Assembly: GCF_016406085.1 (NCBI RefSeq)
Contig: NZ_JAEHFJ010000005.1
Location: forward strand, 1-64,000
DNA from: Aureibaculum flavum
Lineage (GTDB): Bacteria; Bacteroidota; Bacteroidia; Flavobacteriales; Flavobacteriaceae
Length of the DNA stretch: 64,000 nucleotides
Reading direction: 5' to 3'
Part shown: one piece after another, positions 1 through 64,000 of the stretch
How positions within the stretch are numbered: position 1 is the first letter of the stretch
How the letters are laid out: every line of letters begins with the position of its first letter
The notes under the pieces: model-generated
The model's database searches: none
The model's input: the letters and a program-made list of their open reading frames with translations, nothing else
What the model was told of the DNA's origin: nothing
Position numbers and translations under genes: made by a program

Positions 1-107
1 CTATTAAGTTGGCCAGATTCAATTTCTTCAACCAATTGAAGCTTGAAAGAAAGCGAATAATCTTTTTGGCTACGCTTGACGTAACCCGTCTTTGCTATTG
101 TTTTCAT
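1..107 (-). CDS. Transposase OrfA, N-terminal fragment cut by the window edge
   Basis: The ATG at 107 (minus strand) opens a frame of 35 codons running off the left edge. The peptide starts MKTIAKTGYVKRSQ and continues through YSLSFKLQLVEEIESGQL, the first helix of the helix-turn-helix of IS3-family OrfA proteins (the usual pattern is YS.EFK...V.....G). OrfA binds the element ends and is normally joined to the DDE integrase OrfB by programmed frameshifting; OrfB is not visible here. The codons look more GC-rich than those of neighbouring genes, as expected for mobile DNA. The family call rests on pattern recognition of a short fragment. Confidence 0.65.
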   Translation of the reverse strand, partial: MKTIAKTGYVKRSQKDYSLSFKLQLVEEIESGQLN

Positions 108-148
108 TACACTATAGTTTTAGTGTATCGCTATTTCAGGACGGGACA
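1..148 (-). mobile_element. Truncated end of an IS3-family insertion sequence
   Basis: The minus strand from 107 downward opens a reading frame typical of an IS3-type OrfA. Just upstream, 139-148 read on the minus strand gives TGTCCCGTCC, a TG-starting end like the terminal inverted repeats of IS3-family elements. The boundary is placed at 148, immediately before the terminator of the glutamine synthetase gene. The other end lies outside the window, so completeness and target duplication cannot be judged. Confidence 0.7.
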
Positions 149-158
149 GTAATTATAA

Positions 159-190
159 AAAAAACACCGCAATTGCGGTGTTTTTTTTAT
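159..190 (-). terminator. Rho-independent terminator of the type II glutamine synthetase gene
   Basis: A perfect palindrome ACACCGCAATTGCGGTGT (164-181) is flanked by an A run on the left and a T run on the right, so it can work in both directions. It lies 18 bp past the stop codon of the minus-strand synthetase gene and directly beside the IS end. Confidence 0.85.
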
Positions 191-207
191 AATTAAAAGT
201 TGAAAGA

Positions 208-1224
208 TTATTTTATTGGTTTAACCGTTTTAATAATTCTTGCAGCAACTTTGTATGGGTCAGCGTTTGAAGATGGACGACGGTCTTCTAACCATCCTTT
301 ATAACCATTATCTACAACGATAATTGGTATACGAATAGAGGCACCTCTATCTGAAACTCCCCAAGAGAAATCGTTGATTGAAGCTGTCTCATGCTTACCA
401 GTTAAACGTTGATCATTAAATTCTCCATAAATAGAAATATGTTCTTTTACAAGTGGACGGAAAGCTTCACATATTTCAACATACTTATCTTTAGAACCAC
501 AAGTTCTTAAGATTGAATTTGAAAAATTAGCGTGCATTCCAGATCCATTCCAGTCTGTATCTCCTAATGGTTTTGGATGATACTCAATGTACATTCCTTT
601 TCCTTCAGTTAAACGATCTAATAAATATCTAGAAACCCAGATTTCATCTCCTGCTTTCTTAGCTCCTTTAGCAAACAATTGGTATTCCCATTGTCCAGAG
701 GCAACCTCTTGATTAATACCTTCAAAGTTTAAGCCAGCATCAATACATAAATCAGCATGCTCTTCAACGATATCACGACCATGAGTATGTAAACCACCAA
801 CTGAACAATAGTACATTCCTTGTGGAGCTGGGTAACCACCTCTTGGAAAACCTAAAGGTAATCCAGTACTCGTATTCATTATAAAGTATTCTTGTTCAAA
901 TCCGAACCAGAAATCATTATCATCATCTTCAATAGTAGCACGTGCGTTAGACTCATGCGGAGTCCCATCAGCGTTCATAACCTCATTCATTACTAAATAA
1001 CCATTGATACGTGTTGGGTCAGGATAAATTGCAACTGGCTTTAAAATACAGTCAGATGATCCACCTGAAGCTTGTTTCGTAGATGAACCGTCAAAAGACC
1101 AATTTCCTATTTCTTCAACAGTTCCCTTGAAATTTTCATGCTCTTCTACTTTGGTTTTACTTCTCATGTTTTGTGTTGGGAAGTATCCATCCAACCAAAT
1201 GTATTCTAATTTTATTTTAGCCAT
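208..1224 (-). CDS. glnII: Glutamine synthetase, type II (eukaryote-like)
   Basis: ATP-dependent synthesis of glutamine from glutamate and ammonium in the cytoplasm. At 338 residues it matches the short GSII class (about 340-370 residues) rather than the 470-residue GSI class. Visible motifs are the beta-grasp N-terminus (1-85), the metal/glutamate site GFEQEY (108-113), INQEVASGQWEYQ near 170-182, the NGSGMH ammonium/glutamate loop (226-231), NDQRLTGKHETA (270-281), DRGASIRIP (292-300) and the EDRRPSSNADP stretch (313-323). No adenylylation loop is present, as expected for this class. It is transcribed divergently from a type III enzyme. Confidence 0.95.
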   Translation of the reverse strand: MAKIKLEYIWLDGYFPTQNMRSKTKVEEHENFKGTVEEIGNWSFDGSSTKQASGGSSDCILKPVAIYPDPTRINGYLVMNEVMNADGTPHESNARATIEDDDNDFWFGFEQEYFIMNTSTGLPLGFPRGGYPAPQGMYYCSVGGLHTHGRDIVEEHADLCIDAGLNFEGINQEVASGQWEYQLFAKGAKKAGDEIWVSRYLLDRLTEGKGMYIEYHPKPLGDTDWNGSGMHANFSNSILRTCGSKDKYVEICEAFRPLVKEHISIYGEFNDQRLTGKHETASINDFSWGVSDRGASIRIPIIVVDNGYKGWLEDRRPSSNADPYKVAARIIKTVKPIK

Positions 1225-1259
1225 AATCTATAAGTATTTTAAGTTTTAAAATATTAAGA

Positions 1260-1267
1260 CAAAAATA
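1260..1267 (-). promoter_or_regulatory. Candidate -7 box for the type II glutamine synthetase gene
   Basis: Read on the minus strand this is TATTTTTG, matching the Bacteroidota -7 consensus TAnnTTTG, about 36 bp upstream of the ATG. No clear TTG -33 element lies at the usual 19-bp spacing. Confidence 0.45.
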
Positions 1268-1333
1268 AATATTTATAAAGTAGTATGGAAATTTGAGGAT
1301 TGAAAATCGACATTAATACTATATTTTTACAGA

Positions 1334-1357
1334 TACCCCGATTTATTTAGGGGGGTA
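1334..1357. promoter_or_regulatory. Inverted repeat TACCCC-N12-GGGGTA between the two glutamine synthetase genes
   Basis: TACCCC at 1334-1339 is repeated inverted as GGGGTA at 1352-1357. It stands out as a GC-rich island in an AT-rich divergent intergenic region (1225-1457) and lies between the two candidate promoters. It could be an operator or a hairpin; no regulator is identified. Confidence 0.35.
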
Positions 1358-1426
1358 GGTAAAATATATATAAAAAAAACCCTATATAATTGAGAAATAT
1401 TTATAATAAGTTTCAGTGAAATTCGC

Positions 1427-1434
1427 TAAATTTG
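1427..1434 (+). promoter_or_regulatory. Candidate -7 box for the type III glutamine synthetase gene
   Basis: TAAATTTG matches TAnnTTTG and ends 23 bp before the ATG at 1458. A convincing -33 TTG is not seen at the right distance, so activator dependence is possible. Confidence 0.5.
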
Positions 1435-1457
1435 TTTAAACTAAATAATTATATATT

Positions 1458-3641
1458 ATGGCAGTATTAAGATTCCATGCTTTAAAAGAGGCTTTAGATA
1501 GAAAACCTGTTGAGGTTGATGAAAGTATAAAACGTTCTGAGTTATTTGGCGAAAATGTATTTAATGAAAGTACAATGCGTCAGTATTTGACTAAAGAAGC
1601 CTATCAAGGTGTTATGAGTGCTATTCAGCACGGCACTAAAATAGATAGAAAAATTGCTGATCAAGTAGCATCTTCTATGAAAGATTGGGCCTTGTCTAAA
1701 GGGGTAACTCATTATACGCATTGGTTTCAGCCGTTAACTGGAGGTACTGCTGAAAAACATGATGCCTTTTTTGAAACTATTGGTAATGGTTTAGCGGTTG
1801 AAAAATTTGGAGGTTCTGAATTAGTTCAACAAGAACCAGATGCTTCTAGTTTTCCGAATGGGGGAATTAGAAACACTTTTGAAGCAAGAGGATATACCGC
1901 TTGGGATCCAACTTCTCCTGCCTTTATTTTTGGAACAACATTGTCTATACCAACTATATTTGTCGCATATACAGGTGAGGCTTTAGATAATAAAACACCA
2001 TTGTTAAGAGCATTACAAGCAATTGATAAATCGGCTACTGCAGTTTGTAAGTATTTTGATAAAAATGTAAAAAAAGTAACGGCTTCGTTAGGATGGGAGC
2101 AAGAATACTTTTTAATTGATAAAGCATTAGCAGCATCAAGACCTGATATTATATTAACAGGCCGTACCTTATTAGGTCATTCTCCTGCTAAAGGTCAACA
2201 ATTAGATGATCATTATTTTGGATCAATTCCTACACGGGCATTGAACTATATGCGTGATTTGGAAACAGAATGTATGTTGTTAGGTATTCCGGTTAAAACA
2301 CGTCATAATGAAGTGGCTCCAAATCAATTTGAATTGGCACCTATTTATGAAGAGTCTAATTTAGCAGTAGATCATAATTCTTTATTGATGGATGTAATGG
2401 GTAAGGTTGCCTCTCGTCACAATTTTAAAGTTCTTTTTCATGAAAAGCCATTTGCAGGTGTAAATGGATCAGGTAAACATAACAACTGGTCACTTTCTAC
2501 AGATACTGGTATTAACTTATTAGGACCTGGTAAAACACCAATGAGTAACTTACAATTTTTAACCTTCTTTATCAATACCATAAAGGCGGTTTATGATAAT
2601 GAGGAATTGTTAAGAGCGACTATTGCTTCTGCAAGTAATGACCATAGGCTAGGTGCAAATGAAGCTCCACCTGCCATTATATCTGTTTTTATTGGTGAGC
2701 AATTGACCAAAGTATTGCAAGAGTTAGAAGGGGTTACTGATGGTAAGCTTTCTCCTGAAGAAAAAACAGATTTAAAACTGAATGTAGTTGGTAAAATTCC
2801 TGATGTATTGTTAGATAATACAGATAGAAACAGGACTTCTCCTTTTGCTTTTACAGGTAATAAATTTGAATTTAGAGCGGTGGGGTCTACCGCCAATTGT
2901 GCGATACCAATGACTGTTTTAAATACTATTGTTGCCAAGCAATTAAAAGATTTTAAAATAGAAGTTGACGCTTTAATTAAAAAGAAAGATTTAAAGAAAG
3001 ACGAGGCTATATTTAATGTGTTAAGAGAATATATTAAATCTTCTAAGAAAATTTTATTTGAAGGAAATGGTTACGGTGCAGAATGGGAAAAAGAAGCTAA
3101 GAAAAGAGGTTTAAGTAATAATAAAACAACACCAGAAGCTTTAAAAGCTCAAATTTCTAAAAAAACACTAGCTCTTTATGATGAAATGGAAGTAATGAGT
3201 AAGGTGGAGGTAGAGGCAAGACATGAAATAGAATTAGAAGAGTATACAATGCATATTCAAATTGAAGGCAGAGTGTTGGGTGATATTGCTAGAAATCATG
3301 TTATACCAACAGCGGTTAAGTATCAAAACATGTTAATAGAAAATGTAAAAGGACTAAAAGAGATCTTTGAACAGGACTATAAAAAGGAAGCAGGTGAGCA
3401 AATTAAATTAATTAGAGAAATTTCAGAGCATATTTCGGAAATTAACTCGAAAATTAACGCAATGATCGAAGAACGTAAGAAAGCTAATAAATTAGAAGGA
3501 CAAAAAGCTGCTGATGCTTATTGTAATAAGGTTAAGCCTTATTTTGACGATATTAGATACCATTGTGATAAATTAGAAATTATGATTGATGATGAACTTT
3601 GGACCTTAACTAAGTATAGAGAAATGCTTTTTACTCGTTAA
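1458..3641 (+). CDS. glnN: Glutamine synthetase, type III
   Basis: Large (727 residues) dodecameric-type glutamine synthetase of the GSIII class, common in Bacteroidota and cyanobacteria. The N-terminal family signature GGTAEKHDAF lies near residue 97. The catalytic core shows GWEQEYF (about 212-218), HNEVAPNQFELAP (about 283-295), GVNGSGKHNNW (about 334-344), NDHRLGANEAPP (about 394-405) and GNKFEFRAVGS (about 469-479). The long C-terminal helical region (about 500-727) is specific to GSIII. The gene stands alone, followed by a strong terminator. Having GSII and GSIII back to back suggests joint control by nitrogen status, which is inference. Confidence 0.97.
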   Translation: MAVLRFHALKEALDRKPVEVDESIKRSELFGENVFNESTMRQYLTKEAYQGVMSAIQHGTKIDRKIADQVASSMKDWALSKGVTHYTHWFQPLTGGTAEKHDAFFETIGNGLAVEKFGGSELVQQEPDASSFPNGGIRNTFEARGYTAWDPTSPAFIFGTTLSIPTIFVAYTGEALDNKTPLLRALQAIDKSATAVCKYFDKNVKKVTASLGWEQEYFLIDKALAASRPDIILTGRTLLGHSPAKGQQLDDHYFGSIPTRALNYMRDLETECMLLGIPVKTRHNEVAPNQFELAPIYEESNLAVDHNSLLMDVMGKVASRHNFKVLFHEKPFAGVNGSGKHNNWSLSTDTGINLLGPGKTPMSNLQFLTFFINTIKAVYDNEELLRATIASASNDHRLGANEAPPAIISVFIGEQLTKVLQELEGVTDGKLSPEEKTDLKLNVVGKIPDVLLDNTDRNRTSPFAFTGNKFEFRAVGSTANCAIPMTVLNTIVAKQLKDFKIEVDALIKKKDLKKDEAIFNVLREYIKSSKKILFEGNGYGAEWEKEAKKRGLSNNKTTPEALKAQISKKTLALYDEMEVMSKVEVEARHEIELEEYTMHIQIEGRVLGDIARNHVIPTAVKYQNMLIENVKGLKEIFEQDYKKEAGEQIKLIREISEHISEINSKINAMIEERKKANKLEGQKAADAYCNKVKPYFDDIRYHCDKLEIMIDDELWTLTKYREMLFTR

Positions 3642-3662
3642 GAAATTAAATAGAATTAGTAC

Positions 3663-3691
3663 AATAAATCCCGCCTTGAGCGGGATTTATT
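3663..3691 (+). terminator. Terminator after the type III glutamine synthetase gene
   Basis: Perfect 12-bp stem: AATAAATCCCGC (3663-3674), loop CTTGA, GCGGGATTTATT (3680-3691), 22 bp past the stop codon. The T-rich side is short, so termination efficiency is uncertain. Confidence 0.8.
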
Positions 3692-3781
3692 ATGTTATTA
3701 AAGAAAAATAGGCAAGATTTTAATTGATTACCTTAATCACTTTGGTAACAAGAGTTACAGTATGTAAAACAATTTTATACT

Positions 3782-3789
3782 TACATTTG
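3782..3789 (+). promoter_or_regulatory. Candidate -7 box for the rhodanese gene
   Basis: TACATTTG fits TAnnTTTG and lies 25 bp upstream of the ATG at 3815. No clear -33 partner is visible. Confidence 0.45.
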
Positions 3790-3814
3790 CAATCTTAAAC
3801 TTAAAAATAGAAAT

Positions 3815-4120
3815 ATGGGATTATTTAATTTATTTGGATCAGGAGGTAGTAATAATATAGAAGAATACCTTAAAAAAGGGGCGGTAGTTATTGATGTAAG
3901 AACGGTAGCAGAATACAGTGAAGGTCATGTTGAAGGTTCAAAAAACATTGTTTTAGATACTATCCAAAATCATATAGATGAAATTAAAGCCTTAAATAAA
4001 CCGGTAATTACTTGTTGTAGAAGTGGTGCAAGAAGTGGAAGTGCTGAAAGTATTTTAAAAGAACACGGTATTGATTGTATTAATGGTGGTCCTTGGCAAA
4101 ATGTGGACAAACACATGTAA
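3815..4120 (+). CDS. Single-domain rhodanese-like protein
   Basis: A 101-residue single rhodanese domain, probably moving sulfane sulfur in the cytoplasm. It has the DVR motif (27-29), the conserved EGH turn (36-38) and an active-site loop C-R-S-G-A-R (68-73) with the catalytic cysteine at 68 preceded by another cysteine at 67. The loop of six residues is the length seen in thiosulfate/persulfide-type sulfurtransferases rather than in phosphatase-like Cdc25 relatives. There is no signal peptide or membrane segment. It is single-gene, convergent with the GSCFA gene, and their stop codons are separated by only one base. Confidence 0.9.
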   Translation: MGLFNLFGSGGSNNIEEYLKKGAVVIDVRTVAEYSEGHVEGSKNIVLDTIQNHIDEIKALNKPVITCCRSGARSGSAESILKEHGIDCINGGPWQNVDKHM

Positions 4121-4121
4121 A

Positions 4122-5060
4122 TTAAAAAATAATTGTTGGGTGGTTTTCTTTAAAGGTTTTTAATTTCTTTGAAGTAGCATTAAGAAATTTTTGATGACTT
4201 TCACTTTGTGGATGTATAGGTCTATGTGCTAAATCTTTTTGTAGTTGATTTACTTGTGACATTATTTTACTAGTGTCCTCATACATAAAAGCATCTGTAA
4301 ATTTTTCCCAAATATAATTGATAGCCAATTTATTTGGATGCACCATATCCTGTTTGTAAAAACGATAATCACGTAAATCATCCATCATTATTTCATAAGC
4401 TGGAAAATAGGCTACATTATTGCTGTTTATTACGTTGTGAATGGCAGTCAACAAATGAGCTTTGCTTTGCTGATTTTCGATAAATCCATCCTTTAAATGA
4501 CGGACAGGGCTTACCGTAAAGGTGACGGAAGCCTTTATATTTACCGTTTTTACCAGTTCAAGTATTGAAACCAAGCTTTTTTCAATTTCGGTAACAGTTA
4601 ATAGTTCCTTTTTAAATGCAGACTGTGGTATTTTATGACAGTTTGCTACAATGGTATTTGATTTTAAATGTCGATAGGCCCAACCGGTACCAAGTGTAAT
4701 AAAGATATGAGTCGCTGATTTAATAGATTTATTAAATTGAGTTACATTTTTATTCTTCTTTAATACATCAGGCGTAGGTTCTGAAAACTTAGAATGGTGG
4801 TTAAAACTATGCCACAAACCATCATGAAAAACAAGATCATCCTTGGTGTATTCTCGCTTGTTAACAGCGTCTTTTATAGCGTTTTCAATAGAAACGGGAT
4901 TAAACAAAATACCATTTGGATTTACAATAGTATTGAACTTGTAATAATTCAATTGCTCACCAATATTATCAGAAAAACAAGAGCCAATTAGAATGATAAT
5001 GCTATCATATGTAATTGGGTTACTCTGTTTTTTAATAGGTATTTCCGTTTTTAGTTTCAT
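4122..5060 (-). CDS. GSCFA-domain protein (SGNH-like)
   Basis: 312 residues with the defining motif GSCFS at 26-30, which gives the GSCFA family (PF08885) its name and resembles block I of SGNH/GDSL hydrolases. A later V-x-P-x-R-H stretch (SPVRHLKDGF, near residue 185) and a DMVHPN motif (near 239) are compatible with the catalytic Asp-x-x-His of that fold. No signal peptide is visible, so it is probably cytoplasmic. The substrate is unknown in the family; carbohydrate or acyl-ester work is only a guess. It ends one base from the convergent rhodanese gene, leaving no room for a separate terminator. Confidence 0.85.
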   Translation of the reverse strand: MKLKTEIPIKKQSNPITYDSIIILIGSCFSDNIGEQLNYYKFNTIVNPNGILFNPVSIENAIKDAVNKREYTKDDLVFHDGLWHSFNHHSKFSEPTPDVLKKNKNVTQFNKSIKSATHIFITLGTGWAYRHLKSNTIVANCHKIPQSAFKKELLTVTEIEKSLVSILELVKTVNIKASVTFTVSPVRHLKDGFIENQQSKAHLLTAIHNVINSNNVAYFPAYEIMMDDLRDYRFYKQDMVHPNKLAINYIWEKFTDAFMYEDTSKIMSQVNQLQKDLAHRPIHPQSESHQKFLNATSKKLKTFKENHPTIIF

Positions 5061-5105
5061 TGAATGATGTTAAGAATAAAATACAGATTGCCTTGAATAT
5101 TTCTA

Positions 5106-5190
5106 ATACGGAAATTCCATTAATTTTGTTATTCCGGGTACCAAATACTATTGCGAATTGGTACGATGATTTTGATAGGCTTTTCCGTAT
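5106..5190. repeat. Nested inverted repeats between alaS and the GSCFA gene
   Basis: Outer arms ATACGGAAA (5106-5114) and TTTCCGTAT (5182-5190) enclose inner arms GTACCAA (5138-5144) and TTGGTAC (5158-5164). Both neighbouring genes are on the minus strand, so this would lie in a transcript between alaS and the GSCFA gene. It could be a structured RNA, a remnant of a small inverted-repeat element, or chance. Confidence 0.4.
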
Positions 5191-5247
5191 CGAAATGATG
5201 ATTTTATCAATTAAACAAATTAAGGATTAACAAATACATCAACTTAA

Positions 5248-7854
5248 TTATAAATACCCTTTTGCCTTCTCTAATGCTTCTTTAATTCCAGAGGGGTTTT
5301 TACCGCCTGCTGTTGCAAAGAAAGCTTGACCACCACCGCCACCTTGTATTAGTTTGCCCAATTCACGTACTATGTTTCCAGCATGTAGCTTGTCGTTCGC
5401 AATGTTTTTTGAAATATAAATAGTCAAAATGGCTTTACCATCAATATTAGACCCTGCAATAAAAAATAAGTCTTGAATTTCTCCGCCTAATTGAAAAGCT
5501 AAATCTTTTACACTATTGGCATCTAAACTCACTTCTGCACTTATAAAGTTTACACCATTTATTTGTTGAACTTTATCTTTTAATTCATCTTTTAGATTGG
5601 AGGCTTTATCTTTTAAAAAACCTTCAATTTGTTTTTTCAAATTAGCGTTTTCCTCTTGTAAGTTTTCTATTGCCTTTACAGGTTCTTTAGGGTTTTTTAA
5701 AACATGTTTTATAGCTTCATAATTCTCATCTATCTCTACAAAATAATCGCCAACAGCAGCATTGGTAATTGCTTCAATTCGTCTAATACCAGCGGCAACA
5801 GCACTTTCAGACTTTATTTTAAAATACCAGATTTCACCAGTGTGCTGAACGTGAGTACCACCACACAGCTCAATGGATTTTCCGAATCTAATAGCTCTAA
5901 CACTATCACCATACTTTTCGCCAAATAAAGCCATGGCACCTTCGTCAATAGCTTCTTGAATTGGGATGTTGCGTTTTTCTACCAAAGGTAGATTTTCACG
6001 AATACGAGCATTTACAAAATCTTCTATTTCTTGAAGTTGTTGAGGTTCAATTTTTGCAAAATGAGAAAAGTCAAAACGTAATGATTTAGGTTTCACTAAA
6101 GAGCCTTTTTGTTCCACATGAGTGCCTAATACTTTCCGTAAAGCTTGGTGTAGCAAATGCGTCGCAGTATGATTGCTAGCCGACAATTTTCGTTGTTCTT
6201 TATTTACTACAGCGTTAAATATTTCGGTTTTGTTTTTTGGTAAATGCTTCGTGTAATGAACAATTATATTGTTCTCTTTTTTGGTATCTAAAACATAAAT
6301 AACGTCCCCATTACTCATTTCAAGATGTCCTTTGTCACCTATTTGACCGCCACCTTCTGGGTAAAAAGGGGTCATGTTAAATACCAATTGATACATTTCG
6401 CCATCTTTTTTGGTAGTAACTTTTCTGTACTGGGTAATTTTAACCTTAGCATTCAAGCTGTCATAACCAATAAATTCCTCTTCTTCGTCTTCAACTAATA
6501 CAACCCAATCAGAAGTTTCCACAGCAGAAGCTGCCTTAGAACGGTCTTTTTGTTTTTTCATATGGGCATTAAACCCATCTTCATCAACTGTATATCCTTT
6601 TTCTTTTGCAATAAGTTGTGTTAAATCAAAAGGGAAACCGTAAGTATCGTAGAGTTCGAAAGCTTTTCCTCCAGAAATATTCTTGTCTTTCGTATTAGCT
6701 ATAATCCTATCTAATAGTAAAAGCCCTTGGTCTAACGCTCGTAAAAAAGAATGTTCTTCTTCTTTAATTACGTTGTGTATTAATACTTCCTGATTTTTTA
6801 TTTCTGGAAAAACGTCGCCCATTTGGTTGGACAAGGTTTTCGTTAACTTATAGATAAACGGTTCTTTTTGGTCGAGAAAAGTAAATCCATACCGTATTGC
6901 TCTACGTAAAATACGTCTTATTACATAACCTGCACCTGTATTACTTGGCAGTTGGCCATCTGAGATTGAAAAAGCAACAGCACGTACATGGTCAACAATT
7001 ACTCTTATAGCAATATCTGTTTCATTGTCTTTACCGTAATTGTGATTTGTAATGGTTTCTACTTCTCTAATTAAAGGTGTAAATACATCAGTATCATAAT
7101 TAGAAGTTACGCCTTGTAATGCCATGCATAAACGTTCAAACCCCATGCCTGTATCAATATGTTTTGCAGATAAATCGACTAAGGAACCGTCTGCTTTTCT
7201 ATTGTACTGCATAAAAACCAAATTCCATATTTCAACCACTTGAGGGTGATCTTTATTTACTAAATCTTTACCTGGAATTTTAGCTTTTTCTTCTTTAGTT
7301 CTTAAATCTACATGTATTTCTGAGCAAGGTCCACAAGGTCCTTGAGCACCCATTTCCCAAAAATTATCTTTTTTATTACCATTGATAATTCTATCTTCAT
7401 CAATGTGACTTTTCCAAAAATCATAAGCTTCTTGATCAAAATCTAAATTATCTTGCTTATCTCCTTCAAAAACGGTGACATATAATTTTGATTTATCAAT
7501 TTTATAGACTTCCGTTAATAACTCCCAAGCCCAACCAATAGCTTCTTTTTTGAAGTAATCACCAAAACTCCAATTGCCTAGCATTTCAAATAAGGTATGG
7601 TGATACGTGTCAATGCCAACCTCTTCTAGGTCATTATGTTTACCTGATACTCGTAAACATTTTTGGGTGTCAGCGATACGTTTATTCTTTATCGTTTTTT
7701 GTCCCAAAAAATATTCTTTAAAAGGAACCATACCTGCATTGTTAAACATTAATGTAGGGTCGTTCTTTAAAACTAAGGGAGCCGATGGCACTATTTTGTG
7801 TTGCTTATCTTTAAAAAAATCTAAAAATTGTTGTCTGATTTTTTGTGAAGTCAT
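5248..7854 (-). CDS. alaS: Alanine--tRNA ligase
   Basis: Charges tRNA-Ala and clears mischarged Ser/Gly. At 868 residues it has the normal bacterial length and domain order. The class II catalytic core includes NNAGMVPFK (about 38-46) and [17 protein letters not shown] (about 85-101). The editing domain carries HTATH (about residue 560) and CGGTH (about 663), the zinc-binding set. The C-terminal oligomerisation/C-Ala domain ends with the glycine-rich [15 protein letters not shown]. The initiator ATG at 7854 gives the usual [14 protein letters not shown] start. It is divergent from the M23 peptidase gene. Confidence 0.98.
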
Positions 7855-7910
7855 ATTGTACTGATTATAAACTAAAAAAATTAAGTACTTTTCATTTGCA
7901 AAACATTTTG

Positions 7911-7918
7911 TAACTTTG
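7911..7918 (+). promoter_or_regulatory. Candidate -7 box for the M23 peptidase gene
   Basis: TAACTTTG matches TAnnTTTG; it ends 58 bp upstream of the ATG at 7977, in the alaS divergent region. Confidence 0.45.
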
Positions 7919-7976
7919 TTTGTTAAGCAATTCTAAAGTACATTTTAAATGCTACAAAAATAGCATATTTTAATCT

Positions 7977-8948
7977 ATGGCTAAAGTAAAATATTATTAC
8001 GATTCAGACACACTATCTTATAAGAAAGTGGTGTTACGTAAACGCGATAAATTTAAAAAATTCCTAGTGTTTTTTTTGGGGGCAATCTCTTTTGGCTTAA
8101 TCTTTATGTTCATTTCCTTCCAGTTTGTAGAATCTCCAAAAGAGAAAGCTCAAAAGCGTGAATTAGAAAATTTAAAATTACGTTACGGATTGTTGGATAA
8201 GAAGATGGCTCAAATTGAAAATGTCTTAGATGGCATTCAACATAGAGATAACGATATTTATAGATTGTATTTTGAAGCGAACCCGATACCAGATGAACAA
8301 AGAAAAGCGGGATTTGGGGGTGTGAATAGATATAAATCTTTAGAGGGTTTTGAAAATTCAGAAATGATAATTGATGTAAGTAAGAAAATGGATATTCTTT
8401 CAAAGCAACTTTATATTCAATCAAAATCTTTGGACGAAATAATTAATTTAGCTGAAGATAAGGAAAAGCTATTGGCCTCAATTCCGGCAATTCAACCTGT
8501 TAATAATGAAGATTTAACGCGTATGGCTTCTGGTTACGGATGGCGTTCAGATCCATTTACGAAGGCGAGAAAAATGCATAAGGGTATGGATTTTACGGCA
8601 CCTACAGGTACACCCATTTATGCATCAGGAAACGGAAAAGTATACAGAGCAGATAATAGAGCTTCTGGTTTTGGGGAGCATATAGAAATAGATCATGGGT
8701 ATGGTTATAAAACAATTTACGCTCACTTGAGTAAATACAATGTTAAGCAAGGTCAAACAGTTAAACGTGGTGATCTTATTGGGTTTGTGGGTAATACAGG
8801 TAGGTCTTCAGGGCCACATTTGCATTATGAAGTGCATAAAAATGGAAAGCCAATCAATCCAATTAATTTCTATTATGGTAACTTAACACCTGACGAGTTT
8901 GAAGAAATGTTAAAAATTGCTGCTCAAGAAGGACAATCATTTGATTAA
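7977..8948 (+). CDS. Membrane-anchored M23 family peptidoglycan endopeptidase
   Basis: 323-residue LytM-type protein. A basic N-terminus precedes one membrane segment (about 28-49), followed by a coiled-coil/helical stretch (about 51-170) and a C-terminal M23 domain. The zinc ligands are visible as HKGMD (His201 and Asp205) and HLH (281-283). YGWRSDP just ahead is the usual domain entry. The topology places the peptidase domain in the periplasm, where it should cut or regulate cutting of cell-wall cross-links. It overlaps the next gene by one base (TAATG), so the two are likely co-transcribed. Confidence 0.95.
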   Translation: MAKVKYYYDSDTLSYKKVVLRKRDKFKKFLVFFLGAISFGLIFMFISFQFVESPKEKAQKRELENLKLRYGLLDKKMAQIENVLDGIQHRDNDIYRLYFEANPIPDEQRKAGFGGVNRYKSLEGFENSEMIIDVSKKMDILSKQLYIQSKSLDEIINLAEDKEKLLASIPAIQPVNNEDLTRMASGYGWRSDPFTKARKMHKGMDFTAPTGTPIYASGNGKVYRADNRASGFGEHIEIDHGYGYKTIYAHLSKYNVKQGQTVKRGDLIGFVGNTGRSSGPHLHYEVHKNGKPINPINFYYGNLTPDEFEEMLKIAAQEGQSFD

Positions 8949-9277
8949 TGGATATAAATTTACCAGATAAAAGATATTATAAAATTGGCGAAGTAGCCAA
9001 AGCATTTAATGTAAATGCTTCCTTGATTCGTTTTTGGGATAAGGAGTTTGATGTTATAAAGCCTAAAAAGAATAATAAAGGCAACAGGATGTTTACGCCT
9101 GATGATATTAAAAATATTCAAATGATTTATCATTTGGTGAAAGAAAGAGGTTTTACATTAGATGGTGCTCGTAAAAAATTGAAATCGAAACCTGAAGAAA
9201 TAAAAGATAATTTCGACATTATTGCTCGTTTGGAATCCATCAAAGGAGAACTTCTGAAAATTAAAAATCAACTCTAA
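8948..9277 (+). CDS. MerR-family transcriptional regulator
   Basis: 109 residues. A winged helix-turn-helix of MerR type fills residues 11-80: YKIGEVAKAFNVNASLIRFW, then the FTPDDIKNIQMI segment and the GFTLDGARKKL helix. The C-terminal tail (about 85-109) is short and has no cysteine or obvious ligand-binding domain, so it may be a structural or constitutive regulator. It overlaps the M23 peptidase gene by one base and is followed 11 bp later by lemA. This M23-MerR-LemA order is a flavobacterial arrangement I recognise. Its target is unknown. Confidence 0.92.
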   Translation: MDINLPDKRYYKIGEVAKAFNVNASLIRFWDKEFDVIKPKKNNKGNRMFTPDDIKNIQMIYHLVKERGFTLDGARKKLKSKPEEIKDNFDIIARLESIKGELLKIKNQL

Positions 9278-9288
9278 ATATTTATATA

Positions 9289-9876
9289 ATGAAAAAGTGG
9301 ATAGTTCCTTTAATAATCATCGGTGTTTTAGTCTTTTTGGGCGTAAATACCTATAATTCTATTATTCCAAAAAGAAATGCAGCTGAAAAACAATGGGCAA
9401 ATGTAGAAAGTGCTTATCAGCGTAGAGCAGATTTAATACCAAATATTGTGAAAACTGTTCAAGGGGCAGCTGATTTTGAAAAAGAAACATTGGAGGGTGT
9501 AATCAAGGCAAGGGCCGAAGCTACCAAAACATCTATAAACGTTGGTGACTTAACACCAGAAAATATGGCTAAATTTCAACAAGCACAAAGTGGACTTTCA
9601 GGGGCGTTAAGTAAATTAATGGTTGTGGTAGAACGCTATCCAGAATTAAAAGCTAATCAGAATTTTTTAGAATTACAAAGCCAATTAGAGGGTACTGAAA
9701 ATAGAATTAATGTGGAGAGAAATAGATTCAATGAAGTAGCCACTGTATATAAAGATTATATAGAGAAATTTCCAACAAATTTATTTGCAAAGGTTTTTGG
9801 ATTCAATCATCTACCATTATTTAAATCAGATGCTGGTTCTGAAAACGCTCCAGACGTAGATTTTGATTTTAAATAG
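9289..9876 (+). CDS. LemA family protein
   Basis: 195 residues with one N-terminal membrane anchor (3-21) and a long helical bundle. The LemA hallmarks are NTYNSIIPKRNAAEKQWANVESAYQRRADLIPNIV split around residues 21-55 and LMVVVERYPELKANQNF near 110-126. LemA proteins sit in the membrane with the helical domain outside the cytoplasm or in the periplasm; the molecular role is not settled. It lies in the M23-MerR-LemA-TPM run, and LemA is commonly paired with TPM-domain proteins, as here. Confidence 0.93.
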   Translation: MKKWIVPLIIIGVLVFLGVNTYNSIIPKRNAAEKQWANVESAYQRRADLIPNIVKTVQGAADFEKETLEGVIKARAEATKTSINVGDLTPENMAKFQQAQSGLSGALSKLMVVVERYPELKANQNFLELQSQLEGTENRINVERNRFNEVATVYKDYIEKFPTNLFAKVFGFNHLPLFKSDAGSENAPDVDFDFK

Positions 9877-9968
9877 GCTGATAATAGATTAATTTAAAGT
9901 CTTTTGACTAGTGGTCAGTTATTACATAGCTGTAAATCTGGTTTACATTAAAATTTAACACCTTATTT

Positions 9969-10406
9969 ATGTCTAAAGTAGAAGATTTTTTAACCAAAGC
10001 TGAAGAGCAAGAAATAATTGAAGCTATTCGCTTGGCGGAACAAAATACTTCAGGTGAAATTCGTGTTCACTTAGAGAAAACTACTGATAAGGAACCTTTA
10101 GAAAGAGCCAGAGAAGTCTTTCGTTTTTTAAAAATGAATGAAACAAAACAACAAAATGGAGTGCTTTTTTATGTTGCAGTTGACGATAGAAAATTCTCAA
10201 TTTTAGGAGATAAAGGTATTGATATCGCTGTTCCAGATAATTTTTGGGACAGTGTAAAAAATAGCGTTATTACGGCCTTTAAAGATGGTAATTATACACA
10301 AGGTTTAAAAGAAGGAATCCTTGAGACAGGAGCGAAATTAAAACAATATTTTCCGTATCAAAAAGATGATAAAAATGAGTTGCCAGACTCTATATCTTTA
10401 AGTTAG
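9969..10406 (+). CDS. TPM-domain protein (soluble form)
   Basis: 145 residues covering a TPM domain (PF04536): the start FLTKAEEQEIIEAI, then NTSGEIRVHLE and the GVLFYVAVDDRKFSILGDKG core. There is no signal peptide and no membrane segment. In many flavobacteria lemA is followed by this short TPM protein and then a second, longer, glycine-rich membrane TPM protein. Here the second one is missing and a ferredoxin reductase gene follows. A 92-bp gap separates it from lemA. Function unknown; family links to photosystem repair come from plants. Confidence 0.88.
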   Translation: MSKVEDFLTKAEEQEIIEAIRLAEQNTSGEIRVHLEKTTDKEPLERAREVFRFLKMNETKQQNGVLFYVAVDDRKFSILGDKGIDIAVPDNFWDSVKNSVITAFKDGNYTQGLKEGILETGAKLKQYFPYQKDDKNELPDSISLS

Positions 10407-10465
10407 TAATTATTCGATATTTTAAGGAGGTTTTATTAACTTTACAGCTTTAAAAAAAGCAATTA

Positions 10466-11518
10466 ATGTCTACATTTTATAAGCTCTCAGTAAAAGAGAT
10501 TCAGCAAGAAACAAAAGATTCAGTTTCCATAGTTTTTGATGTGCCTCAAGATCTACAAGAACGTTTTAAGTTTATACCAGGTCAATATTTAACCATAAAA
10601 AAAGTATTAAACGATAACGAAGTTAGACGGGCGTATTCCATATGCTCTTCATTACTAAGTAATATCCTTAAAATAGCTGTAAAAAAGGTTGATAATGGTC
10701 TGTTTTCTAAATACGCTGTAAATGATTTAGCCGTTGGTGATGTTTTAGAAGTTTCAAGACCAGAAGGTCGGTTTGACTTAATGCCAAACAGTAAGCATAA
10801 AAAAAATTATATGGCTTTTGCAGCTGGTAGCGGTATAACACCTGTTTTATCTATGGTAAAATCGGTGCTAGAAACGGAAAAAGAAAGTCATTTCGTATTG
10901 GTTTATGGTAATAAATCTATAGAAGATGTTATTTTTAAACAAGAAATTGATGAACTTCAGTCGGCATACCCAACTAGTTTTACCGTACAATATGTATTCA
11001 GTCAGCATAAAGAAGAAGATGCCCTTTTTGGAAGGATTGATACTTCTGTATTAGACTTTGTTTTAGATAATAAGTGTAAAGAGCTTACATTCGATGATTA
11101 TTTTCTTTGTGGACCAGAACCTATGATAAATTTGATAAAGTCAAATTTATTAGATAAGGGAGTGAAAGAAAAAAATGTCCATTTTGAATTATTTTCAACG
11201 AATGTTGATGAAAAAATTGGAGATGCCAATATTGAAGGTAAAACTACCGTTAAAGTAATGTTAGATGATGAAGAACATACTTTTGAAATGGATAGAGGAA
11301 AAACTATTTTAGAAGTTGCATTGAAAAAAGGTTTAGATGCTCCATACTCATGTCAAGGAGGTATTTGCAGTACATGTTTGGCACAAGTTACCGAGGGTAA
11401 GGCAGTGATGGATAAAAACGCTATCTTAACCGATGGAGAAATTGAGGAAGGATTGATATTAACTTGTCAAGCACATCCAACAACGGCTACTATAAGCATT
11501 GATTATGACGATGTATAA
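10466..11518 (+). CDS. PaaE-like ferredoxin:NAD(P)H oxidoreductase
   Basis: 350-residue electron-transfer flavoprotein with three domains. The FAD-binding barrel has RRAYSICSS (54-62). The NAD(P)-binding domain has AAGSGITPVLSM (119-130) and the FLCGPEPMI end. A C-terminal plant-type 2Fe-2S ferredoxin carries Cys296, Cys301, Cys304 and Cys334 (C-x4-C-x2-C-x29-C). This architecture is that of PaaE and related oxygenase reductases. No oxygenase subunit or phenylacetate genes lie nearby, so a general reductase role, for example feeding a desaturase or hydroxylase elsewhere, is as likely. It is a single gene in its own unit. Confidence 0.9.
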   Translation: MSTFYKLSVKEIQQETKDSVSIVFDVPQDLQERFKFIPGQYLTIKKVLNDNEVRRAYSICSSLLSNILKIAVKKVDNGLFSKYAVNDLAVGDVLEVSRPEGRFDLMPNSKHKKNYMAFAAGSGITPVLSMVKSVLETEKESHFVLVYGNKSIEDVIFKQEIDELQSAYPTSFTVQYVFSQHKEEDALFGRIDTSVLDFVLDNKCKELTFDDYFLCGPEPMINLIKSNLLDKGVKEKNVHFELFSTNVDEKIGDANIEGKTTVKVMLDDEEHTFEMDRGKTILEVALKKGLDAPYSCQGGICSTCLAQVTEGKAVMDKNAILTDGEIEEGLILTCQAHPTTATISIDYDDV

Positions 11519-11568
11519 ATCTATAATGAATTTTTAAAACGCATTATTAAATTTAAAATTGTTAGAAA

Positions 11569-11576
11569 TAAATTTG
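11569..11576 (+). promoter_or_regulatory. Candidate promoter -7 box for the LysE-family gene
   Basis: TAAATTTG matches TAnnTTTG. A near-consensus TTA sits exactly 19 bp upstream (11547-11549) in the -33 position. The ATG is at 11603. Confidence 0.5.
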
Positions 11577-11602
11577 TTGCAAACGCTAAACATATATAAC
11601 CT

Positions 11603-12277
11603 ATGAATGATATTATAAATGCTATACCCATTGGAATAGGTCTTGCATTTATGATAGGCCCAGTTTTCTTCGTATTGCTAGAAACAAGTGCAACAAAGGG
11701 GTTTAGAGCCGCGTTGGTTTTTGATATTGGTGTCATAATTGCAGATATTATTTTTCTGTATTTTTCTTATTTTGGAAGTCGTACGTTATTAGAAAAAATC
11801 AAAGATGACCCTAGATTATTTTTACTAGGTGGTGGAATTTTATTTGTTTACGGACTCCTCATATTTTTTAAACGTAGAAAGCCCGTTATAACGGATAATG
11901 ACTTAGTTGTGGTAGAAAAAAACAACTATTTTGGATTGTTTTTTAAAGGGTTTTTATTGAATTTTATTAATATTGGAGTATTAGCTTTTTGGTTAGGAAT
12001 GATTGTAGTTATGAGTCCACAATTGGAAATGGACGACTCTCGAATTTTTACTTATTTTGCGGGTGTTTTATTAGCTTATTTTATTACGGATTTACTTAAA
12101 ATTTTACTTGCCAAACAATTAAAGAATAAACTAACTCCAATCGTTATTAGAAAAATTAAAAGGGGTATGGGTATTGCATTAATGGTATTTGGACTGTTTC
12201 TTGCGGCACAATCCTTATTGCCAGATAAAGCAAAAAAGCAAATTGATAACGTTATAGAGAAAAGTATCTCAGAATAA
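11603..12277 (+). CDS. LysE-family amino-acid exporter-like membrane protein
   Basis: 224 residues with about six hydrophobic segments. The family start AIPIGIGLAFMIGPVFFVLL (about 6-25) and FLLNFINIGVLAFWLGMI (about 114-131) are the two characteristic LysE/RhtB half-repeats with Gly-Pro and Asn-Pro-like turns. Members export basic or neutral amino acids or related small molecules from the inner membrane. Substrate cannot be told from sequence. It is single-gene and convergent with dut. Confidence 0.88.
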   Translation: MNDIINAIPIGIGLAFMIGPVFFVLLETSATKGFRAALVFDIGVIIADIIFLYFSYFGSRTLLEKIKDDPRLFLLGGGILFVYGLLIFFKRRKPVITDNDLVVVEKNNYFGLFFKGFLLNFINIGVLAFWLGMIVVMSPQLEMDDSRIFTYFAGVLLAYFITDLLKILLAKQLKNKLTPIVIRKIKRGMGIALMVFGLFLAAQSLLPDKAKKQIDNVIEKSISE

Positions 12278-12353
12278 GCTTCAGTGTATTATTTCAATAA
12301 ATTGATTGAAGATATAATTTTAAAATCTTCCTTCGGTCATTAAATTCTAATCA

Positions 12354-12785
12354 TTATTTACCTGTACTCCCAAAACCTCCTGCTCCTCGTTTTGTTTCAT
12401 CTAAAATTTCTACTTGTTCCCATTTTGCCTGAGTATATTGTGCAATTACAAGTTGAGCGATACGCTCTCCGTCTTTTACAATAAAATCTTTGTTCGATAG
12501 GTTTATCAAAATAACACCAATTTCTCCACGATAATCGGCGTCAATAGTACCAGGAGCATTGAGAACTGTAATGCCGTTTTTAGCAGCTAAACCACTTCTA
12601 GGTCTTACTTGAGCTTCATAGGCTATCGGTAAGGCAATAAAAAGACCTGTTTTTACAATAGCTCTCTCTAAGGGTTTTAAGGTAATAGAATCTTCTATAT
12701 TTGCTCTCAAATCCATTCCAGCAGAAGCAATAGTTTCGTAGTTAGGTAATGGGTGTTTTGACTTATTGATAATTTTTACAATCAT
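12354..12785 (-). CDS. dut: Deoxyuridine 5'-triphosphate nucleotidohydrolase (dUTPase)
   Basis: Trimeric dUTPase of 143 residues that removes dUTP and supplies dUMP for thymidylate synthesis. All five conserved motifs are present: AGMDLRANI (23-31), RPRSGLA (62-68), [15 protein letters not shown] (79-93), RIAQLVI (108-114 area), and the C-terminal phosphate-binding [11 protein letters not shown] that closes the active site. The start codon overlaps the stop of the upstream flippase gene (ATGA), so the two are translationally coupled, a common flavobacterial arrangement. Confidence 0.97.
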
Positions 12786-14233
12786 TTTCTGAAGATGGTT
12801 TTAATTTCGTTTTTTTCGTTAAAGTAAATAATACTAATAAATACTAAAACGAATATAGTGGATATGTAATAATTGGACTTAAACTGATAGTATGATACTA
12901 CGGATAAGCCAAATGAAAGTATAATGTAAAGTAATACTTTGTTCATTTTATAAGGTACTCGATAATATTTTTTACCATAATAATAAGAAAGAAGTGTCAT
13001 ACTAGCGTATGCAATTAATGTTGCCCAAGCGGAAGCCATAAATCCGTATTTTGGAATAAACACTAAATTTAAAACAACGGTAATGAGGGCTCCAATCACT
13101 GAAAAATACATACCGTATTTAGTTTTATCGGTTAATTTGTACCACACTGATAGATTATTATAAACTCCTAATAATAAATTGGCCAATAGTATAATTGGAA
13201 CAATGGCTAGTGCTCCAAAATATTCATCAGCGATTATAAAACTCGCTAAAAAATCTATATATACAACTACAAATAACATGAAAAAGGCACCAATAATCGT
13301 AAACCACGTTAATATTTTAGCATAATTCTGCTTCGCATTTGCCTTGTCAGATTGATTAAAGAAGTAGGGTTCAGCTCCCAGTTTAAAAGCTGTAATGTAT
13401 AAGGTCATAAATACGCCTAATTTATAACAAGCCGCGTATATACCCATTTGGTCTTTGCCAATTATATCGCCTAATAATAATTTGTCTAAATTCTCATTAG
13501 TTGTATATGCTAAGCCACCAATCATTATCGGTACGCCATAGGCTAACATTCTTAAAAGTATTTTTTTATCAAACTCAAATCCAAATTTGAACATAGAAGG
13601 CAATAACATCAAGAAGGTAACAAAACTAGCTATTAAGTTGGCTATAAATATAAAGACAACTGTAGGTGTACTTTGATAGAACTCTATAATTGATGAGGGT
13701 AAGTCAATGCCATTTTTTATGGCATAAGGTATAAACCATAAAAAGAATAAATTAAAGAAGGCATAAATAATAATATTTGATATTCTATAGAAAGCAAATT
13801 TTATGGGTCTGTTTGTCACCCTTAAATAAGCATAAGGAATAACAACTAGCAAGTCAAAAGCGGTAACAAATGTTAATATTTTTAGATGTATGGGGTTTTC
13901 AAAACCTAACAAATGAGATAGTTGATTATTGAAAGTCAAGAGAACAACTAAAAAAAGTAGAGTAGAAGCTATTAAAGTAATGAAAGATGTGGAAACAATT
14001 TTGCCTTTTTCTTTCTCTTTTGAGAAGAATCTAAAAAAAGCAGTTTCTAAACCAAAAGTTAAAAATGCGATAAAATAGGCTGCAAAAACGAAATACCATG
14101 TGTTTTCGGCGAATTTAGCTGATTCTAACTTTTCTGTATGGAGTTTTGTTAAAATTATATTGATCGCTCTGGGTAAAACCGCAGCTACTCCGTATATAAT
14201 GGTGTCTTTAAAAAATCGTTGTAACGAACTCAA
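12782..14233 (-). CDS. Polysaccharide/lipid flippase (MVF/Wzx-like)
   Basis: 483 residues with about 12-14 membrane helices and the Polysacc_synt start [21 protein letters not shown] followed by helix pairs, as in O-antigen and MurJ-like flippases of the MOP exporter superfamily. Such proteins move undecaprenyl-linked sugars across the inner membrane. No glycosyltransferases lie nearby; a housekeeping role in lipid-linked precursor export is possible, and its link to dut is probably positional only. It follows the terminator of rpmA, so it may have its own promoter. Confidence 0.9.
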
Positions 14234-14266
14234 GTTTAATTTTTTATTGTAGATACAAATATAAAA

Positions 14267-14292
14267 GAAAAACCCTCACCAAATGGTAAGGG
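14267..14292 (-). terminator. Terminator of rplU-rpmA
   Basis: On the minus strand CCCTTACC, loop ATTT, GGTGAGGG is followed by a T run. The + strand arms are 14273-14280 and 14285-14292. It sits 26 bp after the rpmA stop and 34 bp before the flippase start. Confidence 0.85.
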
Positions 14293-14318
14293 CTTATATA
14301 TTCTATATTAAAGAGCTG

Positions 14319-14579
14319 TTAAGCTTCAATAGGTACAATAGAAACGTAAGATCTATTGTTTCTTTTCTTAGTAAATTTTACAATACCATCAACTTTTGCA
14401 TGTAATGTATGGTCTTTTCCCATATATACATTTTCACCTGGATGATGACTAGTACCTCTTTGACGGATAATAATATTACCGGCAATAGCACCTTGACCTC
14501 CAAATATTTTAACGCCAAGTCGTTTCGATTCTGATTCTCTACCGTTCTTAGAACTACCTACACCTTTTTTATGTGCCAT
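14319..14579 (-). CDS. rpmA: 50S ribosomal protein L27
   Basis: 86 residues, the usual L27 length. It starts [24 protein letters not shown], given here in two parts: the flexible N-terminal tail that reaches the peptidyl-transferase centre, and the body with [15 protein letters not shown] and [10 protein letters not shown]. There is no N-terminal cleavable extension of the Firmicutes type. It is co-transcribed 39 bp downstream of rplU and ends at a clear terminator. Confidence 0.98.
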
Positions 14580-14618
14580 GATTTATAGTTTTAAATTGTT
14601 AAATATTTTTTTGAGGTA

Positions 14619-15299
14619 TTAAGCTTCAATACCACCTTTAGTTTCGTCTTGCCATTTTTTAAGCTCATCCCATTTACCTTCAGCAGCCATTTTTGCTTGT
14701 TTTGGCCATGAACCAGGATTTTTCGATGCATATCTTGAACCTGCACCTTCTAAAATAGCTTTTAATTCTTTTTGAGAAGCTTTTGCTAATTTAGCAAAAG
14801 TATCAATACCAGCTTCAGCAAAAATTTCAGCAATTTTTGGACCAATACCTTCAACCTTTCTTAAATCATCAGCACTAGCCGTTTTAACAGGAGCTTTTTT
14901 AGCTGCTGGTTTCGGAGTTGCCGCTACTTTTGGTTCCGCTTGTTTTGGAGTTTCCTTTTTAGGAGCTTCCTTTTTAGCTTTTTTAGCACCACTAGCTACA
15001 ATACTTTCAATCTGAATTTCAGATAAATATTGACGGTGTCCATTTTTTACTTTGTAACCTTTTCTACGTTTTTTCTTAAAAACGATTACTTTGTCACCTT
15101 TAAGGTGTTTAAGGATTTTAGCAGTTACTGCTGCACCTTCTATAGCTGGGGCACCTATGGTTACTTTGCCATCATCCAATAAAAGAACGTTATCAAAAGT
15201 AACTTCTGAACCTTCTTTGTCTTGTAAACGATGTACAAAAACCTTCTGGTTTTTAGCAACTTTAAATTGCTGCCCTGCTATCTCTACAATTGCGTACAT
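14619..15299 (-). CDS. rplU: 50S ribosomal protein L21 with a C-terminal helix-hairpin-helix extension
   Basis: Residues 1-102 are a normal L21 (start MYAIVEIAGQQFKVAKNQ, then KKKRRKGYKVKNGHRQYLSE near 76-95). It then continues through a Lys/Ala/Pro-rich linker (about 105-140) to a compact domain with a helix-hairpin-helix motif, DLRKVEGIGPKIAEIFAEAG (about 145-164), and a conserved tail with GSRYASKNPGSWPKQA. Ordinary L21 is about 103 residues, so this is more than doubled. The extension resembles TfoX C-terminal/HhH-type domains and is an in-frame part of the protein. It could contact rRNA or non-ribosomal nucleic acid; this is unproven. Confidence 0.95.
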   Translation of the reverse strand: MYAIVEIAGQQFKVAKNQKVFVHRLQDKEGSEVTFDNVLLLDDGKVTIGAPAIEGAAVTAKILKHLKGDKVIVFKKKRRKGYKVKNGHRQYLSEIQIESIVASGAKKAKKEAPKKETPKQAEPKVAATPKPAAKKAPVKTASADDLRKVEGIGPKIAEIFAEAGIDTFAKLAKASQKELKAILEGAGSRYASKNPGSWPKQAKMAAEGKWDELKKWQDETKGGIEA

Positions 15300-15318
15300 A
15301 AATTAATGTTTTTTATTG

Positions 15319-15340
15319 AAAACCCATTGTTTAGGGTTTT
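15319..15340 (-). promoter_or_regulatory. Hairpin in the rplU leader
   Basis: AAAACCC (15319-15325) and GGGTTTT (15334-15340) form a 7-bp stem with an 8-nt loop inside the predicted 5' leader of rplU, about 20 nt before the ATG. It could serve autogenous control of L21, as leader structures do elsewhere, but no L21 leader family is recognised. Confidence 0.4.
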
Positions 15341-15359
15341 GCTTGTTTGAAAATGAGTG

Positions 15360-15389
15360 CAAATATACTTCTATTTTATAAATAAGCAA
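15360..15389 (-). promoter_or_regulatory. Promoter of rplU-rpmA (full Bacteroidota consensus)
   Basis: On the minus strand TTG (15389-15387), a 19-bp spacer and TATATTTG (15367-15360) fit TTG-N19-TAnnTTTG exactly. The expected transcription start is near 15353, giving a leader of about 55 nt. Confidence 0.75.
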
Positions 15390-15497
15390 CATGTGAATTG
15401 TAAAAAATGTTAATTGTTTAATTTGGCCATCTGTTATAATAATGTTAATATCAACAATGTGACTCTATATATATAGGTGTAAAACTGATTTTTTCAT

Positions 15498-15505
15498 TAA
15501 ATTTG
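15498..15505 (+). promoter_or_regulatory. Candidate -7 box for the HMA lipoprotein gene
   Basis: TAAATTTG, 20 bp before the ATG at 15526. No TTG at the -33 position. Confidence 0.45.
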
Positions 15506-15525
15506 TGATATAAATTTATAAATAA

Positions 15526-15903
15526 ATGAAATTTCTAAAACCAATAGTACTCCTTATTACAGTATGTGTATTTCTTTCATGCGGAAATAATTCTAAAACG
15601 AATGTACATAATGTTGCCGGAAGTCATAATTCCGATGGCGATAATGAAAATATTGCTGCAAATTTAGAGAAGATCTCATTAGGAATTGACGGAATGACAT
15701 GTGAAATTGGTTGTGCTAGAACTATACAATCGAAGCTTTCAAAGACAAAAGGAGTTAAAATGGCGGAGGTTAATTTCGAAAATAAAAGAGGTGTTGTTGA
15801 GTTTGACTCTAATAGGATTACTGAGGATGAGATAGTTGATATTGTAGAGCAAATTGCTGGCGGAGATTTATACAAAGTAATTGAAGTTAAAAAGGCTGAA
15901 TAG
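15526..15903 (+). CDS. Lipoprotein with a heavy-metal-associated (HMA) domain
   Basis: 125 residues. A signal peptide with lipobox LSCG (cysteine at 19) predicts a periplasmic-side lipoprotein. The mature part is one ferredoxin-like HMA fold: IDGMTCEIGCARTIQSKLSK, then GVKMAEVNFENKRGVVEFD. The metal site has two cysteines spaced C-x3-C (CEIGC) instead of the usual C-x2-C of CopZ/Atx1. No metal ATPase or sensor sits beside it. A role in binding copper or another soft metal is family-based inference. Confidence 0.9.
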   Translation: MKFLKPIVLLITVCVFLSCGNNSKTNVHNVAGSHNSDGDNENIAANLEKISLGIDGMTCEIGCARTIQSKLSKTKGVKMAEVNFENKRGVVEFDSNRITEDEIVDIVEQIAGGDLYKVIEVKKAE

Positions 15904-15991
15904 AAAAAACGGAAAAAAACCTTTGTTCATGTGAAATATTATTAGTTATTTTGCGTTTCGTTAACGTATTAAAAACTAAATTTAAAAACAA

Positions 15992-16309
15992 ATGAAATTA
16001 CTTAAAGGATTTTTTGCAATTGCTCTAGTAGGTTTAATTGCTGTTTCTTGTAAAGAAGCAAAAGACAAAGCTGGTGACGCTATGGATACCGTAGAAGAAA
16101 CAGCAGGAGACATTAAAGATACAGCTAATGAAGCTGTTGAAGATGTAAAAGACACAGCTAATGAGGCTATTGACTCTGTTAAAGCTAAAGCTGAAGATTT
16201 AAAAGAAGGTGCTGAAAACGCTGTTGAAGGTGTTAAAGAAGGTGCTGAAAAAACTGTTGATGCTGTAAAAGCAAAAGCAAATGATGTTAAAGAAGCAGTG
16301 AGTAACTAA
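15992..16309 (+). CDS. Small repetitive helical lipoprotein
   Basis: 105 residues. A signal peptide ends in lipobox AVSC, then the whole mature protein is Ala/Lys/Glu/Asp-rich and built from imperfect 11-residue-like repeats (KDTANEAVEDV, KDTANEAIDSV, KEGAENAVEGV, KEGAEKTVDAV). It should form a long amphipathic helix, similar to LEA-type or YtxH-like stress proteins. There are no aromatic residues in the mature part. The gene has its own strong terminator and is probably well expressed. Function unknown; membrane protection under stress is a guess. Confidence 0.8.
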   Translation: MKLLKGFFAIALVGLIAVSCKEAKDKAGDAMDTVEETAGDIKDTANEAVEDVKDTANEAIDSVKAKAEDLKEGAENAVEGVKEGAEKTVDAVKAKANDVKEAVSN

Positions 16310-16332
16310 TTCTTAACAACAAAAAACACTAT

Positions 16333-16364
16333 AAAAAAGGCTTCCAATTTGGAAGCCTTTTTTT
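16333..16364 (+). terminator. Terminator after the helical lipoprotein gene
   Basis: AAAAAAGGCTTCC, loop AATTT, GGAAGCC followed by seven T. The A run on the other side makes it able to end ctaA transcripts from the minus strand as well. Confidence 0.9.
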
Positions 16365-16375
16365 ATGCCTTAAAA

Positions 16376-17434
16376 TTAAACATTTTTGTTGGTTCGTAAT
16401 GAGAAGTAGAAAAAGAACAAACTAATATAGAATAGTAAACCAACCAATTGGTGCAGTACTCCATAAGATAATGGTATACCAGGATTTATATTTAACACAG
16501 TCAATATTCCTAAAAGAAGCTGTCCTAAAATTAAGAATGAAATGAAATTTAACCAGAATTTCGAAAGTTTAGAAACGGACTTTCTATAAATAACGAACAG
16601 ATAAAGAGTAAAGATAACTAATACATAAGCTAATAAGCGGTGAATGAACTGAATTAATGCAGGTGCAAAGGTAAAAGTATCATAGTTTGTTAGGTTTATC
16701 CATTTCCAATTTTCAAGGCTCTGCATTACTTCAGGTAAAAAATAACCATTCATATCTGGCCAGGAAGGATAGTACAAACCAGCTTTCATACCCGCCATTA
16801 AACCCGCAAATATCATTTGGATAAATGTAATAGCGATAAAAATTGGAAGAATAATACTCGATTTTTTTTCTGAAGTACTTTTATAATTATATACATCAGC
16901 AATTGTTTTAACCATAAAAGTGGTACTTACTAGGGCAAGCATGAAGTGTAAAGTAAGCTTATAGGCATTAACCCAAGGTCGGTTTACTAATCCGCTCTTT
17001 ACCATAATCCATCCTGCTGAAGCTGTAAGTGCTGTAAATAGCACAACTAAAAGCAATCGTTTTATTAAGTATGCGTTAATTTGTTTTCTTATAATAAATA
17101 TAATGAACGGAATTAAAAAAACAAAGCCCAATATTCTAACCCAAAGTCTATGAAAATATTCCCAGAAAAAAATAAATTTAAAATCGGTTAAGTCGAAATG
17201 AGAATTTATTTTATGGTATTGAGGCGTCTCTTTGTAAAGTTCAAATGCCTCTTGCCATTGTGTAGGGTTTAAAGGAGGTATTGTTCCACTAACAATATCC
17301 CAGCGGGTTATGGAGAGTCCAGATCCTGTTAATCTTGTTATGCCGCCAAGAACTACTTGTCCAATTAACATAACTAATCCTAAAATTAACCATATTCTAA
17401 TGGTTTTCGTGTATTTGTATTTCTGGGTAGTCAA
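16376..17434 (-). CDS. ctaA: Heme A synthase (COX15/CtaA)
   Basis: 352-residue integral membrane enzyme that oxidises heme O to heme A for cytochrome oxidase. It has eight predicted membrane helices and the alpha-proteobacterial/mitochondrial-type length rather than the shorter Bacillus form. Motifs seen are GGITRLTGSGLSITRWD (about 31-47), EYFHRLWVRILGF (His near 92-104), GLVNRPWVNAYKLTLHF and FIHRLLAYVLV (heme-ligand histidines). The gene lies 12 bp downstream of gldD on the same strand, but no functional link to gliding is known. Confidence 0.95.
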   Translation of the reverse strand: MTTQKYKYTKTIRIWLILGLVMLIGQVVLGGITRLTGSGLSITRWDIVSGTIPPLNPTQWQEAFELYKETPQYHKINSHFDLTDFKFIFFWEYFHRLWVRILGFVFLIPFIIFIIRKQINAYLIKRLLLVVLFTALTASAGWIMVKSGLVNRPWVNAYKLTLHFMLALVSTTFMVKTIADVYNYKSTSEKKSSIILPIFIAITFIQMIFAGLMAGMKAGLYYPSWPDMNGYFLPEVMQSLENWKWINLTNYDTFTFAPALIQFIHRLLAYVLVIFTLYLFVIYRKSVSKLSKFWLNFISFLILGQLLLGILTVLNINPGIPLSYGVLHQLVGLLFYISLFFFYFSLRTNKNV

Positions 17435-17446
17435 TTTAATTCAAAT

Positions 17447-18013
17447 TTATTTCCAACTTAAGGTTTCCATAATGTGTTCTATATCTTTTTCTATAAATTT
17501 TACTGCAGGTAATATAGAGTCGTAATTTGGTTTTGCTTCAAAATACAGGGCTCCAGTAATGAAATGACCTGTTTTGTCTGTAAGATGAAATTGCAAAGAA
17601 GACGCTGCATTTCCAATTACTTCTCGTAACGCACCGTATTTTTGAAATTCTGTATTTTCATAATCTTTAGTGATTATATTATCTGCTTTTATAGTGTGAT
17701 TGTAGGTCAATTTTTCAGCTTCACTTAAAAGTTCTGATAAATTGTTTTCTACACTTCTATAGGTAATATTAAGTGATGCTTTTAAATTTGGATATTTAAT
17801 GTTTATCCAGCATTTTTCATTAAACTTTGTTTGCGTATTGTCTGGTACTTCAAATGTATAAGGACAGTCTGAGGCTATTTCTTTATAGTTTGGGGCAGCA
17901 TAAGCCAAACGTAAAAATGCTTTTGGTTTTGGCAAATAATCCTCATTGGAACACGAAGAAAGTAATAATCCTATTACTGCGAATACTGTAATTTTTTTAA
18001 GTTGTTGTAACAT
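17447..18013 (-). CDS. gldD: Gliding motility lipoprotein GldD
   Basis: 188 residues. A signal peptide with lipobox LSSC predicts a lipoprotein. The mature sequence begins SNEDYLPKPKAFLRLAY and continues with FNEKCWINIKYP and the ALYFEAKPNYDS end, which I recognise as GldD. GldD is one of the core proteins required for gliding and type IX secretion in Flavobacterium johnsoniae. It overlaps gldE by 17 bp, the usual arrangement, so the two are translated from one message. Confidence 0.93.
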   Translation of the reverse strand: MLQQLKKITVFAVIGLLLSSCSNEDYLPKPKAFLRLAYAAPNYKEIASDCPYTFEVPDNTQTKFNEKCWINIKYPNLKASLNITYRSVENNLSELLSEAEKLTYNHTIKADNIITKDYENTEFQKYGALREVIGNAASSLQFHLTDKTGHFITGALYFEAKPNYDSILPAVKFIEKDIEHIMETLSWK

Positions 18014-19313
18014 CTTGAATGGTGGGTTTTGTCACTTTTATTTGTTTGATACGTTTTTTATCTAGCACTTCAATTTTGAATTTGTAATCTTCAAACATAA
18101 TTTGCTCATTTAAAAGAGGAAATTTTTCGTTAATTTCAAGTATAAATCCTGCCAAAGTCTCAGCTTCGCCTTTATGTTCTTCAAATATAGAATCGTCAAT
18201 TTTCAATACTTTATAAAAATCTTTCAATGCAATTTTACCTTCAAAAACATAATTGTTATTGTCAAGTTTAGAATAACTCAAGTCATTGTCATCAAATTCA
18301 TCACTAATGTCACCTACTATTTCTTCAATTACATCTTCTAAGGTTACAATACCTGAAGTGCCACCATATTCATCAACGACAATGGCTAGATGATTTTTCA
18401 TTTCTTGAAATTCTTTAAGTAAATCATCTAATTTTTTATTTTCAGGAACAAAGAAGGGTTTACGCATTACCCTTTTCCACTGAAATGTTTTCTTATTAAG
18501 GTGTGGTAAAAGGTCTTTCGAATATAAAACACCCGTAATCTCATCAATATTATCATGATAAACAGGTATTCTTGAGTGTCCGTTTTTAATGACCTTGGCA
18601 ACTACATCTGCGAAAGTATCACTTTCGGGTAAAGCAAAGACATCTGTTCTAGGGCACATTACATGTACAGTTTCAGTATTGCCAAATGTAACAATGCCTT
18701 GCAAGATTTTTTGTTCTTGTTTTGAAGAGCCTTCTTCAGAGGTTAATTCTAAGGCTTGAGACAACGTTTCTACTGAAAAATCTGAATTCTTTTTACCCAA
18801 CCTTTTTTCTATAATACTTGTTAAGTTTAATAATGGGATGCTTAAAGGAGTAAGTAGTACATTTAAAATACTAATTGGAGTGACCATTAAAGTGGCGAAT
18901 TTTAATGCATTTCTGTTCGCGTAAACTTTGGGAAGTACTTCACCAAAAAGTAAAATTAAAAATGTGACTAAGATTACTTCGAGTAAAAATCGGAAACCAC
19001 TATTGATTATACTACCGAAGAAAAAATCACCCAAATAGGCAAAAAGCAAGACGATTAATATGTTTACAAAGTTATTTGCTATTAGGATAGTTGCTAACAG
19101 TTTTTTTGGACGTCCTAACAGTGTAGTAACCAGGTTCGTTTTTTTAGATTCTTCAGCTTCATTTAATGTTGTTTTTGAAAGTGAAAAAAAGGCAACCTCT
19201 GAACCTGAAACTAATGCAGAAATTAAGAGTAGCACAATAAGTGCAATTAATCCGATTGTAAAAGACCAATTGATAGTATTTAATAAAAGCAAACTCGAGG
19301 GTTCAGGATCCAA
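17997..19313 (-). CDS. gldE: Gliding motility-associated protein GldE (CNNM/CorC type)
   Basis: 438 residues. An N-terminal DUF21/CNNM membrane domain with about four helices (18-180) precedes two CBS domains (about 210-335, including CPRTDVFALPE and VDEYGGTSGIVTLEDVIEEI) and a C-terminal CorC_HlyC domain (about 350-430). Relatives are magnesium/cobalt transport-associated proteins. GldE supports gldD function in gliding flavobacteria. It is embedded in the canonical mutY-ssb-gldE-gldD order, all on the minus strand. Confidence 0.93.
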   Translation of the reverse strand: MDPEPSSLLLLNTINWSFTIGLIALIVLLLISALVSGSEVAFFSLSKTTLNEAEESKKTNLVTTLLGRPKKLLATILIANNFVNILIVLLFAYLGDFFFGSIINSGFRFLLEVILVTFLILLFGEVLPKVYANRNALKFATLMVTPISILNVLLTPLSIPLLNLTSIIEKRLGKKNSDFSVETLSQALELTSEEGSSKQEQKILQGIVTFGNTETVHVMCPRTDVFALPESDTFADVVAKVIKNGHSRIPVYHDNIDEITGVLYSKDLLPHLNKKTFQWKRVMRKPFFVPENKKLDDLLKEFQEMKNHLAIVVDEYGGTSGIVTLEDVIEEIVGDISDEFDDNDLSYSKLDNNNYVFEGKIALKDFYKVLKIDDSIFEEHKGEAETLAGFILEINEKFPLLNEQIMFEDYKFKIEVLDKKRIKQIKVTKPTIQDVTTT

Positions 19314-19334
19314 TATTATATGGTTTATTTAAAG

Positions 19335-19772
19335 TTAAAATGGTAAATCATCATCAGTTTCTTGAGGAGTTTCATCACTTTTTGGTTTTGTAGTTTGATT
19401 AACTGGTGGTTTAGAAGGGCTATTATCTAAATCTTTTTTAGTAGTTAAAAATGTCATTTCTACAGCATGAATTTCTGTTGAATATCGTTTGTTTCCACTT
19501 TGGTCATCCCATTGACGGGTTTTTATCCTTCCTTCAACATATACTTTATCGCCTTTACTCAAATATTTTTCACATATTTCAGCTAATTTGTTTCTCACCA
19601 CAACGTTGTGCCATTCAGTAGTTGTTACTCGCTCACCAGTTTGTCTGTTTGTATAGGTCTCATTTGTAGCAACAGGAAACCTGCCAATAGCGTTGCCACC
19701 TTCAAAAAAGTGCATTTTTATCTCATCTCCCAAATGTCCAATCAACATTACTTTATTTAATGTACCTGCCAT
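19335..19772 (-). CDS. ssb: Single-stranded DNA-binding protein
   Basis: 145 residues from the ATG at 19772. The OB fold runs from MAGTLNKVMLIGHLG to about residue 107 (with YVEGRIKTRQWDD) and is followed by a short disordered linker and the acidic tip DDDLPF that recruits repair proteins. A TTG codon seven residues upstream is in frame, but the -7 box TATCTTTG at 19798-19791 would put the transcription start after it, and family members begin MAGTLNKV, so the ATG is preferred. It lies between mutY and gldE. Confidence 0.95.
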   Translation of the reverse strand: MAGTLNKVMLIGHLGDEIKMHFFEGGNAIGRFPVATNETYTNRQTGERVTTTEWHNVVVRNKLAEICEKYLSKGDKVYVEGRIKTRQWDDQSGNKRYSTEIHAVEMTFLTTKKDLDNSPSKPPVNQTTKPKSDETPQETDDDLPF

Positions 19773-19790
19773 GATAATAAAATTGTGTGT

Positions 19791-19798
19791 CAAAGATA
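19791..19798 (-). promoter_or_regulatory. Candidate -7 box for ssb
   Basis: TATCTTTG on the minus strand fits TAnnTTTG and lies 18 bp from the ssb ATG. It decides the start codon (see ssb). Confidence 0.55.
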
Positions 19799-19834
19799 AT
19801 GAAAATAAAAATCTTAAAAATATAAATTCAATAG

Positions 19835-20872
19835 TTAAAAATAGGCTTCTGCAAAATTATGAATTAGAATAGGTACTGGGTACTTATCAAATTCGCTGAT
19901 AGGAATGCTGTTTTCAATTTCTTTACCTGAATTTATTACCCAAAATTTTACAGTTAGGTGTTGATGAGATAATTTATGAATAATAGGTTTCTTATTAAAC
20001 AATGAGATGTCGTTGTTGCTTGTATTTGTTATTTCATGAAGTTCATCCATTTTGATTAATTCACTAATGTCAATTTCTTTAGAGGTCTCTATTAAGGGAA
20101 ATTGATAAAGGTTCATCCAAATACCTTTTTGTTTTCTTTGGTTTAATAATGTCCTGTCCGTAGGACTTATTAATACTATGTAGTTGAAAAATCTTTTGGT
20201 AACTTTTATTTTTTTATCCTTAATGGGAAGAATCTCAACCCTTTTTTCTTCCTTGGCTTTGCAGGAATTTTGAAAAGGGCAAATGGTGCAATCAGGATTC
20301 TTTGGTTTGCATTGTATGGCTCCAAACTCCATAATGGCCTGATTAAACGTAGCTGGATCTTTAAGGTCTATCAGTTCTTGTGCTAATTTTTTAAAAAGTT
20401 TAATGCCTTCAGTGCTATTGGTAGGTATGTCAATACCATAATAACGTGCTAATACTCTATAAACATTGCCGTCCACTACTGCATGTGGTTCATTATAGCA
20501 AATTGATGCAATTGCTGATGCGGTATAATCGCCAACGCCTTTTAGTTTTAAAATGTCCTTATATGTGGTAGGAAATTTCCCATCTTGTTCATTGACTATG
20601 TATTTTGCTGAAAAATGTAAGTTTCTGGCTCTTGAATAGTATCCTAAGCCCTGCCATAAATTAAGAATAGTGTTTTCATTTGCTTTAGCGAGATCAAAAA
20701 CTGTAGGAAACGTAACAATAAATTTTTCATAATAGGCTAGTCCCTGGTTAACTCTTGTCTGTTGTAGTATGATTTCTGATAGCCATATGTAATATGGATT
20801 AACGGTATTACGCCAAGGTAAATCTCGTTTATTTTGTAAATACCACTTCGTTAATATTTTTGAAAAATCCAT
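19835..20872 (-). CDS. mutY: A/G-specific adenine glycosylase
   Basis: 345 residues. It removes adenine paired with 8-oxoguanine. The HhH-GPD core shows LKGVGDYTASAIASICYN (about 110-127) and VVDGNVYRVLAR with the catalytic aspartate near 139. A 4Fe-4S cluster is coordinated by C-x6-C-x2-C-x5-C (CKPKNPDCTICPFQNSC, about 193-209). The C-terminal NUDIX-like domain (about 230-345) recognises 8-oxoG. The start MDFSKILTKWYLQNKRDLPW is canonical. It is divergent from the HU gene and heads the mutY-ssb-gldE-gldD block. Confidence 0.97.
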   Translation of the reverse strand: MDFSKILTKWYLQNKRDLPWRNTVNPYYIWLSEIILQQTRVNQGLAYYEKFIVTFPTVFDLAKANENTILNLWQGLGYYSRARNLHFSAKYIVNEQDGKFPTTYKDILKLKGVGDYTASAIASICYNEPHAVVDGNVYRVLARYYGIDIPTNSTEGIKLFKKLAQELIDLKDPATFNQAIMEFGAIQCKPKNPDCTICPFQNSCKAKEEKRVEILPIKDKKIKVTKRFFNYIVLISPTDRTLLNQRKQKGIWMNLYQFPLIETSKEIDISELIKMDELHEITNTSNNDISLFNKKPIIHKLSHQHLTVKFWVINSGKEIENSIPISEFDKYPVPILIHNFAEAYF

Positions 20873-20953
20873 AGTTTTATTAAAACACGCAAAATTAAGG
20901 ATTTATACCGTTAAATTTTAACAGATTGGCTAGTTAAAATTGATTTATTGTTT

Positions 20954-20961
20954 TATCTTTG
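20954..20961 (+). promoter_or_regulatory. Candidate -7 box for the HU gene
   Basis: TATCTTTG fits TAnnTTTG; it ends 45 bp before the ATG at 21007. A TTG at 20926-20928 is slightly too far (25 bp) for a standard -33. Confidence 0.5.
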
Positions 20962-21006
20962 CCACCCTTTAAAATACACATATAATAAAAATAAAATAGA
21001 ATTAGC

Positions 21007-21297
21007 ATGACAAAAGCAGAGATTGTAGCCAGTATTTCCGAAAAATCTGGTATTGAAAAGGTTGATGTATTACGAGTAGTCGAAGACTTTATGAAGGAAG
21101 TAAAAGATTCATTAGAAAATGACGAAAATGTATATTTAAGAGGTTTTGGAAGTTTTATTATAAAAACTAGAGCTGAAAAAACTGGTAGAAACATTTCTAA
21201 AAATACTACAATTAAAATTCCGGCACATAACATTCCATCTTTTAAACCAGCAAAAGTTTTTGTAGAAGGTGTTAAGAAAAATGTACCCGTTAAATAA
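21007..21297 (+). CDS. HU/IHF-family DNA-binding protein
   Basis: 96 residues, single histone-like HU domain: MTKAEIVASISEKSGIEKVDV at the helical start (first 20 shown split in two helices), RGFGSFIIKTRAEKTGRN in the saddle and arm, then IKIPAHNIPSFKPAKVFVEGV. The DNA-intercalating proline sits in the arm region NTTIKIPAHN. It organises the nucleoid. It is followed 27 bp later by a 30-residue basic protein gene and upstream of rng, a conserved flavobacterial order. Confidence 0.95.
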   Translation: MTKAEIVASISEKSGIEKVDVLRVVEDFMKEVKDSLENDENVYLRGFGSFIIKTRAEKTGRNISKNTTIKIPAHNIPSFKPAKVFVEGVKKNVPVK

Positions 21298-21324
21298 GTA
21301 CTCACAATAAAACAGATATAGATT

Positions 21325-21417
21325 ATGCCAAGTGGTAAAAAAAGAAAACGCAGTAAAATTTCTACTCATAAGCGTAAAAAGAGAAGTAGACAAAACAGAC
21401 ACAAAAAGAAAAAATAG
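21325..21417 (+). CDS. 30-residue highly basic protein (probable ribosome-associated peptide)
   Basis: The ATG at 21325 begins MPSGKKRKRSKISTHKRKKR and ends at the TAG at 21415-21417, 30 residues, more than half Lys/Arg. I recognise this peptide as conserved between HU and rng in Bacteroidota, and its composition resembles small ribosomal proteins such as THX or the Bacteroidota-specific ribosomal proteins. Which one it is cannot be decided from sequence alone. The stop codon lies inside a terminator hairpin. It is too small for routine gene finders and is often missed. Confidence 0.85.
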   Translation: MPSGKKRKRSKISTHKRKKRSRQNRHKKKK

Positions 21418-21432
21418 CATAAGCTATTTTTT
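21409..21432 (+). terminator. Terminator overlapping the stop codon of the 30-residue gene
   Basis: AAAAAATAGC (21409-21418), loop ATAA, GCTATTTTTT (21423-21432). The UAG stop is part of the stem, so a ribosome finishing translation would open the hairpin. Confidence 0.75.
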
Positions 21433-21564
21433 CTTTTATTGAATCAAATCGTTCTTTGAAAAAGAAATTTGCAAAAACAAATTTCATCGGGTTATTTAAC
21501 TCGTAAACATTTTTTTAATCAATCTGTACTATATTAGTTAGTATGGATACAAAACTTATGCAGA

Positions 21565-23103
21565 GTGAAAACAGAATTAATAATTAGATCAACTTCCTCT
21601 GATATAGATTTTGCCTTATTAAAAGATGGTAGACTTAATGAATTACACAAAGAAACAAATGACAATAATTTTAATGTTGGCGATATATTTTTAGCTAAGA
21701 TTAAGAAAACATTGTCAGGCTTAAATGCAGCTTTTGTAAATGTAGGCAGTGAAAAAGATGCCTTTTTACATTATCATGATTTAGGGCCACAGTTGTTATC
21801 TTTAACTAAGTACATTAAGTTAATAGGCACGGGTAAACTAAAAGATTACACTTTAAAAGATTTCCATTTAGAAAAAGACATAAATAAAAATGGATCCATT
21901 GACCAAGTTATTAAGTCTGGTCAAAATTTATTAGTACAGGTTGTAAAAGAACCAATATCAACAAAAGGACCTCGAATAAGTTCTGAGCTTTCAATAGCAG
22001 GTAGATATTTGGTGTTAGTACCTTTTTCGGATAGAGTTTCGGTATCTCAAAAGATATCAAACAATAAAGAAAAAGAAAGGCTAAAACGACTTGCGAAAAG
22101 TATTAAACCTAAAGGCTTTGGCGTTATTTTAAGAACGGTGGCCGAGGGTATTAAAGTAGCTGAATTGGATAAAGATTTACAAAATTCTTTACAACGTTGG
22201 GTTAACTTATGTAAACATTTACCAAGAGCTCAGGCACCAGCAAAAGTGTTGTCTGAATTAAATAGAGCGTCTTCTATTCTTAGAGATATTTTTGATGATT
22301 CATTTTCTAGCATCGTTACTGATGATGCTCAGTTATTTGAAGAACTTAAAGAATATATAGAACGCATCGCTCCTACAAAAGTTTCTATGATTAAACTTTA
22401 CAAATCGAAGTTACCTATTTTTGAAAAATATGGGATAGAAAAGCAAATAAAAACAGCATTTGGCCGCACGGTATCAATGCCAAAAGGAGCCTATTTAGTC
22501 ATTGAACATACAGAAGCTTTACATGTAATAGATGTGAATAGCGGTAATCGTTCAAACAAGGCAAACTCACAAGCTGATACTGCATTAGAAGTAAATTTAA
22601 TTGCAGCCTCAGAAATAGCACGTCAATTACAATTACGTGATATGGGTGGAATTATTGTGGTAGATTTTATTGACATGCACACTGCAAGTCATAGACAAAA
22701 ATTGTTCGATCATTTAAAAAATGAGATGAAATCTAACAGAACAAAACACAAGATATTGCCACCAAGTAAATTTGGTTTAGTGCAAATTACTAGACAACGT
22801 GTTCGACCAGAGATGGTTATTAAGACACAAGAAAAAAATCCAAATATCAATGGAGAAGTCGAGGCTCCAATAATTTTGGTAGATAAAATTGAAAATCACT
22901 TAGGAAGGATTATAGATAAGTCTAAAAAAGGATTAACGCTTCATGCACATTCTTTTGTAGAATCATATCTTAAAAAGGGGATGCCCTCAATTCAACAAAA
23001 ATGGTTTTTTAAATACAAAAAGTGGATTAAAGTTATACCGAGAGATGCTTACCAATATCTAGAATATCATTTTTTTGATAAAGATGACAATGAGATTAAA
23101 TAA
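21565..23103 (+). CDS. rng: Ribonuclease E/G family endoribonuclease
   Basis: 512 residues. An S1 RNA-binding domain (about 35-125, VGDIFLAKIKKTLSGLNAAF) precedes the RNase E/G catalytic domain with ALHVIDVNSGNRSNK (about 312-326), GGIIVVDFIDMHTASHRQ (about 358-375) and GLVQITRQRVRP (about 407-418), which hold the two magnesium aspartates. The start is a GTG at 21565; an ATG at 21558 is out of frame. The length is that of RNase G-like enzymes, without the long degradosome scaffold of RNase E. It matures rRNA and initiates mRNA decay. A strong terminator follows. Confidence 0.95.
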   Translation: MKTELIIRSTSSDIDFALLKDGRLNELHKETNDNNFNVGDIFLAKIKKTLSGLNAAFVNVGSEKDAFLHYHDLGPQLLSLTKYIKLIGTGKLKDYTLKDFHLEKDINKNGSIDQVIKSGQNLLVQVVKEPISTKGPRISSELSIAGRYLVLVPFSDRVSVSQKISNNKEKERLKRLAKSIKPKGFGVILRTVAEGIKVAELDKDLQNSLQRWVNLCKHLPRAQAPAKVLSELNRASSILRDIFDDSFSSIVTDDAQLFEELKEYIERIAPTKVSMIKLYKSKLPIFEKYGIEKQIKTAFGRTVSMPKGAYLVIEHTEALHVIDVNSGNRSNKANSQADTALEVNLIAASEIARQLQLRDMGGIIVVDFIDMHTASHRQKLFDHLKNEMKSNRTKHKILPPSKFGLVQITRQRVRPEMVIKTQEKNPNINGEVEAPIILVDKIENHLGRIIDKSKKGLTLHAHSFVESYLKKGMPSIQQKWFFKYKKWIKVIPRDAYQYLEYHFFDKDDNEIK

Positions 23104-23122
23104 GGTAGTATTATATCATACA

Positions 23123-23156
23123 AAACCTATAAGCTAAGGCTTATAGGTTTTTTTTT
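23123..23156 (+). terminator. Terminator after rng
   Basis: AAACCTATAAGC (23123-23134), loop TAAG, GCTTATAGGTTT (23139-23150), then a T run. Confidence 0.92.
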
Positions 23157-23309
23157 GCTTTTTAGTAAGTGAGTATAATTTTTAATATGGTATATTGGCT
23201 TAGCTTGAAGGTAAACTCTAAATAAAATTAGTGATGAATAATTTCCACATTATTACAGGAACGAAACGCAGTGATCTGTAGAGTAGTATAAAATGATTCG
23301 CAATCTATT

Positions 23310-23783
23310 ATGACAAATAAGAAAATTTATTCACTTGAAGAAGCTAAAAGGAGGTTAGAAAATTATTGTGCTTATCAAGAGCGGTGTCATTCAGAGGTGG
23401 AGAAAAAATTATATGAGATGTATTTATCTCAAGACGAAAAAGAGGAAATTATTTTACACTTATTACAGCATGATTTTTTAAATGAAGAGCGTTTTTCTAA
23501 ATCATTCGCCAGAGGTAAATTTAATATAAAAAAATGGGGAAAAGTTCGAATAGTCAGAGAATTGAAATTTAGAAAAATAACAAATTACAATATTACTCAA
23601 GCTCTAAAAGAGATAGATGAGTCTGAATATCTTTCTACTTTTGATCAATTAGCGGAAAAAAAGTATACTCAAATAACAGAGCCAAATATTCAAAAGAAAA
23701 GAAAAAAAATGGCAGATTACTTGCTGTACCGTGGTTGGGAAACGAATTTGGTTTATACTAAAGTATCGGAGCTGACGTCTTGA
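23310..23783 (+). CDS. recX: Regulatory protein RecX
   Basis: 157 residues made of three-helix RecX repeats: LEEAKRRLENYCAYQERCHSE early (residues 9-28 of the first repeat), FLNEERFSKSFARGKFNIKKWG (about 57-78, split here as the second repeat) and DYLLYRGWETNLVYTKVSEL at the end. RecX binds RecA filaments and limits or modulates recombination. recA is not in this window. It is a single gene, its stop lying 4 bp from the convergent barrel protein gene. Confidence 0.93.
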   Translation: MTNKKIYSLEEAKRRLENYCAYQERCHSEVEKKLYEMYLSQDEKEEIILHLLQHDFLNEERFSKSFARGKFNIKKWGKVRIVRELKFRKITNYNITQALKEIDESEYLSTFDQLAEKKYTQITEPNIQKKRKKMADYLLYRGWETNLVYTKVSELTS

Positions 23784-23786
23784 AAT

Positions 23787-24281
23787 TTAATTTAAATTAA
23801 ATACTGTACCTATACTAACTGTAAATTGGTTGTGTAATTTTTCAGCGTCAGTTAAAGTGCCAGCGTTATATTTTGCAATTGGAAAGTTGACTTCTGAAAA
23901 TACACCAAAACCATCACTAAAGAAATAACGTGCCCCAGCATGTGCACCAAAATTCTTTAAATTAAAATTTATCCCTGGATAAAAATCAAAATTTTCATCG
24001 ATGTTTAAAACAGAGCCAATGTTGGCATTAAATCTTGCTTTTAGGTCAATGCGATCGTCAAATTTTGCATCTAGAACCGCAGGTACTCCAAGAGCATAAG
24101 ATGAAGAAAGACCTACTGAGAAGTTCTCACCAAGACCATAGTCATAAGCAACATTTATTGATGTAGCGTTATGTTGAAAATTAACACCTATTTGAAATTT
24201 ACTATCTTCTTTTCCATAAAAAGCTTGTGCATTTATATGGATAAAGCTAAATAATGCTATTATTGTAAGTATATTTTTCAT
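23787..24281 (-). CDS. Outer-membrane barrel-like protein (DUF6646-type)
   Basis: 164 residues. The signal peptide ends NAQA at about residue 20. The rest alternates polar and hydrophobic residues in short strands (KFQIGVNFQ, SINVAYDYG, FSVGLSSSYALG, LKARFNANIG, FGVFSEVNFPIA), ending in a strand with a terminal aromatic-hydrophobic pattern FTVSIGTVFNLN, typical of an eight-stranded beta-barrel assembled by BamA. I recognise the family as the flavobacterial DUF6646 group with moderate confidence. Function unknown. It is a single gene on the minus strand. Confidence 0.75.
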   Translation of the reverse strand: MKNILTIIALFSFIHINAQAFYGKEDSKFQIGVNFQHNATSINVAYDYGLGENFSVGLSSSYALGVPAVLDAKFDDRIDLKARFNANIGSVLNIDENFDFYPGINFNLKNFGAHAGARYFFSDGFGVFSEVNFPIAKYNAGTLTDAEKLHNQFTVSIGTVFNLN

Positions 24282-24308
24282 TTATTTTTGATTTCATAAA
24301 ATTCTTGG

Positions 24309-24316
24309 CAAATATA
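24309..24316 (-). promoter_or_regulatory. Candidate -7 box for the barrel protein gene
   Basis: TATATTTG on the minus strand, 27 bp upstream of the ATG. No -33 TTG at 19 bp. Confidence 0.45.
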
Positions 24317-24386
24317 TTATAAGTATTTTATAATAAAGACTAGAAATCATAAATTATTAAGTGATTTACTCCAATTGTTTTAAGGG

Positions 24387-27300
24387 TTAGTTTAGAATTA
24401 ATTTTTTCACTAAGTTCTTATTATCTATACTAATTTTTATAAAGTAAACACCTTTAGCCACTCCGGTCATTTGTAATTGATAATTCTCATTAGTAATATT
24501 TCTGTGTTTTTGTATTAATTTACCTGTCATATCAAAAACATTAATAGACATATTTTGGCCAGCGGTATTTCTTCGTTTAATATTAAAAATTGATGAAGAC
24601 GGGTTTGGATAAATTAAAAATTCACCTTCGTCAAAGTCGTCAATTCCCAAAATAGCGGTGGCGTCAATTTGAAAATCATCGATTACTACACCTTCATTGT
24701 TTTCTGCTTGATCAGAAATAAATGCAAATCTAAAAATCACATTTGATTCTCCGTTCAAGGCCGATAAATTGTAACTATATTCCTTTAGGATTGTATCAGT
24801 ACCGGTCCATTGAGCACCTGGGCAATTTTGACAATCGTCAGCAAAACCAGAAGAACTATTTGTTCGATTGCTATTATACCAATTGGGGTCATTAGCTGTA
24901 CCAAGTACCTCCCAATTTTCTCCTTGGTTTGTGGAATATTCTACATAAACTACATCCCAATTTTCTTCAAGGTCAAAAGCCATTTTAAATTTTAAAATAG
25001 GATTTTCTAATCCAGCTAAATAATAACATGGAGATGTTAAATAGCTGGTCGTTTGATCTGGGTAATTACCAGAAGGATTTGTTACATAACCAGAAGAAAC
25101 CTTATTATTTAAAAGCGTTGTAGTTGGTGTACCAATTTGCCATAAATTATTATCTGAAACAATCCATTGATCAGTGGTGCTATCATCAAAATTATTTATT
25201 ACTTGGCCATCTCCGGAGGCATTAGTTGTGAATGATGTTGAAGCTGAATTATTGAAAACATTAGCATCATCAGTCAAAACAACAGTTGTTTCTAAGGTAT
25301 GAGTTCCTTCAGTACTAGCTGAAATAGCGGGTAAGTCGATAGTACTATTTGTGTTTGAAGTAATATTTCCTGTCCAATTAAAAGTTTGATTTGTACCACC
25401 ATCAATATTATAATTTACGGTAAATGAAGTCAAGGTTGTTTGACCATTATTTGTAATTAATAGTTTTGGCGTAACCTGACCACAGGTTACACTATTATTA
25501 GGTGAACTTATTTTGGTCAATTCAATTTCTTTAGTTGGTAGCGTAATAGTTGGTATACTAGACTGCCAAACACTTCTTCCGTAAGTTGCTGCAGTAATTT
25601 TTGCATCAAAAGGGTTTATTTCAATATCAGGAATGGCAACATTTGGTAAGCCTGTCGAAAAAACTTCCCAAGTATTGGTGTCGTCATTTCTATGATAAAT
25701 ACCTAATGCTGTACCTAAATAGATGGAGTTATTTGTAGAAAAGGGATGGTGTCTTACCACAAATTTAGATTCGTCTGGTAAGCCGGTAGATATGTCGGTA
25801 AATGTAAAACCTCCATCTGTCGATTTATAAACACCTCCTCCATTATGCCCACTACTAGGTCCTAAAGTATTACTTACTCCAGTAGTTGTTATCCATACAA
25901 TATCACTATTGGAACTATGAACTTCAATAGAACTAATATTTGTGCCTGATATGCCTGTTTGAGGGGAGTTACGTGTTGTAAAAGTTTTACCTTTATCATT
26001 ACTAATAAAAATCGTTTTACCTCTCGAAACAAAAATGTTGTTATTGTTACTTGGATCTATTTCAATAGCATCTATGTCTGCACCAAAGTTGTGACTAGAA
26101 ATTTTAGTCCAGCTGTTATTTATAAGTTGATATAGTTGTTTGTACCCGGCATATATTTCTCCGGCTTTATTAATTACCAGTGGAGTAACCCAGTTACCTC
26201 CATTGTCGTTGGTACCAGTTTCAAGATCTGGAGCACCGGCTATAGTAGTGCTAGTTAAACCGCCATCAGTAGTTTTGGTTAATGCACTACCAAATTGTGT
26301 AAAACCGTAGAATGTATTTTCATCATTGGGATCAGCAGCAGAGTCCATACCGTCACCTCCGTGAAAGTTGTGCCAATTGTTATTTATTAAGGAAAATCCT
26401 CCATTATCTTGTAATCCACCTGACATTTTAGTTGACGTACGTTTGGCAACGGAAAGTTTATAGAATTGACTTATTCCTAAATTTTTAGTCAGATCTGTAA
26501 AGATACCACCGTTATTAGTAGATTTATAGACGCCACCATCTGTTCCTGCATATAGTATTCCATTGTAGTATCTTAAAAAATGAATATCAGCATGTGTATA
26601 AGCAGTTGTTTGCTGACGCCAATCATTAATTCTTGAAAAATTATTACCAGCATTTGTTGATCGCCAGATGTCTAATACTCCAACAAAAATCATGTCTTCA
26701 TCCGTGGGGGATACAGCAAAAGCTAAATCGAACCAAGCCTGAGTACTTCCAAAAATGTCATCATTTTCTGCGGTTTTTGTAAAGCTTGTACCGCTGTTGG
26801 TTGATTTATACACCCCAACAAAAGCATAGGAATTGTCAGTAGCTAAAACATATACATTATTAGTTGCTCCAGTTGCTGGGGTAATTTCAACTCTTAATCT
26901 ACCAGTAGAACTAGAGTTTGGTAAACCTGAGGCCGCGGATGTAAAGGTTGTACCTCCATCTATTGACACATAAAATGTGTTTCCTGATACTGCATAAATA
27001 GTATTAGCGTTACTGGGTTTTAATTTAAAATCTCTAATATGAATACCGGTAATTTTATTGATCCATGTTACACCAGCATCTTCAGATTTAAATAAGCCAC
27101 TGCCCGTTGCAACCCAAATAACATTTGAATCGGAAGGGTCAATTAAAATTTCATTACTTGTGTTATAGCCATTATCTCCAATTATAGATCCCAATGAGCC
27201 AGTTTGGTTCCAAGTAACACCGCCATTTGTCGATTTTAAAACACCAACAGAATAAGAATCTCCAGCATCATCATCTCCTGTAGAAATATAAATTATGTTA

Positions 27301-27848
27301 GAATTGTTAGGGTCAACCGCAATGCCTGAGACTCCAATTTGAGGTAAATCATCTGTTAATGGAGTCCAGTTTACCCCAGCATCGGTAGACCTCCATAATC
27401 CACCAGCAGGTGCACCAACATAAATAGTATTAGCATTATTTGGATCAACAAAAATAGTGTTTATACGGCCTTGTCCACTATTACTTGATTGAGAAAAAGG
27501 TCCTACGGCATTCCAATTGCTTGTAGCTTTTGTAGCTTTTGACATTTTTTGCTTTTGTTCCCATGCATCCCATAAAAGTTTAGAAGGAGCAATAGTACCA
27601 TCTTCTTGAAGAAAACGACTCCAATGATATTCCCATCTTTTAAAGGGTTTGAATCCACTTCCTTTTTTCGCAACATTTTTAGTAGAGAAATAATTCTCAT
27701 AAATATTAACTGTATTTTCAAAAGTAGTATTAGTCGTTTTGTTTTTTTGGATACTATTTCCATTATTTACATCCAAAGGCAGATCTTGCGAGTATATTGT
27801 TTGAATAGCAGAAAATAATAATATAATAAGGAGTAATTTTTTATACAT
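24387..27848 (-). CDS. Secreted VPS10/BNR-type beta-propeller protein with type IX sorting domain
   Basis: 1153 residues. A signal peptide (1-20, ending TIYSQ) precedes a long array of Asp-box blades: STDAGVNW, STNGGVTW, SEDAGVTW, SIDGGTTF, STNSGTSF, STNAGNNF, STNNGGIF, SNDKGKTF and STDGGFTF, i.e. a sortilin/VPS10-like propeller or pair of propellers (about 110-760). It continues with a CARDB-like Ig domain (about 775-880), a jelly-roll-like domain ending VVIDDFQID (about 890-1070) and a C-terminal type A sorting domain (FLIYPNPSSSIFNIK to KKLILN, last 75 residues). It should be exported by the Sec system and then the type IX system to the cell surface. Ligand unknown. Confidence 0.93.
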   Translation of the reverse strand: MYKKLLLIILLFSAIQTIYSQDLPLDVNNGNSIQKNKTTNTTFENTVNIYENYFSTKNVAKKGSGFKPFKRWEYHWSRFLQEDGTIAPSKLLWDAWEQKQKMSKATKATSNWNAVGPFSQSSNSGQGRINTIFVDPNNANTIYVGAPAGGLWRSTDAGVNWTPLTDDLPQIGVSGIAVDPNNSNIIYISTGDDDAGDSYSVGVLKSTNGGVTWNQTGSLGSIIGDNGYNTSNEILIDPSDSNVIWVATGSGLFKSEDAGVTWINKITGIHIRDFKLKPSNANTIYAVSGNTFYVSIDGGTTFTSAASGLPNSSSTGRLRVEITPATGATNNVYVLATDNSYAFVGVYKSTNSGTSFTKTAENDDIFGSTQAWFDLAFAVSPTDEDMIFVGVLDIWRSTNAGNNFSRINDWRQQTTAYTHADIHFLRYYNGILYAGTDGGVYKSTNNGGIFTDLTKNLGISQFYKLSVAKRTSTKMSGGLQDNGGFSLINNNWHNFHGGDGMDSAADPNDENTFYGFTQFGSALTKTTDGGLTSTTIAGAPDLETGTNDNGGNWVTPLVINKAGEIYAGYKQLYQLINNSWTKISSHNFGADIDAIEIDPSNNNNIFVSRGKTIFISNDKGKTFTTRNSPQTGISGTNISSIEVHSSNSDIVWITTTGVSNTLGPSSGHNGGGVYKSTDGGFTFTDISTGLPDESKFVVRHHPFSTNNSIYLGTALGIYHRNDDTNTWEVFSTGLPNVAIPDIEINPFDAKITAATYGRSVWQSSIPTITLPTKEIELTKISSPNNSVTCGQVTPKLLITNNGQTTLTSFTVNYNIDGGTNQTFNWTGNITSNTNSTIDLPAISASTEGTHTLETTVVLTDDANVFNNSASTSFTTNASGDGQVINNFDDSTTDQWIVSDNNLWQIGTPTTTLLNNKVSSGYVTNPSGNYPDQTTSYLTSPCYYLAGLENPILKFKMAFDLEENWDVVYVEYSTNQGENWEVLGTANDPNWYNSNRTNSSSGFADDCQNCPGAQWTGTDTILKEYSYNLSALNGESNVIFRFAFISDQAENNEGVVIDDFQIDATAILGIDDFDEGEFLIYPNPSSSIFNIKRRNTAGQNMSINVFDMTGKLIQKHRNITNENYQLQMTGVAKGVYFIKISIDNKNLVKKLILN

Positions 27849-27882
27849 AGAATTAGATATGAAATGAATTAAGGGAATTCCT

Positions 27883-27890
27883 CAAATTTA
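27883..27890 (-). promoter_or_regulatory. Candidate -7 box for the beta-propeller gene
   Basis: TAAATTTG on the minus strand, 34 bp upstream of the ATG. Confidence 0.45.
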
Positions 27891-27953
27891 GTAAATTTAT
27901 TTCGTTTAATTAAAAAGTGAGGATGTTGAAGATTTTGGTAAAAGAGTAAAATG

Positions 27954-28547
27954 CTATTTTAATCCTTGTGGAGGAGATAATTTCGGTGAATTCAAACTGT
28001 CCTTTTCAATGAGTATAGGAGCTGTAAATCCTTTTAATTCTTTTTCTAATTTTTCTTGTTTCGCCAAGTTGTTTATTTTTTTATTTAGAGAGGAAAAAGC
28101 ATCTAAAATATTTTGGGTTTCATCTTGCACTTCAGAAGGGTTAATGTTGGGAATGGTTGACATGTCAGCTAAGCGAAGTGCATAATTGTGAATAACGTTA
28201 AGTCTGATGCTAACATCTGGTTGTTTAAACCTGTCAATTTTTAAAGAATCTATTAGTTGCTTTGTTGTATGAGATAGTTCTTTTGAAAGATTCAATGCTT
28301 CATTAGGTGAGCTGCTATAAAAATTATCCAAAAAATCATCTAATAGTTGATACTCCTCCCAATCTTTAACGGTTTCCTTGCCGTCTGGAGATAGTGTTTC
28401 GCCAATAGCCCTTATGGTTCTTTTATCAGTATCTACAATAGAATCATTAGCCGTAGTGCTATCGTTCACTACATTATTTTCATTTTTTTTACATGAGGCT
28501 AATGCTAAGATAAATACTAAAAAGTAAACGATTTTTAAATAATTCAT
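27954..28547 (-). CDS. Lipoprotein of unknown function
   Basis: 197 residues from the ATG at 28547, chosen because it places a signal peptide MNYLKIVYFLVFILALASC at the very start with a lipobox LASC; a TTG five codons upstream is in frame but less likely. The mature part is polar and mostly helical with a Ser/Asn/Asp-rich linker just after the lipid cysteine and no recognisable domain. The window of helices around EEYQLLDDFLDNFYSSSPNE and TTKQLIDSLKIDRFKQPDVS suggests a helical bundle. It is a single gene, divergent from the dehydrogenase gene. Confidence 0.75.
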   Translation of the reverse strand: MNYLKIVYFLVFILALASCKKNENNVVNDSTTANDSIVDTDKRTIRAIGETLSPDGKETVKDWEEYQLLDDFLDNFYSSSPNEALNLSKELSHTTKQLIDSLKIDRFKQPDVSIRLNVIHNYALRLADMSTIPNINPSEVQDETQNILDAFSSLNKKINNLAKQEKLEKELKGFTAPILIEKDSLNSPKLSPPQGLK

Positions 28548-28626
28548 ACACTTAATTTGCAAATAAGACTTGTGACAAAGTTAAATAAATAAGTAACCAT
28601 TAGACGAATTAGGCATTTTAATTTAT

Positions 28627-28634
28627 TAATTTTG
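28627..28634 (+). promoter_or_regulatory. Candidate -7 box for the SDR dehydrogenase gene
   Basis: TAATTTTG fits TAnnTTTG, 22 bp before the ATG at 28657. Confidence 0.5.
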
Positions 28635-28656
28635 TATTGGATATAAAATAAAATAC

Positions 28657-29610
28657 ATGAATAATAATTCAATACTGGTTATTGGTGCTTGTGGACAAAT
28701 AGGTTCTGAACTTGTGTTTAAGTTAAGAGCCATTTATGGTAATGATAAAGTTATTGCTTCAGATATTAAAAATGGTTCAGATGAGCTAATGCAAAATGGT
28801 GTTTTTGAAATTTTAGATGCTACTTACAAGGGGGCAATTTTACAAATTATTAAAAAACATAATGTTTCTGAAGTTTACCTCATGGCAGCAATGGTTTCGG
28901 TTACTGCTGAAAAGTATCCACATAATGCATGGGATTTGAACATAAACAGTTTGTTGTATGTGTTAGAATTAGCTCAAGAAGGTTATTTAAAAAAAGTATT
29001 TTGGCCAAGTTCTATAGCTGTGTTTGGTAAAACGACACCAAATATTGACACTCCCCAAATAACCATTACGGAGCCTTCTACGGTTTATGGTATAAGTAAG
29101 TTGGCAGGTGAACGGTGGTGTGCTTATTATAAAGCAAAATACGGTATAGATGTTAGAAGCGTACGTTATCCCGGAATAATAAGTTGGAAGACACCTCCAG
29201 GTGGAGGTACAACAGATTATGCCGTAGAGATTTATCATAAGGCTTTATCTGATGGTAGTTATGATTGTTTTTTGTCTGAAGACACAAGATTACCAATGAT
29301 GTATATGGATGATGCTATTGATGCAACTATTAGTTTAATGGATGCTGATTTGCCAAACGACTTTGCCTCTTATAATATTTCTGCAACTGATTTTACACCT
29401 AAGGAGATAGCGGAATCTATAAAAAAACAGATACCAGATTTTAGTATAAATTACTCACCTGATTTTAGGCAACAAATTGCTGATAGTTGGCCGGAAAATA
29501 TGGATGATAGTCAAGCTAAAAAAGACTGGAATTGGAAACCGAATTTTGATTTAGAGAAAATGACGGAAACGATGTTAGAAAATTTAAGATTAATTAAAGA
29601 GGCAAATTAA
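28657..29610 (+). CDS. SDR-type L-threonine 3-dehydrogenase-like NAD-dependent epimerase/dehydratase
   Basis: 317 residues. An extended short-chain dehydrogenase with the NAD-binding GACGQIGSE (10-18), the VYLMAAMVS strand (about 73-81) and the catalytic YGISK (Tyr about 143, Lys about 147). The size, the substrate-loop RYPGIISWKTPPGGGTTDYA and the MYMDDAIDATISLM helix match the short L-threonine dehydrogenases characterised in cold-adapted flavobacteria, which oxidise threonine to 2-amino-3-ketobutyrate. 2-amino-3-ketobutyrate ligase (kbl) is not in this window. A UDP-sugar epimerase role is less likely but not excluded. Confidence 0.85.
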   Translation: MNNNSILVIGACGQIGSELVFKLRAIYGNDKVIASDIKNGSDELMQNGVFEILDATYKGAILQIIKKHNVSEVYLMAAMVSVTAEKYPHNAWDLNINSLLYVLELAQEGYLKKVFWPSSIAVFGKTTPNIDTPQITITEPSTVYGISKLAGERWCAYYKAKYGIDVRSVRYPGIISWKTPPGGGTTDYAVEIYHKALSDGSYDCFLSEDTRLPMMYMDDAIDATISLMDADLPNDFASYNISATDFTPKEIAESIKKQIPDFSINYSPDFRQQIADSWPENMDDSQAKKDWNWKPNFDLEKMTETMLENLRLIKEAN

Positions 29611-29653
29611 ATTTTGTGTAATATTTGTAACATTTCTTCGACTAAACATTTCT

Positions 29654-29661
29654 TAAATTTG
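29654..29661 (+). promoter_or_regulatory. Candidate -7 box for the thioredoxin-like gene
   Basis: TAAATTTG, 19 bp before the ATG at 29681. Confidence 0.5.
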
Positions 29662-29680
29662 CAGGCTTAAATAAATATAG

Positions 29681-30289
29681 ATGAAAAATAGTATTAAAAA
29701 TAGTTTAGAAAAAGCAATATCATATTCAACGTATAGAGAGTTGGTAACTGGATTGTTAAAGGAAGGTAAAGCTACTGGGGTAAATCAATCTGAAGATCTA
29801 GTACATTATAGTAAGTTGAATAACAGCAGAATGAAGCGTTTGGATAAAACAATTTCTATTGCTGAAAGTACTGTAGAAGCTTTAGATAATGTAACAGAAA
29901 AATATATTTGGTTAGTATTGTCTGAAGGTTGGTGTGGAGATGCGGCTCAAGTATTACCTATAATTAATAAAGTTGCTGAAGCTTCTGAAAATATTGATTT
30001 GAAAATAGTTTTAAGAGATGAGAATGAAGCGTTGATGAATCAATTTTTAACCAATGGTGGACAAGCAATTCCTAAATTGATAATGTTAAATGCAAATACA
30101 CTTGAGGTGTTGGGTACTTTTGGTCCTAGACCAGCCATTGCAACTCAAATGGTATTAGAGCAAAAAGAAAAATTTGGGGTACTTGACGCAGCGTTTAAAG
30201 AACAACTTCAAAATTGGTATAATAGCGATAAAGGAAAAGCAATAGAAAGTGATTTGTTGCAGTTGTTGAACGTTGGTCAATTGGCCTAA
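29681..30289 (+). CDS. Thioredoxin-fold protein with a single-cysteine WCGD site
   Basis: 202 residues. The thioredoxin fold covers about 70-175: IWLVLSEGWCGDAAQVLPII, then LKIVLRDENEALMNQFLTNG and the cis-proline turn AIPKLIML. The active site reads WCGD where thioredoxin has WCGPC, so there is a single cysteine and no resolving cysteine. The N-terminal 65 residues are helical and the C-terminal 30 add another helix. No signal peptide is visible; it is probably cytoplasmic. A mono-thiol reductase, chaperone or bacilliredoxin-like function is possible. It is convergent with truB. Confidence 0.85.
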   Translation: MKNSIKNSLEKAISYSTYRELVTGLLKEGKATGVNQSEDLVHYSKLNNSRMKRLDKTISIAESTVEALDNVTEKYIWLVLSEGWCGDAAQVLPIINKVAEASENIDLKIVLRDENEALMNQFLTNGGQAIPKLIMLNANTLEVLGTFGPRPAIATQMVLEQKEKFGVLDAAFKEQLQNWYNSDKGKAIESDLLQLLNVGQLA

Positions 30290-30311
30290 GTAAAATTCGA
30301 GATGTGCTTGT

Positions 30312-31001
30312 TTAGTTGTCTAGGCCGTTTAAAAAAGTATCAATACTTTGTGCGTTTTTAACATCAAAGTCGCCAATTTTAGTTCGTCTTAATTCTGATA
30401 AGTGTGCTCCAGAGTTTAAGGCTAGCCCAAAGTCATAGGCCAAAGAACGAATATAAGTACCCTTGCTACAAACTACTCTAAATTCAATATTGGGTAGATT
30501 AATATTGGTGATTTCAAATTCAGAAATTTTTATGTTACGTAATTTTATTTCTGTGGTTTCACCGGCTCTTGCTAATTCATAAAGCCGTTTTCCATCCTTT
30601 TTTAAGGCTGAAAATATAGGTGGCTTTTGTTGAATTTCACCTATAAATTGTTTTGTTGTGTTATGGATAATTTCATTAGTTAGATGACTGAATTCAAAAT
30701 GTTGGTCAATCTCAGTTTCTAAATCGTATGATGGAGTAGTGGCACCTACTGTAAAAGTGCCTGTATATTCTTTTATTTGAGCTTGAAATTGGTCAATTTT
30801 TTTAGTAAATTTTCCAGTACAAAGAATAAGTAATCCGGTTGCTAAAGGATCTAGAGTTCCTGCGTGACCGACTTTTATTTTCTTTAAATTGAACTGTTGT
30901 TTTATGGCCCATCTCAATTTGTTTACCACCTGAAAGGAGGTCCATTTTAAAGGTTTGTCTATAAGCAGAACTTGACCGTTTTTGTAATCTTCTTCAGTCA
31001 T
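30312..31001 (-). CDS. truB: tRNA pseudouridine(55) synthase
   Basis: 229 residues. It makes pseudouridine 55 in the T loop of tRNA. The catalytic motif VGHAGTLDPLATGLLILCTG (about 43-62) holds the essential aspartate; KPPIFSALKKDGKRLYELAR (about 121-140) and CSKGTYIRSLAYDFG (about 176-190) are the other family motifs. The short C-terminus lacks a PUA domain, as in many Bacteroidota. It overlaps uppP by one base (TAATG), and both sit in a minus-strand run with the DUF3098 gene and ftsX. Confidence 0.96.
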   Translation of the reverse strand: MTEEDYKNGQVLLIDKPLKWTSFQVVNKLRWAIKQQFNLKKIKVGHAGTLDPLATGLLILCTGKFTKKIDQFQAQIKEYTGTFTVGATTPSYDLETEIDQHFEFSHLTNEIIHNTTKQFIGEIQQKPPIFSALKKDGKRLYELARAGETTEIKLRNIKISEFEITNINLPNIEFRVVCSKGTYIRSLAYDFGLALNSGAHLSELRRTKIGDFDVKNAQSIDTFLNGLDN

Positions 31002-31798
31002 TATTTAAAAAATAGAGCATAGCCAATAGCTATTAATCCGACAATTGTACAATAGATGGCGAAATACGATAATTTACTTTTTTTAACTAAAGAAATCATC
31101 CATGTACAGGCAAATAGTCCTGAAATAAAAGCCGCTATAAATCCAATTGTCATTTGTCCAATTTGAGCACTTTCAAAGTTTAAATCACCTCCCATAATAT
31201 CTTTGGCTACTTTTCCAAAAATTAACGGAACTACCATTAAAAAAGAAAATCGGGCAGCCTTGGTTCTGTCTACGCCTAATAAGACAGAAGTCGATATTGT
31301 TGCACCTGATCTCGATATTCCTGGTAACATAGCTATTGCTTGTGAAATTCCAATTATTAATGCGTTAGGAAAAGTTACATCTTTTGTAGTGTTTTTTGCT
31401 CGATCTGCAAGTAATAATAAAATTGCAGTTACTATGAGCATACAACCGACTAATAGAATTTTTCCACCAAAAAATGATTCTAATTGTTCTTCAAATAACA
31501 ATCCAACAATTACTGCTGGAATCATTGAAAGAATAATTTTTAATGAAAAAATCATTTCCTCATTCCATTTAAATTGAAACAACCCTTTTAAAATTTGAAT
31601 AACTTCTGTTCTAAAGATGATTAGTGTACTTAAAGCTGTTGCAAAGTGCAAAATAACAGTAAATGTTAAGCTTTCTTCAGGTAGAGAGCTATCTCCAAAT
31701 AATGCTTTAGTAAGTTCTAAATGTCCGCTTGAAGATACAGGTAAAAACTCTGTTAAACCTTGAATGAGGCCTAAAATAATAGCTTCTAAATAACTCAT
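31001..31798 (-). CDS. uppP: Undecaprenyl-diphosphate phosphatase (BacA/UppP)
   Basis: 265-residue integral membrane enzyme that recycles undecaprenyl pyrophosphate for cell-wall synthesis and gives bacitracin resistance when overproduced. The two signatures are present: GLTEFLPVSSSGHLEL (about 13-29) and MLPGISRSGATIST (about 156-169), the (E/Q)xxxE and PGxSRSxxT motifs on opposed re-entrant helices. It starts 2 bp after the DUF3098 stop and overlaps truB, so it is part of one operon that also holds ftsX. Confidence 0.97.
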   Translation of the reverse strand: MSYLEAIILGLIQGLTEFLPVSSSGHLELTKALFGDSSLPEESLTFTVILHFATALSTLIIFRTEVIQILKGLFQFKWNEEMIFSLKIILSMIPAVIVGLLFEEQLESFFGGKILLVGCMLIVTAILLLLADRAKNTTKDVTFPNALIIGISQAIAMLPGISRSGATISTSVLLGVDRTKAARFSFLMVVPLIFGKVAKDIMGGDLNFESAQIGQMTIGFIAAFISGLFACTWMISLVKKSKLSYFAIYCTIVGLIAIGYALFFK

Positions 31799-31800
31799 TC

Positions 31801-32052
31801 CTATTTATTTGGATTCGCCAAAATGGCGTATATTTCTATAGCTAAACCAATAAGAACTAATGTTGGGGCTAATCTAATTCGTTGAAAGTTGTAAATTTCT
31901 TCATTAAAAACAGTTGGGTCATCACTACCTCCACCAGCCATCAATATAAAGCCAAGTGCAATGACAATTAGACCAACGAGCATAATCATGTAATTCTTTT
32001 TTCCAAAAAGGAATTCGTTCTCCGTGTTTTTGTGGATTTCTTTTTTACTCAT
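31801..32052 (-). CDS. DUF3098 small membrane protein
   Basis: 83 residues with two membrane helices: residues 22-41 (MIMLVGLIVIALGFILMAGG) and about 61-79 (RLAPTLVLIGLAIEIYAILA), separated by GGSDDPTVFNEEIYNFQRI. This is the DUF3098 pattern, regularly found between ftsX and uppP in Bacteroidota. The position suggests a helper in division or envelope synthesis, but no function is known. It starts 4 bp after the ftsX stop and ends 2 bp before uppP. Confidence 0.85.
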   Translation of the reverse strand: MSKKEIHKNTENEFLFGKKNYMIMLVGLIVIALGFILMAGGGSDDPTVFNEEIYNFQRIRLAPTLVLIGLAIEIYAILANPNK

Positions 32053-32056
32053 TTTT

Positions 32057-32935
32057 TTAATAGTATAATTGATCTGTTCGTAAATTTAAAAAACGCTGTG
32101 TTGCAAAAAACGCACTTATCCAAGATATAATAATTCCCAATAGAAAAATACTTCCAAATAAAATTGCTATCAATTTGGTGTTTTCTAAAAAGCCAAATTC
32201 TGGAAAATTAATATTTAAATAGTACATTGCTACAGCTAAAGCAATTAATGCTACCAATGCTCCAAAAGCACCTAATTTTATACTGCTCCAAATAAAAGGT
32301 TTACGAATAAAACGTTTGGTAGCTCCAACAAGTTGCATTGTTTTTATGGTAAATCTTTTTGAGTAAACGGACAAGCGTATCGAATTATTAATAAGTAGCA
32401 TTGCTATCAAAACAAAAAGACTACTAAAAATTAATACCCATAGACTAATACGTTTTATATTTTTTGTTAATAAACCGATTAGAGGTTTGTCATATGAAAC
32501 TTCATTGACAATACTATTTTTTGCTAATTCATTTTCTATTTCACTCATTTTTTCTGGTGAAACAAAATCAGCTTTTAAATATAAATCAATTGCGTTTTTT
32601 AGAGGATTGTAACCTAAAAATTCCATAAAATCTTCACCATTTTCTTCAGTTGCTATTTTAGCAGCCTCTTCTTTAGATATGTACACAATAGATTTTGTGT
32701 ATCCTTCGCTTTCTAAAAGCGTTTGAAGATTTTTGACCTTTTGTGAGTCAACTTCGTCATTAAGAAAAATGGTTATTGATGACTGTTCTTTAAAATAGTC
32801 AGAAATTTTCTTAGTATTGAGCACTAAAAGACCAAATAATCCTAATAAAAATAATACGAAAGCGATGCTTAGTATTACAGAAAAATAGGAAGATTTTAAT
32901 CGTCTTTTTTGATATTTTTCAAAAGAAGTACTCAT
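32057..32935 (-). CDS. ftsX: Cell-division protein FtsX
   Basis: 292 residues from the ATG at 32935; this start gives MSTSFEKYQKRRLKSSYFSV, the usual flavobacterial FtsX beginning, whereas an upstream TTG at 33001 would overlap mce. Topology is one N-terminal helix (about 20-42), a periplasmic domain (about 43-160) and three more helices with an FtsX-type permease core. FtsX with FtsE controls peptidoglycan hydrolases at the septum; ftsE is not adjacent here. It is at the head of the ftsX-DUF3098-uppP-truB run. Confidence 0.93.
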   Translation of the reverse strand: MSTSFEKYQKRRLKSSYFSVILSIAFVLFLLGLFGLLVLNTKKISDYFKEQSSITIFLNDEVDSQKVKNLQTLLESEGYTKSIVYISKEEAAKIATEENGEDFMEFLGYNPLKNAIDLYLKADFVSPEKMSEIENELAKNSIVNEVSYDKPLIGLLTKNIKRISLWVLIFSSLFVLIAMLLINNSIRLSVYSKRFTIKTMQLVGATKRFIRKPFIWSSIKLGAFGALVALIALAVAMYYLNINFPEFGFLENTKLIAILFGSIFLLGIIISWISAFFATQRFLNLRTDQLYY

Positions 32936-32969
32936 TGTAGTTTGTGCTAAAATTTGCGACGCAATATAC

Positions 32970-33371
32970 TTATTTTTGCTTAATTTCTTGGCACAATTCA
33001 ATTAAAACCCCATTGCTGCTTTTTGGATGTAAGAAAGCTACAAGTTTGTTGTCGGCACCTTTTTTTGGTTTGTCGTTCAAGACGATGAAACCTTCTTTTT
33101 TCAACCTTTTTATTTCACTTTTAATATCATCAACAGCAATATGATGAATTCCCTCTCCTTTTTTTTCTAAAAACTTTGCGATTGGGCTTTCTGGTGTTGT
33201 GGCCGCTAATAATTCAATCTTATTCGGACCCGATTTAAAAAAAGAAGTAATAACTCCTTCAGAAGCTACTTCTTCAAGTTTATAGGCTGCTTTTCCAAAG
33301 AGTTTTTCAAACAGCGTGTTAGAGTTGTCTAAGTCTTTAACTGCAATACCAATATGTTCAATTTTTTTCAT
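32970..33371 (-). CDS. mce: Methylmalonyl-CoA epimerase
   Basis: 133-residue VOC-fold protein interconverting (R)- and (S)-methylmalonyl-CoA for propionate/succinate metabolism. The family start MKKIEHIGIAVKDLDNSNTL supplies the first metal histidine (His6), GIHHIAV near residue 95 supplies another, and LIELCQ near the end supplies the glutamate. No methylmalonyl-CoA mutase genes are in the window. It lies 34 bp upstream of ftsX on the same strand. Confidence 0.95.
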   Translation of the reverse strand: MKKIEHIGIAVKDLDNSNTLFEKLFGKAAYKLEEVASEGVITSFFKSGPNKIELLAATTPESPIAKFLEKKGEGIHHIAVDDIKSEIKRLKKEGFIVLNDKPKKGADNKLVAFLHPKSSNGVLIELCQEIKQK

Positions 33372-33474
33372 TTGTCTAGGCGTTAAGTCTTATTTATATT
33401 AATTGTACTTCTTTCAAAAATAAACAATATTATTATTAAATATCTGGTAAAATCAAAAGTTCAGTTTTATACCC

Positions 33475-33482
33475 TATTTTTG
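33475..33482 (+). promoter_or_regulatory. Candidate -7 box for rbfA, nearly abutting the start codon
   Basis: TATTTTTG ends only 4 bp before the ATG at 33487. Transcription would start at or next to the ATG, so the message may be leaderless. No -33 TTG at 19 bp. Confidence 0.5.
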
Positions 33483-33486
33483 CATT

Positions 33487-33879
33487 ATGGAAACAAATAG
33501 ACAGAAAAAAATAGCCGGTGTTTTACAGAAAGATTTGGTTGATGTGTTACAACATGCTGCACAAGATGGCATGAAGGGCATAATAATATCAGTTACTAAG
33601 GTTAATGTTACTTCTGACTTGTCTGATGCTAAAGTATATTTAAGTATTTTTCCAACAGAAAAAGGTGCAGAATTATTAGAAGGCATTAAATCAAATACAC
33701 CATTAATTAGACACGAGTTGGCTAAGCGGACAAAAAATCAATTACGCCGGATGCCAGAATTGAGCTTTTATATAGATGATTCATTAGACTATATTGAAGG
33801 TATAGATAAATCACTAAAGGGTAATGTGGAAAACCCTATTAAGAATCCAGATATTTTATCCAAAAGGCAAAAAAGATAA
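33487..33879 (+). CDS. rbfA: 30S ribosome-binding factor A
   Basis: 130-residue KH-fold assembly factor for the 30S subunit. Family motifs are METNRQKKIAGVLQKDLVDV at the start, GIIISVTKVNVTSDLSDAKV (about 31-50) with the AxG-like kink region, and the FYIDDSLDYIEGIDKSL tail. The predicted promoter touches the start codon. The next gene, a permease, most likely begins with TTG one base after the rbfA stop. Confidence 0.95.
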   Translation: METNRQKKIAGVLQKDLVDVLQHAAQDGMKGIIISVTKVNVTSDLSDAKVYLSIFPTEKGAELLEGIKSNTPLIRHELAKRTKNQLRRMPELSFYIDDSLDYIEGIDKSLKGNVENPIKNPDILSKRQKR

Positions 33880-33880
33880 A

Positions 33881-35080
33881 TTGCAATTTCCTTTATACAT
33901 AGCTAAGCGATATTTATTTTCTAAAAGTAGTAATAATGCAATAAATATAATTACCATTATAGCCGCTACAGGTGTTGTTGTTGGTACAATGGCTTTATTT
34001 ATTGTGTTGTCAGTTTTTTCGGGTTTAAAAGATTTTAGTTTAGATTTTATTAGAGTTTCTGATCCTGATCTAAAAATAAGTGCTTCTGTAGGAAAGTCTT
34101 TCCTGTTTAATGACTCCATTGTTGTAGTAGTTAATGACAAAAACATTAAGAGTTATAGTAAAGTAGTAGAAGAAAGAGCTTTTTTTAGTTATAATGAAAA
34201 GTCGCATATAGCGAGTATTAAAGGAGTTGATGATAAGTATTTGTCAGTTAATAATATAGATACAGCAATCTATGTTGGAGAATGGTTAGATAAAGATATT
34301 GTTAATTCGGCTGTTATTGGTAACGGTGTCTCTGCAATTTTATCTTTAGGTACCTATGATTTTACAGAATCCTTAAAAGTTTCAGTACCTAAGCCAGGTA
34401 AAGGTTATATAAGTAATGCTAAAACAGCATTTACTAGTTTAAATTTGCAACCTACAGGTATTTTTAGATTGACTGAAGAATTGGATAAAAATTATGTTTT
34501 TGCTCAATTGTCAATTGTGCAAAGTTTATTAAATTATAAGCCAAATCAAATATCTGCAATAGAATTAAAATTGGCAAACAATGTAAATAGACCTGAAGTA
34601 ATTGAAATTCTACAACAGAAATTAGGAAGTAAATATAGAATTCAAACCAGAGAACAACTCAATGCCGTTTTTCATAAAATGTTGAATACTGAAAATTTAG
34701 TTTCATATTTAATTTTTACATTAATTTTAATTATTGCTTTATTTAATGTTATTGGGGCTATTGTAATGATGATTTTAGACAAACGTGAAAATTTAAAAAC
34801 ATTATTCAGCTTAGGAGCTAGTTTAAAAGAGATAAAAAAAATATTTATTTATCAAGGTTTTTTACTGTCTTTCTTCGGGTTACTATTAGGCTTATTTTTG
34901 GCTATTTCTTTTGTTTTACTGCAAAAGTACTTCGGGTTGATAATGATTAATTCGTCATTAGCATATCCTGTAGAATTCACTATTTTTAATGTTCTAATAG
35001 TGTTTTTCACAATTTTAACCTTAGGATATTTAGCAGCTTTGATTGCGAGTTCTAGAATTTCTAAAAAAATTGTTTCTTAA
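33881..35080 (+). CDS. LolC/LolE-like ABC transporter permease
   Basis: 399 residues from a TTG at 33881, one base after the rbfA TAA. That start gives MQFPLYIAKRYLFSKSSNNA, the usual flavobacterial beginning; a longer frame would overlap rbfA by 56 bp. Topology: one N-terminal membrane helix (about 24-48), a large periplasmic domain (about 50-265), then three helices (about 270-390) with the FtsX/MacB permease signature. Relatives release lipoproteins toward the outer membrane, but an energising ATPase is not adjacent. Confidence 0.87.
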   Translation: MQFPLYIAKRYLFSKSSNNAINIITIIAATGVVVGTMALFIVLSVFSGLKDFSLDFIRVSDPDLKISASVGKSFLFNDSIVVVVNDKNIKSYSKVVEERAFFSYNEKSHIASIKGVDDKYLSVNNIDTAIYVGEWLDKDIVNSAVIGNGVSAILSLGTYDFTESLKVSVPKPGKGYISNAKTAFTSLNLQPTGIFRLTEELDKNYVFAQLSIVQSLLNYKPNQISAIELKLANNVNRPEVIEILQQKLGSKYRIQTREQLNAVFHKMLNTENLVSYLIFTLILIIALFNVIGAIVMMILDKRENLKTLFSLGASLKEIKKIFIYQGFLLSFFGLLLGLFLAISFVLLQKYFGLIMINSSLAYPVEFTIFNVLIVFFTILTLGYLAALIASSRISKKIVS

Positions 35081-35176
35081 TTTAAAATTGTTATTTTCTT
35101 ATTGTTAGGAATGGGGTTTGTTAACGTCTATACCTAATATAAATTGTGTAACTTAGTAGGTTCAAATATTTTAATT

Positions 35177-37558
35177 ATGATTATTCAACAATCAGTAAAT
35201 TTAAAAGAGAAATCTTTTCCGTTGCAACTACAGATAAGTTTTGAAAAGGTTTTTCAATTTTATCAAAAGTATTTGGATGATAAGGAACACCCTTTTTATA
35301 ATTCGGCGAAGGAAATTGTTGGGCGTTTGGAAAAATACCCAGAATTGATTGATGGCTTTACAGATGAATCTTTATTATTGAAATATAAAGATGAGATTGA
35401 TTTATTATTGGAAGGATTATTTCCTGAAATTTTAACTGATAATGAAATAAAAGCAGCTAGTATTCCATTTTCATTTACAACTTTTAAGATCTCAAATAGG
35501 TTCAAAAATATTATTAATAATTCTGGTGATGACTATCAATTTAGTATCAGAAATTTTCACGATAATGAGTTGTATATTCATGGTTGTGTTATGATATTAG
35601 CCTACTGTTATGGATATAACATAGATTTAAAACGCCCATTCTTTTATGATATTCCTGATGTAAATACAGGAGTTACAAAACATTATAGAGTAGCCCTAAA
35701 TGGTGATTTTGCTGATATTATTCCGACAGAAAATGCTCCGAAAATTACAGAAGAAGATTTTAGATTGTTATTGGATAATTTCAATAACATAGAGGTTTGG
35801 AAAGAAAAGTTTCCTCCAAATAGTTATATATACAAAGGTTTTGGAATCATGAATCTTTTTGATGTAACTCAAGATGAGACATTGTCATCATTGTCTAATA
35901 GCTTATTAAGACAAGACCATAATCTCATTGGTGATTTACGAAAATATTTGCGTGAATTCTATAGCATAAGAGACTTGAAACTTGGGTTTTCAATATTTGA
36001 CGCTGTAAATATTAAGTTGTGTGAAACCAATATTAAAAAGTCAGATAGTTTAATTCTTGAGGGTAAAAGTGTTGTTAATTGTAAGGATTATTTTTGTGAT
36101 GGAATAATGAATAATGTATTCATTAAGCACGAAATTGTAACAATTTCTGATGTTGAGAAATATGGGAAATCAACTAACCAAAATTCTTTTTATAAAGACC
36201 TTAAGTCTAAAGGAATTCAAAGTATTATCTTGATACCTATTAAGGCAACGGAAAATAATGATTTGGCTTTATTAGAAATTGCATCACCTAGGCCTTATGA
36301 ATTAAATTCTATTAATCAGAATAAGCTAAAAGACATAATTCCAATTTTTGAAGCTGCTGTAAAAAGAAATTCAGAAGAGCATCAAAATATTCTTGAAGCC
36401 ACTATTCAAGAGCATTACACTTCAATTCATCCCACTGTAAAATGGCGTTTTTATCAAGCAGCCGAGCATTATTATGGTGATAAATTTAAAGGGATAGAAA
36501 GTCCTAAATTAGATGATATTGTTTTTGATAATGTATTCCCATTATATGGGCAAGCTGATATAAAAGGGTCTTCTATAGCACGTAATGATGCCATAAAAAA
36601 TGACTTATCAGTTCAGCTTAATCTAGCATCAAATGTTTTGAATAATGCTTGTAAAGTTGAAGAAATACCAATTTATGATGAGTTAATGTTTCGTGTTGAA
36701 GAGTATTTAAGAGATGTTAAAAAAGGATTACATGCTGGAGATGAGATCGCAATACTTGATTTTCTAAAACGTGATATTTATCCGGTGTTTAATCATATTA
36801 AAGGAATTAATTCGGAGTTAGAAAAATCTGTTGATATCTACATGAATCGATTAGATGATAGTTTGCACGTAGTATACGAGCAACGAAAAGCCTATGAAGA
36901 GAGTGTAACAATTCTAAATGAGAAACTAGCCGATCTTATAGACAAAAAGCAGGAAGAAGCTCAGGCAATGTTTCCTCATTATTTTGAAAGGTACAAAACT
37001 GATGGTGTAGAATATAACATGTATATAGGCCAATCATTGGTTCAAAATAAAGAGTATAATTCGTTATACTTATATAACATGCGGTTATGGCAGTTACAGC
37101 TGATGTATGAAATGGAAAATCTTGCTTTTCAATTGAAAGGTACGTTAGATCATGAGCTTGAAATTGCGTCATTAATTTTGGTGCATAGTAATTCTTTGGC
37201 CATTAAATTTAGGATGGATGAAAAGCAATTTGATGTTGATGGAGCTTATAATATTAGGTACGAAATTATTAAAAAACGTATTGATAAGGCGAATATAAAA
37301 GATACTACTGAGCGTTTAACCACTCCAGGAAAAATAGCGATTGTTTACTCTCAAGATAAAGATGCTAGAGAGTATAAAAAATATATTAAATATTTACAAT
37401 CAAAAAACTATTTAGGTCAATTAGAATATTTAGAATTGGAAGATTTACAAGGTGTTTCTGGCTTAAAAGCTCTCCGAGTTGAAGTTTTATATAAAGAACA
37501 ATTTAATGAGAAAACTACCATTACAATTGATCAATTAATTGAAGACATAAAAGCCTAA
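35177..37558 (+). CDS. Large GAF-domain protein of unknown function
   Basis: 793 residues from the ATG at 35177 (MIIQQSVNLKEKSFPLQLQI); an upstream TTG at 35144 is in frame but atypical. There is no signal peptide or membrane helix. A helical N-terminus (1-280) is followed by a probable GAF domain (about 280-400, with SKGIQSIILIPIKATENN and LALLEIASPRPYELNSI) and a long, mostly helical C-terminal region (about 410-793) that includes VFPLYGQADIKGSSIARNDA. The gene lies 6 bp upstream of the HD-PycTM gene, so the products likely act together; a ligand-sensing role is inferred. Confidence 0.8.
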   Translation: MIIQQSVNLKEKSFPLQLQISFEKVFQFYQKYLDDKEHPFYNSAKEIVGRLEKYPELIDGFTDESLLLKYKDEIDLLLEGLFPEILTDNEIKAASIPFSFTTFKISNRFKNIINNSGDDYQFSIRNFHDNELYIHGCVMILAYCYGYNIDLKRPFFYDIPDVNTGVTKHYRVALNGDFADIIPTENAPKITEEDFRLLLDNFNNIEVWKEKFPPNSYIYKGFGIMNLFDVTQDETLSSLSNSLLRQDHNLIGDLRKYLREFYSIRDLKLGFSIFDAVNIKLCETNIKKSDSLILEGKSVVNCKDYFCDGIMNNVFIKHEIVTISDVEKYGKSTNQNSFYKDLKSKGIQSIILIPIKATENNDLALLEIASPRPYELNSINQNKLKDIIPIFEAAVKRNSEEHQNILEATIQEHYTSIHPTVKWRFYQAAEHYYGDKFKGIESPKLDDIVFDNVFPLYGQADIKGSSIARNDAIKNDLSVQLNLASNVLNNACKVEEIPIYDELMFRVEEYLRDVKKGLHAGDEIAILDFLKRDIYPVFNHIKGINSELEKSVDIYMNRLDDSLHVVYEQRKAYEESVTILNEKLADLIDKKQEEAQAMFPHYFERYKTDGVEYNMYIGQSLVQNKEYNSLYLYNMRLWQLQLMYEMENLAFQLKGTLDHELEIASLILVHSNSLAIKFRMDEKQFDVDGAYNIRYEIIKKRIDKANIKDTTERLTTPGKIAIVYSQDKDAREYKKYIKYLQSKNYLGQLEYLELEDLQGVSGLKALRVEVLYKEQFNEKTTITIDQLIEDIKA

Positions 37559-37564
37559 TTATTT

Positions 37565-38764
37565 ATGGATATTTTACAAAAAGTTGAGGCATATGTTGTA
37601 AGTCAACTAACGGAACATTTATTAAGTGTATATATTTATCACAATTTAAGTCATACCCAAAGAGTTGTAAGTTCTGTTAAAGAACTGGCCATAGGAGAGC
37701 AATTAACACCTGAACAAACGCAAATTGTTGAATTGGCGGCATGGTTTCATGATATTGGATTTATTAACGGATTTGAAGGACATGAAATTAATAGTTCAGA
37801 AATAGCAAAAGATTTTTTAGAGGGACACAATTTGACATCTGAAATTATTTCAAGTGTACAAAAATGCATTATGGCTACAAATATGGAATCGGAGCCTGAA
37901 AATATTTTGGAAAAGGTCTTACTTGATGCTGATTGTGCTCATTTAGGAAATAGTGTGTTCTCAGAAGTTAATGAGTTGTTGCGAGAAGAATGGAACTTAT
38001 CTAGCTCTAAGAAATTTACCGATTCTGAATGGATTGACGAGAATATTAATTTTTTTACTAAAAAACATCATTATTATACAAATTATGCCCGAATTAATTG
38101 GCAAAAAATTAAAGATAAAAATTTAGCTCGATTATATAAATCTAGAAAAAAAATTAAGCAGGCGTTAGCGAAAGGTAAAATGAAAGCCGGTGAGTATAAA
38201 TTAAAAAAACGTAAAGCCGAAATTCCTGAACGTGGCATTGAAACCATGTTTAGAGTTACGCTTAGAAATCATATTAATCTGAGTAACATTGCTGATACAA
38301 AAGCCAATATATTATTGTCAGTAAATGCTATTATTATATCAATGGCGTTATCAAATTTAATTCCTAAGTTAGATAATCCGTCAAATCATTACTTAATTAT
38401 TCCAACTGCTATTTTTGTCTCATTTAGTTTAGTTTCTATGGGGTTATCAGTGTTGGCTACAAGACCTAATATTACAAGTGGTAAGTTTACCAAAAAAGAT
38501 GTTGAAGATAAAAAAGTAAACTTACTTTTTTTTGGTAATTTTCATAAAGTGAAATTGGAAGAATTCGAATGGGCTATGGGAGAAATGATGGAAGATAGAG
38601 ACTATTTGTATTCATCAATGAAAAAAGATTTATACTTTTTGGGCTTAGTTTTACATAAGAAATATAAAATACTAAGGGTTACTTACACCATATTTTTGAT
38701 AGGAATTATTATGTCAGTCATTGCTTTTGCGGTTGCATTCAGAACATCTGGTGTTACTATTTAA
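37565..38764 (+). CDS. HD phosphohydrolase fused to a Pycsar-effector (PycTM, DUF5706-like) membrane domain
   Basis: 399 residues. The N-terminal HD domain has His30 (YHNLSHTQRV), the His62-Asp63 pair (AAWFHDIGF) and the distal Asp near 121-123 (LLDADCAHLG), so the metal site looks complete. A basic linker (about 185-225) leads to a membrane part with NIADTKANILLSVNAIIIS (about 240-258), a second helix at about 278-302 and a last one at about 372-392. The ADTKANxLLxxN signature is that of the DUF5706/PycTM effectors that respond to cyclic pyrimidine nucleotides. No cyclase gene is next to it. It is coupled to the GAF gene (6 bp) and followed 18 bp later by a phosphatase-barrel gene. Confidence 0.87.
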   Translation: MDILQKVEAYVVSQLTEHLLSVYIYHNLSHTQRVVSSVKELAIGEQLTPEQTQIVELAAWFHDIGFINGFEGHEINSSEIAKDFLEGHNLTSEIISSVQKCIMATNMESEPENILEKVLLDADCAHLGNSVFSEVNELLREEWNLSSSKKFTDSEWIDENINFFTKKHHYYTNYARINWQKIKDKNLARLYKSRKKIKQALAKGKMKAGEYKLKKRKAEIPERGIETMFRVTLRNHINLSNIADTKANILLSVNAIIISMALSNLIPKLDNPSNHYLIIPTAIFVSFSLVSMGLSVLATRPNITSGKFTKKDVEDKKVNLLFFGNFHKVKLEEFEWAMGEMMEDRDYLYSSMKKDLYFLGLVLHKKYKILRVTYTIFLIGIIMSVIAFAVAFRTSGVTI

Positions 38765-38782
38765 AAATAGAATAACAAACAT

Positions 38783-41700
38783 ATGAGGTATTATTACAGA
38801 TTTGTATTGTTCTTTGTTGCTGTGTTTTTGTTGAATGCTTGTGCTACCTATAAAACTCAAATTAAAAAAGGACTAGTAAGTTCAACGTTTCCAGATAAAG
38901 AAATTCAGCATACTTTTTACTTAATTGGTGATGCCGGTAATTCTGAAATAGGGACTTCTTCTATTGCATTACAATCTTTTAAAAATGAAATTTCAAAAGC
39001 ATCTAAAAATAGCACAGTTATTTTTTTAGGAGATAATATTTATCCCAAAGGAATGCCTAATGAGGACGATAAGAATAGGGCTTTTGCAGAGCATCAATTG
39101 AATGTACAAACAAGTGCAGTAGAAAATTTTAAGGGTAATACCATATTTATACCTGGTAACCACGATTGGTATTCAGGGGTTAAAGGTCTTAAAAGGCAAG
39201 AGGATTATATTGAGGAAATTTTGGGAGCTCAAACTTTTTTACCTGAAAATGGTTGTCCAATAGAAAAAGTTGATATTGATGAAAGCACAGTGTTAATTGT
39301 TATAGATGGAGAATGGTATTTAACTGATTGGGATAAGCATCCTACAATTAATGATGATTGTGAAATAAGAACGCGAAATAAATTTTTTGAAGAGTTTGAA
39401 GGATTAATTAAAAAATCGCAAGGTAAAACTACACTGGTAGCCATTCATAATCCAATGTTTAGTAACGGGCCACATGCTGGGCAATTTGATTTTAAATCAA
39501 ATCTAAAACCATTACCTATTTTAGGAAGCTTAAAAAATTTAATTCGAAAAACAAGTGGAATTTCTCCTGCAGATACTCAAAATAAGAATTATAATTACCT
39601 TATAAAAAGAATTGTAACTTTAGCTCAAGAAAATGATAAAGTAATTTTTGTTTCTGGTCACGAGCATAATTTGCAATATCTAAAGAAGGATAATTTACCT
39701 CAAATTATTAGCGGTTCTGGCTCAAAAAATACAGCAACTCGTAATGTCTCGGCAGAATTTACATCTAGTGATTCAGGTTATGCTATTTTAGACGTTTTTA
39801 AAGATGGGGCTTCTTTTGTTCGCTTTTATTCGGCAAAAACAAATGAAATAATATTTCAAACTGAGGTTTTAGCTTCAGATAAATCGAATCAATTAGAACC
39901 TTATAAAAATGACTTTCCTGCCATCGTAAAAGCTTCGATTTATACAGATGAAGAGGTTGATAAGACTAATTTTCATAAAGGTATTTGGGGTAAAAGATAC
40001 CGTAAGTATTACGGAGAGAAAGTAGCCGCTCCAACTGTTAATTTAGACACGTTGTTTGGAGGGGTTACGCCTTTAAGAAAAGGAGGTGGACATCAATCTA
40101 AGTCACTTCGTTTAATCGATGGTGAAGGCAAACAATATGTTATGCGTGCTTTACGAAAAAGTGCCGAGGTGTATCTGCAAGCTATGGCTTTTAAAGATCA
40201 GTATATTATTGGTGATTTTGAAGATACCTTTACCGAAAGTTTATTACAAGATTTTTACACAGGGTCACATCCTTATGCTCCTTTTACCACTGGAGAATTA
40301 TCTGATGCTATTGACTTATATCATACCAATCCTGTATTATATTATGTGCCAAAACAAAACGCATTGGGAGCTTTTAATACTGATTTTGGTGATGAGCTCT
40401 ATATGATTGAAGAACATGTTGGCGATAGTCAGCAAAATCTTAAAAGTTTTGGTTTTGCAAAAAAAATTGAAAGCACTGATGATTTGTTGAAAAAATTAAG
40501 AAAGGATGAAAAATATGTTGTTGATGATGTAACCTACCTAAGAGCTCGGCTTTTTGATATGGTTATTGGCGATTGGGATAGGCATGTAGACCAATGGCGT
40601 TGGGCAGAATTTAAAGATAAAAAATCAGGCAAGGTGGTTTTTAAACCAATACCTAGAGATAGAGATCAAACTTTTTCTATAATGGGAGATGGAGCCTTAA
40701 TGCAAATAGCTACGCGAATTACACCCCCATTAAAATTAATGGAGGGTTTTTATGATAACATAAGAAATGTTAAGGGTTTTAATTCAAGTCCTTATTCTTT
40801 AGATATGATTATAATTAATCAGACTGAAAAGAAACAATGGATAGAGCAGGCTGAATTTATTCAGAAAAATTTAACCGCTGAAGTAATCGAAAGAGCATTA
40901 CATATAATGCCTAAAGAGATTCAAGATGAAACTGTTTTAGAGATCAAACGCATTCTAGTGTCAAGAATCAAAAACCTTAATGAAACGGCTGGTGAATACT
41001 ATAAAATCATTAATAAATTTGCGGTTATAAGAGGGACTGATAAAGACGATTGGTTTGATATAGAACGGCTTCCAAATGGTTTAACAAAAGTAGTTGGCTA
41101 TAGAATTAAAAATGGTGAAAAAGGCACTATATTTCATGAAAGGGTATATGATAAAAAAGATACTAAAGAAATATGGATTTATGGGCTTGACGATGATGAT
41201 GTGTTCAAAACCTTCGGTGAAGGCAACAGTCTTATAAAAATTAGAATTATAGGCGGTCAGAATAACGACACCTATAATGTGGAAAATGGTAAAAGAGTTA
41301 AACTCTATGACTATAAGTCAAAGAAAAATGAATTCATAACGAATAAAGGAAGTGTTAAGCTAACGGATGATTACGAGACAAATGTTTATGATTATACGAA
41401 GCTTAAAAATAATATAAATCAATTTATACCAACCGTTGGTTTTAATCCTGATGATGGGGTTAAGATAGGGGCCTCAAATACATATACAACATATGGTTTT
41501 GAGCGTAATCCATTTACTTCTCAGCATATCCTTTCAGGATCTTATTTCTTTGCGACTAATGGATTTGAGATAGGATATCATGGTGAGTTTTCAAATGTTA
41601 TAGGAACATGGAATTTAGGTTTGGATGCTAAAATGACAAGCCCAAACTATAGTATTAATTTCTTCGATTTTGGTAATGAAACCAGTAATCTGAATGCATT

Positions 41701-42460
41701 AGATGAAGATAATTTTGATATGGATTTTAACCGTGTCAAAATTAGTAGCCTTGCATTTAAACCTTCATTGGTGAAAATAGGTACTTATGGTACTCGATTT
41801 AAAGTTGGGGCAAGTTATGAGGCTATTGAAGTTGAAGAGACTTCAGATCGGTTTATAAATATATTCTATACAGAAAATCAAATAGAAAATAAGATTCAAT
41901 ATGTGGGTGTAAATGCTGAGTTTAGTTATGAAAACCAGGACAATAAGGCTTTTCCTACCTTAGGGATGAAAACCCGGTTAGAAGTTGGGTATAAGGCGAA
42001 TATAGATGAGTCGAACGGATTTAGTTATATCACTCCATCCATCGGTTTTGATTATAAATTGGTACCTTCAGGTCAATTGGTACTGGCAACAAAAATTAAA
42101 GGAAATGTTATTTTTGGAGATAATTTTGAGTTTTATCAAGCAGCTTCACTTGGAGCAAGTGACGGATTACGTGGTTATAGAAACCAGCGTTTTACAGGGA
42201 AATCTTCATTTTATCAAAGTACAGATTTGAGATTAAATTTAACAAAGTTAAAAACAGTTATTTTACCCTTGCATATAGGAGTTTACGGAGGTGTAGATTA
42301 TGGTAGAGTTTGGTTAGATGGTGAAGATTCTGATAAATGGCACAATGCTTATGGAGGAGGCGTTTTTGCAAATGCAGCTGACGTAATGACTTTTCAAATT
42401 TCGGTATTTAATGCGGATGAGGGAGCTCGTTTTTCTTTCGGTTTAGGTTTCGGGTTTTAG
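38783..42460 (+). CDS. Lipoprotein with calcineurin-like phosphatase, kinase-like and outer-membrane barrel regions
   Basis: 1225 residues. Lipobox LNAC (Cys20) follows the signal peptide. A metallophosphatase domain (about 45-345) has IGDAGNS, FLGDNIYP, PGNHDWY and VSGHEHN, the full set of metal ligands. The middle (about 400-730) has VMRALRKSAEVYLQA and, most tellingly, DMVIGDWDRHVDQWRW (about 592-607) followed by PIPRDRDQTF, a pattern resembling the catalytic loop (DRHxxN) and metal motif of HipA/Fam20-type kinases, with Gln replacing the Asn. A GG-x-x-N-D-T-Y segment follows. The last 350 residues are strand-rich and end in FSFGLGFGF, a BamA-type barrel signal. The protein is 18 bp downstream of the HD-PycTM gene. 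Confidence 0.85.
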   Translation: MRYYYRFVLFFVAVFLLNACATYKTQIKKGLVSSTFPDKEIQHTFYLIGDAGNSEIGTSSIALQSFKNEISKASKNSTVIFLGDNIYPKGMPNEDDKNRAFAEHQLNVQTSAVENFKGNTIFIPGNHDWYSGVKGLKRQEDYIEEILGAQTFLPENGCPIEKVDIDESTVLIVIDGEWYLTDWDKHPTINDDCEIRTRNKFFEEFEGLIKKSQGKTTLVAIHNPMFSNGPHAGQFDFKSNLKPLPILGSLKNLIRKTSGISPADTQNKNYNYLIKRIVTLAQENDKVIFVSGHEHNLQYLKKDNLPQIISGSGSKNTATRNVSAEFTSSDSGYAILDVFKDGASFVRFYSAKTNEIIFQTEVLASDKSNQLEPYKNDFPAIVKASIYTDEEVDKTNFHKGIWGKRYRKYYGEKVAAPTVNLDTLFGGVTPLRKGGGHQSKSLRLIDGEGKQYVMRALRKSAEVYLQAMAFKDQYIIGDFEDTFTESLLQDFYTGSHPYAPFTTGELSDAIDLYHTNPVLYYVPKQNALGAFNTDFGDELYMIEEHVGDSQQNLKSFGFAKKIESTDDLLKKLRKDEKYVVDDVTYLRARLFDMVIGDWDRHVDQWRWAEFKDKKSGKVVFKPIPRDRDQTFSIMGDGALMQIATRITPPLKLMEGFYDNIRNVKGFNSSPYSLDMIIINQTEKKQWIEQAEFIQKNLTAEVIERALHIMPKEIQDETVLEIKRILVSRIKNLNETAGEYYKIINKFAVIRGTDKDDWFDIERLPNGLTKVVGYRIKNGEKGTIFHERVYDKKDTKEIWIYGLDDDDVFKTFGEGNSLIKIRIIGGQNNDTYNVENGKRVKLYDYKSKKNEFITNKGSVKLTDDYETNVYDYTKLKNNINQFIPTVGFNPDDGVKIGASNTYTTYGFERNPFTSQHILSGSYFFATNGFEIGYHGEFSNVIGTWNLGLDAKMTSPNYSINFFDFGNETSNLNALDEDNFDMDFNRVKISSLAFKPSLVKIGTYGTRFKVGASYEAIEVEETSDRFINIFYTENQIENKIQYVGVNAEFSYENQDNKAFPTLGMKTRLEVGYKANIDESNGFSYITPSIGFDYKLVPSGQLVLATKIKGNVIFGDNFEFYQAASLGASDGLRGYRNQRFTGKSSFYQSTDLRLNLTKLKTVILPLHIGVYGGVDYGRVWLDGEDSDKWHNAYGGGVFANAADVMTFQISVFNADEGARFSFGLGFGF

Positions 42461-42511
42461 ATATAATTTTTATTGAATAGATTCGTTTTAGTATCTTACT
42501 TTCATCATAAA

Positions 42512-43045
42512 ATGAAAAAGCTAATTGTAATTCTTTTTTTCGCATTCTGTTTCCAAAATTCTATTTCACAAAGTAAAACAATTCAAACATCTGGAGATGT
42601 ATTGCTTTTTACAATGCCAGCTGTAGCCATCGGTTCTACTATTTTTAAAAAAGATTATAAAGGAACATGGCAATTTACAAAAGGAGCCGTGTTAAATTTT
42701 GCTTTATCATTTGGGTTGAAAGCAATTGTTGTGAAAGAAAGACCTAATTTGGAAAATACAGACTCCTTTCCTTCAGGTCATACTTCTATTACTTTTCAAA
42801 GTGCCTCCTTTTTACAACGTAGATACGGATGGAAATATGGAATTCCAGCATATTTATTAGCTAGCTATACAGGGTTTAGTAGAATTCATGCAGATAAGCA
42901 CGATGTTTATGATGTTTTAGTTGGTGCGGTAATTGGAATTGGAAGTACTTATCTTTTTACTACACCTTACCAGCAAGAGCACATGGAACTTGGCTTTAGC
43001 GGAAATAAAGATGAATTTTTAATTGGATTTAAATTCAAATTTTGA
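42512..43045 (+). CDS. PAP2-family membrane-associated phosphatase
   Basis: 177 residues from the ATG at 42512 (MKKLIVILFFAFCFQNSISQ), which gives a clean signal peptide; a TTG at 42473 is also in frame but adds a polar tail before it. The acid-phosphatase/PAP2 motifs are all present: KERPNLENTDSFPSGHTS (about 66-83 with the KxxxxxxRP and PSGH elements) and SRIHADKHDVYDVLVGAVIG (about 112-131, SRxxxxxHxxxD). Only one or two hydrophobic helices are seen, fewer than in lipid phosphatases of the inner membrane, so it may be a periplasmic or outer-membrane-facing phosphatase. It lies 51 bp after the phosphatase-barrel gene. Confidence 0.9.
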   Translation: MKKLIVILFFAFCFQNSISQSKTIQTSGDVLLFTMPAVAIGSTIFKKDYKGTWQFTKGAVLNFALSFGLKAIVVKERPNLENTDSFPSGHTSITFQSASFLQRRYGWKYGIPAYLLASYTGFSRIHADKHDVYDVLVGAVIGIGSTYLFTTPYQQEHMELGFSGNKDEFLIGFKFKF

Positions 43046-43120
43046 AATTAATTTAAAAATATTATAATTTTTTTTAAATTAACTAATGTTTAACGAAGTA
43101 AATTACTTATATTGGGCGAA

Positions 43121-43134
43121 ACGATGTACATTGT
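43121..43134. promoter_or_regulatory. Imperfect palindrome over a -33 element, candidate operator
   Basis: ACGATGTACATTGT is a 14-bp palindrome except for one symmetric mismatch pair (ACR-ATGTACAT-YGT). It overlaps the TTG (-33) of the promoter for the next small gene, the position of a repressor site. Confidence 0.4.
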
Positions 43135-43160
43135 CGCCAACAAAGATAAGTTTAATTTTG
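43131..43160 (+). promoter_or_regulatory. Promoter of the small conserved gene at 43182
   Basis: TTG (43131-43133), 19-bp spacer, TAATTTTG (43153-43160): an exact TTG-N19-TAnnTTTG match, ending 21 bp before the ATG. Confidence 0.75.
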
Positions 43161-43181
43161 AAAAGATAAAGTAAGAGTATT

Positions 43182-43400
43182 ATGGGTAGACCTGCAACAA
43201 AACCAAAGAAGTTAAGAGATGGTTATTATATAGAAATAAAAAATAAAAATCAAAAATCGGGAGGTATTAAAATTCACCGAGAAAATATTAAAGAGTTAGT
43301 AATAGCAATTCAAGAGTACGAAAAAACCAAAGTTGTAACCGTTTTAGGTAAACTTGAAAATGGTAAGATGAAGGACATTGATCTTGCTTTATTAGCATAA
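43182..43400 (+). CDS. Small conserved basic protein of unknown function
   Basis: 72 residues beginning MGRPATKPKKLRDGYYIEI. I recognise the GRPATKPKKLRDG start as recurring in flavobacterial hypothetical proteins. The N-terminus is Arg/Pro/Lys-rich and AT-hook-like; residues 15-55 predict two strands and a helix (GGIKIHRENIKELVIAIQEY). No cysteines, signal peptide or membrane helix. It has a full-consensus promoter with a palindrome across the -33 element and its own 18-bp terminator, so it is a stand-alone regulated unit. DNA binding is possible but unproven. Confidence 0.8.
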   Translation: MGRPATKPKKLRDGYYIEIKNKNQKSGGIKIHRENIKELVIAIQEYEKTKVVTVLGKLENGKMKDIDLALLA

Positions 43401-43424
43401 AGTAATTATTTCCTTATATATTTT

Positions 43425-43470
43425 AAAGGCTATCATTCATAAGCGAATATGTTTATGAATGATAGCCTTT
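43425..43470 (+). terminator. Long bidirectional terminator between the small gene and dusB
   Basis: Perfect 18-bp stem, 43425-43442 and 43453-43470, with a 10-nt loop; A- and T-rich on the outer sides. It can end both the + strand small gene and minus-strand dusB. Confidence 0.88.
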
Positions 43471-43508
43471 TATTTTTCTGAAAATCCTACTGAATTGATT
43501 ATAGTCTC

Positions 43509-44501
43509 TTAAGAAAACTGATAATCACCAAATTGATGAATTACTTCATCAAAGATCTTAAAAACACCTTCTGAATCATCAGTAGTAACCATTTTTAATC
43601 GGTATTCTTTAAAGTGAGGAATGCCTTTGAAATAGTTTGTGTAATGACGTCTTGTTTCTACAATACCTAAGCGTTCACCTTTCCAATCGATAGCCATTTG
43701 TAAATGTCTACGGGCTATATCTACGCGATCTGCAATAGTTGGAGCTGGTAAATGTTCTCCTGTATTAAAAAAGTGCTTCACTTCTTTAAAAAACCAAGGA
43801 TAACCGATAGTTGCTCTACCAATCATAGCACCATCTAACCCATATTGGTCACGCATTTCCATAGCTTTTTCAGGTGAGTTTATATCTCCATTTCCAAAAA
43901 CGGGAATGTGCATTCTCGAGTTGTTTTTTACTTCTGCAATTGGTTTCCAATCGGCATCACCTTTATACATTTGGGCACGAGTTCTACCGTGAATTGAAAT
44001 TGCTTTGCAACCAACATCTTGCAAGCGTTCTGCAACTTCAACTATTTTAATAGAATTGTGATCCCAACCGAGTCTTGTTTTAACGGTAATTGGTAAGTGC
44101 GTTCTTTTAACCATAGCTTCAGTCAACTTTACCATTAAATCAATATCCTTTAAAATACCAGCACCTGCACCTTTACTTACTACCTTTTTTACCGGACAAC
44201 CAAAGTTGATATCAATAATATCAGGATTCGATTTCTCAACGATATCAATAGTCTGTAACATGCTTTCCAAATTTGCTCCAAAAATTTGAATACCAACAGG
44301 ACGTTCTTTTTCGTAAATATCTAACTTCATCATACTTTTTGCTGCATCACGAATCAAACCTTCACTAGAAATAAATTCAGTATATACAACATCAGCACCT
44401 TGTTCTTTGCATAATGCACGGAAAGGTGGGTCGCTTACATCTTCCATAGGAGCCAATAGTAATGGGAAGTCGGGAAGTTCTATGTTGTCTATTTTAACCA
44501 A
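43509..44501 (-). CDS. dusB: tRNA-dihydrouridine synthase DusB
   Basis: 330-residue flavoenzyme reducing uridine in tRNA. TIM-barrel motifs are visible: LLAPMEDVSDPPFRALCKE (about 15-33), DINFGCPVKKVVSKGAGAGI (about 97-116 with the catalytic cysteine), ITVKTRLGWDHNSIKI (about 137-152), ISIHGRTRAQMYKGDADW, and the FMN-phosphate site GNGDINSP and GAMIGRATIGYPWFF. The C-terminal helical tRNA-binding domain completes the usual length. It is a single gene with the shared terminator beyond its 3' end. Confidence 0.96.
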   Translation of the reverse strand: MVKIDNIELPDFPLLLAPMEDVSDPPFRALCKEQGADVVYTEFISSEGLIRDAAKSMMKLDIYEKERPVGIQIFGANLESMLQTIDIVEKSNPDIIDINFGCPVKKVVSKGAGAGILKDIDLMVKLTEAMVKRTHLPITVKTRLGWDHNSIKIVEVAERLQDVGCKAISIHGRTRAQMYKGDADWKPIAEVKNNSRMHIPVFGNGDINSPEKAMEMRDQYGLDGAMIGRATIGYPWFFKEVKHFFNTGEHLPAPTIADRVDIARRHLQMAIDWKGERLGIVETRRHYTNYFKGIPHFKEYRLKMVTTDDSEGVFKIFDEVIHQFGDYQFS

Positions 44502-44539
44502 ATGTTATTTTTGTGCAAAAATACATTTTTTCTAAGTAA

Positions 44540-44941
44540 CTAGAATTCTATTCTTTTAACTGCTATAAATCTATATACCCAAAGTCCGTAAAACCCTAAA
44601 AATAACTCGGCAACGGTACCAAAAATGTAAGCAAAAGTAGGTGTACCATCCATAAGAATACTTATAAGCCTTCCGAAACCTAACCCGAGCATAAATATTA
44701 TATTAGTAATGATGGCTATTTTTAAATAAGAGGATTTAAATATTCCGAGTATCCATAAAGTTGAAAACCCCAAATACAATCCCATAATGGCTTTAAATTG
44801 ATTGTGCTCATCAATAGTTTGTAAATGAATGTCAAAATTTAAACTGGGTTGAAATCCGTAAATAAATGCAACAGGAACAACAATACATACAGAAATGATC
44901 AAATGAATCTTAGTTATAAAATCATTTTTGGTTTTAATCAT
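44540..44941 (-). CDS. DUF4345-type four-helix membrane protein
   Basis: 133 residues from the ATG at 44941 (MIKTKNDFITKIHLIISVCI). An ATG ten codons upstream (44971) is in frame, but it lies inside the left arm of a strong hairpin at 44963-45007 that looks like the terminator of the preceding gene, so the shorter start is preferred. Four predicted helices, a loop with NFDIHLQTIDEHNQFKAIMG and a GFGRLISILMDG motif near the third helix fit the DUF4345 family. Function unknown. No operon partner. Confidence 0.75.
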   Translation of the reverse strand: MIKTKNDFITKIHLIISVCIVVPVAFIYGFQPSLNFDIHLQTIDEHNQFKAIMGLYLGFSTLWILGIFKSSYLKIAIITNIIFMLGLGFGRLISILMDGTPTFAYIFGTVAELFLGFYGLWVYRFIAVKRIEF

Positions 44942-44962
44942 GCCGTTGTGCGTTGTGTGAAA

Positions 44963-45007
44963 AGACCTCATAGATTAGACGCTTTTAAGTCAGAATCTGT
45001 GAGGTCT
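44963..45007 (-). terminator. Terminator-like hairpin downstream of the M28 peptidase gene
   Basis: AGACCTCA (44963-44970) plus AGATT (44972-44976) pair with AATCT (44994-44998) and TGAGGTCT (45000-45007), 13 pairs plus one G-U. Read on the minus strand it is followed by TTTT. It is 84 bp past the peptidase stop and covers an upstream ATG of the next gene. Confidence 0.65.
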
Positions 45008-45090
45008 ACTCATTTATAACGAAATTTTTTAGTTTTCCCTGATACTTAGTTGCTGCGTAATAGAGTCTTGATTCTTATTAATTATTTAAC

Positions 45091-46320
45091 TTAAAAAGTA
45101 ACTGGCTTTTCAATAGTTTTTCCGTTTCTTTCAATCTTCACAGTTGTGGTGTCACCTGCATTAAACTTTGACAATGCTTTCATATATCCCATCATATCAG
45201 TAATTGGGTTGTCACCCAATTGGATAACAACATCGCCTTTTTGTAAACCAGCTTTTTGTGCAGGTTTTTCTTCGCTAACTCCATCAATTCGCATTCCCTT
45301 ACCATCAAACATATAGTCAGGCACAACACCTAATGTTACTTTAAAACGCGGAGCTTCATCACTTTCATTTTTAGTTTTTCTAAAAGGTAATTTACCATTA
45401 TCATCAAGATCAGTAATAATGTTGAAAATATAATTAGATATAGTTTCCATACCTTTATAATTCAATTTATCTGAATCGTCAGCAGGTTTATGATAGTCTT
45501 CATGTTGACCGGTAAAGAAGTGTAAAACGGGTATGTCATTTAAATAGAATGATGTATGATCAGATGGACCTACGCCAGACTCTTTAAGAATGAGTTTGAA
45601 ATTTTCGTTATATGCATTTACAATATGCTTAAAAATAGGTGAAGTACCTACACCATAAATGGCTAATGCATTATCTTCTTTTAAACGGCCAACCATATCC
45701 ATATTAATCATGTAATTGACGGAGTCAAGATTTATGGTTGCATTTTTAACAAAATAATTGGAACCTAATAATCCCATTTCTTCACCAGAAAAGGTCATAA
45801 TTAAATAATTGTTTCCTGTATTTACTTTGGTTAGTTTTTCGGCTAAGTTTAGTAAAGTAGCTACACCACTGGCGTTATCATCGGCACCGTTGTGTATTAA
45901 TTTTTCTTTTCCTCTATACAAAGAGCCTTCTTGACCATAACCTAAATGATCGTGATGAGCACCAATAATAATGGTCTGCTTTGCATTGTTATTGATGTAT
46001 CCTAAAATGTTTCTTCCTGTAATAGCTTTGTTACTTGTAGTGTCTGAGAAGTTAACTTTTCCGTGAGGATGTGTTTTAGGCGTAAAAGTAAAGTCTTGGA
46101 AATAGCCATTATTTCCTTTAGGTTCTAAGCCAATTTCTTTAAATCGCATAGCAATATATTCGGTAGCTAGTTTTTCACCTTCTGAGCCAGTTGCTCTACC
46201 TTCTAGTTTGTCATCTGCAAGATAGACAACGTCTTTATGAATTTGAGATTCTGTTTGTGCATTGGTTTTGCCAACAGAAAGCAAAGTAAAAAAAGCAAAA
46301 ATTAATATCCGATTCATCAT
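45091..46320 (-). CDS. Secreted M28 family aminopeptidase with C-terminal PDZ domain
   Basis: 409 residues from the ATG at 46320, which starts a signal peptide MMNRILIFAFFTLLSVGKTN; an upstream start at 46416 would put 32 polar residues ahead of it. The zinc-peptidase domain (about 30-310) shows IIIGAHHDHLGYG, HNGADDNASGVAT, TFSGEEMGLLGS, NMDMVGR and GQHEDYHKPADDSDK, the complete M28 ligand set. A PDZ domain (about 325-409: AGLQKGDVVIQLGDNPITD) ends the protein. It probably trims peptides in the periplasm or outside. Divergent from the PD40 lipoprotein gene. Confidence 0.93.
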   Translation of the reverse strand: MMNRILIFAFFTLLSVGKTNAQTESQIHKDVVYLADDKLEGRATGSEGEKLATEYIAMRFKEIGLEPKGNNGYFQDFTFTPKTHPHGKVNFSDTTSNKAITGRNILGYINNNAKQTIIIGAHHDHLGYGQEGSLYRGKEKLIHNGADDNASGVATLLNLAEKLTKVNTGNNYLIMTFSGEEMGLLGSNYFVKNATINLDSVNYMINMDMVGRLKEDNALAIYGVGTSPIFKHIVNAYNENFKLILKESGVGPSDHTSFYLNDIPVLHFFTGQHEDYHKPADDSDKLNYKGMETISNYIFNIITDLDDNGKLPFRKTKNESDEAPRFKVTLGVVPDYMFDGKGMRIDGVSEEKPAQKAGLQKGDVVIQLGDNPITDMMGYMKALSKFNAGDTTTVKIERNGKTIEKPVTF

Positions 46321-46428
46321 AATAGTATTATTTTTGGTAAAATTACTAAATTTTGCCCTCATAAAGGGTTTAATCAAAATAGTAGACTCGCTATGTTTTA
46401 AGCGGTTAATATTCAAACAATTAAATTA

Positions 46429-47550
46429 ATGAAATTTATATTTACCATATTGCTAGTATTCGTTTTATTCGCATGTAAGACGCAAAACACAACTCAAGCA
46501 GTTGTAAAGAAAACAACAGAAACAGCACCTGTTTATGTTAATTCTGAAGGAAATTCTCTCGTGTTTCCGGAAGAAAAGCATTTTAAATCTTTGCGTCAAG
46601 TAACTTTTGGAGGTGATAATGCAGAAGCGTATTGGAGTTTTGATGATAAACAACTTGTTTTTCAATCTAATTATAAGAAATGGGGTGTTGAATGTGATCA
46701 AATGTTTTTAATGGATGCTGATGAAACGTTAGATAGTTTGGTTGCACCTCCATTATTAAGTACAGGAAAAGGGCGTACTACATGTGCCTATTTTTTGCCT
46801 GATAATAAAAGTATTGTTTACGCCTCTACACATTTAGGAGGTGAAGAATGCCCTGACGCTCCTTTACGTAAAGAAGGGAAATATGTGTGGCCAATTTATG
46901 ATACCTATGATATTTTTGTAGCCGATTTAGAAGGTAATATAACGAAACAATTAACTACTGAAAAAGGGTATGATGCCGAAGCTACAGTTTCTCCTAAAGG
47001 CGATAAAATTGTATTTACTTCAGATAGAAGTGGCGATTTGGAATTGTATACTATGAATATTGATGGTTCAGATGTAAAACAAATTACAGATCAATTGGGG
47101 TATGATGGAGGAGCTTTCTTTTCACCTGATGGAACAAAATTGATATTCCGTTCTTCAAGACCTAAAACCGAAAAAGAAATAAAAGAATATAAAGACTTAT
47201 TGGCAGATGGTCTGGTAATGCCTACAGAAATGGAATTGTATATCTGTAATGCTGACGGTTCTGAACTACGTCAATTAACTAATTTAGGTAATGCAAATTG
47301 GAGTCCATTTTTTCACCCTTCTGGTGAGAAAATTTTGTTTTCTTCGAACTTTGAAGCAGAACGAGGTTTCCCTTTTAATTTATATATGATTGACCTTGAC
47401 GGAAAAAACCTAACGAGAATTACACATGGAGAAACATTTGATGCGTTTCCAGTTTTTTCAAATGATGGTACAAAATTAATTTTTTCTTCTAATAGAAATA
47501 ATGGAGGTGGTAGAGATACCAACTTGTTTATTGCAGAATGGCAAGACTGA
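46429..47550 (+). CDS. PD40/TolB-like beta-propeller lipoprotein
   Basis: 373 residues. Signal peptide with lipobox FAC (Cys16). The mature part is a six-blade-type propeller built of PD40 (WD40-like) repeats: DAEATVSPKGDKIVFTSDRS, YDGGAFFSPDGTKLIFRSS, NWSPFFHPSGEKILFSSN and DAFPVFSNDGTKLIFSSNRN. The protein ends DTNLFIAEWQD. The final 11 codons form the first unit of a tandem array of 66-bp repeats that continues well beyond the stop codon. Relatives include TolB-like and PSCyt/DPP-propeller proteins; no peptidase domain follows. Function unknown. Confidence 0.92.
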   Translation: MKFIFTILLVFVLFACKTQNTTQAVVKKTTETAPVYVNSEGNSLVFPEEKHFKSLRQVTFGGDNAEAYWSFDDKQLVFQSNYKKWGVECDQMFLMDADETLDSLVAPPLLSTGKGRTTCAYFLPDNKSIVYASTHLGGEECPDAPLRKEGKYVWPIYDTYDIFVADLEGNITKQLTTEKGYDAEATVSPKGDKIVFTSDRSGDLELYTMNIDGSDVKQITDQLGYDGGAFFSPDGTKLIFRSSRPKTEKEIKEYKDLLADGLVMPTEMELYICNADGSELRQLTNLGNANWSPFFHPSGEKILFSSNFEAERGFPFNLYMIDLDGKNLTRITHGETFDAFPVFSNDGTKLIFSSNRNNGGGRDTNLFIAEWQD

Positions 47551-48079
47551 AAGGATTGACAATCTGAAATATAAAAAGTAAGATACCAACTTGTTTATTG
47601 CAGAATGGCAAGACTAAAAGGATTGGCATTGTGAAATATCTAAATTAGATACCAACTTGTTTATTGCAGAATGGCAAGACTGAAAGGATTGACATTGTGA
47701 AATATCTAAATTAGATACCAACTTGTTTATTGCAGAATGGCAAGACTAAAAGTATTGGTATTGTGAAATATCTAAAGTAGACACCAACTTGTTTATTGCA
47801 GAATGGCAAGACTAAAAGGATTGGCATTGTGAAATATCTAAATTAGATACCAACTTGTTTATTGCAGAATGGCAAGACTAAAAGGATTGGCATTGTGAAA
47901 TATCTAAATTAGATACCAACTTGTTTATTGCAGAATGGCAAGACTAAAAGGATTGGCATTGTGAAATATCTAAATTAGATACCAACTTGTTTATTGCAGA
48001 ATGGCAAGACTAAAAGGATTGGCATTGTGAAATATCTAAATTAGATACCAACCTGTTTATTGCAGAATGGCAGGATTGA
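47515..48079. repeat. Tandem array of nine copies of a 66-bp repeat carrying the 3' end of the upstream gene
   Basis: Copies start at 47515, 47582, 47648, 47714, 47780, 47846, 47912, 47978 and 48044; the step is 66 bp except the first, which is 67. Copy 1 is the real gene end. Copies 2, 6, 7 and 8 are identical, the others differ by 1-4 bases and copy 9 is partial (ends with its TGA at 48079). Each unit starts with the 11 codons DTNLFIAEWQD and a stop, then about 30 further bases. Unit junctions carry a palindrome TATCTAA-A-TTAGATA. No spacers differ between units, so it is not a CRISPR. Confidence 0.97.
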
Positions 48080-48137
48080 AAATGTTGATTTTTTTTGAGA
48101 TATAAAATGTATCGTGTTTTTTCTTAAAAAAAGTTGT

Positions 48138-48410
48138 TTAAAAAATCAGAAATTTTACGCCTATTATTATAATTAGGGATAAAAGCAGAATTATGATAAT
48201 GTTTTTAATCAATTCAGCTCTTTCTTCTTGTTTAATTTTATTCCTGATTTTCACTAATTGTTCTGGTGTTGCTTTTCTTTTCAATAATTCACCAAACTCA
48301 CCTTTCAATCCTTTTAAGGGCATACTTCGTCTATCAAAGTGAATTAACTCTTTTTTTCTTGAGTTATTTCTCAGTGAGATTATCATTGATTGAACTATTC
48401 CGAAACTCAT
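48138..48410 (-). CDS. Small membrane protein of unknown function
   Basis: 90 residues. The N-terminus reads MSFGIVQSMIISLRNNSRKK, which I recognise as a recurrent flavobacterial start. It continues with a basic, helical stretch (about 35-70, GEFGELLKRKATPEQLVKIR) and one C-terminal membrane helix (about 70-90, IIILLLSLIIIIGVKFLIF). A cytoplasmic basic domain anchored by a C-terminal helix is the simplest topology. Its terminator-less 3' end abuts the repeat array. Function unknown; expression not supported by a clear promoter. Confidence 0.7.
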   Translation of the reverse strand: MSFGIVQSMIISLRNNSRKKELIHFDRRSMPLKGLKGEFGELLKRKATPEQLVKIRNKIKQEERAELIKNIIIILLLSLIIIIGVKFLIF

Positions 48411-48614
48411 AAACTAATTTTTAAGATGACCTTGTATTGTTCACTGGAGGAATAATGATTTGAATAAATTTAGTGGTTAAGATAATAATAATCAATTTAT
48501 CAAGCAAATTTTAAATTTTATCCACTAGCTTTCAAAATTTGCATGTAAAAGAAATATTCTTATTAATATCTGTTTAATTATTTTCTACTTTATACGCTTA
48601 CCCTAAAAGAACGC

Positions 48615-48622
48615 TATCTTTG
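48615..48622 (+). promoter_or_regulatory. Candidate -7 box for the radical SAM gene, nearly abutting the start codon
   Basis: TATCTTTG ends 4 bp before the ATG at 48627, in the same TTTGCATTATG context as rbfA, so the message may be leaderless. No -33 TTG at 19 bp. Confidence 0.5.
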
Positions 48623-48626
48623 CATT

Positions 48627-50507
48627 ATGCAACCGAAATTACTTTTAGTAACGCCACCCTTTACTCAGCTAAATACTGCGTATCCTGCAACTGCCTATCT
48701 TAAGGGGTTTTTGGAGAAACATGAGGTGTCTGTTGAGCACTGTGATTTAAGCATTGAGCTCTTTACAGCTATTTTTACTAGTGATTTTTTGCGTTCTATT
48801 TTTCAGGAAGCCGAAGATTTGGAGAATTATCATTATCCCGAGCTTAGTAAAATGAAGGAACACTATATTTCTAGGGTTGATGTGGTTCTTAATTTTCTTC
48901 AAAAACAGGATATTGAGACTGCATATAAAATCTTAGAAGCTGGTTTTTTACCATCAGGGCATAGGTTAATGAAGGTGAATACTGAAATAAAATGGGAAGT
49001 TGGAGCAATCGGTATAATAGATAAAGCAAAGCATTTTGGTACACTTTTTATTGAAGAAATAGGAGATTTTATTCATGCAAACGTAGATGAGTTTTTTGCA
49101 TTTACGAAATATGCCGAGCAAATTGGAACTTCGGCAAGTAGCTTTAATCAATTAGATGATTTTTTGCAATATCAGCCTACGCTTATTGAAGATGAAATGA
49201 TGAATATTTTGGAAGATCAAATTAAAACGCATGATCCTAATCTGATCTGTTTTACAATTCCCTTTCCTGGAAATTTATTTGCGGCTCTGCGTTGTTCTCA
49301 GTTTATTAAACAGTTTTTTCCGGACATTCATGTTGCTTTTGGGGGAGGATATTGTAACACAGAGCTCCGTTCATTAGAAGATTCTAGAATTTTTCAATTT
49401 GTTGATTTTATCTCATTAGATGACGGTGAAGGTCCCTTGCTAAAGCTGGTTAATTACCTTGAAGGCAAAAGTGATATAAACGAATTGGAAAGAACGTTTG
49501 TGTTAGAAAAGAATCAAGTAATTTATAAGAATAAAATACCTAATACTATTTACCATCATAAAAATTTACCCGCACCTAACTACTCAGGATTGCCGTTTGA
49601 TAAATATGTTTCTTTTTTGGATGTAGTAAACCCGATGCATCGAATGTGGACAGATGCGAGATGGAATAAGTTAACTATTTCTCATGGATGTTATTGGAAA
49701 CAATGTTCGTTTTGTGATGTAAACCTAGATTATATAGGTAATTATCAAAACACAACGGCTATTGATTTAGTAGATAAAATTGAAAAAATAATTAAAGACA
49801 CAGGTATTACAGGTTTTCATTTTGTTGATGAAGCAGCTCCACCTAAAATGTTACGGGCTCTATCAATGAAATTGATAGAAAGAAACCTAAACATTACTTG
49901 GTGGACAAACATTCGTTTTGAAAAGACATTTGACGCTGAATTATGTCAATTAATGGCAAAATCAGGTTGTATTGCTGTAACTGGTGGGTTAGAAGTGGCT
50001 TCGGATAGGTTGTTGGTTAAGATGAAAAAGGGAGTTGATATTGCTCAAGTTACGAGAGTCACTCATAATTTTTCAGAACAAAATATTATGGTTCATGCAT
50101 ATCTTATGTATGGATTTCCTACTCAAAATGAGCAAGAAACCATTGATTCATTGGAAGTTGTACGACAATTGTTTGAAAAAAATTGTATTCAGTCTGCATT
50201 TTGGCACCAATTTACTACCACTATTCACAGTCCTATTGGTCAAAATCCTGAACAATTTGGAATAAAAATAACAGGACCTGTTTTTGAAGGGTTTGCTCAA
50301 AATGATTTATATCATCAGGATCCAGAGGGAACTGATCATCCTAAATATACAAAGGGATTGAACCTTGCATTAAATAATTATTTAAATAAGACAGGGTTTA
50401 AAGAAGATTTACAAACTTGGTTTGATTTTCCAATTCTTAAAACCAGTCATCCCGAAGACTTAATTAAAAGTTTTTTATTAAAAAGTAGCACTTTAAAACA
50501 CGTTTAG
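48627..50507 (+). CDS. B12-binding-type radical SAM protein
   Basis: 626 residues. An N-terminal B12-binding-like domain (about 1-280: LLLVTPPFTQLNTAYPATAY and HVAFGGGYCNTELRS) is followed by a radical SAM core (about 335-560) whose cluster motif is C-x4-C-x2-C, GCYWKQCSFCD (about 354-364), rather than the more common C-x3-C-x2-C. GFHFVDEAAPP (about 397-407) and GLEVASDRLL are later core strands. The B12 domain may or may not bind cobalamin. No precursor peptide or methyltransferase partner is seen beside it. Substrate unknown; C-methylation or a ring/sulfur reaction are possibilities. Confidence 0.88.
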   Translation: MQPKLLLVTPPFTQLNTAYPATAYLKGFLEKHEVSVEHCDLSIELFTAIFTSDFLRSIFQEAEDLENYHYPELSKMKEHYISRVDVVLNFLQKQDIETAYKILEAGFLPSGHRLMKVNTEIKWEVGAIGIIDKAKHFGTLFIEEIGDFIHANVDEFFAFTKYAEQIGTSASSFNQLDDFLQYQPTLIEDEMMNILEDQIKTHDPNLICFTIPFPGNLFAALRCSQFIKQFFPDIHVAFGGGYCNTELRSLEDSRIFQFVDFISLDDGEGPLLKLVNYLEGKSDINELERTFVLEKNQVIYKNKIPNTIYHHKNLPAPNYSGLPFDKYVSFLDVVNPMHRMWTDARWNKLTISHGCYWKQCSFCDVNLDYIGNYQNTTAIDLVDKIEKIIKDTGITGFHFVDEAAPPKMLRALSMKLIERNLNITWWTNIRFEKTFDAELCQLMAKSGCIAVTGGLEVASDRLLVKMKKGVDIAQVTRVTHNFSEQNIMVHAYLMYGFPTQNEQETIDSLEVVRQLFEKNCIQSAFWHQFTTTIHSPIGQNPEQFGIKITGPVFEGFAQNDLYHQDPEGTDHPKYTKGLNLALNNYLNKTGFKEDLQTWFDFPILKTSHPEDLIKSFLLKSSTLKHV

Positions 50508-50584
50508 TTATTTGATTAAAAGGGAAGTGTTTTAGTTTTACATAGCTCTATTGGCTAGTAATGTTAAGTAGTGTAAACTCATTT

Positions 50585-50632
50585 AACTACAATGACGGAA
50601 AACGACTTACGCCTTTTTCCGTCATTGTAGTT
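50585..50632. terminator. Long inverted repeat between converging genes
   Basis: A perfect 18-bp stem (50585-50602 and 50615-50632) with a 12-nt loop between the radical SAM gene and the minus-strand DnaJ gene. There is little T run, but the placement suits a bidirectional terminator. Confidence 0.7.
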
Positions 50633-50675
50633 GTATTATTAAAATATAAGAATTTACTTTATTGCAGATTCCTAG

Positions 50676-51122
50676 TTAAGCCATAACTGAAGCTTTCTTT
50701 GATTTTCTGTAAAGGAAAGAGTTGAAAATATTTCTTTTTCCAAAATTGTTTATTGATTTACTATTCACGAATTTGATGAATAGTTTACGATTGACTCCGA
50801 AATATTCATAAGTATTACCATCAGAAAAAGTAACTTCTAAAAGCATACTTTTATGTTGAAAATCTTCAACAGTTGAGGGTATAGTTATAGAATTATACTC
50901 TTCTAGGTTGCTTTCTTTGGTTTTTGGTGCTATACTTACTAGAAAATGATAAGCATCAATAATTTTTTGACTTTTTACTTCAGCCTCTAACTTTTTCTCA
51001 TCATCCTGGAATTTATCAGGATGCCAATTTTTTACTAAGCCTCTGTATGTCGTTTTAAGTTCTTTAAGGTCAATTTCTCCGTCTACCTCAAAAAGCTTTT
51101 TGTAATCATTAATACGTTTCAT
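50676..51122 (-). CDS. DnaJ-domain protein with a KTSC-like C-terminus
   Basis: 148 residues. The N-terminal J domain (1-70) shows LKTTYRGLVKNWHPDKFQDD with the HPD motif needed to stimulate DnaK. A KTSC-type domain follows (about 85-140: MLLEVTFSDGNTYEYFGVNR), a short beta-fold found in bacterial and phage proteins. No zinc-finger or C-terminal DnaJ peptide-binding domains are present, so it is a J-protein with a special target. It is a single gene. Combination of J and KTSC domains in a small protein is seen in flavobacteria. Confidence 0.85.
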   Translation of the reverse strand: MKRINDYKKLFEVDGEIDLKELKTTYRGLVKNWHPDKFQDDEKKLEAEVKSQKIIDAYHFLVSIAPKTKESNLEEYNSITIPSTVEDFQHKSMLLEVTFSDGNTYEYFGVNRKLFIKFVNSKSINNFGKRNIFNSFLYRKSKKASVMA

Positions 51123-51443
51123 TTATGTCATTTTCAAATTGGGTGCAAATCTATTCATATTATTTGATATACACAGTTAGTTTTTTTAGACTGCATATTT
51201 ATTTTTAAATTCGGTAAAATGACTGTAAAATAAGGTCTTTTGAGAGGTTTGTGAAAAAGGAATAGATTGCTAGTAGCAGGAGAGTGGTAATTTTAAGATA
51301 ACAATACAAAGCCAAAAACGCTTATATTCAACTTTCGATGTATACGTATAAGAAGGGAATGTATAGCGAAAAGAACCTTTGTTTAGGTCTTTTAATGGGT
51401 TTATGAAATACACTTAAACTAGCTTAATTTATACTATTTAGCA
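51123..51443. other. Intergenic stretch, little recognised
   Basis: Contains a candidate -7 box for the J-domain gene on the minus strand (CAAATCTA at 51146-51153, i.e. TAGATTTG). No open frame, hairpin or repeat of note was seen in the rest of it. Confidence 0.5.
51146..51153 (-). promoter_or_regulatory. Candidate -7 box for the DnaJ/KTSC gene
   Basis: TAGATTTG on the minus strand fits TAnnTTTG, 23 bp upstream of the ATG; no -33 TTG at the expected spacing. Confidence 0.45.
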
Positions 51444-53093
51444 TTACTGAATTTCGTAGGACTTTTTTAGAGCTTCATCAATGTCTGTCACTACAAATTC
51501 TTTTTTTAACACAGAAAACATATCATTTTTTTCGAAATCCTTTTTTAATTGTTGATTAACTCCTGAAATAATTACTGTAATGCCTCTTTCTTTAAATATC
51601 TTAACAATTTCTTTAATACTTTGATAACCAGTAGCATCAATAAGAGGGACATAACGCATTCTTATAATAATAACTTTTGGTTGTAAATGCGTGTTTGTAA
51701 CGGTTTCTTGAAATTGACGGGCAGCACCAAAAAAAAGTGGTCCATTTATTTCATAGAGTAATACATTTTTAGGTACATCTATTAATTCTTCATCAAAAAG
51801 ATTTTCTTCATCTTTTGTTTTAGAAGTTATATTTTGAATATGAACAGATTCACTCATTCTTTTCATAAACATGAAGCTTGCCAGTACCATTCCAATTTCA
51901 ATGGCAATTACTAAATCGAAAATTACAGTTAAAAAGAAAGTGGTTAGTAAAATAATAATGTCCATTCTATTCCCTTTTAAAATGGATTTAAATTGTCCCA
52001 TTTCACTCATGTGATATGCGATAACTACTAATATTCCAGCAAGACAAGGAAGGGGTATTAATTTTGCATAAGGTGCAAATAATAGCATTATTGCTAATAA
52101 AACTAAACTGTGGAAAATACCAGCTAATGGCGTACGACCACCATTTTTAACATTAGTGGCAGTTCTTGCAATGGCACCAGTTGCAGGAATTCCACCAAAT
52201 AATGCAGAAACGATATTGGCTCCTCCCATAGCAATTAACTCCATGTTTGAACGATGTTTTCCACCAATCATTGAGTCTGAGACGACTGCAGAAAGCAAAG
52301 ACTCGATACTTCCTAAAATGGCTATTGCAAAGGCGGGTTGTATCAGGGCTTGAATGGTGTCAAAATTGACATTTGGAAGATGAGGTAAACTGAAATGGTT
52401 GGGAATTTCTCCAAAATTACTTTCTATAGTGTCTACAGGAATATCAAATACTTTTACTATAATAGTTGATAATACAATAGCAATGATTGATCCCGGAATT
52501 TTTTTTACTAATTTCTGAAAATAGATTGTTATTAAAATTGTGGATACTGCAATAGCAATGGCATACCAATTTATGTTATCGAAATTTTCAAAATACACTA
52601 TCCATTTATCTATAAAATCAGCAGGGACTTTAGAGATGTGGAGCCCGAAAAAATCATTAATTTGTGACGAAAAAATTATGAGTGCAATCCCACTTGTAAA
52701 ACCTACAATTAAAGAATAAGGAATAAATTTCAGTAAATTACCCAGACGTAAAAGTCCCATTCCTATCATTAAAAATCCTGCTAAAAATGTAGCTATGATC
52801 AACCCATCTATACCGTAAGATTGAATAATACCGTAAACAATGACAATAAATGCACCAGTGGGACCTCCAATTTGAACCCTACTACCACCAAACGTAGAAA
52901 TGATGATTCCTGCAATAATAGCAGTTATGATTCCTTTTTCTGGAGAAACACCAGAAGCTATCGCAAAGGCAATGGCTAAAGGCAGTGCTACTATGCCGAC
53001 GATTATTCCTGAAAGGAGATCTTTTGTAAGTGTTTTCTTTGATATCCCTTGTTTTAAAAGAGAGAATAGTTTGGGGGTAAATTCTTTTTTCAT
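51444..53093 (-). CDS. SulP-family anion transporter with STAS domain
   Basis: 549-residue inner-membrane transporter. About 12-14 helices (from LLSGIIVGIVALPLAIAFAI, about 24-43, onward) carry the SulP signatures GGSRVQIGGPTGAFIVIVYG (about 69-88) and GGANIVSALFGGIPATGAIA (about 289-308). A C-terminal STAS domain (about 425-540) includes VIIIRMRYVPLIDATGYQS. SulP proteins move sulfate, bicarbonate or related anions in symport with Na+ or H+; which anion is not evident. No sulfate-assimilation or carbonic-anhydrase genes are next to it. Confidence 0.95.
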   Translation of the reverse strand: MKKEFTPKLFSLLKQGISKKTLTKDLLSGIIVGIVALPLAIAFAIASGVSPEKGIITAIIAGIIISTFGGSRVQIGGPTGAFIVIVYGIIQSYGIDGLIIATFLAGFLMIGMGLLRLGNLLKFIPYSLIVGFTSGIALIIFSSQINDFFGLHISKVPADFIDKWIVYFENFDNINWYAIAIAVSTILITIYFQKLVKKIPGSIIAIVLSTIIVKVFDIPVDTIESNFGEIPNHFSLPHLPNVNFDTIQALIQPAFAIAILGSIESLLSAVVSDSMIGGKHRSNMELIAMGGANIVSALFGGIPATGAIARTATNVKNGGRTPLAGIFHSLVLLAIMLLFAPYAKLIPLPCLAGILVVIAYHMSEMGQFKSILKGNRMDIIILLTTFFLTVIFDLVIAIEIGMVLASFMFMKRMSESVHIQNITSKTKDEENLFDEELIDVPKNVLLYEINGPLFFGAARQFQETVTNTHLQPKVIIIRMRYVPLIDATGYQSIKEIVKIFKERGITVIISGVNQQLKKDFEKNDMFSVLKKEFVVTDIDEALKKSYEIQ

Positions 53094-53224
53094 TGATTGG
53101 TTAATCGCTTAGAATAATAGCGAAATTAGAAGAAAATATAGTAACAATCAAACAATATTCTATAAGTTAGTAACCAGATTATAAACCAAAAATGCTAACA
53201 AAATAAATTGGAAATCTTGATGTG

Positions 53225-54694
53225 TTATGTTTTCTGAGTACTAAGTGTTTTGTGTACATCATCAAAAATGAGGGGTCTATCTGCAAGAACAATTAACGTG
53301 TCTTGGGCTTCAATTTTTGTGATACCATTTGGTATGATATAGCTATCACCCCTTTTAATCATTGCAATTATTGCATTTTTAGGAAAGCCTAATTCAACAA
53401 TTTTCATATTTACTGCATAGCATTCTGATGTAATTAAGAATTCTTTCATTTCAGCCTTAGGGTTTTCTGCTAAAAGTAAATCAGTTGGGTTTAATTTTTT
53501 TGCTTCTTCTGGTAATCCGACATTTAACCATTTTGCCACAATGGAAAGCGTAGTTCCTTGAATCAATATGGATGTAACTGAAATGAAAAACACAATGTTA
53601 AAAATCATGTTTGCTTTATCTATTCCAGCTAATAGAGGATAGGTAGCAAACACAATTGGAACTGCACCACGCAGTCCAACCCAAGAAATATAAAACCTTC
53701 TTCTCAATTTCATTTTAAAAAACATAAGGCTAATAAACACACCTATAGGTCGAGCAACAACAATTAAAAATACTGAAATGAGCAGTCCAATACCCATATA
53801 TGGAATTATTTGAGAAGGAAAAACGAGTAACCCTAAAGTGAGAAACAGTACAATTTGCATGAGCCAAGCTAAACCATCAAACATTTTAAAAATGGTTTTT
53901 TTGTGGATTAGGTCTTGATTACCGAGGTACACCGCACAAATATAAATGGCTAGAAAACCATTGCCCCCTACAAAATTGGTGGCAGAAAATGTAATGAACA
54001 TTAGTGCGATAACTAAAACAGGGTAAAGTCCTTCAAAGTCGAGTTTAATTTTGTTAATGATATACTTACTAAGCACTCCAAAGGCAAAACCTAAAATACC
54101 ACCCAAAATCATTTGTTGTAAAAACATGGGTATTATAGATAGAAAACTTTGATCTTGATTAATTACCAACGTTAAAAATGCAATTGTAAGTACATATGCC
54201 ATTGGGTCGTTACTACCGCTTTCCATCTCTAATGTAGGTCTTAGGTTGGTTTTTAAGGCTAAACTTTTTGAACGAAGAATCGAAAATACGGCAGCCGCGT
54301 CTGTTGAAGATACAATTGAACCTAATAATAGACTTTCATAAATGGTAAAGTCAGTAACCAGCCATACAAAAGTACCAAGAGAAGTTGCTGTCAATAATAC
54401 GCCTAATGTAGATAAGGCAACTCCTTCCCAAAGGATCGGTTTAACGGCGGTCCAATTGGTGTCAAGTCCACCTGAGAATAAAATAAAGTTAAGAGAAACG
54501 ATACCAATGAATTGAGCAATTTTAGGATCGTCAAAACGGATGCCTCCAATGCCGTCAGAACCTGCTAACATTCCTATAGCCAAGAAGAGTAGTAAAGTTG
54601 GAACGCCAAACTTATAAGAGGTTTTACCTGCAAAAATACTTACAAGTAGCAATAAGGAACCTATTAATAGTATGTTTTCAATCGTTAAATTCAT
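53225..54694 (-). CDS. CPA1-type K+(Na+)/H+ antiporter with TrkA-C regulatory domain
   Basis: 489 residues. The Na_H_Exchanger domain (about 5-385) has about 12-13 helices; GSIVSSTDAAAVFSILRS (about 144-161, the carrier Asp/Asp region) and EMESGSNDPMAYVLTIAF (about 176-193) are the ion-path motifs. A cytoplasmic TrkA_C domain (about 405-485: ECYAVNMKIVELGFPKNAII) would bind a nucleotide or regulate gating, as in K+/H+ antiporters of the CvrA/NhaP2 group. It probably exports K+ or Na+ during alkaline or osmotic shifts. Adjacent to but separate from the SulP gene. Confidence 0.93.
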   Translation of the reverse strand: MNLTIENILLIGSLLLLVSIFAGKTSYKFGVPTLLLFLAIGMLAGSDGIGGIRFDDPKIAQFIGIVSLNFILFSGGLDTNWTAVKPILWEGVALSTLGVLLTATSLGTFVWLVTDFTIYESLLLGSIVSSTDAAAVFSILRSKSLALKTNLRPTLEMESGSNDPMAYVLTIAFLTLVINQDQSFLSIIPMFLQQMILGGILGFAFGVLSKYIINKIKLDFEGLYPVLVIALMFITFSATNFVGGNGFLAIYICAVYLGNQDLIHKKTIFKMFDGLAWLMQIVLFLTLGLLVFPSQIIPYMGIGLLISVFLIVVARPIGVFISLMFFKMKLRRRFYISWVGLRGAVPIVFATYPLLAGIDKANMIFNIVFFISVTSILIQGTTLSIVAKWLNVGLPEEAKKLNPTDLLLAENPKAEMKEFLITSECYAVNMKIVELGFPKNAIIAMIKRGDSYIIPNGITKIEAQDTLIVLADRPLIFDDVHKTLSTQKT

Positions 54695-54887
54695 TGTTTA
54701 TTTTGAAATTTGATGCTGCGAATTTACTATTTCTCGCTAAGGGAATTGGTAAAACGATTATAGTATTTATTTTTTGGTAATAATTTTTTGGAGTTTTCAG
54801 TATTGAAGTATGTATATACACAGCAATACCTTGTGACCGATTTTTTTTAATTAAGACTGGCTTAAAAATCAAACAAAAAAATAGTAT

Positions 54888-55571
54888 TTAGCATACCAAT
54901 TTATAACCATATCCTCTTACATTCAGAATTTGAATAGCTGGGTCTTGATTTAGTTTTTTTCGAAGTTTTGTTATAAATACATCCATACTTCTAGAACTAA
55001 AAATATCATCAGTACCCCAAAGCTTTTTAAGAATAATAGAACGGTCCAACACTTCATTTTTATTTTTATATAAATTAAATAATAAATGAGCTTCTCTATG
55101 GGTAAGCTGTAGTTCCTTTTCTGTTTTATACTGTAGTATTTGTCGTCTAAAATCGAATGTGTAATGACCTAGATTTATAATTTCTGCTGTTTTCTGTAAA
55201 TTTGTTCTTTGTAATAAGCTATTAATTCTAACTATTAATTCTTCAATAGAGAAAGGCTTTTTCACATAGTCATTACCACCAATAGTAAAGCCTTCTACAA
55301 CATCTTTTGTTTGTGACTTCGCAGTTAGAAATATAATTGGAATTTCATTGTTCTCTTTTCTAATTTCTTTTGCCAACGTAAAACCATCTTTTTTAGGCAT
55401 CATTACATCTAAAACTAAGAGCTTAGGGTCATTCTCTTTGTATTTCTTTAATGCAATTTCACCATCTTCGCATAATAAGACCTTAAAATTTCTTGTTTCT
55501 AAACTGTCTCTTATTATTTGCCCTAGTGCAGGTTCATCTTCCGCTAATAATATGGTCACCTTTTCACTCAT
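54888..55571 (-). CDS. OmpR/PhoB-family response regulator
   Basis: 227 residues. Receiver domain (1-118) with the phospho-acceptor Asp55 in LLVLDVMMPKKDG, the acidic pair ED at 11-12, and FLTAKSQTKDVV with the conserved lysine near 107. A winged-helix DNA-binding domain (about 130-227: LTHREAHLLFNLYKNKNEVL and DVFITKLRKKLNQDPAIQI) follows. The start overlaps the end of the kinase gene by 8 bp. It most likely binds the phased GTTAAC boxes in the divergent promoter upstream of the GLPGLI gene, which is inference. Confidence 0.95.
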   Translation of the reverse strand: MSEKVTILLAEDEPALGQIIRDSLETRNFKVLLCEDGEIALKKYKENDPKLLVLDVMMPKKDGFTLAKEIRKENNEIPIIFLTAKSQTKDVVEGFTIGGNDYVKKPFSIEELIVRINSLLQRTNLQKTAEIINLGHYTFDFRRQILQYKTEKELQLTHREAHLLFNLYKNKNEVLDRSIILKKLWGTDDIFSSRSMDVFITKLRKKLNQDPAIQILNVRGYGYKLVC

Positions 55572-57012
55572 TTGGTAGTGTTATTTTAAATGTGGTTAAA
55601 TTATTACTTAAGTGAACATCGATTGTTCCATTATGTTTTTCAATTATTTTTTTGGCATAATATAGCCCAATTCCAAACCCTTTTACATCATGAGTATTTC
55701 CTTTTGGGACTCTGTAAAACTGTTCAAAAATTTTAGTTTTATTCGCTTTTGATAGCGAATTTCCAGTGTCAGAAATTGAAAGTTCAAATTTGTTTTTTAC
55801 TTGTTTGGTTTCAATGATAATTTTATCTCCACCATATTTAATAGCGTTATCAATTATGTTGTTAATTACATTTTCAAAATGGAATTCATCGGCCTTAATA
55901 AGTAGTTCGGAATCACTATTTTTAAATTCAATAGTCTTGTTTTTTGATTGGAAGCTGTGTTTTGTAATTATACTTTGAATTATTGTAGAGGCATTTATTT
56001 CGTCAAAATTTAAATTAAGATTGTCACTATCTAAAGAGGCTGTTTCTAATAATTTTTCAACCATAATGTTCAGCTTTGACAATTGATCCGTTGACATGTT
56101 AATATATGTTTTTGTCTTTTCTTTGTCTTCAATGGCATTAAAATTAGTTAAACTTTCTAACGCAACTCCAATAGTGGCTATCGGAGTTTTAAATTCATGT
56201 GTAATATTATTAATAAGGTCATTTTTAACCTCGGCCAATTGCTTTTGTTTATAAATTGTTTTTAATAATAAAATTAGGCTGGTAACAATCGCTGCAGATA
56301 GTAGCAATGATAATAATATGCTGGCTAATGATTTTTTTAAGAGAATAGCAACTTCATCTGTAAATAGCAATTTTAACTTTCCTCTTCTGGGTAAAAAAGT
56401 AGATTTAGAACTTGCAGTTAAATAGTGCTTTGGAAAATTATCAAGGTTTAGATTTCTTGACTCTACGATAATGTTGTCTAAAGAGTCACGTTTCGAATAA
56501 TCATAAAGTAATGCGTATTTTAAATCCAGATGATGTCGTTTTAATTCTTCAGTTAAATAACTATTTAGTTTATCCAGATCCATGCTGTCTCTAGAAATTG
56601 ATATAAATACTTTAGATATTAAACTATCAATATTCTGAGGTAAAATTTTATTGGAAGTATAAAAAGGATAATTACTATTTCTATAGTCTTTTATTAAAAT
56701 AGGCTTTTCATTTTCTAACTTTGAAATGTTTTTTAAGGTACTGTCTATCTTTGTACGTAAATCATTTTTTGAAGGACTATTAATAGTGTCTGTACGTTCT
56801 TCAAGGTTTACATTATATTTGATAATACCGGTTCTTGTAATATTGGCGAAATAAGCTTCTACAGAATTGTCTAAACTCCGTTGTACTTTGCTTATGAGAT
56901 GGTTTTTGTTTACTCGATATTCTTTGAAGTTCCAAAACAACTGAACGCCAATTGTAGTAAGAATTGTCAAGATAATAAAACCCACTACCCATTTGTAGTT
57001 TTTTTCATTCAT
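55564..57012 (-). CDS. Sensor histidine kinase
   Basis: 482 residues. Two membrane helices (about 8-28 and 225-247) flank a periplasmic sensor region of about 195 residues with no recognised fold. The HisKA domain has His272 in INNITHEFKTPIATIGVAL; the HATPase_c domain shows the N-box NVINNIIDNAIKYGG, the G1 box SDTGNS and a GFGIGLYYAK G2 box. No HAMP or PAS domain is obvious. It is co-transcribed with and overlaps the response regulator; it is divergent from the GLPGLI-receptor-peptidase genes. Confidence 0.95.
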   Translation of the reverse strand: MNEKNYKWVVGFIILTILTTIGVQLFWNFKEYRVNKNHLISKVQRSLDNSVEAYFANITRTGIIKYNVNLEERTDTINSPSKNDLRTKIDSTLKNISKLENEKPILIKDYRNSNYPFYTSNKILPQNIDSLISKVFISISRDSMDLDKLNSYLTEELKRHHLDLKYALLYDYSKRDSLDNIIVESRNLNLDNFPKHYLTASSKSTFLPRRGKLKLLFTDEVAILLKKSLASILLSLLLSAAIVTSLILLLKTIYKQKQLAEVKNDLINNITHEFKTPIATIGVALESLTNFNAIEDKEKTKTYINMSTDQLSKLNIMVEKLLETASLDSDNLNLNFDEINASTIIQSIITKHSFQSKNKTIEFKNSDSELLIKADEFHFENVINNIIDNAIKYGGDKIIIETKQVKNKFELSISDTGNSLSKANKTKIFEQFYRVPKGNTHDVKGFGIGLYYAKKIIEKHNGTIDVHLSNNLTTFKITLPNE

Positions 57013-57093
57013 CTGTAATTTGTTTATTATTCAAACCCGTTTTTAATGACTAAAATGAACATTTAATACTTCAAATTTAAATACAATAATAAT

Positions 57094-57132
57094 GTTAAAC
57101 TAATCGGTTAACACTCGTTAACATAAGTTAAC
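57094..57132. promoter_or_regulatory. Phased GTTAAC direct repeats, candidate response-regulator binding site
   Basis: GTTAAA begins at 57094 and GTTAAC at 57107, 57117 and 57127, spaced 13, 10 and 10 bp, i.e. on one face of the helix. They sit between the histidine kinase and GLPGLI genes, about 30-60 bp upstream of a TAGTTTTG box at 57155-57162. Tandem direct repeats at about one-turn spacing are the usual shape of OmpR/PhoB-family sites. Confidence 0.65.
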
Positions 57133-57154
57133 CTACGTTTATACTATTTATATA

Positions 57155-57162
57155 TAGTTTTG
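57155..57162 (+). promoter_or_regulatory. Candidate -7 box for the GLPGLI gene
   Basis: TAGTTTTG fits TAnnTTTG, with no TTG at the -33 position, consistent with an activated promoter. The ATG is at 57232. Confidence 0.5.
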
Positions 57163-57231
57163 TATTGTAATTGAGATTCCAAACAATCTTAATTGTAAAA
57201 AAATAAAAAGTATTTACAAAATTATATAATT

Positions 57232-58095
57232 ATGAAAACAAATATAATCACGTTACTTGTTGTAGCAGCTACACTTACATTTACATCAACATCTATTGCT
57301 CAAAAAGACTTTCAAGGTAAGGCTTATTATCAAAGTAAGACAACTATGGATATGAATTTTGGGGATAGACAAATCAGTGAAGAGCGAAAAAAGGAAATAG
57401 CTGATCGAATGAAGAGCTTTCTTGAAAAAACATATACACTTGCTTTTAATAAGTCAGAGTCAATGTATAAAGAGGATGAAAAGTTAGAAACACCAGGACA
57501 AGGTGGTGGAAGAGGTGGTAGATTTGCTGCAATGATGGGAGCTGCAAATGGCTCGCAATATAAAAACATTAAGGACAGTCTGTTTTTACAAGAAAATGAA
57601 TTGTTAGGTAAAAATTTTTTAGTGAATGATAATTTGAAAGCATTGGATTGGAAAATGAGTGGTGAAACTAAGCAAATTGGTCAATATACCGCTTTTAAAG
57701 CAACGGCAATGAAAGAGGCTTCAACTGCTGGTTTTAGTCCTCGTCCAGGTGGTCCTCGTGGAGGAAACAATGACCAGGCTTCAAAAGATGATGTTAAACC
57801 AGAAGAGCCAAAAATGGTTGAGGTAACAGCTTGGTATACTATGCAGATTCCAGTAAATCAAGGCCCCGGTAAATTTTGGGGATTACCTGGTTTAATATTA
57901 GAAGTACATGAAGGCAATACTTCTATATTATGTACTAAAATTGAGATTAATAGTGATAATTCTGAAACTATTAAAAGACCATCAAAAGGTAAAAAAGTAA
58001 CACAAGAGGAGTACAATAAAATTACTAAAGAAAAGATGGAAGAAATGAGTGAGCGTTTTCAAGGTCGAGGAAACCGTGGAGGTGGAAGAAATTAA
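57232..58095 (+). CDS. GLPGLI family secreted/periplasmic protein
   Basis: 287 residues. Signal peptide ends SIAQ (about residue 24). The family motif GLPGLILEV lies at about 222-230 within FWGLPGLILEVHEGN, close to the WYTMQIPVNQGP strand. A low-complexity Gly/Arg/Asn/Pro-rich insert (GGGRGGRFAA near 89-98, PRPGGPRGGN near 170-179) and a Gly/Arg-rich tail RGNRGGGRN flank the domain, as in other flavobacterial members. Function unknown; such genes usually precede an outer-membrane receptor, as here, 72 bp before the next gene. Confidence 0.93.
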   Translation: MKTNIITLLVVAATLTFTSTSIAQKDFQGKAYYQSKTTMDMNFGDRQISEERKKEIADRMKSFLEKTYTLAFNKSESMYKEDEKLETPGQGGGRGGRFAAMMGAANGSQYKNIKDSLFLQENELLGKNFLVNDNLKALDWKMSGETKQIGQYTAFKATAMKEASTAGFSPRPGGPRGGNNDQASKDDVKPEEPKMVEVTAWYTMQIPVNQGPGKFWGLPGLILEVHEGNTSILCTKIEINSDNSETIKRPSKGKKVTQEEYNKITKEKMEEMSERFQGRGNRGGGRN

Positions 58096-58167
58096 AATCG
58101 TTACGATTTCAAACATATAAAGTTAATAAATATTAAAAAAAATCTTTTAAGAATTAAATACACACAA

Positions 58168-60879
58168 ATGAAACAAACTCTTATTGCCCTAATAATGCTA
58201 ACGAGCATTACACTTTCTGCTCAATTAAAGTTAGAGGGTTTTGTAAAAGATAGCCTCGGTGTACCGTTAGAATTGGCAAATGTTGTAGCTATAAACCAAG
58301 CAACAAAAGCTTTAGATTCATATGCTATTACTAATGATAAAGGGCGTTATAGATTAAGTTTAAAAGAGAATGCGAGTTATAAGTTACAAATTAGTTTTAT
58401 AGGATATAAAACAATTGATATAATTTTAAACACTGTAGACGCTGATATTGATAGAAATTTCAACTTATATGAAGATAATAATTTAGATGAAATAAACTTG
58501 GTATATGAAATGCCTATTACTATAAAAGGTGATACCATGATTTATAATGCCGATTCTTTTAAAAATGGAACGGAACGTAAATTAGAAGATGTAATTAAAA
58601 AAATGCCTGGTTTAGAAATAAACGATGATGGACAAATTCAGGTAGAAGGGAAAACCGTAACTAAATTAATGGTTGATGGTAAAAATTTCTTCGATGGTGA
58701 TACTAAATTGGCAACTAAAAACATTCCATCAAATGCTGTAGATAAAGTTGAAATTTTAAAGAATTATGCTGAGGTTGGGCAATTAAGTGGCGTGCAAGAT
58801 AATACAGATAATATTGCCATTAATATTAAACTGAAGCAAGGAAAAGGGAATTTTTGGTTTGGAGATATTAAAGCGGGTGCAGGTATAGCAAATGAAGATA
58901 GTCAGTATATATTTCAACCAAAACTATTTTATTATAGTCCTAAAACAAGTGTTAATGTCATTGGCGATTTAAACAATTTAGGAGAAGTGGCTTTTACAAG
59001 AAGTGATTATAGAAATTTTACTGGTGGCTTTAGAGCTCCAAGTAGTAATAGTGGTACAAGCATAGATTTAGGAAGCAATGATTTAGGTTTTTTACAATTA
59101 CAAAATAATAGAGCTAAATCTATAGAAACGAAGTTTGGAGCTGTAAACATTAGTCATTCGCCAAACAAAGCATTAGACTTAAGTGGGTTTCTGATTTATT
59201 CAAATAACGAAACTGAAATGCAACAAAATAGAGCAATACAATATGCTGAATCAGGTACTGGCACACCTCCAGATTTGTATACGGAAACCAATACAAATCA
59301 GGTTAGTGATTTGGGTATGGCTAAATTTAATGTAAAATATATACCTAACGCTAATAATGAGTTAAACTATTATGCTATAGGTAGGCTTTCTAAGCAGAGA
59401 CAAGATCAACTTGTGAATTCTAATATAAGTGGAATTGTAAACGAAGTTGATAGTTCGTCGCCTTTCAGTTTAAGACAAAATTTAAATTATTATTATACAC
59501 ATGATGAAAACAATATTTTCTCTTTAACAGCACAACATTTGTTACAAGATGAAGATCCATTTTACAATGCCGTACTGTCGGATACTACTTTTAATAGAAC
59601 GGCTGATGACATTGGGTTTGATTCTAGTCAAAATGCTTATAACTTAAATCAAAATAAACGGGTAAAATCAAATCAATTTGATGCTGCACTTGATTATTGG
59701 AATATTTTAAACGAAAAAAGTAATATTAATATAACATTGGGTTCGGTGTATAGCAATCAAAAATTTGATTCTGATATTTTTCAAATATTAGATGATGGAA
59801 GTACATTAGATCCTGCTACAAATACAAGTTTATTCGAAGTTGGAAATGATGTAGATTATACTTTTTCTGATATTTATTTAGATTTAAAATATAGATTAAA
59901 AGTAGGTATATTTACATTTACACCAGGTGTTTCTGGTCATGCCTACGGTACTAAAAGTGTACAGTATGGTGCCACTTATGATGATAGTTTCTTTAGGTTT
60001 TTACCAAGTTTTAATACACGGGTTGATTTAAAGAAAAGTGAAAACATATCTTTAGATTATAGAATGACTACACAGTTTACTGATGTAACAAATATTGCTC
60101 GTGGTATTGTGATGGGCGATTATAATTCTTTTACTTCAGGTACACCTGATTTGGAAAACTCATTAAGACATAATATCAGGTTAAACTATTTTAATTTTAA
60201 CTTATTTAGTTATACCAACATTAACGGTAGTCTTACCTATAGTAAAAACATCAATCAAATACGTAATTCAGCAACTTTTAACGAGGGTAGTATTGTAAAT
60301 ATTAGTAAGCCTTTTAATTCTGATTTTTCTGATGAAAGTGTAAGTTTTAGTGGTAGGTTTCAACGTACTTTTGGTAAGCTAAGAGCTAGTTTAAGCGGTA
60401 GTTTAAACTATAGTAAATACAACCAGATTTTTAATGGAGTTACTTCAATTAACGAAAATTATACGCAAACATACAGATTGGGTGTAAATAGTAACTTTAC
60501 TGAAGCTCCAAACTTTGACTTAAGTTATAGTTTAAGAATTGCTGACAATGATCAAGGGGCAAGTAGAACTAAATATTACACACATTCACCATCTATTGAT
60601 TTTGATGCCTTATTGTTTAAAAAGTTAACTTTCCGTACGGAGTTTAGTTATAATCTATATAGAGATGAAAACAGTACATTAAACAAATATCAATTCTGGG
60701 ATGCTTCTTTAGCCTATAGAAAAAATAATGATAGTAAAATGGAGTATGAGTTAAAAGCAACAAACCTTTTGGATGCTACTTCCCAAAGTCAGGCAAGTGC
60801 AGGTACTTTTTCAGTAAGTTCATCTGAATATTTTATTCAGCCTAGATATATAACACTAAGGTTAATATATAATATTTAG
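58168..60879 (+). CDS. Outer-membrane TonB-receptor-like beta-barrel with CarboxypepD_reg domain
   Basis: 903 residues. Signal peptide ends TLSAQ. A carboxypeptidase-regulatory-like domain (about 22-105: EGFVKDSLGVPLELANVVAI) precedes a plug-like segment (about 110-220: EDVIKKMPGLEINDDGQIQV) and a large OMP_b-brl-type barrel (about 230-903) ending YITLRLIYNI. The usual TonB box is not evident. It is the partner of the GLPGLI protein, 72 bp downstream, and presumably exports or imports a ligand across the outer membrane under control of the adjacent two-component pair. A terminator follows. Confidence 0.92.
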   Translation: MKQTLIALIMLTSITLSAQLKLEGFVKDSLGVPLELANVVAINQATKALDSYAITNDKGRYRLSLKENASYKLQISFIGYKTIDIILNTVDADIDRNFNLYEDNNLDEINLVYEMPITIKGDTMIYNADSFKNGTERKLEDVIKKMPGLEINDDGQIQVEGKTVTKLMVDGKNFFDGDTKLATKNIPSNAVDKVEILKNYAEVGQLSGVQDNTDNIAINIKLKQGKGNFWFGDIKAGAGIANEDSQYIFQPKLFYYSPKTSVNVIGDLNNLGEVAFTRSDYRNFTGGFRAPSSNSGTSIDLGSNDLGFLQLQNNRAKSIETKFGAVNISHSPNKALDLSGFLIYSNNETEMQQNRAIQYAESGTGTPPDLYTETNTNQVSDLGMAKFNVKYIPNANNELNYYAIGRLSKQRQDQLVNSNISGIVNEVDSSSPFSLRQNLNYYYTHDENNIFSLTAQHLLQDEDPFYNAVLSDTTFNRTADDIGFDSSQNAYNLNQNKRVKSNQFDAALDYWNILNEKSNINITLGSVYSNQKFDSDIFQILDDGSTLDPATNTSLFEVGNDVDYTFSDIYLDLKYRLKVGIFTFTPGVSGHAYGTKSVQYGATYDDSFFRFLPSFNTRVDLKKSENISLDYRMTTQFTDVTNIARGIVMGDYNSFTSGTPDLENSLRHNIRLNYFNFNLFSYTNINGSLTYSKNINQIRNSATFNEGSIVNISKPFNSDFSDESVSFSGRFQRTFGKLRASLSGSLNYSKYNQIFNGVTSINENYTQTYRLGVNSNFTEAPNFDLSYSLRIADNDQGASRTKYYTHSPSIDFDALLFKKLTFRTEFSYNLYRDENSTLNKYQFWDASLAYRKNNDSKMEYELKATNLLDATSQSQASAGTFSVSSSEYFIQPRYITLRLIYNI

Positions 60880-60901
60880 TGTACAATTAAACCATGTAAA
60901 C

Positions 60902-60940
60902 AAAACAAGTTCTTCTCTAAAACGAAGGACTTGTTTTGTT
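60902..60940 (+). terminator. Terminator after the outer-membrane receptor gene
   Basis: AAAACAAGTTCTTC and GAAGGACTTGTTTT (60902-60937) form a 14-bp stem with one G-U pair, followed by GTTTTAT. Confidence 0.85.
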
Positions 60941-60997
60941 TTATAAATAATTTGTAAATTCATCAAATCAAATAATAAACTAAACAACTCCTTAAAC

Positions 60998-62557
60998 ATG
61001 AAGAAATTAAGTAAATTATCCTGTATTGTAGCATTGCTATTAAGTGTTACCTTTTACGCTCAAGAAAGCAACCCTATAATTGAAGGTATTGTAAAAGAAG
61101 CCAATGAAAATTCTCAATTAGAACGTTTGGCTCATGAAATGCTAGATGTTATCGGACCACGATTAGTGGGGTCACCTCAAATGAAACAAGCCAATGATTG
61201 GGCGGTAGCTCAATATGGTAAATGGAGTATCTCTGCAAAAAATGAAAAATGGGGAGAATGGCGTGGTTGGGAACGCGGTATAACTCATATTGATATGGTT
61301 TCTCCTCGAATTCAAACATTAGATGGTACGCAATTGGCTTGGAATCCTAGTACTTCTAAAAAAGGAGTAACGGCAGAAGCAATTATATTACCAACGGTAA
61401 AAGATTCAATGACTTTTAAAAATTGGTTACCTAATGTAAAAGGTAAGTTCGTGATGATTTCTATGAACCAACCTACGGGTCGACCGGATTATAATTGGGA
61501 GGAATTTGCGACTGAAGAGTCGTTTAAAAAAATGAAAGAAGACCGTGATGCTCAAACTAAAGCATGGAGAGAAAACATGAGTCATACTGGCTATAATAGT
61601 CGTACCATTATTGCAGCCTTAGAAGAGGCTGGTGCCGCTGGTATTATTACATCTAATTGGTCTAAAGGTTTTGGGGCAAATAAGATATTTAGTGCGAGAA
61701 CAAAAAAGATTCCTACTGTAGATATTGAATTGGAAGATTATGGTATGTTGTATCGATTGGCTGAATACGGAAATAAACCAGAATTAAAAATTGTAGCGGA
61801 ATCTAAAGAATTAGGAGCTGTTCCAAATTTTAATACCATTGCAGAAATTAAAGGAACAGAAAAACCTGAAGAATATGTTATTCTATCTGCCCATTTCGAT
61901 TCTTGGGATGGTGGTACAGGAGCAACCGATAATGGAACAGGTACCTTGGTTATGATGGAAGCTATGCGTTTATTAAAAAAATTCTATCCAAATCCAAAAC
62001 GAACAATTATTGTTGGACACTGGGGTAGTGAGGAGCAAGGCTTAAACGGTTCTAGAGCGTTTGTAGAAGACCATCCTGAAATTGTAAAAAACATTCAAGC
62101 TGTTTTTAATCAAGACAATGGTACCGGTAGAGTAGTGAATTTATCAGGTCAAGGATTTTTACATTCTTATGACTTTTTAGGCAGATGGCTTAATGCTGTA
62201 CCTAAAGATATTAGTAAACATATAGAAACGAACTATCCTGGAGCTCCGGGTCGTGGAGGTTCAGATTATGCTTCGTTTTTGGCAGCGGGTGCACCTGCTT
62301 TTAGTTTAAGTTCTTTAAGTTGGTCGTATTGGAATTATACATGGCATACCAACTTAGATACGTATGACAAAATTGTTTTTGATGATGTACGTAGCAATGC
62401 CATTTTAACAGCTATTTTAACCTATATGGCTAGTGAAGATGAACAATCTACACCAAAAGATAAAATTGTATTGCCAATGAGCAGAAGAACAGGTGAGCAA
62501 ATGGTTTGGCCAACACCGCGTTCTCCTGAACGTAAAGGAATGCTAGAAGAGAAATAA
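60998..62557 (+). CDS. Secreted M28 family metallopeptidase with PA-like insert
   Basis: 519 residues. Signal peptide ends TFYAQ. A PA-like insert lies at about 120-270. The M28 zinc site is complete: LSAHFDSWDGGTGATDNGTG (about 299-318), HWGSEEQGLNGSRAF (the Glu pair) and WHTNLDTYDKI near 451. The architecture is that of carboxypeptidase Q/aminopeptidase Y-type peptidases. It starts 118 bp after the receptor gene and is separated from it by a terminator, so it may have its own promoter, but it belongs to the same peptide-handling neighbourhood. Confidence 0.93.
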   Translation: MKKLSKLSCIVALLLSVTFYAQESNPIIEGIVKEANENSQLERLAHEMLDVIGPRLVGSPQMKQANDWAVAQYGKWSISAKNEKWGEWRGWERGITHIDMVSPRIQTLDGTQLAWNPSTSKKGVTAEAIILPTVKDSMTFKNWLPNVKGKFVMISMNQPTGRPDYNWEEFATEESFKKMKEDRDAQTKAWRENMSHTGYNSRTIIAALEEAGAAGIITSNWSKGFGANKIFSARTKKIPTVDIELEDYGMLYRLAEYGNKPELKIVAESKELGAVPNFNTIAEIKGTEKPEEYVILSAHFDSWDGGTGATDNGTGTLVMMEAMRLLKKFYPNPKRTIIVGHWGSEEQGLNGSRAFVEDHPEIVKNIQAVFNQDNGTGRVVNLSGQGFLHSYDFLGRWLNAVPKDISKHIETNYPGAPGRGGSDYASFLAAGAPAFSLSSLSWSYWNYTWHTNLDTYDKIVFDDVRSNAILTAILTYMASEDEQSTPKDKIVLPMSRRTGEQMVWPTPRSPERKGMLEEK

Positions 62558-62602
62558 TTCAGTATTCAGTTGGCAGTAGTAGTCAGCAGTTTTAAAATAC
62601 AT

Positions 62603-62634
62603 AAAAAAACCTTTTCATTTGAAAAGGTTTTTTT
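62603..62634 (+). terminator. Terminator after the M28 peptidase gene
   Basis: AAAAAAACCTTTTC, loop ATTT, GAAAAGGTTTTTTT: a perfect 14-bp stem ending in a T run. Confidence 0.9.
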
Positions 62635-62807
62635 ATGATTAAATAGTTTGGTTAAGATTTCGTTGTGGAATTGGTCTACGAGTATTGAAACAATTTGAGT
62701 GTGTATTAGGGATTGTACTGAATTATAGATATTTAGGTTGTGTTTTTTGTTTTAAACACGCTAAATATTTCAAATAATTTCTTTTTTGGATGTATATAAA
62801 TAATTTT

Positions 62808-62845
62808 ATTGTATATTTACAATTAAACGAATGTAAATATACAAT
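62808..62845 (+). promoter_or_regulatory. Operator of the antitoxin-toxin pair
   Basis: ATTGTATATTTACA (62808-62821) is repeated inverted and perfect as TGTAAATATACAAT (62832-62845), arms 14 bp, spacer 10 bp, ending one base before the antitoxin ATG. A -7-like TATATTTA lies in the left arm, with a TTG ending at 62788 upstream, so the antitoxin would block its own promoter. The longer in-frame start lies upstream of and inside this operator, which favours the ATG at 62847. Confidence 0.8.
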
Positions 62846-62846
62846 C

Positions 62847-63347
62847 ATGAGTGTAAGGTCGACATCAAAAGAATTTGGAAAAAAGAAGGATGTAAGCAAA
62901 ACAGTTTCTAAAACAGTAAGTAAACGCAAAAGTCTAACTAAATTTTCACCAGCCTGGGTTGTTTTAAATGCTAAGAAAACCCCTGGTTATAAAATGGAAT
63001 TAATTGGTCGTATTCGCGTAGGTGTAAAAAAAACAGATTGGAAGCAGTTAATACATTATACTGGGTCAACTGAAAAAGAGTTTGAGCACATATTACCGAC
63101 ATCAATTAGTAGTATGCAAAAGAAAACTGTTTATGGAAAAGAAACATCAGAACGAATCTACGAATTGGCAAGGTTGTTTGGCTTAGGTTATGAGGTTTTT
63201 GATTCTAAAAATGATTTTAAGCAATGGCTAATGACTCCATCAAGAACTTTGGGGAATAAAATTCCGTTTGAATTGTTAGATAGTAGTTTTGGATTCGAAA
63301 TGGTAGAGAATGAAATAGTGAGAATTCAGTACAACGTTTATAGTTAA
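62847..63347 (+). CDS. Xre/MbcA/ParS-type antitoxin (DUF2384 domain)
   Basis: 166 residues from the ATG at 62847; an in-frame codon 57 bp upstream lies inside the operator. A lysine/threonine/serine-rich N-terminus (1-40, SKTVSKTVSKRKSLTKF) precedes a helix-turn-helix-like region and a C-terminal antitoxin domain (about 105-155: RIYELARLFGLGYEVFDSKN and KQWLMTPSRTLGNKIPFELL). This is the DUF2384/MbcA-ParS-Xre family that neutralises RES-domain toxins. The toxin gene overlaps it by one base (TAATG). A 14-bp-arm palindrome upstream suggests autoregulation. Confidence 0.9.
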   Translation: MSVRSTSKEFGKKKDVSKTVSKTVSKRKSLTKFSPAWVVLNAKKTPGYKMELIGRIRVGVKKTDWKQLIHYTGSTEKEFEHILPTSISSMQKKTVYGKETSERIYELARLFGLGYEVFDSKNDFKQWLMTPSRTLGNKIPFELLDSSFGFEMVENEIVRIQYNVYS

Positions 63348-63817
63348 TGATTGTTTATAGAATTGCAAATGTTAAATATAAAGATTCAACACTTTCTGGT
63401 ATTGGGGCTGAAAAGGTCGGTGGAAGATGGAATGAAGTAGGAACACGTGCGGTTTATTGCTCAGAAAATATTTCTTTAGCATTACTAGAGTATTATGTTC
63501 ATTCTGAAAATATTGCATATTTACCCAAAGAAATATTAATTGCAAAAATTCAGTTTCCAGATGAATTTATTATAGAAGAATTAGAAGAACTTCCAGAAAG
63601 GTGGAATCAACATCCCTACACATCCAAGACTACAAAGGTTTTTACAAACTTAATTAAAAATCGAAACTTATTTGCTTTAAGGGTGCCATCTACTATTGTT
63701 GGTTTAGAATCAAATATAATTCTTAATCCTTTGTACAAAGAGTTTGGCAAAGTGCAGGTAATTGAGTTTGTTAAATTACCTATAGATGAAAGACTTAAAA
63801 AAGTTAAGAAGGAGTAA
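63347..63817 (+). CDS. RES-domain toxin
   Basis: 156 residues. The three residues that name the family are placed at Arg27 (GGRWN), Glu48 (LLEYYVH) and Ser115 (VPSTIVG), and the IILNP motif follows. Relatives of the ParT/MbcT/Res group degrade or modify NAD+ or ADP-ribosylate targets, arresting growth. Which activity applies is not decided by sequence. It overlaps the antitoxin by one base. The pair sits near a peptidase gene and an unidentified gene fragment, as expected for an accessory locus. Confidence 0.9.
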   Translation: MIVYRIANVKYKDSTLSGIGAEKVGGRWNEVGTRAVYCSENISLALLEYYVHSENIAYLPKEILIAKIQFPDEFIIEELEELPERWNQHPYTSKTTKVFTNLIKNRNLFALRVPSTIVGLESNIILNPLYKEFGKVQVIEFVKLPIDERLKKVKKE

Positions 63818-63830
63818 GTTTAAGTAGTTT

Positions 63831-63998
63831 CTAAAATTGTATATATACTTCTGGTAATACACTTTGATTGATTAATTTGCCATTTTTGCTTGTAACCATT
63901 AAATAGAAATTCGCAAGGTTGTAATCAACGTTAATGTCTAAAATTAATGTTACGGAAGAAATAGTAATATCTTCATTTGAGCTTGTTAACTTATAACG
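63831..63998 (-). CDS. Unidentified protein, C-terminal part; gene runs off the window
   Basis: On the minus strand a frame stays open for 55 codons from the right edge to the TAG at 63833-63831. It reads ...SSVTLILDINVDYNLANFYL... and ends EVYIQF, a strand-rich end. The frame enters from outside the window, so the start and the domain cannot be identified. The alternative is non-coding DNA; the length and a plausible strand pattern moderately favour a real gene. Confidence 0.45.
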   Translation of the reverse strand, partial: RYKLTSSNEDITISSVTLILDINVDYNLANFYLMVTSKNGKLINQSVLPEVYIQF

Positions 63999-64000
63999 AA

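Follow-up and report, generated by a model that had tools for sequence, protein, structure and literature searches.

Tandem gene-end copies with predicted hairpins across the stop codon of a PD40 lipoprotein gene in Aureibaculum flavum and other flavobacteria

According to PMC3733652, REPs are small hairpins, some of them mismatched, that lie mostly downstream of coding regions; some overlap or supply a stop codon, some occur in tandem, many are plausibly transcribed, and their tag is an unpaired GTAG or CGTC at the foot of the hairpin. Rickettsia palindromic elements (RPEs) are named in the same article. Small bacterial palindromic repeats are usually recognised by their genome-wide spread, whereas the repeat described here is bound to one stop codon. 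RPEs are small palindromic elements that occur in many genes and can lie within protein-coding ones. Mycobacterial MIRU/VNTR loci are made up of tandem units of about 50-100 bp between genes, present in variable number, at many loci and in some cases over stop codons. Integrative elements with the 3' end of a gene as attachment site supply a new gene end and displace the old one downstream.

The locus studied here lies in a window of 64,000 nucleotides from A. flavum (RefSeq assembly GCF_016406085.1, contig NZ_JAEHFJ010000005.1, positions 1 to 64,000; genome G000 below) and is organized as follows:

46429-47550, plus strand: PD40 beta-propeller gene for a putative lipoprotein of 373 aa, TolB-like (ORF; Pfam PD40, E 5.6e-38)
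47515-47581, plus strand: unit 1 (67 bp), the current gene end of 11 codons and TGA followed by a 31-bp spacer (S); equal 67-bp spacing in G007 and G009
47582-48043, plus strand: units 2-8, seven 66-bp copies beyond the gene, four of them identical
48044-48110, plus strand: unit 9, the final gene-end copy with its stop at 48077-48079 and a decayed spacer (model R1, 32.7 bits)
48138-48410, minus strand: small convergent ORF 3' of the array, without family match

The lipoprotein assignment is a prediction from an N-terminal signal and a Cys in the translation. The NCBIfam TolB propeller match to the protein stays below the family cut-off, and the closest named orthologue, that of Aureibaculum marinum, is 90% identical. 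TRF run on the window reports the array at 47514-48072 with a period of 66, 8.5 copies, 95% matches and a score of 1011; the three other arrays in the window reach 111 at best. Nine units of 66 or 67 bp span 47515-48110, each repeating the PD40 gene end, with copies starting at 47515 (the gene's own), 47582, 47648, 47714, 47780, 47846, 47912, 47978 and 48044. The repeated coding part comprises the last 11 codons, that is 33 bases, plus the TGA stop (36 bases). Units starting at 47582, 47846, 47912 and 47978 are identical 66-mers, and the ninth unit has decayed, with 16-19 differences from the others. As its units are near-identical and stand head to tail, the array is a minisatellite by that criterion. 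The first-pass annotation, made from the sequence alone, had described a tandem 66-bp array that repeats the 3' end of the gene eight extra times, and TRF and the unit starts confirm this. They also bear out its step of exactly 66 bp apart from a first step of 67 bp, and the near-identical spacers agree with its remark that variable spacers are absent. Recent expansion or homogenisation, likewise proposed there, is compatible with the four identical units, and the label minisatellite is correct as to form. The annotation was also right that a gene-end duplication has been multiplied in situ outside the reading frame. Stops interrupt all three forward frames across the whole array, which rules out a long coding repeat. 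The count of nine is taken from an assembly of 40 contigs. An assembly artefact nevertheless does not account for the existence of the array, because the corresponding site of the congener G009, assembled as a single contig, holds five gene-end copies spaced 67 bp apart.

All window units except the decayed ninth can be drawn as an imperfect hairpin. In general a unit comprises the 11 final codons, the stop and about 25-31 bp of 3' UTR, and an imperfect hairpin of 34-43 nt is its core. The consensus reads TATT G CAGAATG G CAA (loop) TTG A CATTCTG A AATA, and the loop differs in length between hairpins of the 37- and 43-nt types. In unit 1 the hairpin spans the stop codon, which is located in the loop or beside it: the last codons of the PD40 gene (..IAEWQD) make up the left arm, and the right arm lies in the 3' UTR. 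Four hairpins of the window are distinguished:

47529-47571, plus strand: hairpin 1, across the stop codon at 47548-47550 (R1 69.7 bits; RNA fold -9.0 kcal/mol, z -2.9)
47596-47638, plus strand: hairpin of unit 2 (R1 69.7 bits; fold -11.9 kcal/mol, z -3.9)
47662-47704, plus strand: hairpin of unit 3, intermediate between unit 1 and the others (R1 68.6 bits)
47728-47770, plus strand: hairpin of unit 4 (R1 64.5 bits)

The sequence of the unit 2 hairpin recurs at 47794, 47860, 47926 and 47992 (R1 69.7 bits each). Fold z-scores range from -2.9 to -5.1 for two window units, one Polaribacter unit and one Winogradskyella unit, and the array folded as a whole gives z -4.9 (20 shuffles). An Rfam 15 search of positions 46000-49000 returned six matches at E 10 or better, none of them anywhere near the gathering score, so that membership in a known Rfam family is rejected for this part of the window. 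An intrinsic terminator inside the array is rejected as well, the sole predicted site falling within the PD40 gene. Window positions 47538-47567 hold an overlapping mini-ORF (MARLKGLTI, then stop) that starts within the last codons; similar short ORFs are present in most carriers of the hairpin.

For comparison, 164 distinct orthologous gene ends were drawn from 247 loci, a sample enriched in carriers and partly gathered with the hairpin model. Counted without a sequence model, at least 12 of 14 pairs form in 34 of the 164 distinct gene ends versus 15 of 3280 mononucleotide-shuffled 3' UTRs. Our carrier set of 37 consists of these 34 ends minus L198 plus L121, L122, L050 and L142, which score 11 and were retained as model matches; eight other ends scoring 11 and L198 were omitted from the tree count given below. 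Given this enrichment, 37 of 164 is no estimate of prevalence. Carriers match their own gene end at 22-33 of 33 downstream positions, compared with at most 20 of 33 for the control, the locus's own upstream sequence; the downstream sequence of other loci is unsuitable for this purpose because it holds other arrays. One to eight extra gene-end copies are present in 32 of the 37 carriers, and 52 of the 62 steps from copy to copy measure 66-68 bp, six 60-61 bp and four 120-128 bp. Within the genus, a count that the first-pass annotation had asked for, there are nine copies in A. flavum, five in G009, two each in G007 and G016 and one in A. marinum (G011), and the gene end is single in the remaining genus loci read. 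Own copies also follow the gene end in Polaribacter, Winogradskyella and Psychroserpens, with up to seven R1 units in a Polaribacter-centred set of genomes (G470) and five each in G460 and G361. Polaribacter porphyrae, P. aquimarinus and Winogradskyella thalassocola are among the carriers in culture and differ in copy number. The gene-end array, which had seemed unfamiliar for flavobacteria, is hence not specific to the strain and is present in orthologues of several genera. The second hairpin unit at L042:1504-1546 equals window unit 1 over 43 nt, the host proteins being only about 79% identical. L065 has a degenerate gene-end copy (25/33) 321 bases past the stop and no hairpin at the stop.

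The hairpin is a covarying structure across genera, its pairing being maintained by changes on both sides. The alignment comprised 77 units from 36 loci, 52 of the units distinct, with L198 and L199 left out. Among the distinct units, 91.9% of paired cells can pair as against 89.4 +/- 0.3 after shuffling; 16 cells are doubly changed versus 2.0 +/- 1.3 in shuffles (0 of 500 reach 16), and five pairs have changes on both sides versus 1.5 (1 of 500 reaches five). The covariation score is 0.152 compared with 0.107 +/- 0.005 in shuffles (0/500) and at most 0.036 in slid controls. These figures are flattering, because the aligned units are kin and had been fitted to the structure; safer evidence comes from the slid controls and from individual changes. 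Such changes are the paired variants CAA/TTG, CAG/CTG and CGC/GCG across carriers and, in L102, a codon change in the left arm matched by a change in the 3' UTR. The doubly changed pairs could in part stem from template-switch correction of a quasi-palindrome. Right-arm columns, with the arm located by a pattern tolerating three mismatches, hold 0.84-2.0 bits across carriers (nine of the ten 1.2-2.0) versus 0.16-0.91 in the next ten bases. GAC, with a C able to close the loop, is the last codon of 29 of the 37 carriers and of 34 of the 118 other orthologues, shared ancestry included. On the sense strand, G-U outnumbers A-C by 35 to 8 cells; collapsed by lineage, the excess loses significance (19:15 against 8:15, P 0.18). 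An excess of G-U would point to the mRNA strand, yet it would not separate RNA from single-stranded DNA.

Among the genomes searched, strong matches to R1 are confined to the PD40 gene end. Matches occur in eight of 299 family genomes, one or two of them weak (G107 is weak), all at this gene end, and likewise in four of 17 genus genomes; in 15 of 16 further genomes the R1 bit scores are those of the gene-end loci. The Polaribacter-centred set (146 genomes) holds 18 strong carriers, all among the 56 genomes having the gene, and the 90 gene-less ones (gene threshold E 1e-60) are devoid of strong matches. Weak matches in six genomes of this set (E 1e-4 to 0.04) were not counted as strong carriers; G381 (L202) has a weak match (E 0.016) and no PD40 gene there. 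A Winogradskyella-centred set yielded matches in seven of 68 genomes, two of them weak. In the A. flavum genome itself, R1 finds the array only (best 21 and best 150 candidates scored), and BLAST adds nothing to the array but short matches with E values of 0.0097 or higher. A dispersed repeat is rejected on these grounds as far as good copies are concerned; with the best 21-150 candidates scored per genome, weak dispersed copies could escape. Phage and plasmid collections gave no match to the array. Viral contigs lack the PD40 gene and gave no match to two exact hairpin patterns and three matches to a third pattern, all without the left arm, and an origin from phage or plasmid is rejected on this basis. 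CRISPR is rejected because the spacers of the array are uniform.

The sequence after the last copy bears on the question of which gene end is the older one. Compared with the sequence after the stop codon of hairpin-less orthologues, it exceeds the shuffled maximum (one shuffle per carrier, plus 2) in 17 of 32 carriers. For 14 of these 17 the alignment between the flank of the last copy and the stop flank of a hairpin-less relative is in register to within 6 bases, a number that includes close kin (L109, L257 and L103; L181 and L182) and thus stands for fewer independent events; examples of flank matches are L192/L095, L189/L248 and L109/L107 over 80/80 bases. Usually 61-68 bp lie between the gene and the old 3' flank. 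As it is the last copy, rather than the first, that is in register with hairpin-less gene ends in these 14 carriers, the current gene end seems to be the one that was added. Gene end plus spacer have either been put before the old end or been removed in the relatives. The remaining carriers, including A. flavum, have no informative hairpin-less relative, and unit 9 of the window is probably a displaced older gene end, judging from other carriers. Spacers score at most 15.0 against hairpin-less 3' UTRs, the null maximum being 15.5 and the spacers being the shorter queries. Since spacers are unlike such UTRs, a simple tandem copy of the gene end with its native downstream sequence is rejected; against this rejection stands decayed spacer-like sequence seen by eye after the last copy in G007, L116, L121 and G470. 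The gene-end copies of one genome often have that genome's own synonymous variants, which speaks for duplication or conversion in place rather than for import. Within the 900-1500 bases read per locus we found no larger insert between copies.

The distribution of the hairpin is patchy. On a gene tree built without the last 14 residues (155 rows; a quick tree with many open branches), the carrier trait changes at least 30 times for 37 carriers, and a single origin would require 59 losses. Over 666 pairs, spacer similarity tracks similarity of the gene body only weakly (rho 0.15). In the 299 far pairs (body below 80%), 71% of the first 30 spacer bases are shared; the sequence after the last copy gives 56% over 194 far pairs, and the 3' UTRs of hairpin-less orthologues give 56% over 600 pairs drawn at random from all distances. 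L045 and two winogradskyellas have 27 of 30 spacer bases in common at 77% body identity, the spacer being of the CGC type. This patchiness fits a presumed transfer plus loss better than either alone; a single origin with 59 losses, homogenisation of arrays and selection on the hairpin could give the same pattern.

A second gene-end array in A. flavum lies at atpG, the gene for the gamma subunit of ATP synthase (Pfam PF00231), which adjoins the alpha-subunit gene:

L317:18107-18516 (contig C12 of G000; atpG at 257264-258121): atpG array, 55-bp units, 7.5 copies, across the stop codon

Apart from it and the PD40 array, 2.04 Mb of the strain's own genome (43%; 2628 ORF ends, some of them spurious) yielded no clear case. 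Among 30 atpG loci read, eight besides that of G000 have a hairpin or extra gene-end copies (G007, G009, G010, G001, G002, G005, G018 and, in another family, G038). The atpG hairpin pattern occurs in eight of 299 family genomes, each time at the atpG stop codon, and the backward control hits once in each of two genomes. The longest atpG array found, in G258 (L361), has nine 52-bp gene-end hairpin units after the gene. In L358 (G151), atpG ends in ..EALNN with a hairpin, and an ..EALNG-type end lies further downstream, as expected of a displaced end; this layout suggests that the last codons may have been replaced. The fold is less well supported at atpG than at the PD40 gene: the first atpG unit of G000 folds no better than its shuffles (z -0.44), two inner units giving -2.6 and -1.9, and the stem has one doubly changed pair (two cells) and a score of 0.103 versus 0.079 shuffled. 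By eye, the PD40 and atpG hairpins have similar tips with a short stem, a GA/GA mismatch, two pairs and a small loop. Of the 299 genomes, only G000 is on both the PD40 and the atpG list, and a common trans-acting factor is thus not indicated. Broader scans placed few other gene ends beside these two. A scan for the hairpin architecture over 1.24 Mb gave 79 matches, seven of them from the PD40 array, which is hardly more than the 48 of the reversed control. Scanning 1241 ORF ends on 60 stretches for own gene ends returned seven at 22/33 or more, namely the window, atpG and five near chance. On 100 stretches ten TRF rows cross an ORF end, and apart from the window and atpG these have periods of 377 (a single array reported in three rows), 186, 81 and 21. 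With a stricter own-end test, the same 100 stretches yielded the window alone, atpG being missed. Other tandem arrays with units 88-99% alike are also present in the A. flavum genome at L270:2843-3272 (125 bp), L294:7559-8365 (377 bp) and L405:12909-13457 (186 bp). The like layout at atpG suggests a class rather than a single curiosity.

Our preferred reading, to which we assign a probability of roughly 0.56, is that of a small, locus-bound gene-end element that is kept as a hairpin, has been gained by recombination and/or lost repeatedly, is expanded by slippage and probably acts as an RNA structure of the 3' UTR; its function and its mobility are both deduced. The element would enter by homologous recombination, in which the foreign gene body and gene-end copies pair with those of the recipient, and it would be lost by recombination between its direct repeats of 33-36 bp. 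Slippage would amplify and homogenise the units. Folding of the strand may be the reason why it is retained. The likeliest form is a series of hairpins in the 3' UTR of the lipoprotein mRNA, which would influence mRNA decay or bind a protein. The first-pass annotation had considered a transcript-end element, a good guess at what would be a role in mRNA; that the hairpin is missing from most species counts against its importance. A wider proposal is less likely than not: PD40 and atpG could be two unlinked members of a class of gene-end cassettes of about 50-70 bp, without a long gene of their own. Each would be restricted in its entry to the stop codon of a particular core gene, for which it would provide the last codons while displacing the old end; it would fold over the stop as a hairpin, pass from species to species and multiply in tandem.

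The steps just proposed for the preferred reading include transfer, and the same hairpin may have been inherited purely vertically, from an ancestral 3'-UTR hairpin and duplicate gene end that were mostly lost between direct repeats and never transferred. Direct repeats are expected to delete often, spacer-like remnants are visible by eye in L072 and L199 (L072 scoring at most 15.0 against the null maximum of 15.5), and one hairpin type is common to the winogradskyellas. Against strict inheritance speak the 59 losses demanded by the tree, the 27 of 30 spacer bases that L045 shares with two winogradskyellas at 77% body identity, a CGC-type spacer that also occurs in unit 2 of L126, and the identity of L042 unit 2 with window unit 1 over 43 nt. 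Mixed ancestral arrays as in L126 could still account for the L045 and L042 likenesses, and we regard a purely vertical history as unlikely. That the array is a neutral minisatellite, born of a chance duplication of the gene end and expanded by slippage with an incidental hairpin, would agree with copy numbers of nine, five and two among close species, with the homogeneity of the units and with the decay of the last copy. We hold it to be decidedly unlikely in view of the same position in 37 of 164 orthologues scattered over the tree, the nine of ten right-arm columns at 1.2-2.0 bits versus 0.16-0.91 beyond, the covariation, and a spacer unlike the 3' UTR of hairpin-less relatives.

Two further explanations attach the array to another activity. 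One insertion site, a gene end repeated on both sides, a mismatched hairpin and the patchy distribution would suit a substrate of single-stranded recombination or transposition (REP-, attC- or att-like), the array being integration scars. The genomes searched hold no strong copies elsewhere, phage and plasmid collections and viral contigs no true match and the 900-1500 bases read no larger insert between copies, and the loop differs in length between the 37- and 43-nt types, which makes such a site improbable. It is very improbable that the array serves to multiply an overlapping ORF of 7-9 residues, present in each unit and reaching from the last codons to a near-invariant TGA. This would account for the conserved A39, which is unpaired in the hairpin, and 33 of 37 first units start with ATG, 27 of these 33 ending at the conserved TGA, including the 6-nt shorter type; the four first units with GTG have the same TGA end by eye. 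Six of the 33 ATG units end elsewhere, however, the residues vary, 71 of 118 hairpin-less orthologues have an ATG in this position too, and inspection of the atpG array by eye revealed no ORF of this kind.

The preferred reading of a hairpin element bound to one gene end gives the locus a wider interest. Close relatives that have the same gene with one, two, five or nine end copies amount to a natural experiment, and the class, if real, would let one test cleanly whether hairpins of the 3' UTR are under selection as RNA elements or are selfish DNA. A description of such a gene-end element was not found in the limited open-access literature consulted, including passages of PMC3733652 and PMC1590033. 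The PD40 element seems to supply new last codons and recurs across genera, and its look-alike at atpG seems to do likewise. Among described systems, CRISPR arrays resemble the PD40 array in a repeated part of about 36 bp, a spacer of about 30 bp and a degenerate last repeat; here, however, the spacers of one array are nearly the same and have homologues in other species, and the repeats are gene ends. From the integrative elements at gene 3' ends it differs in that the added piece measures some 61-68 bp, has no integrase gene and recurs in tandem. MIRUs occupy many loci, whereas the PD40 unit is a copy of one gene's end, forms a covarying hairpin and sits at the orthologous place in several genera. 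RPEs likewise occur in many genes, and the PD40 element occupies one orthologous stop codon with the old gene end downstream in the array. REPs and BIMEs, as described in PMC3733652, share with the PD40 hairpin that they are small gene-end hairpins, in places tandem and in some cases across a stop codon. They are numerous and dispersed in the genome and have the GTAG/CGTC tag, whereas the PD40 hairpin belongs to one gene, contains that gene's own end and has the foot TATT/AATA, with no tag in its units or flanks. In their workings REPs remain the nearest kind, from which the PD40 hairpin is set apart by dispersal and tag.
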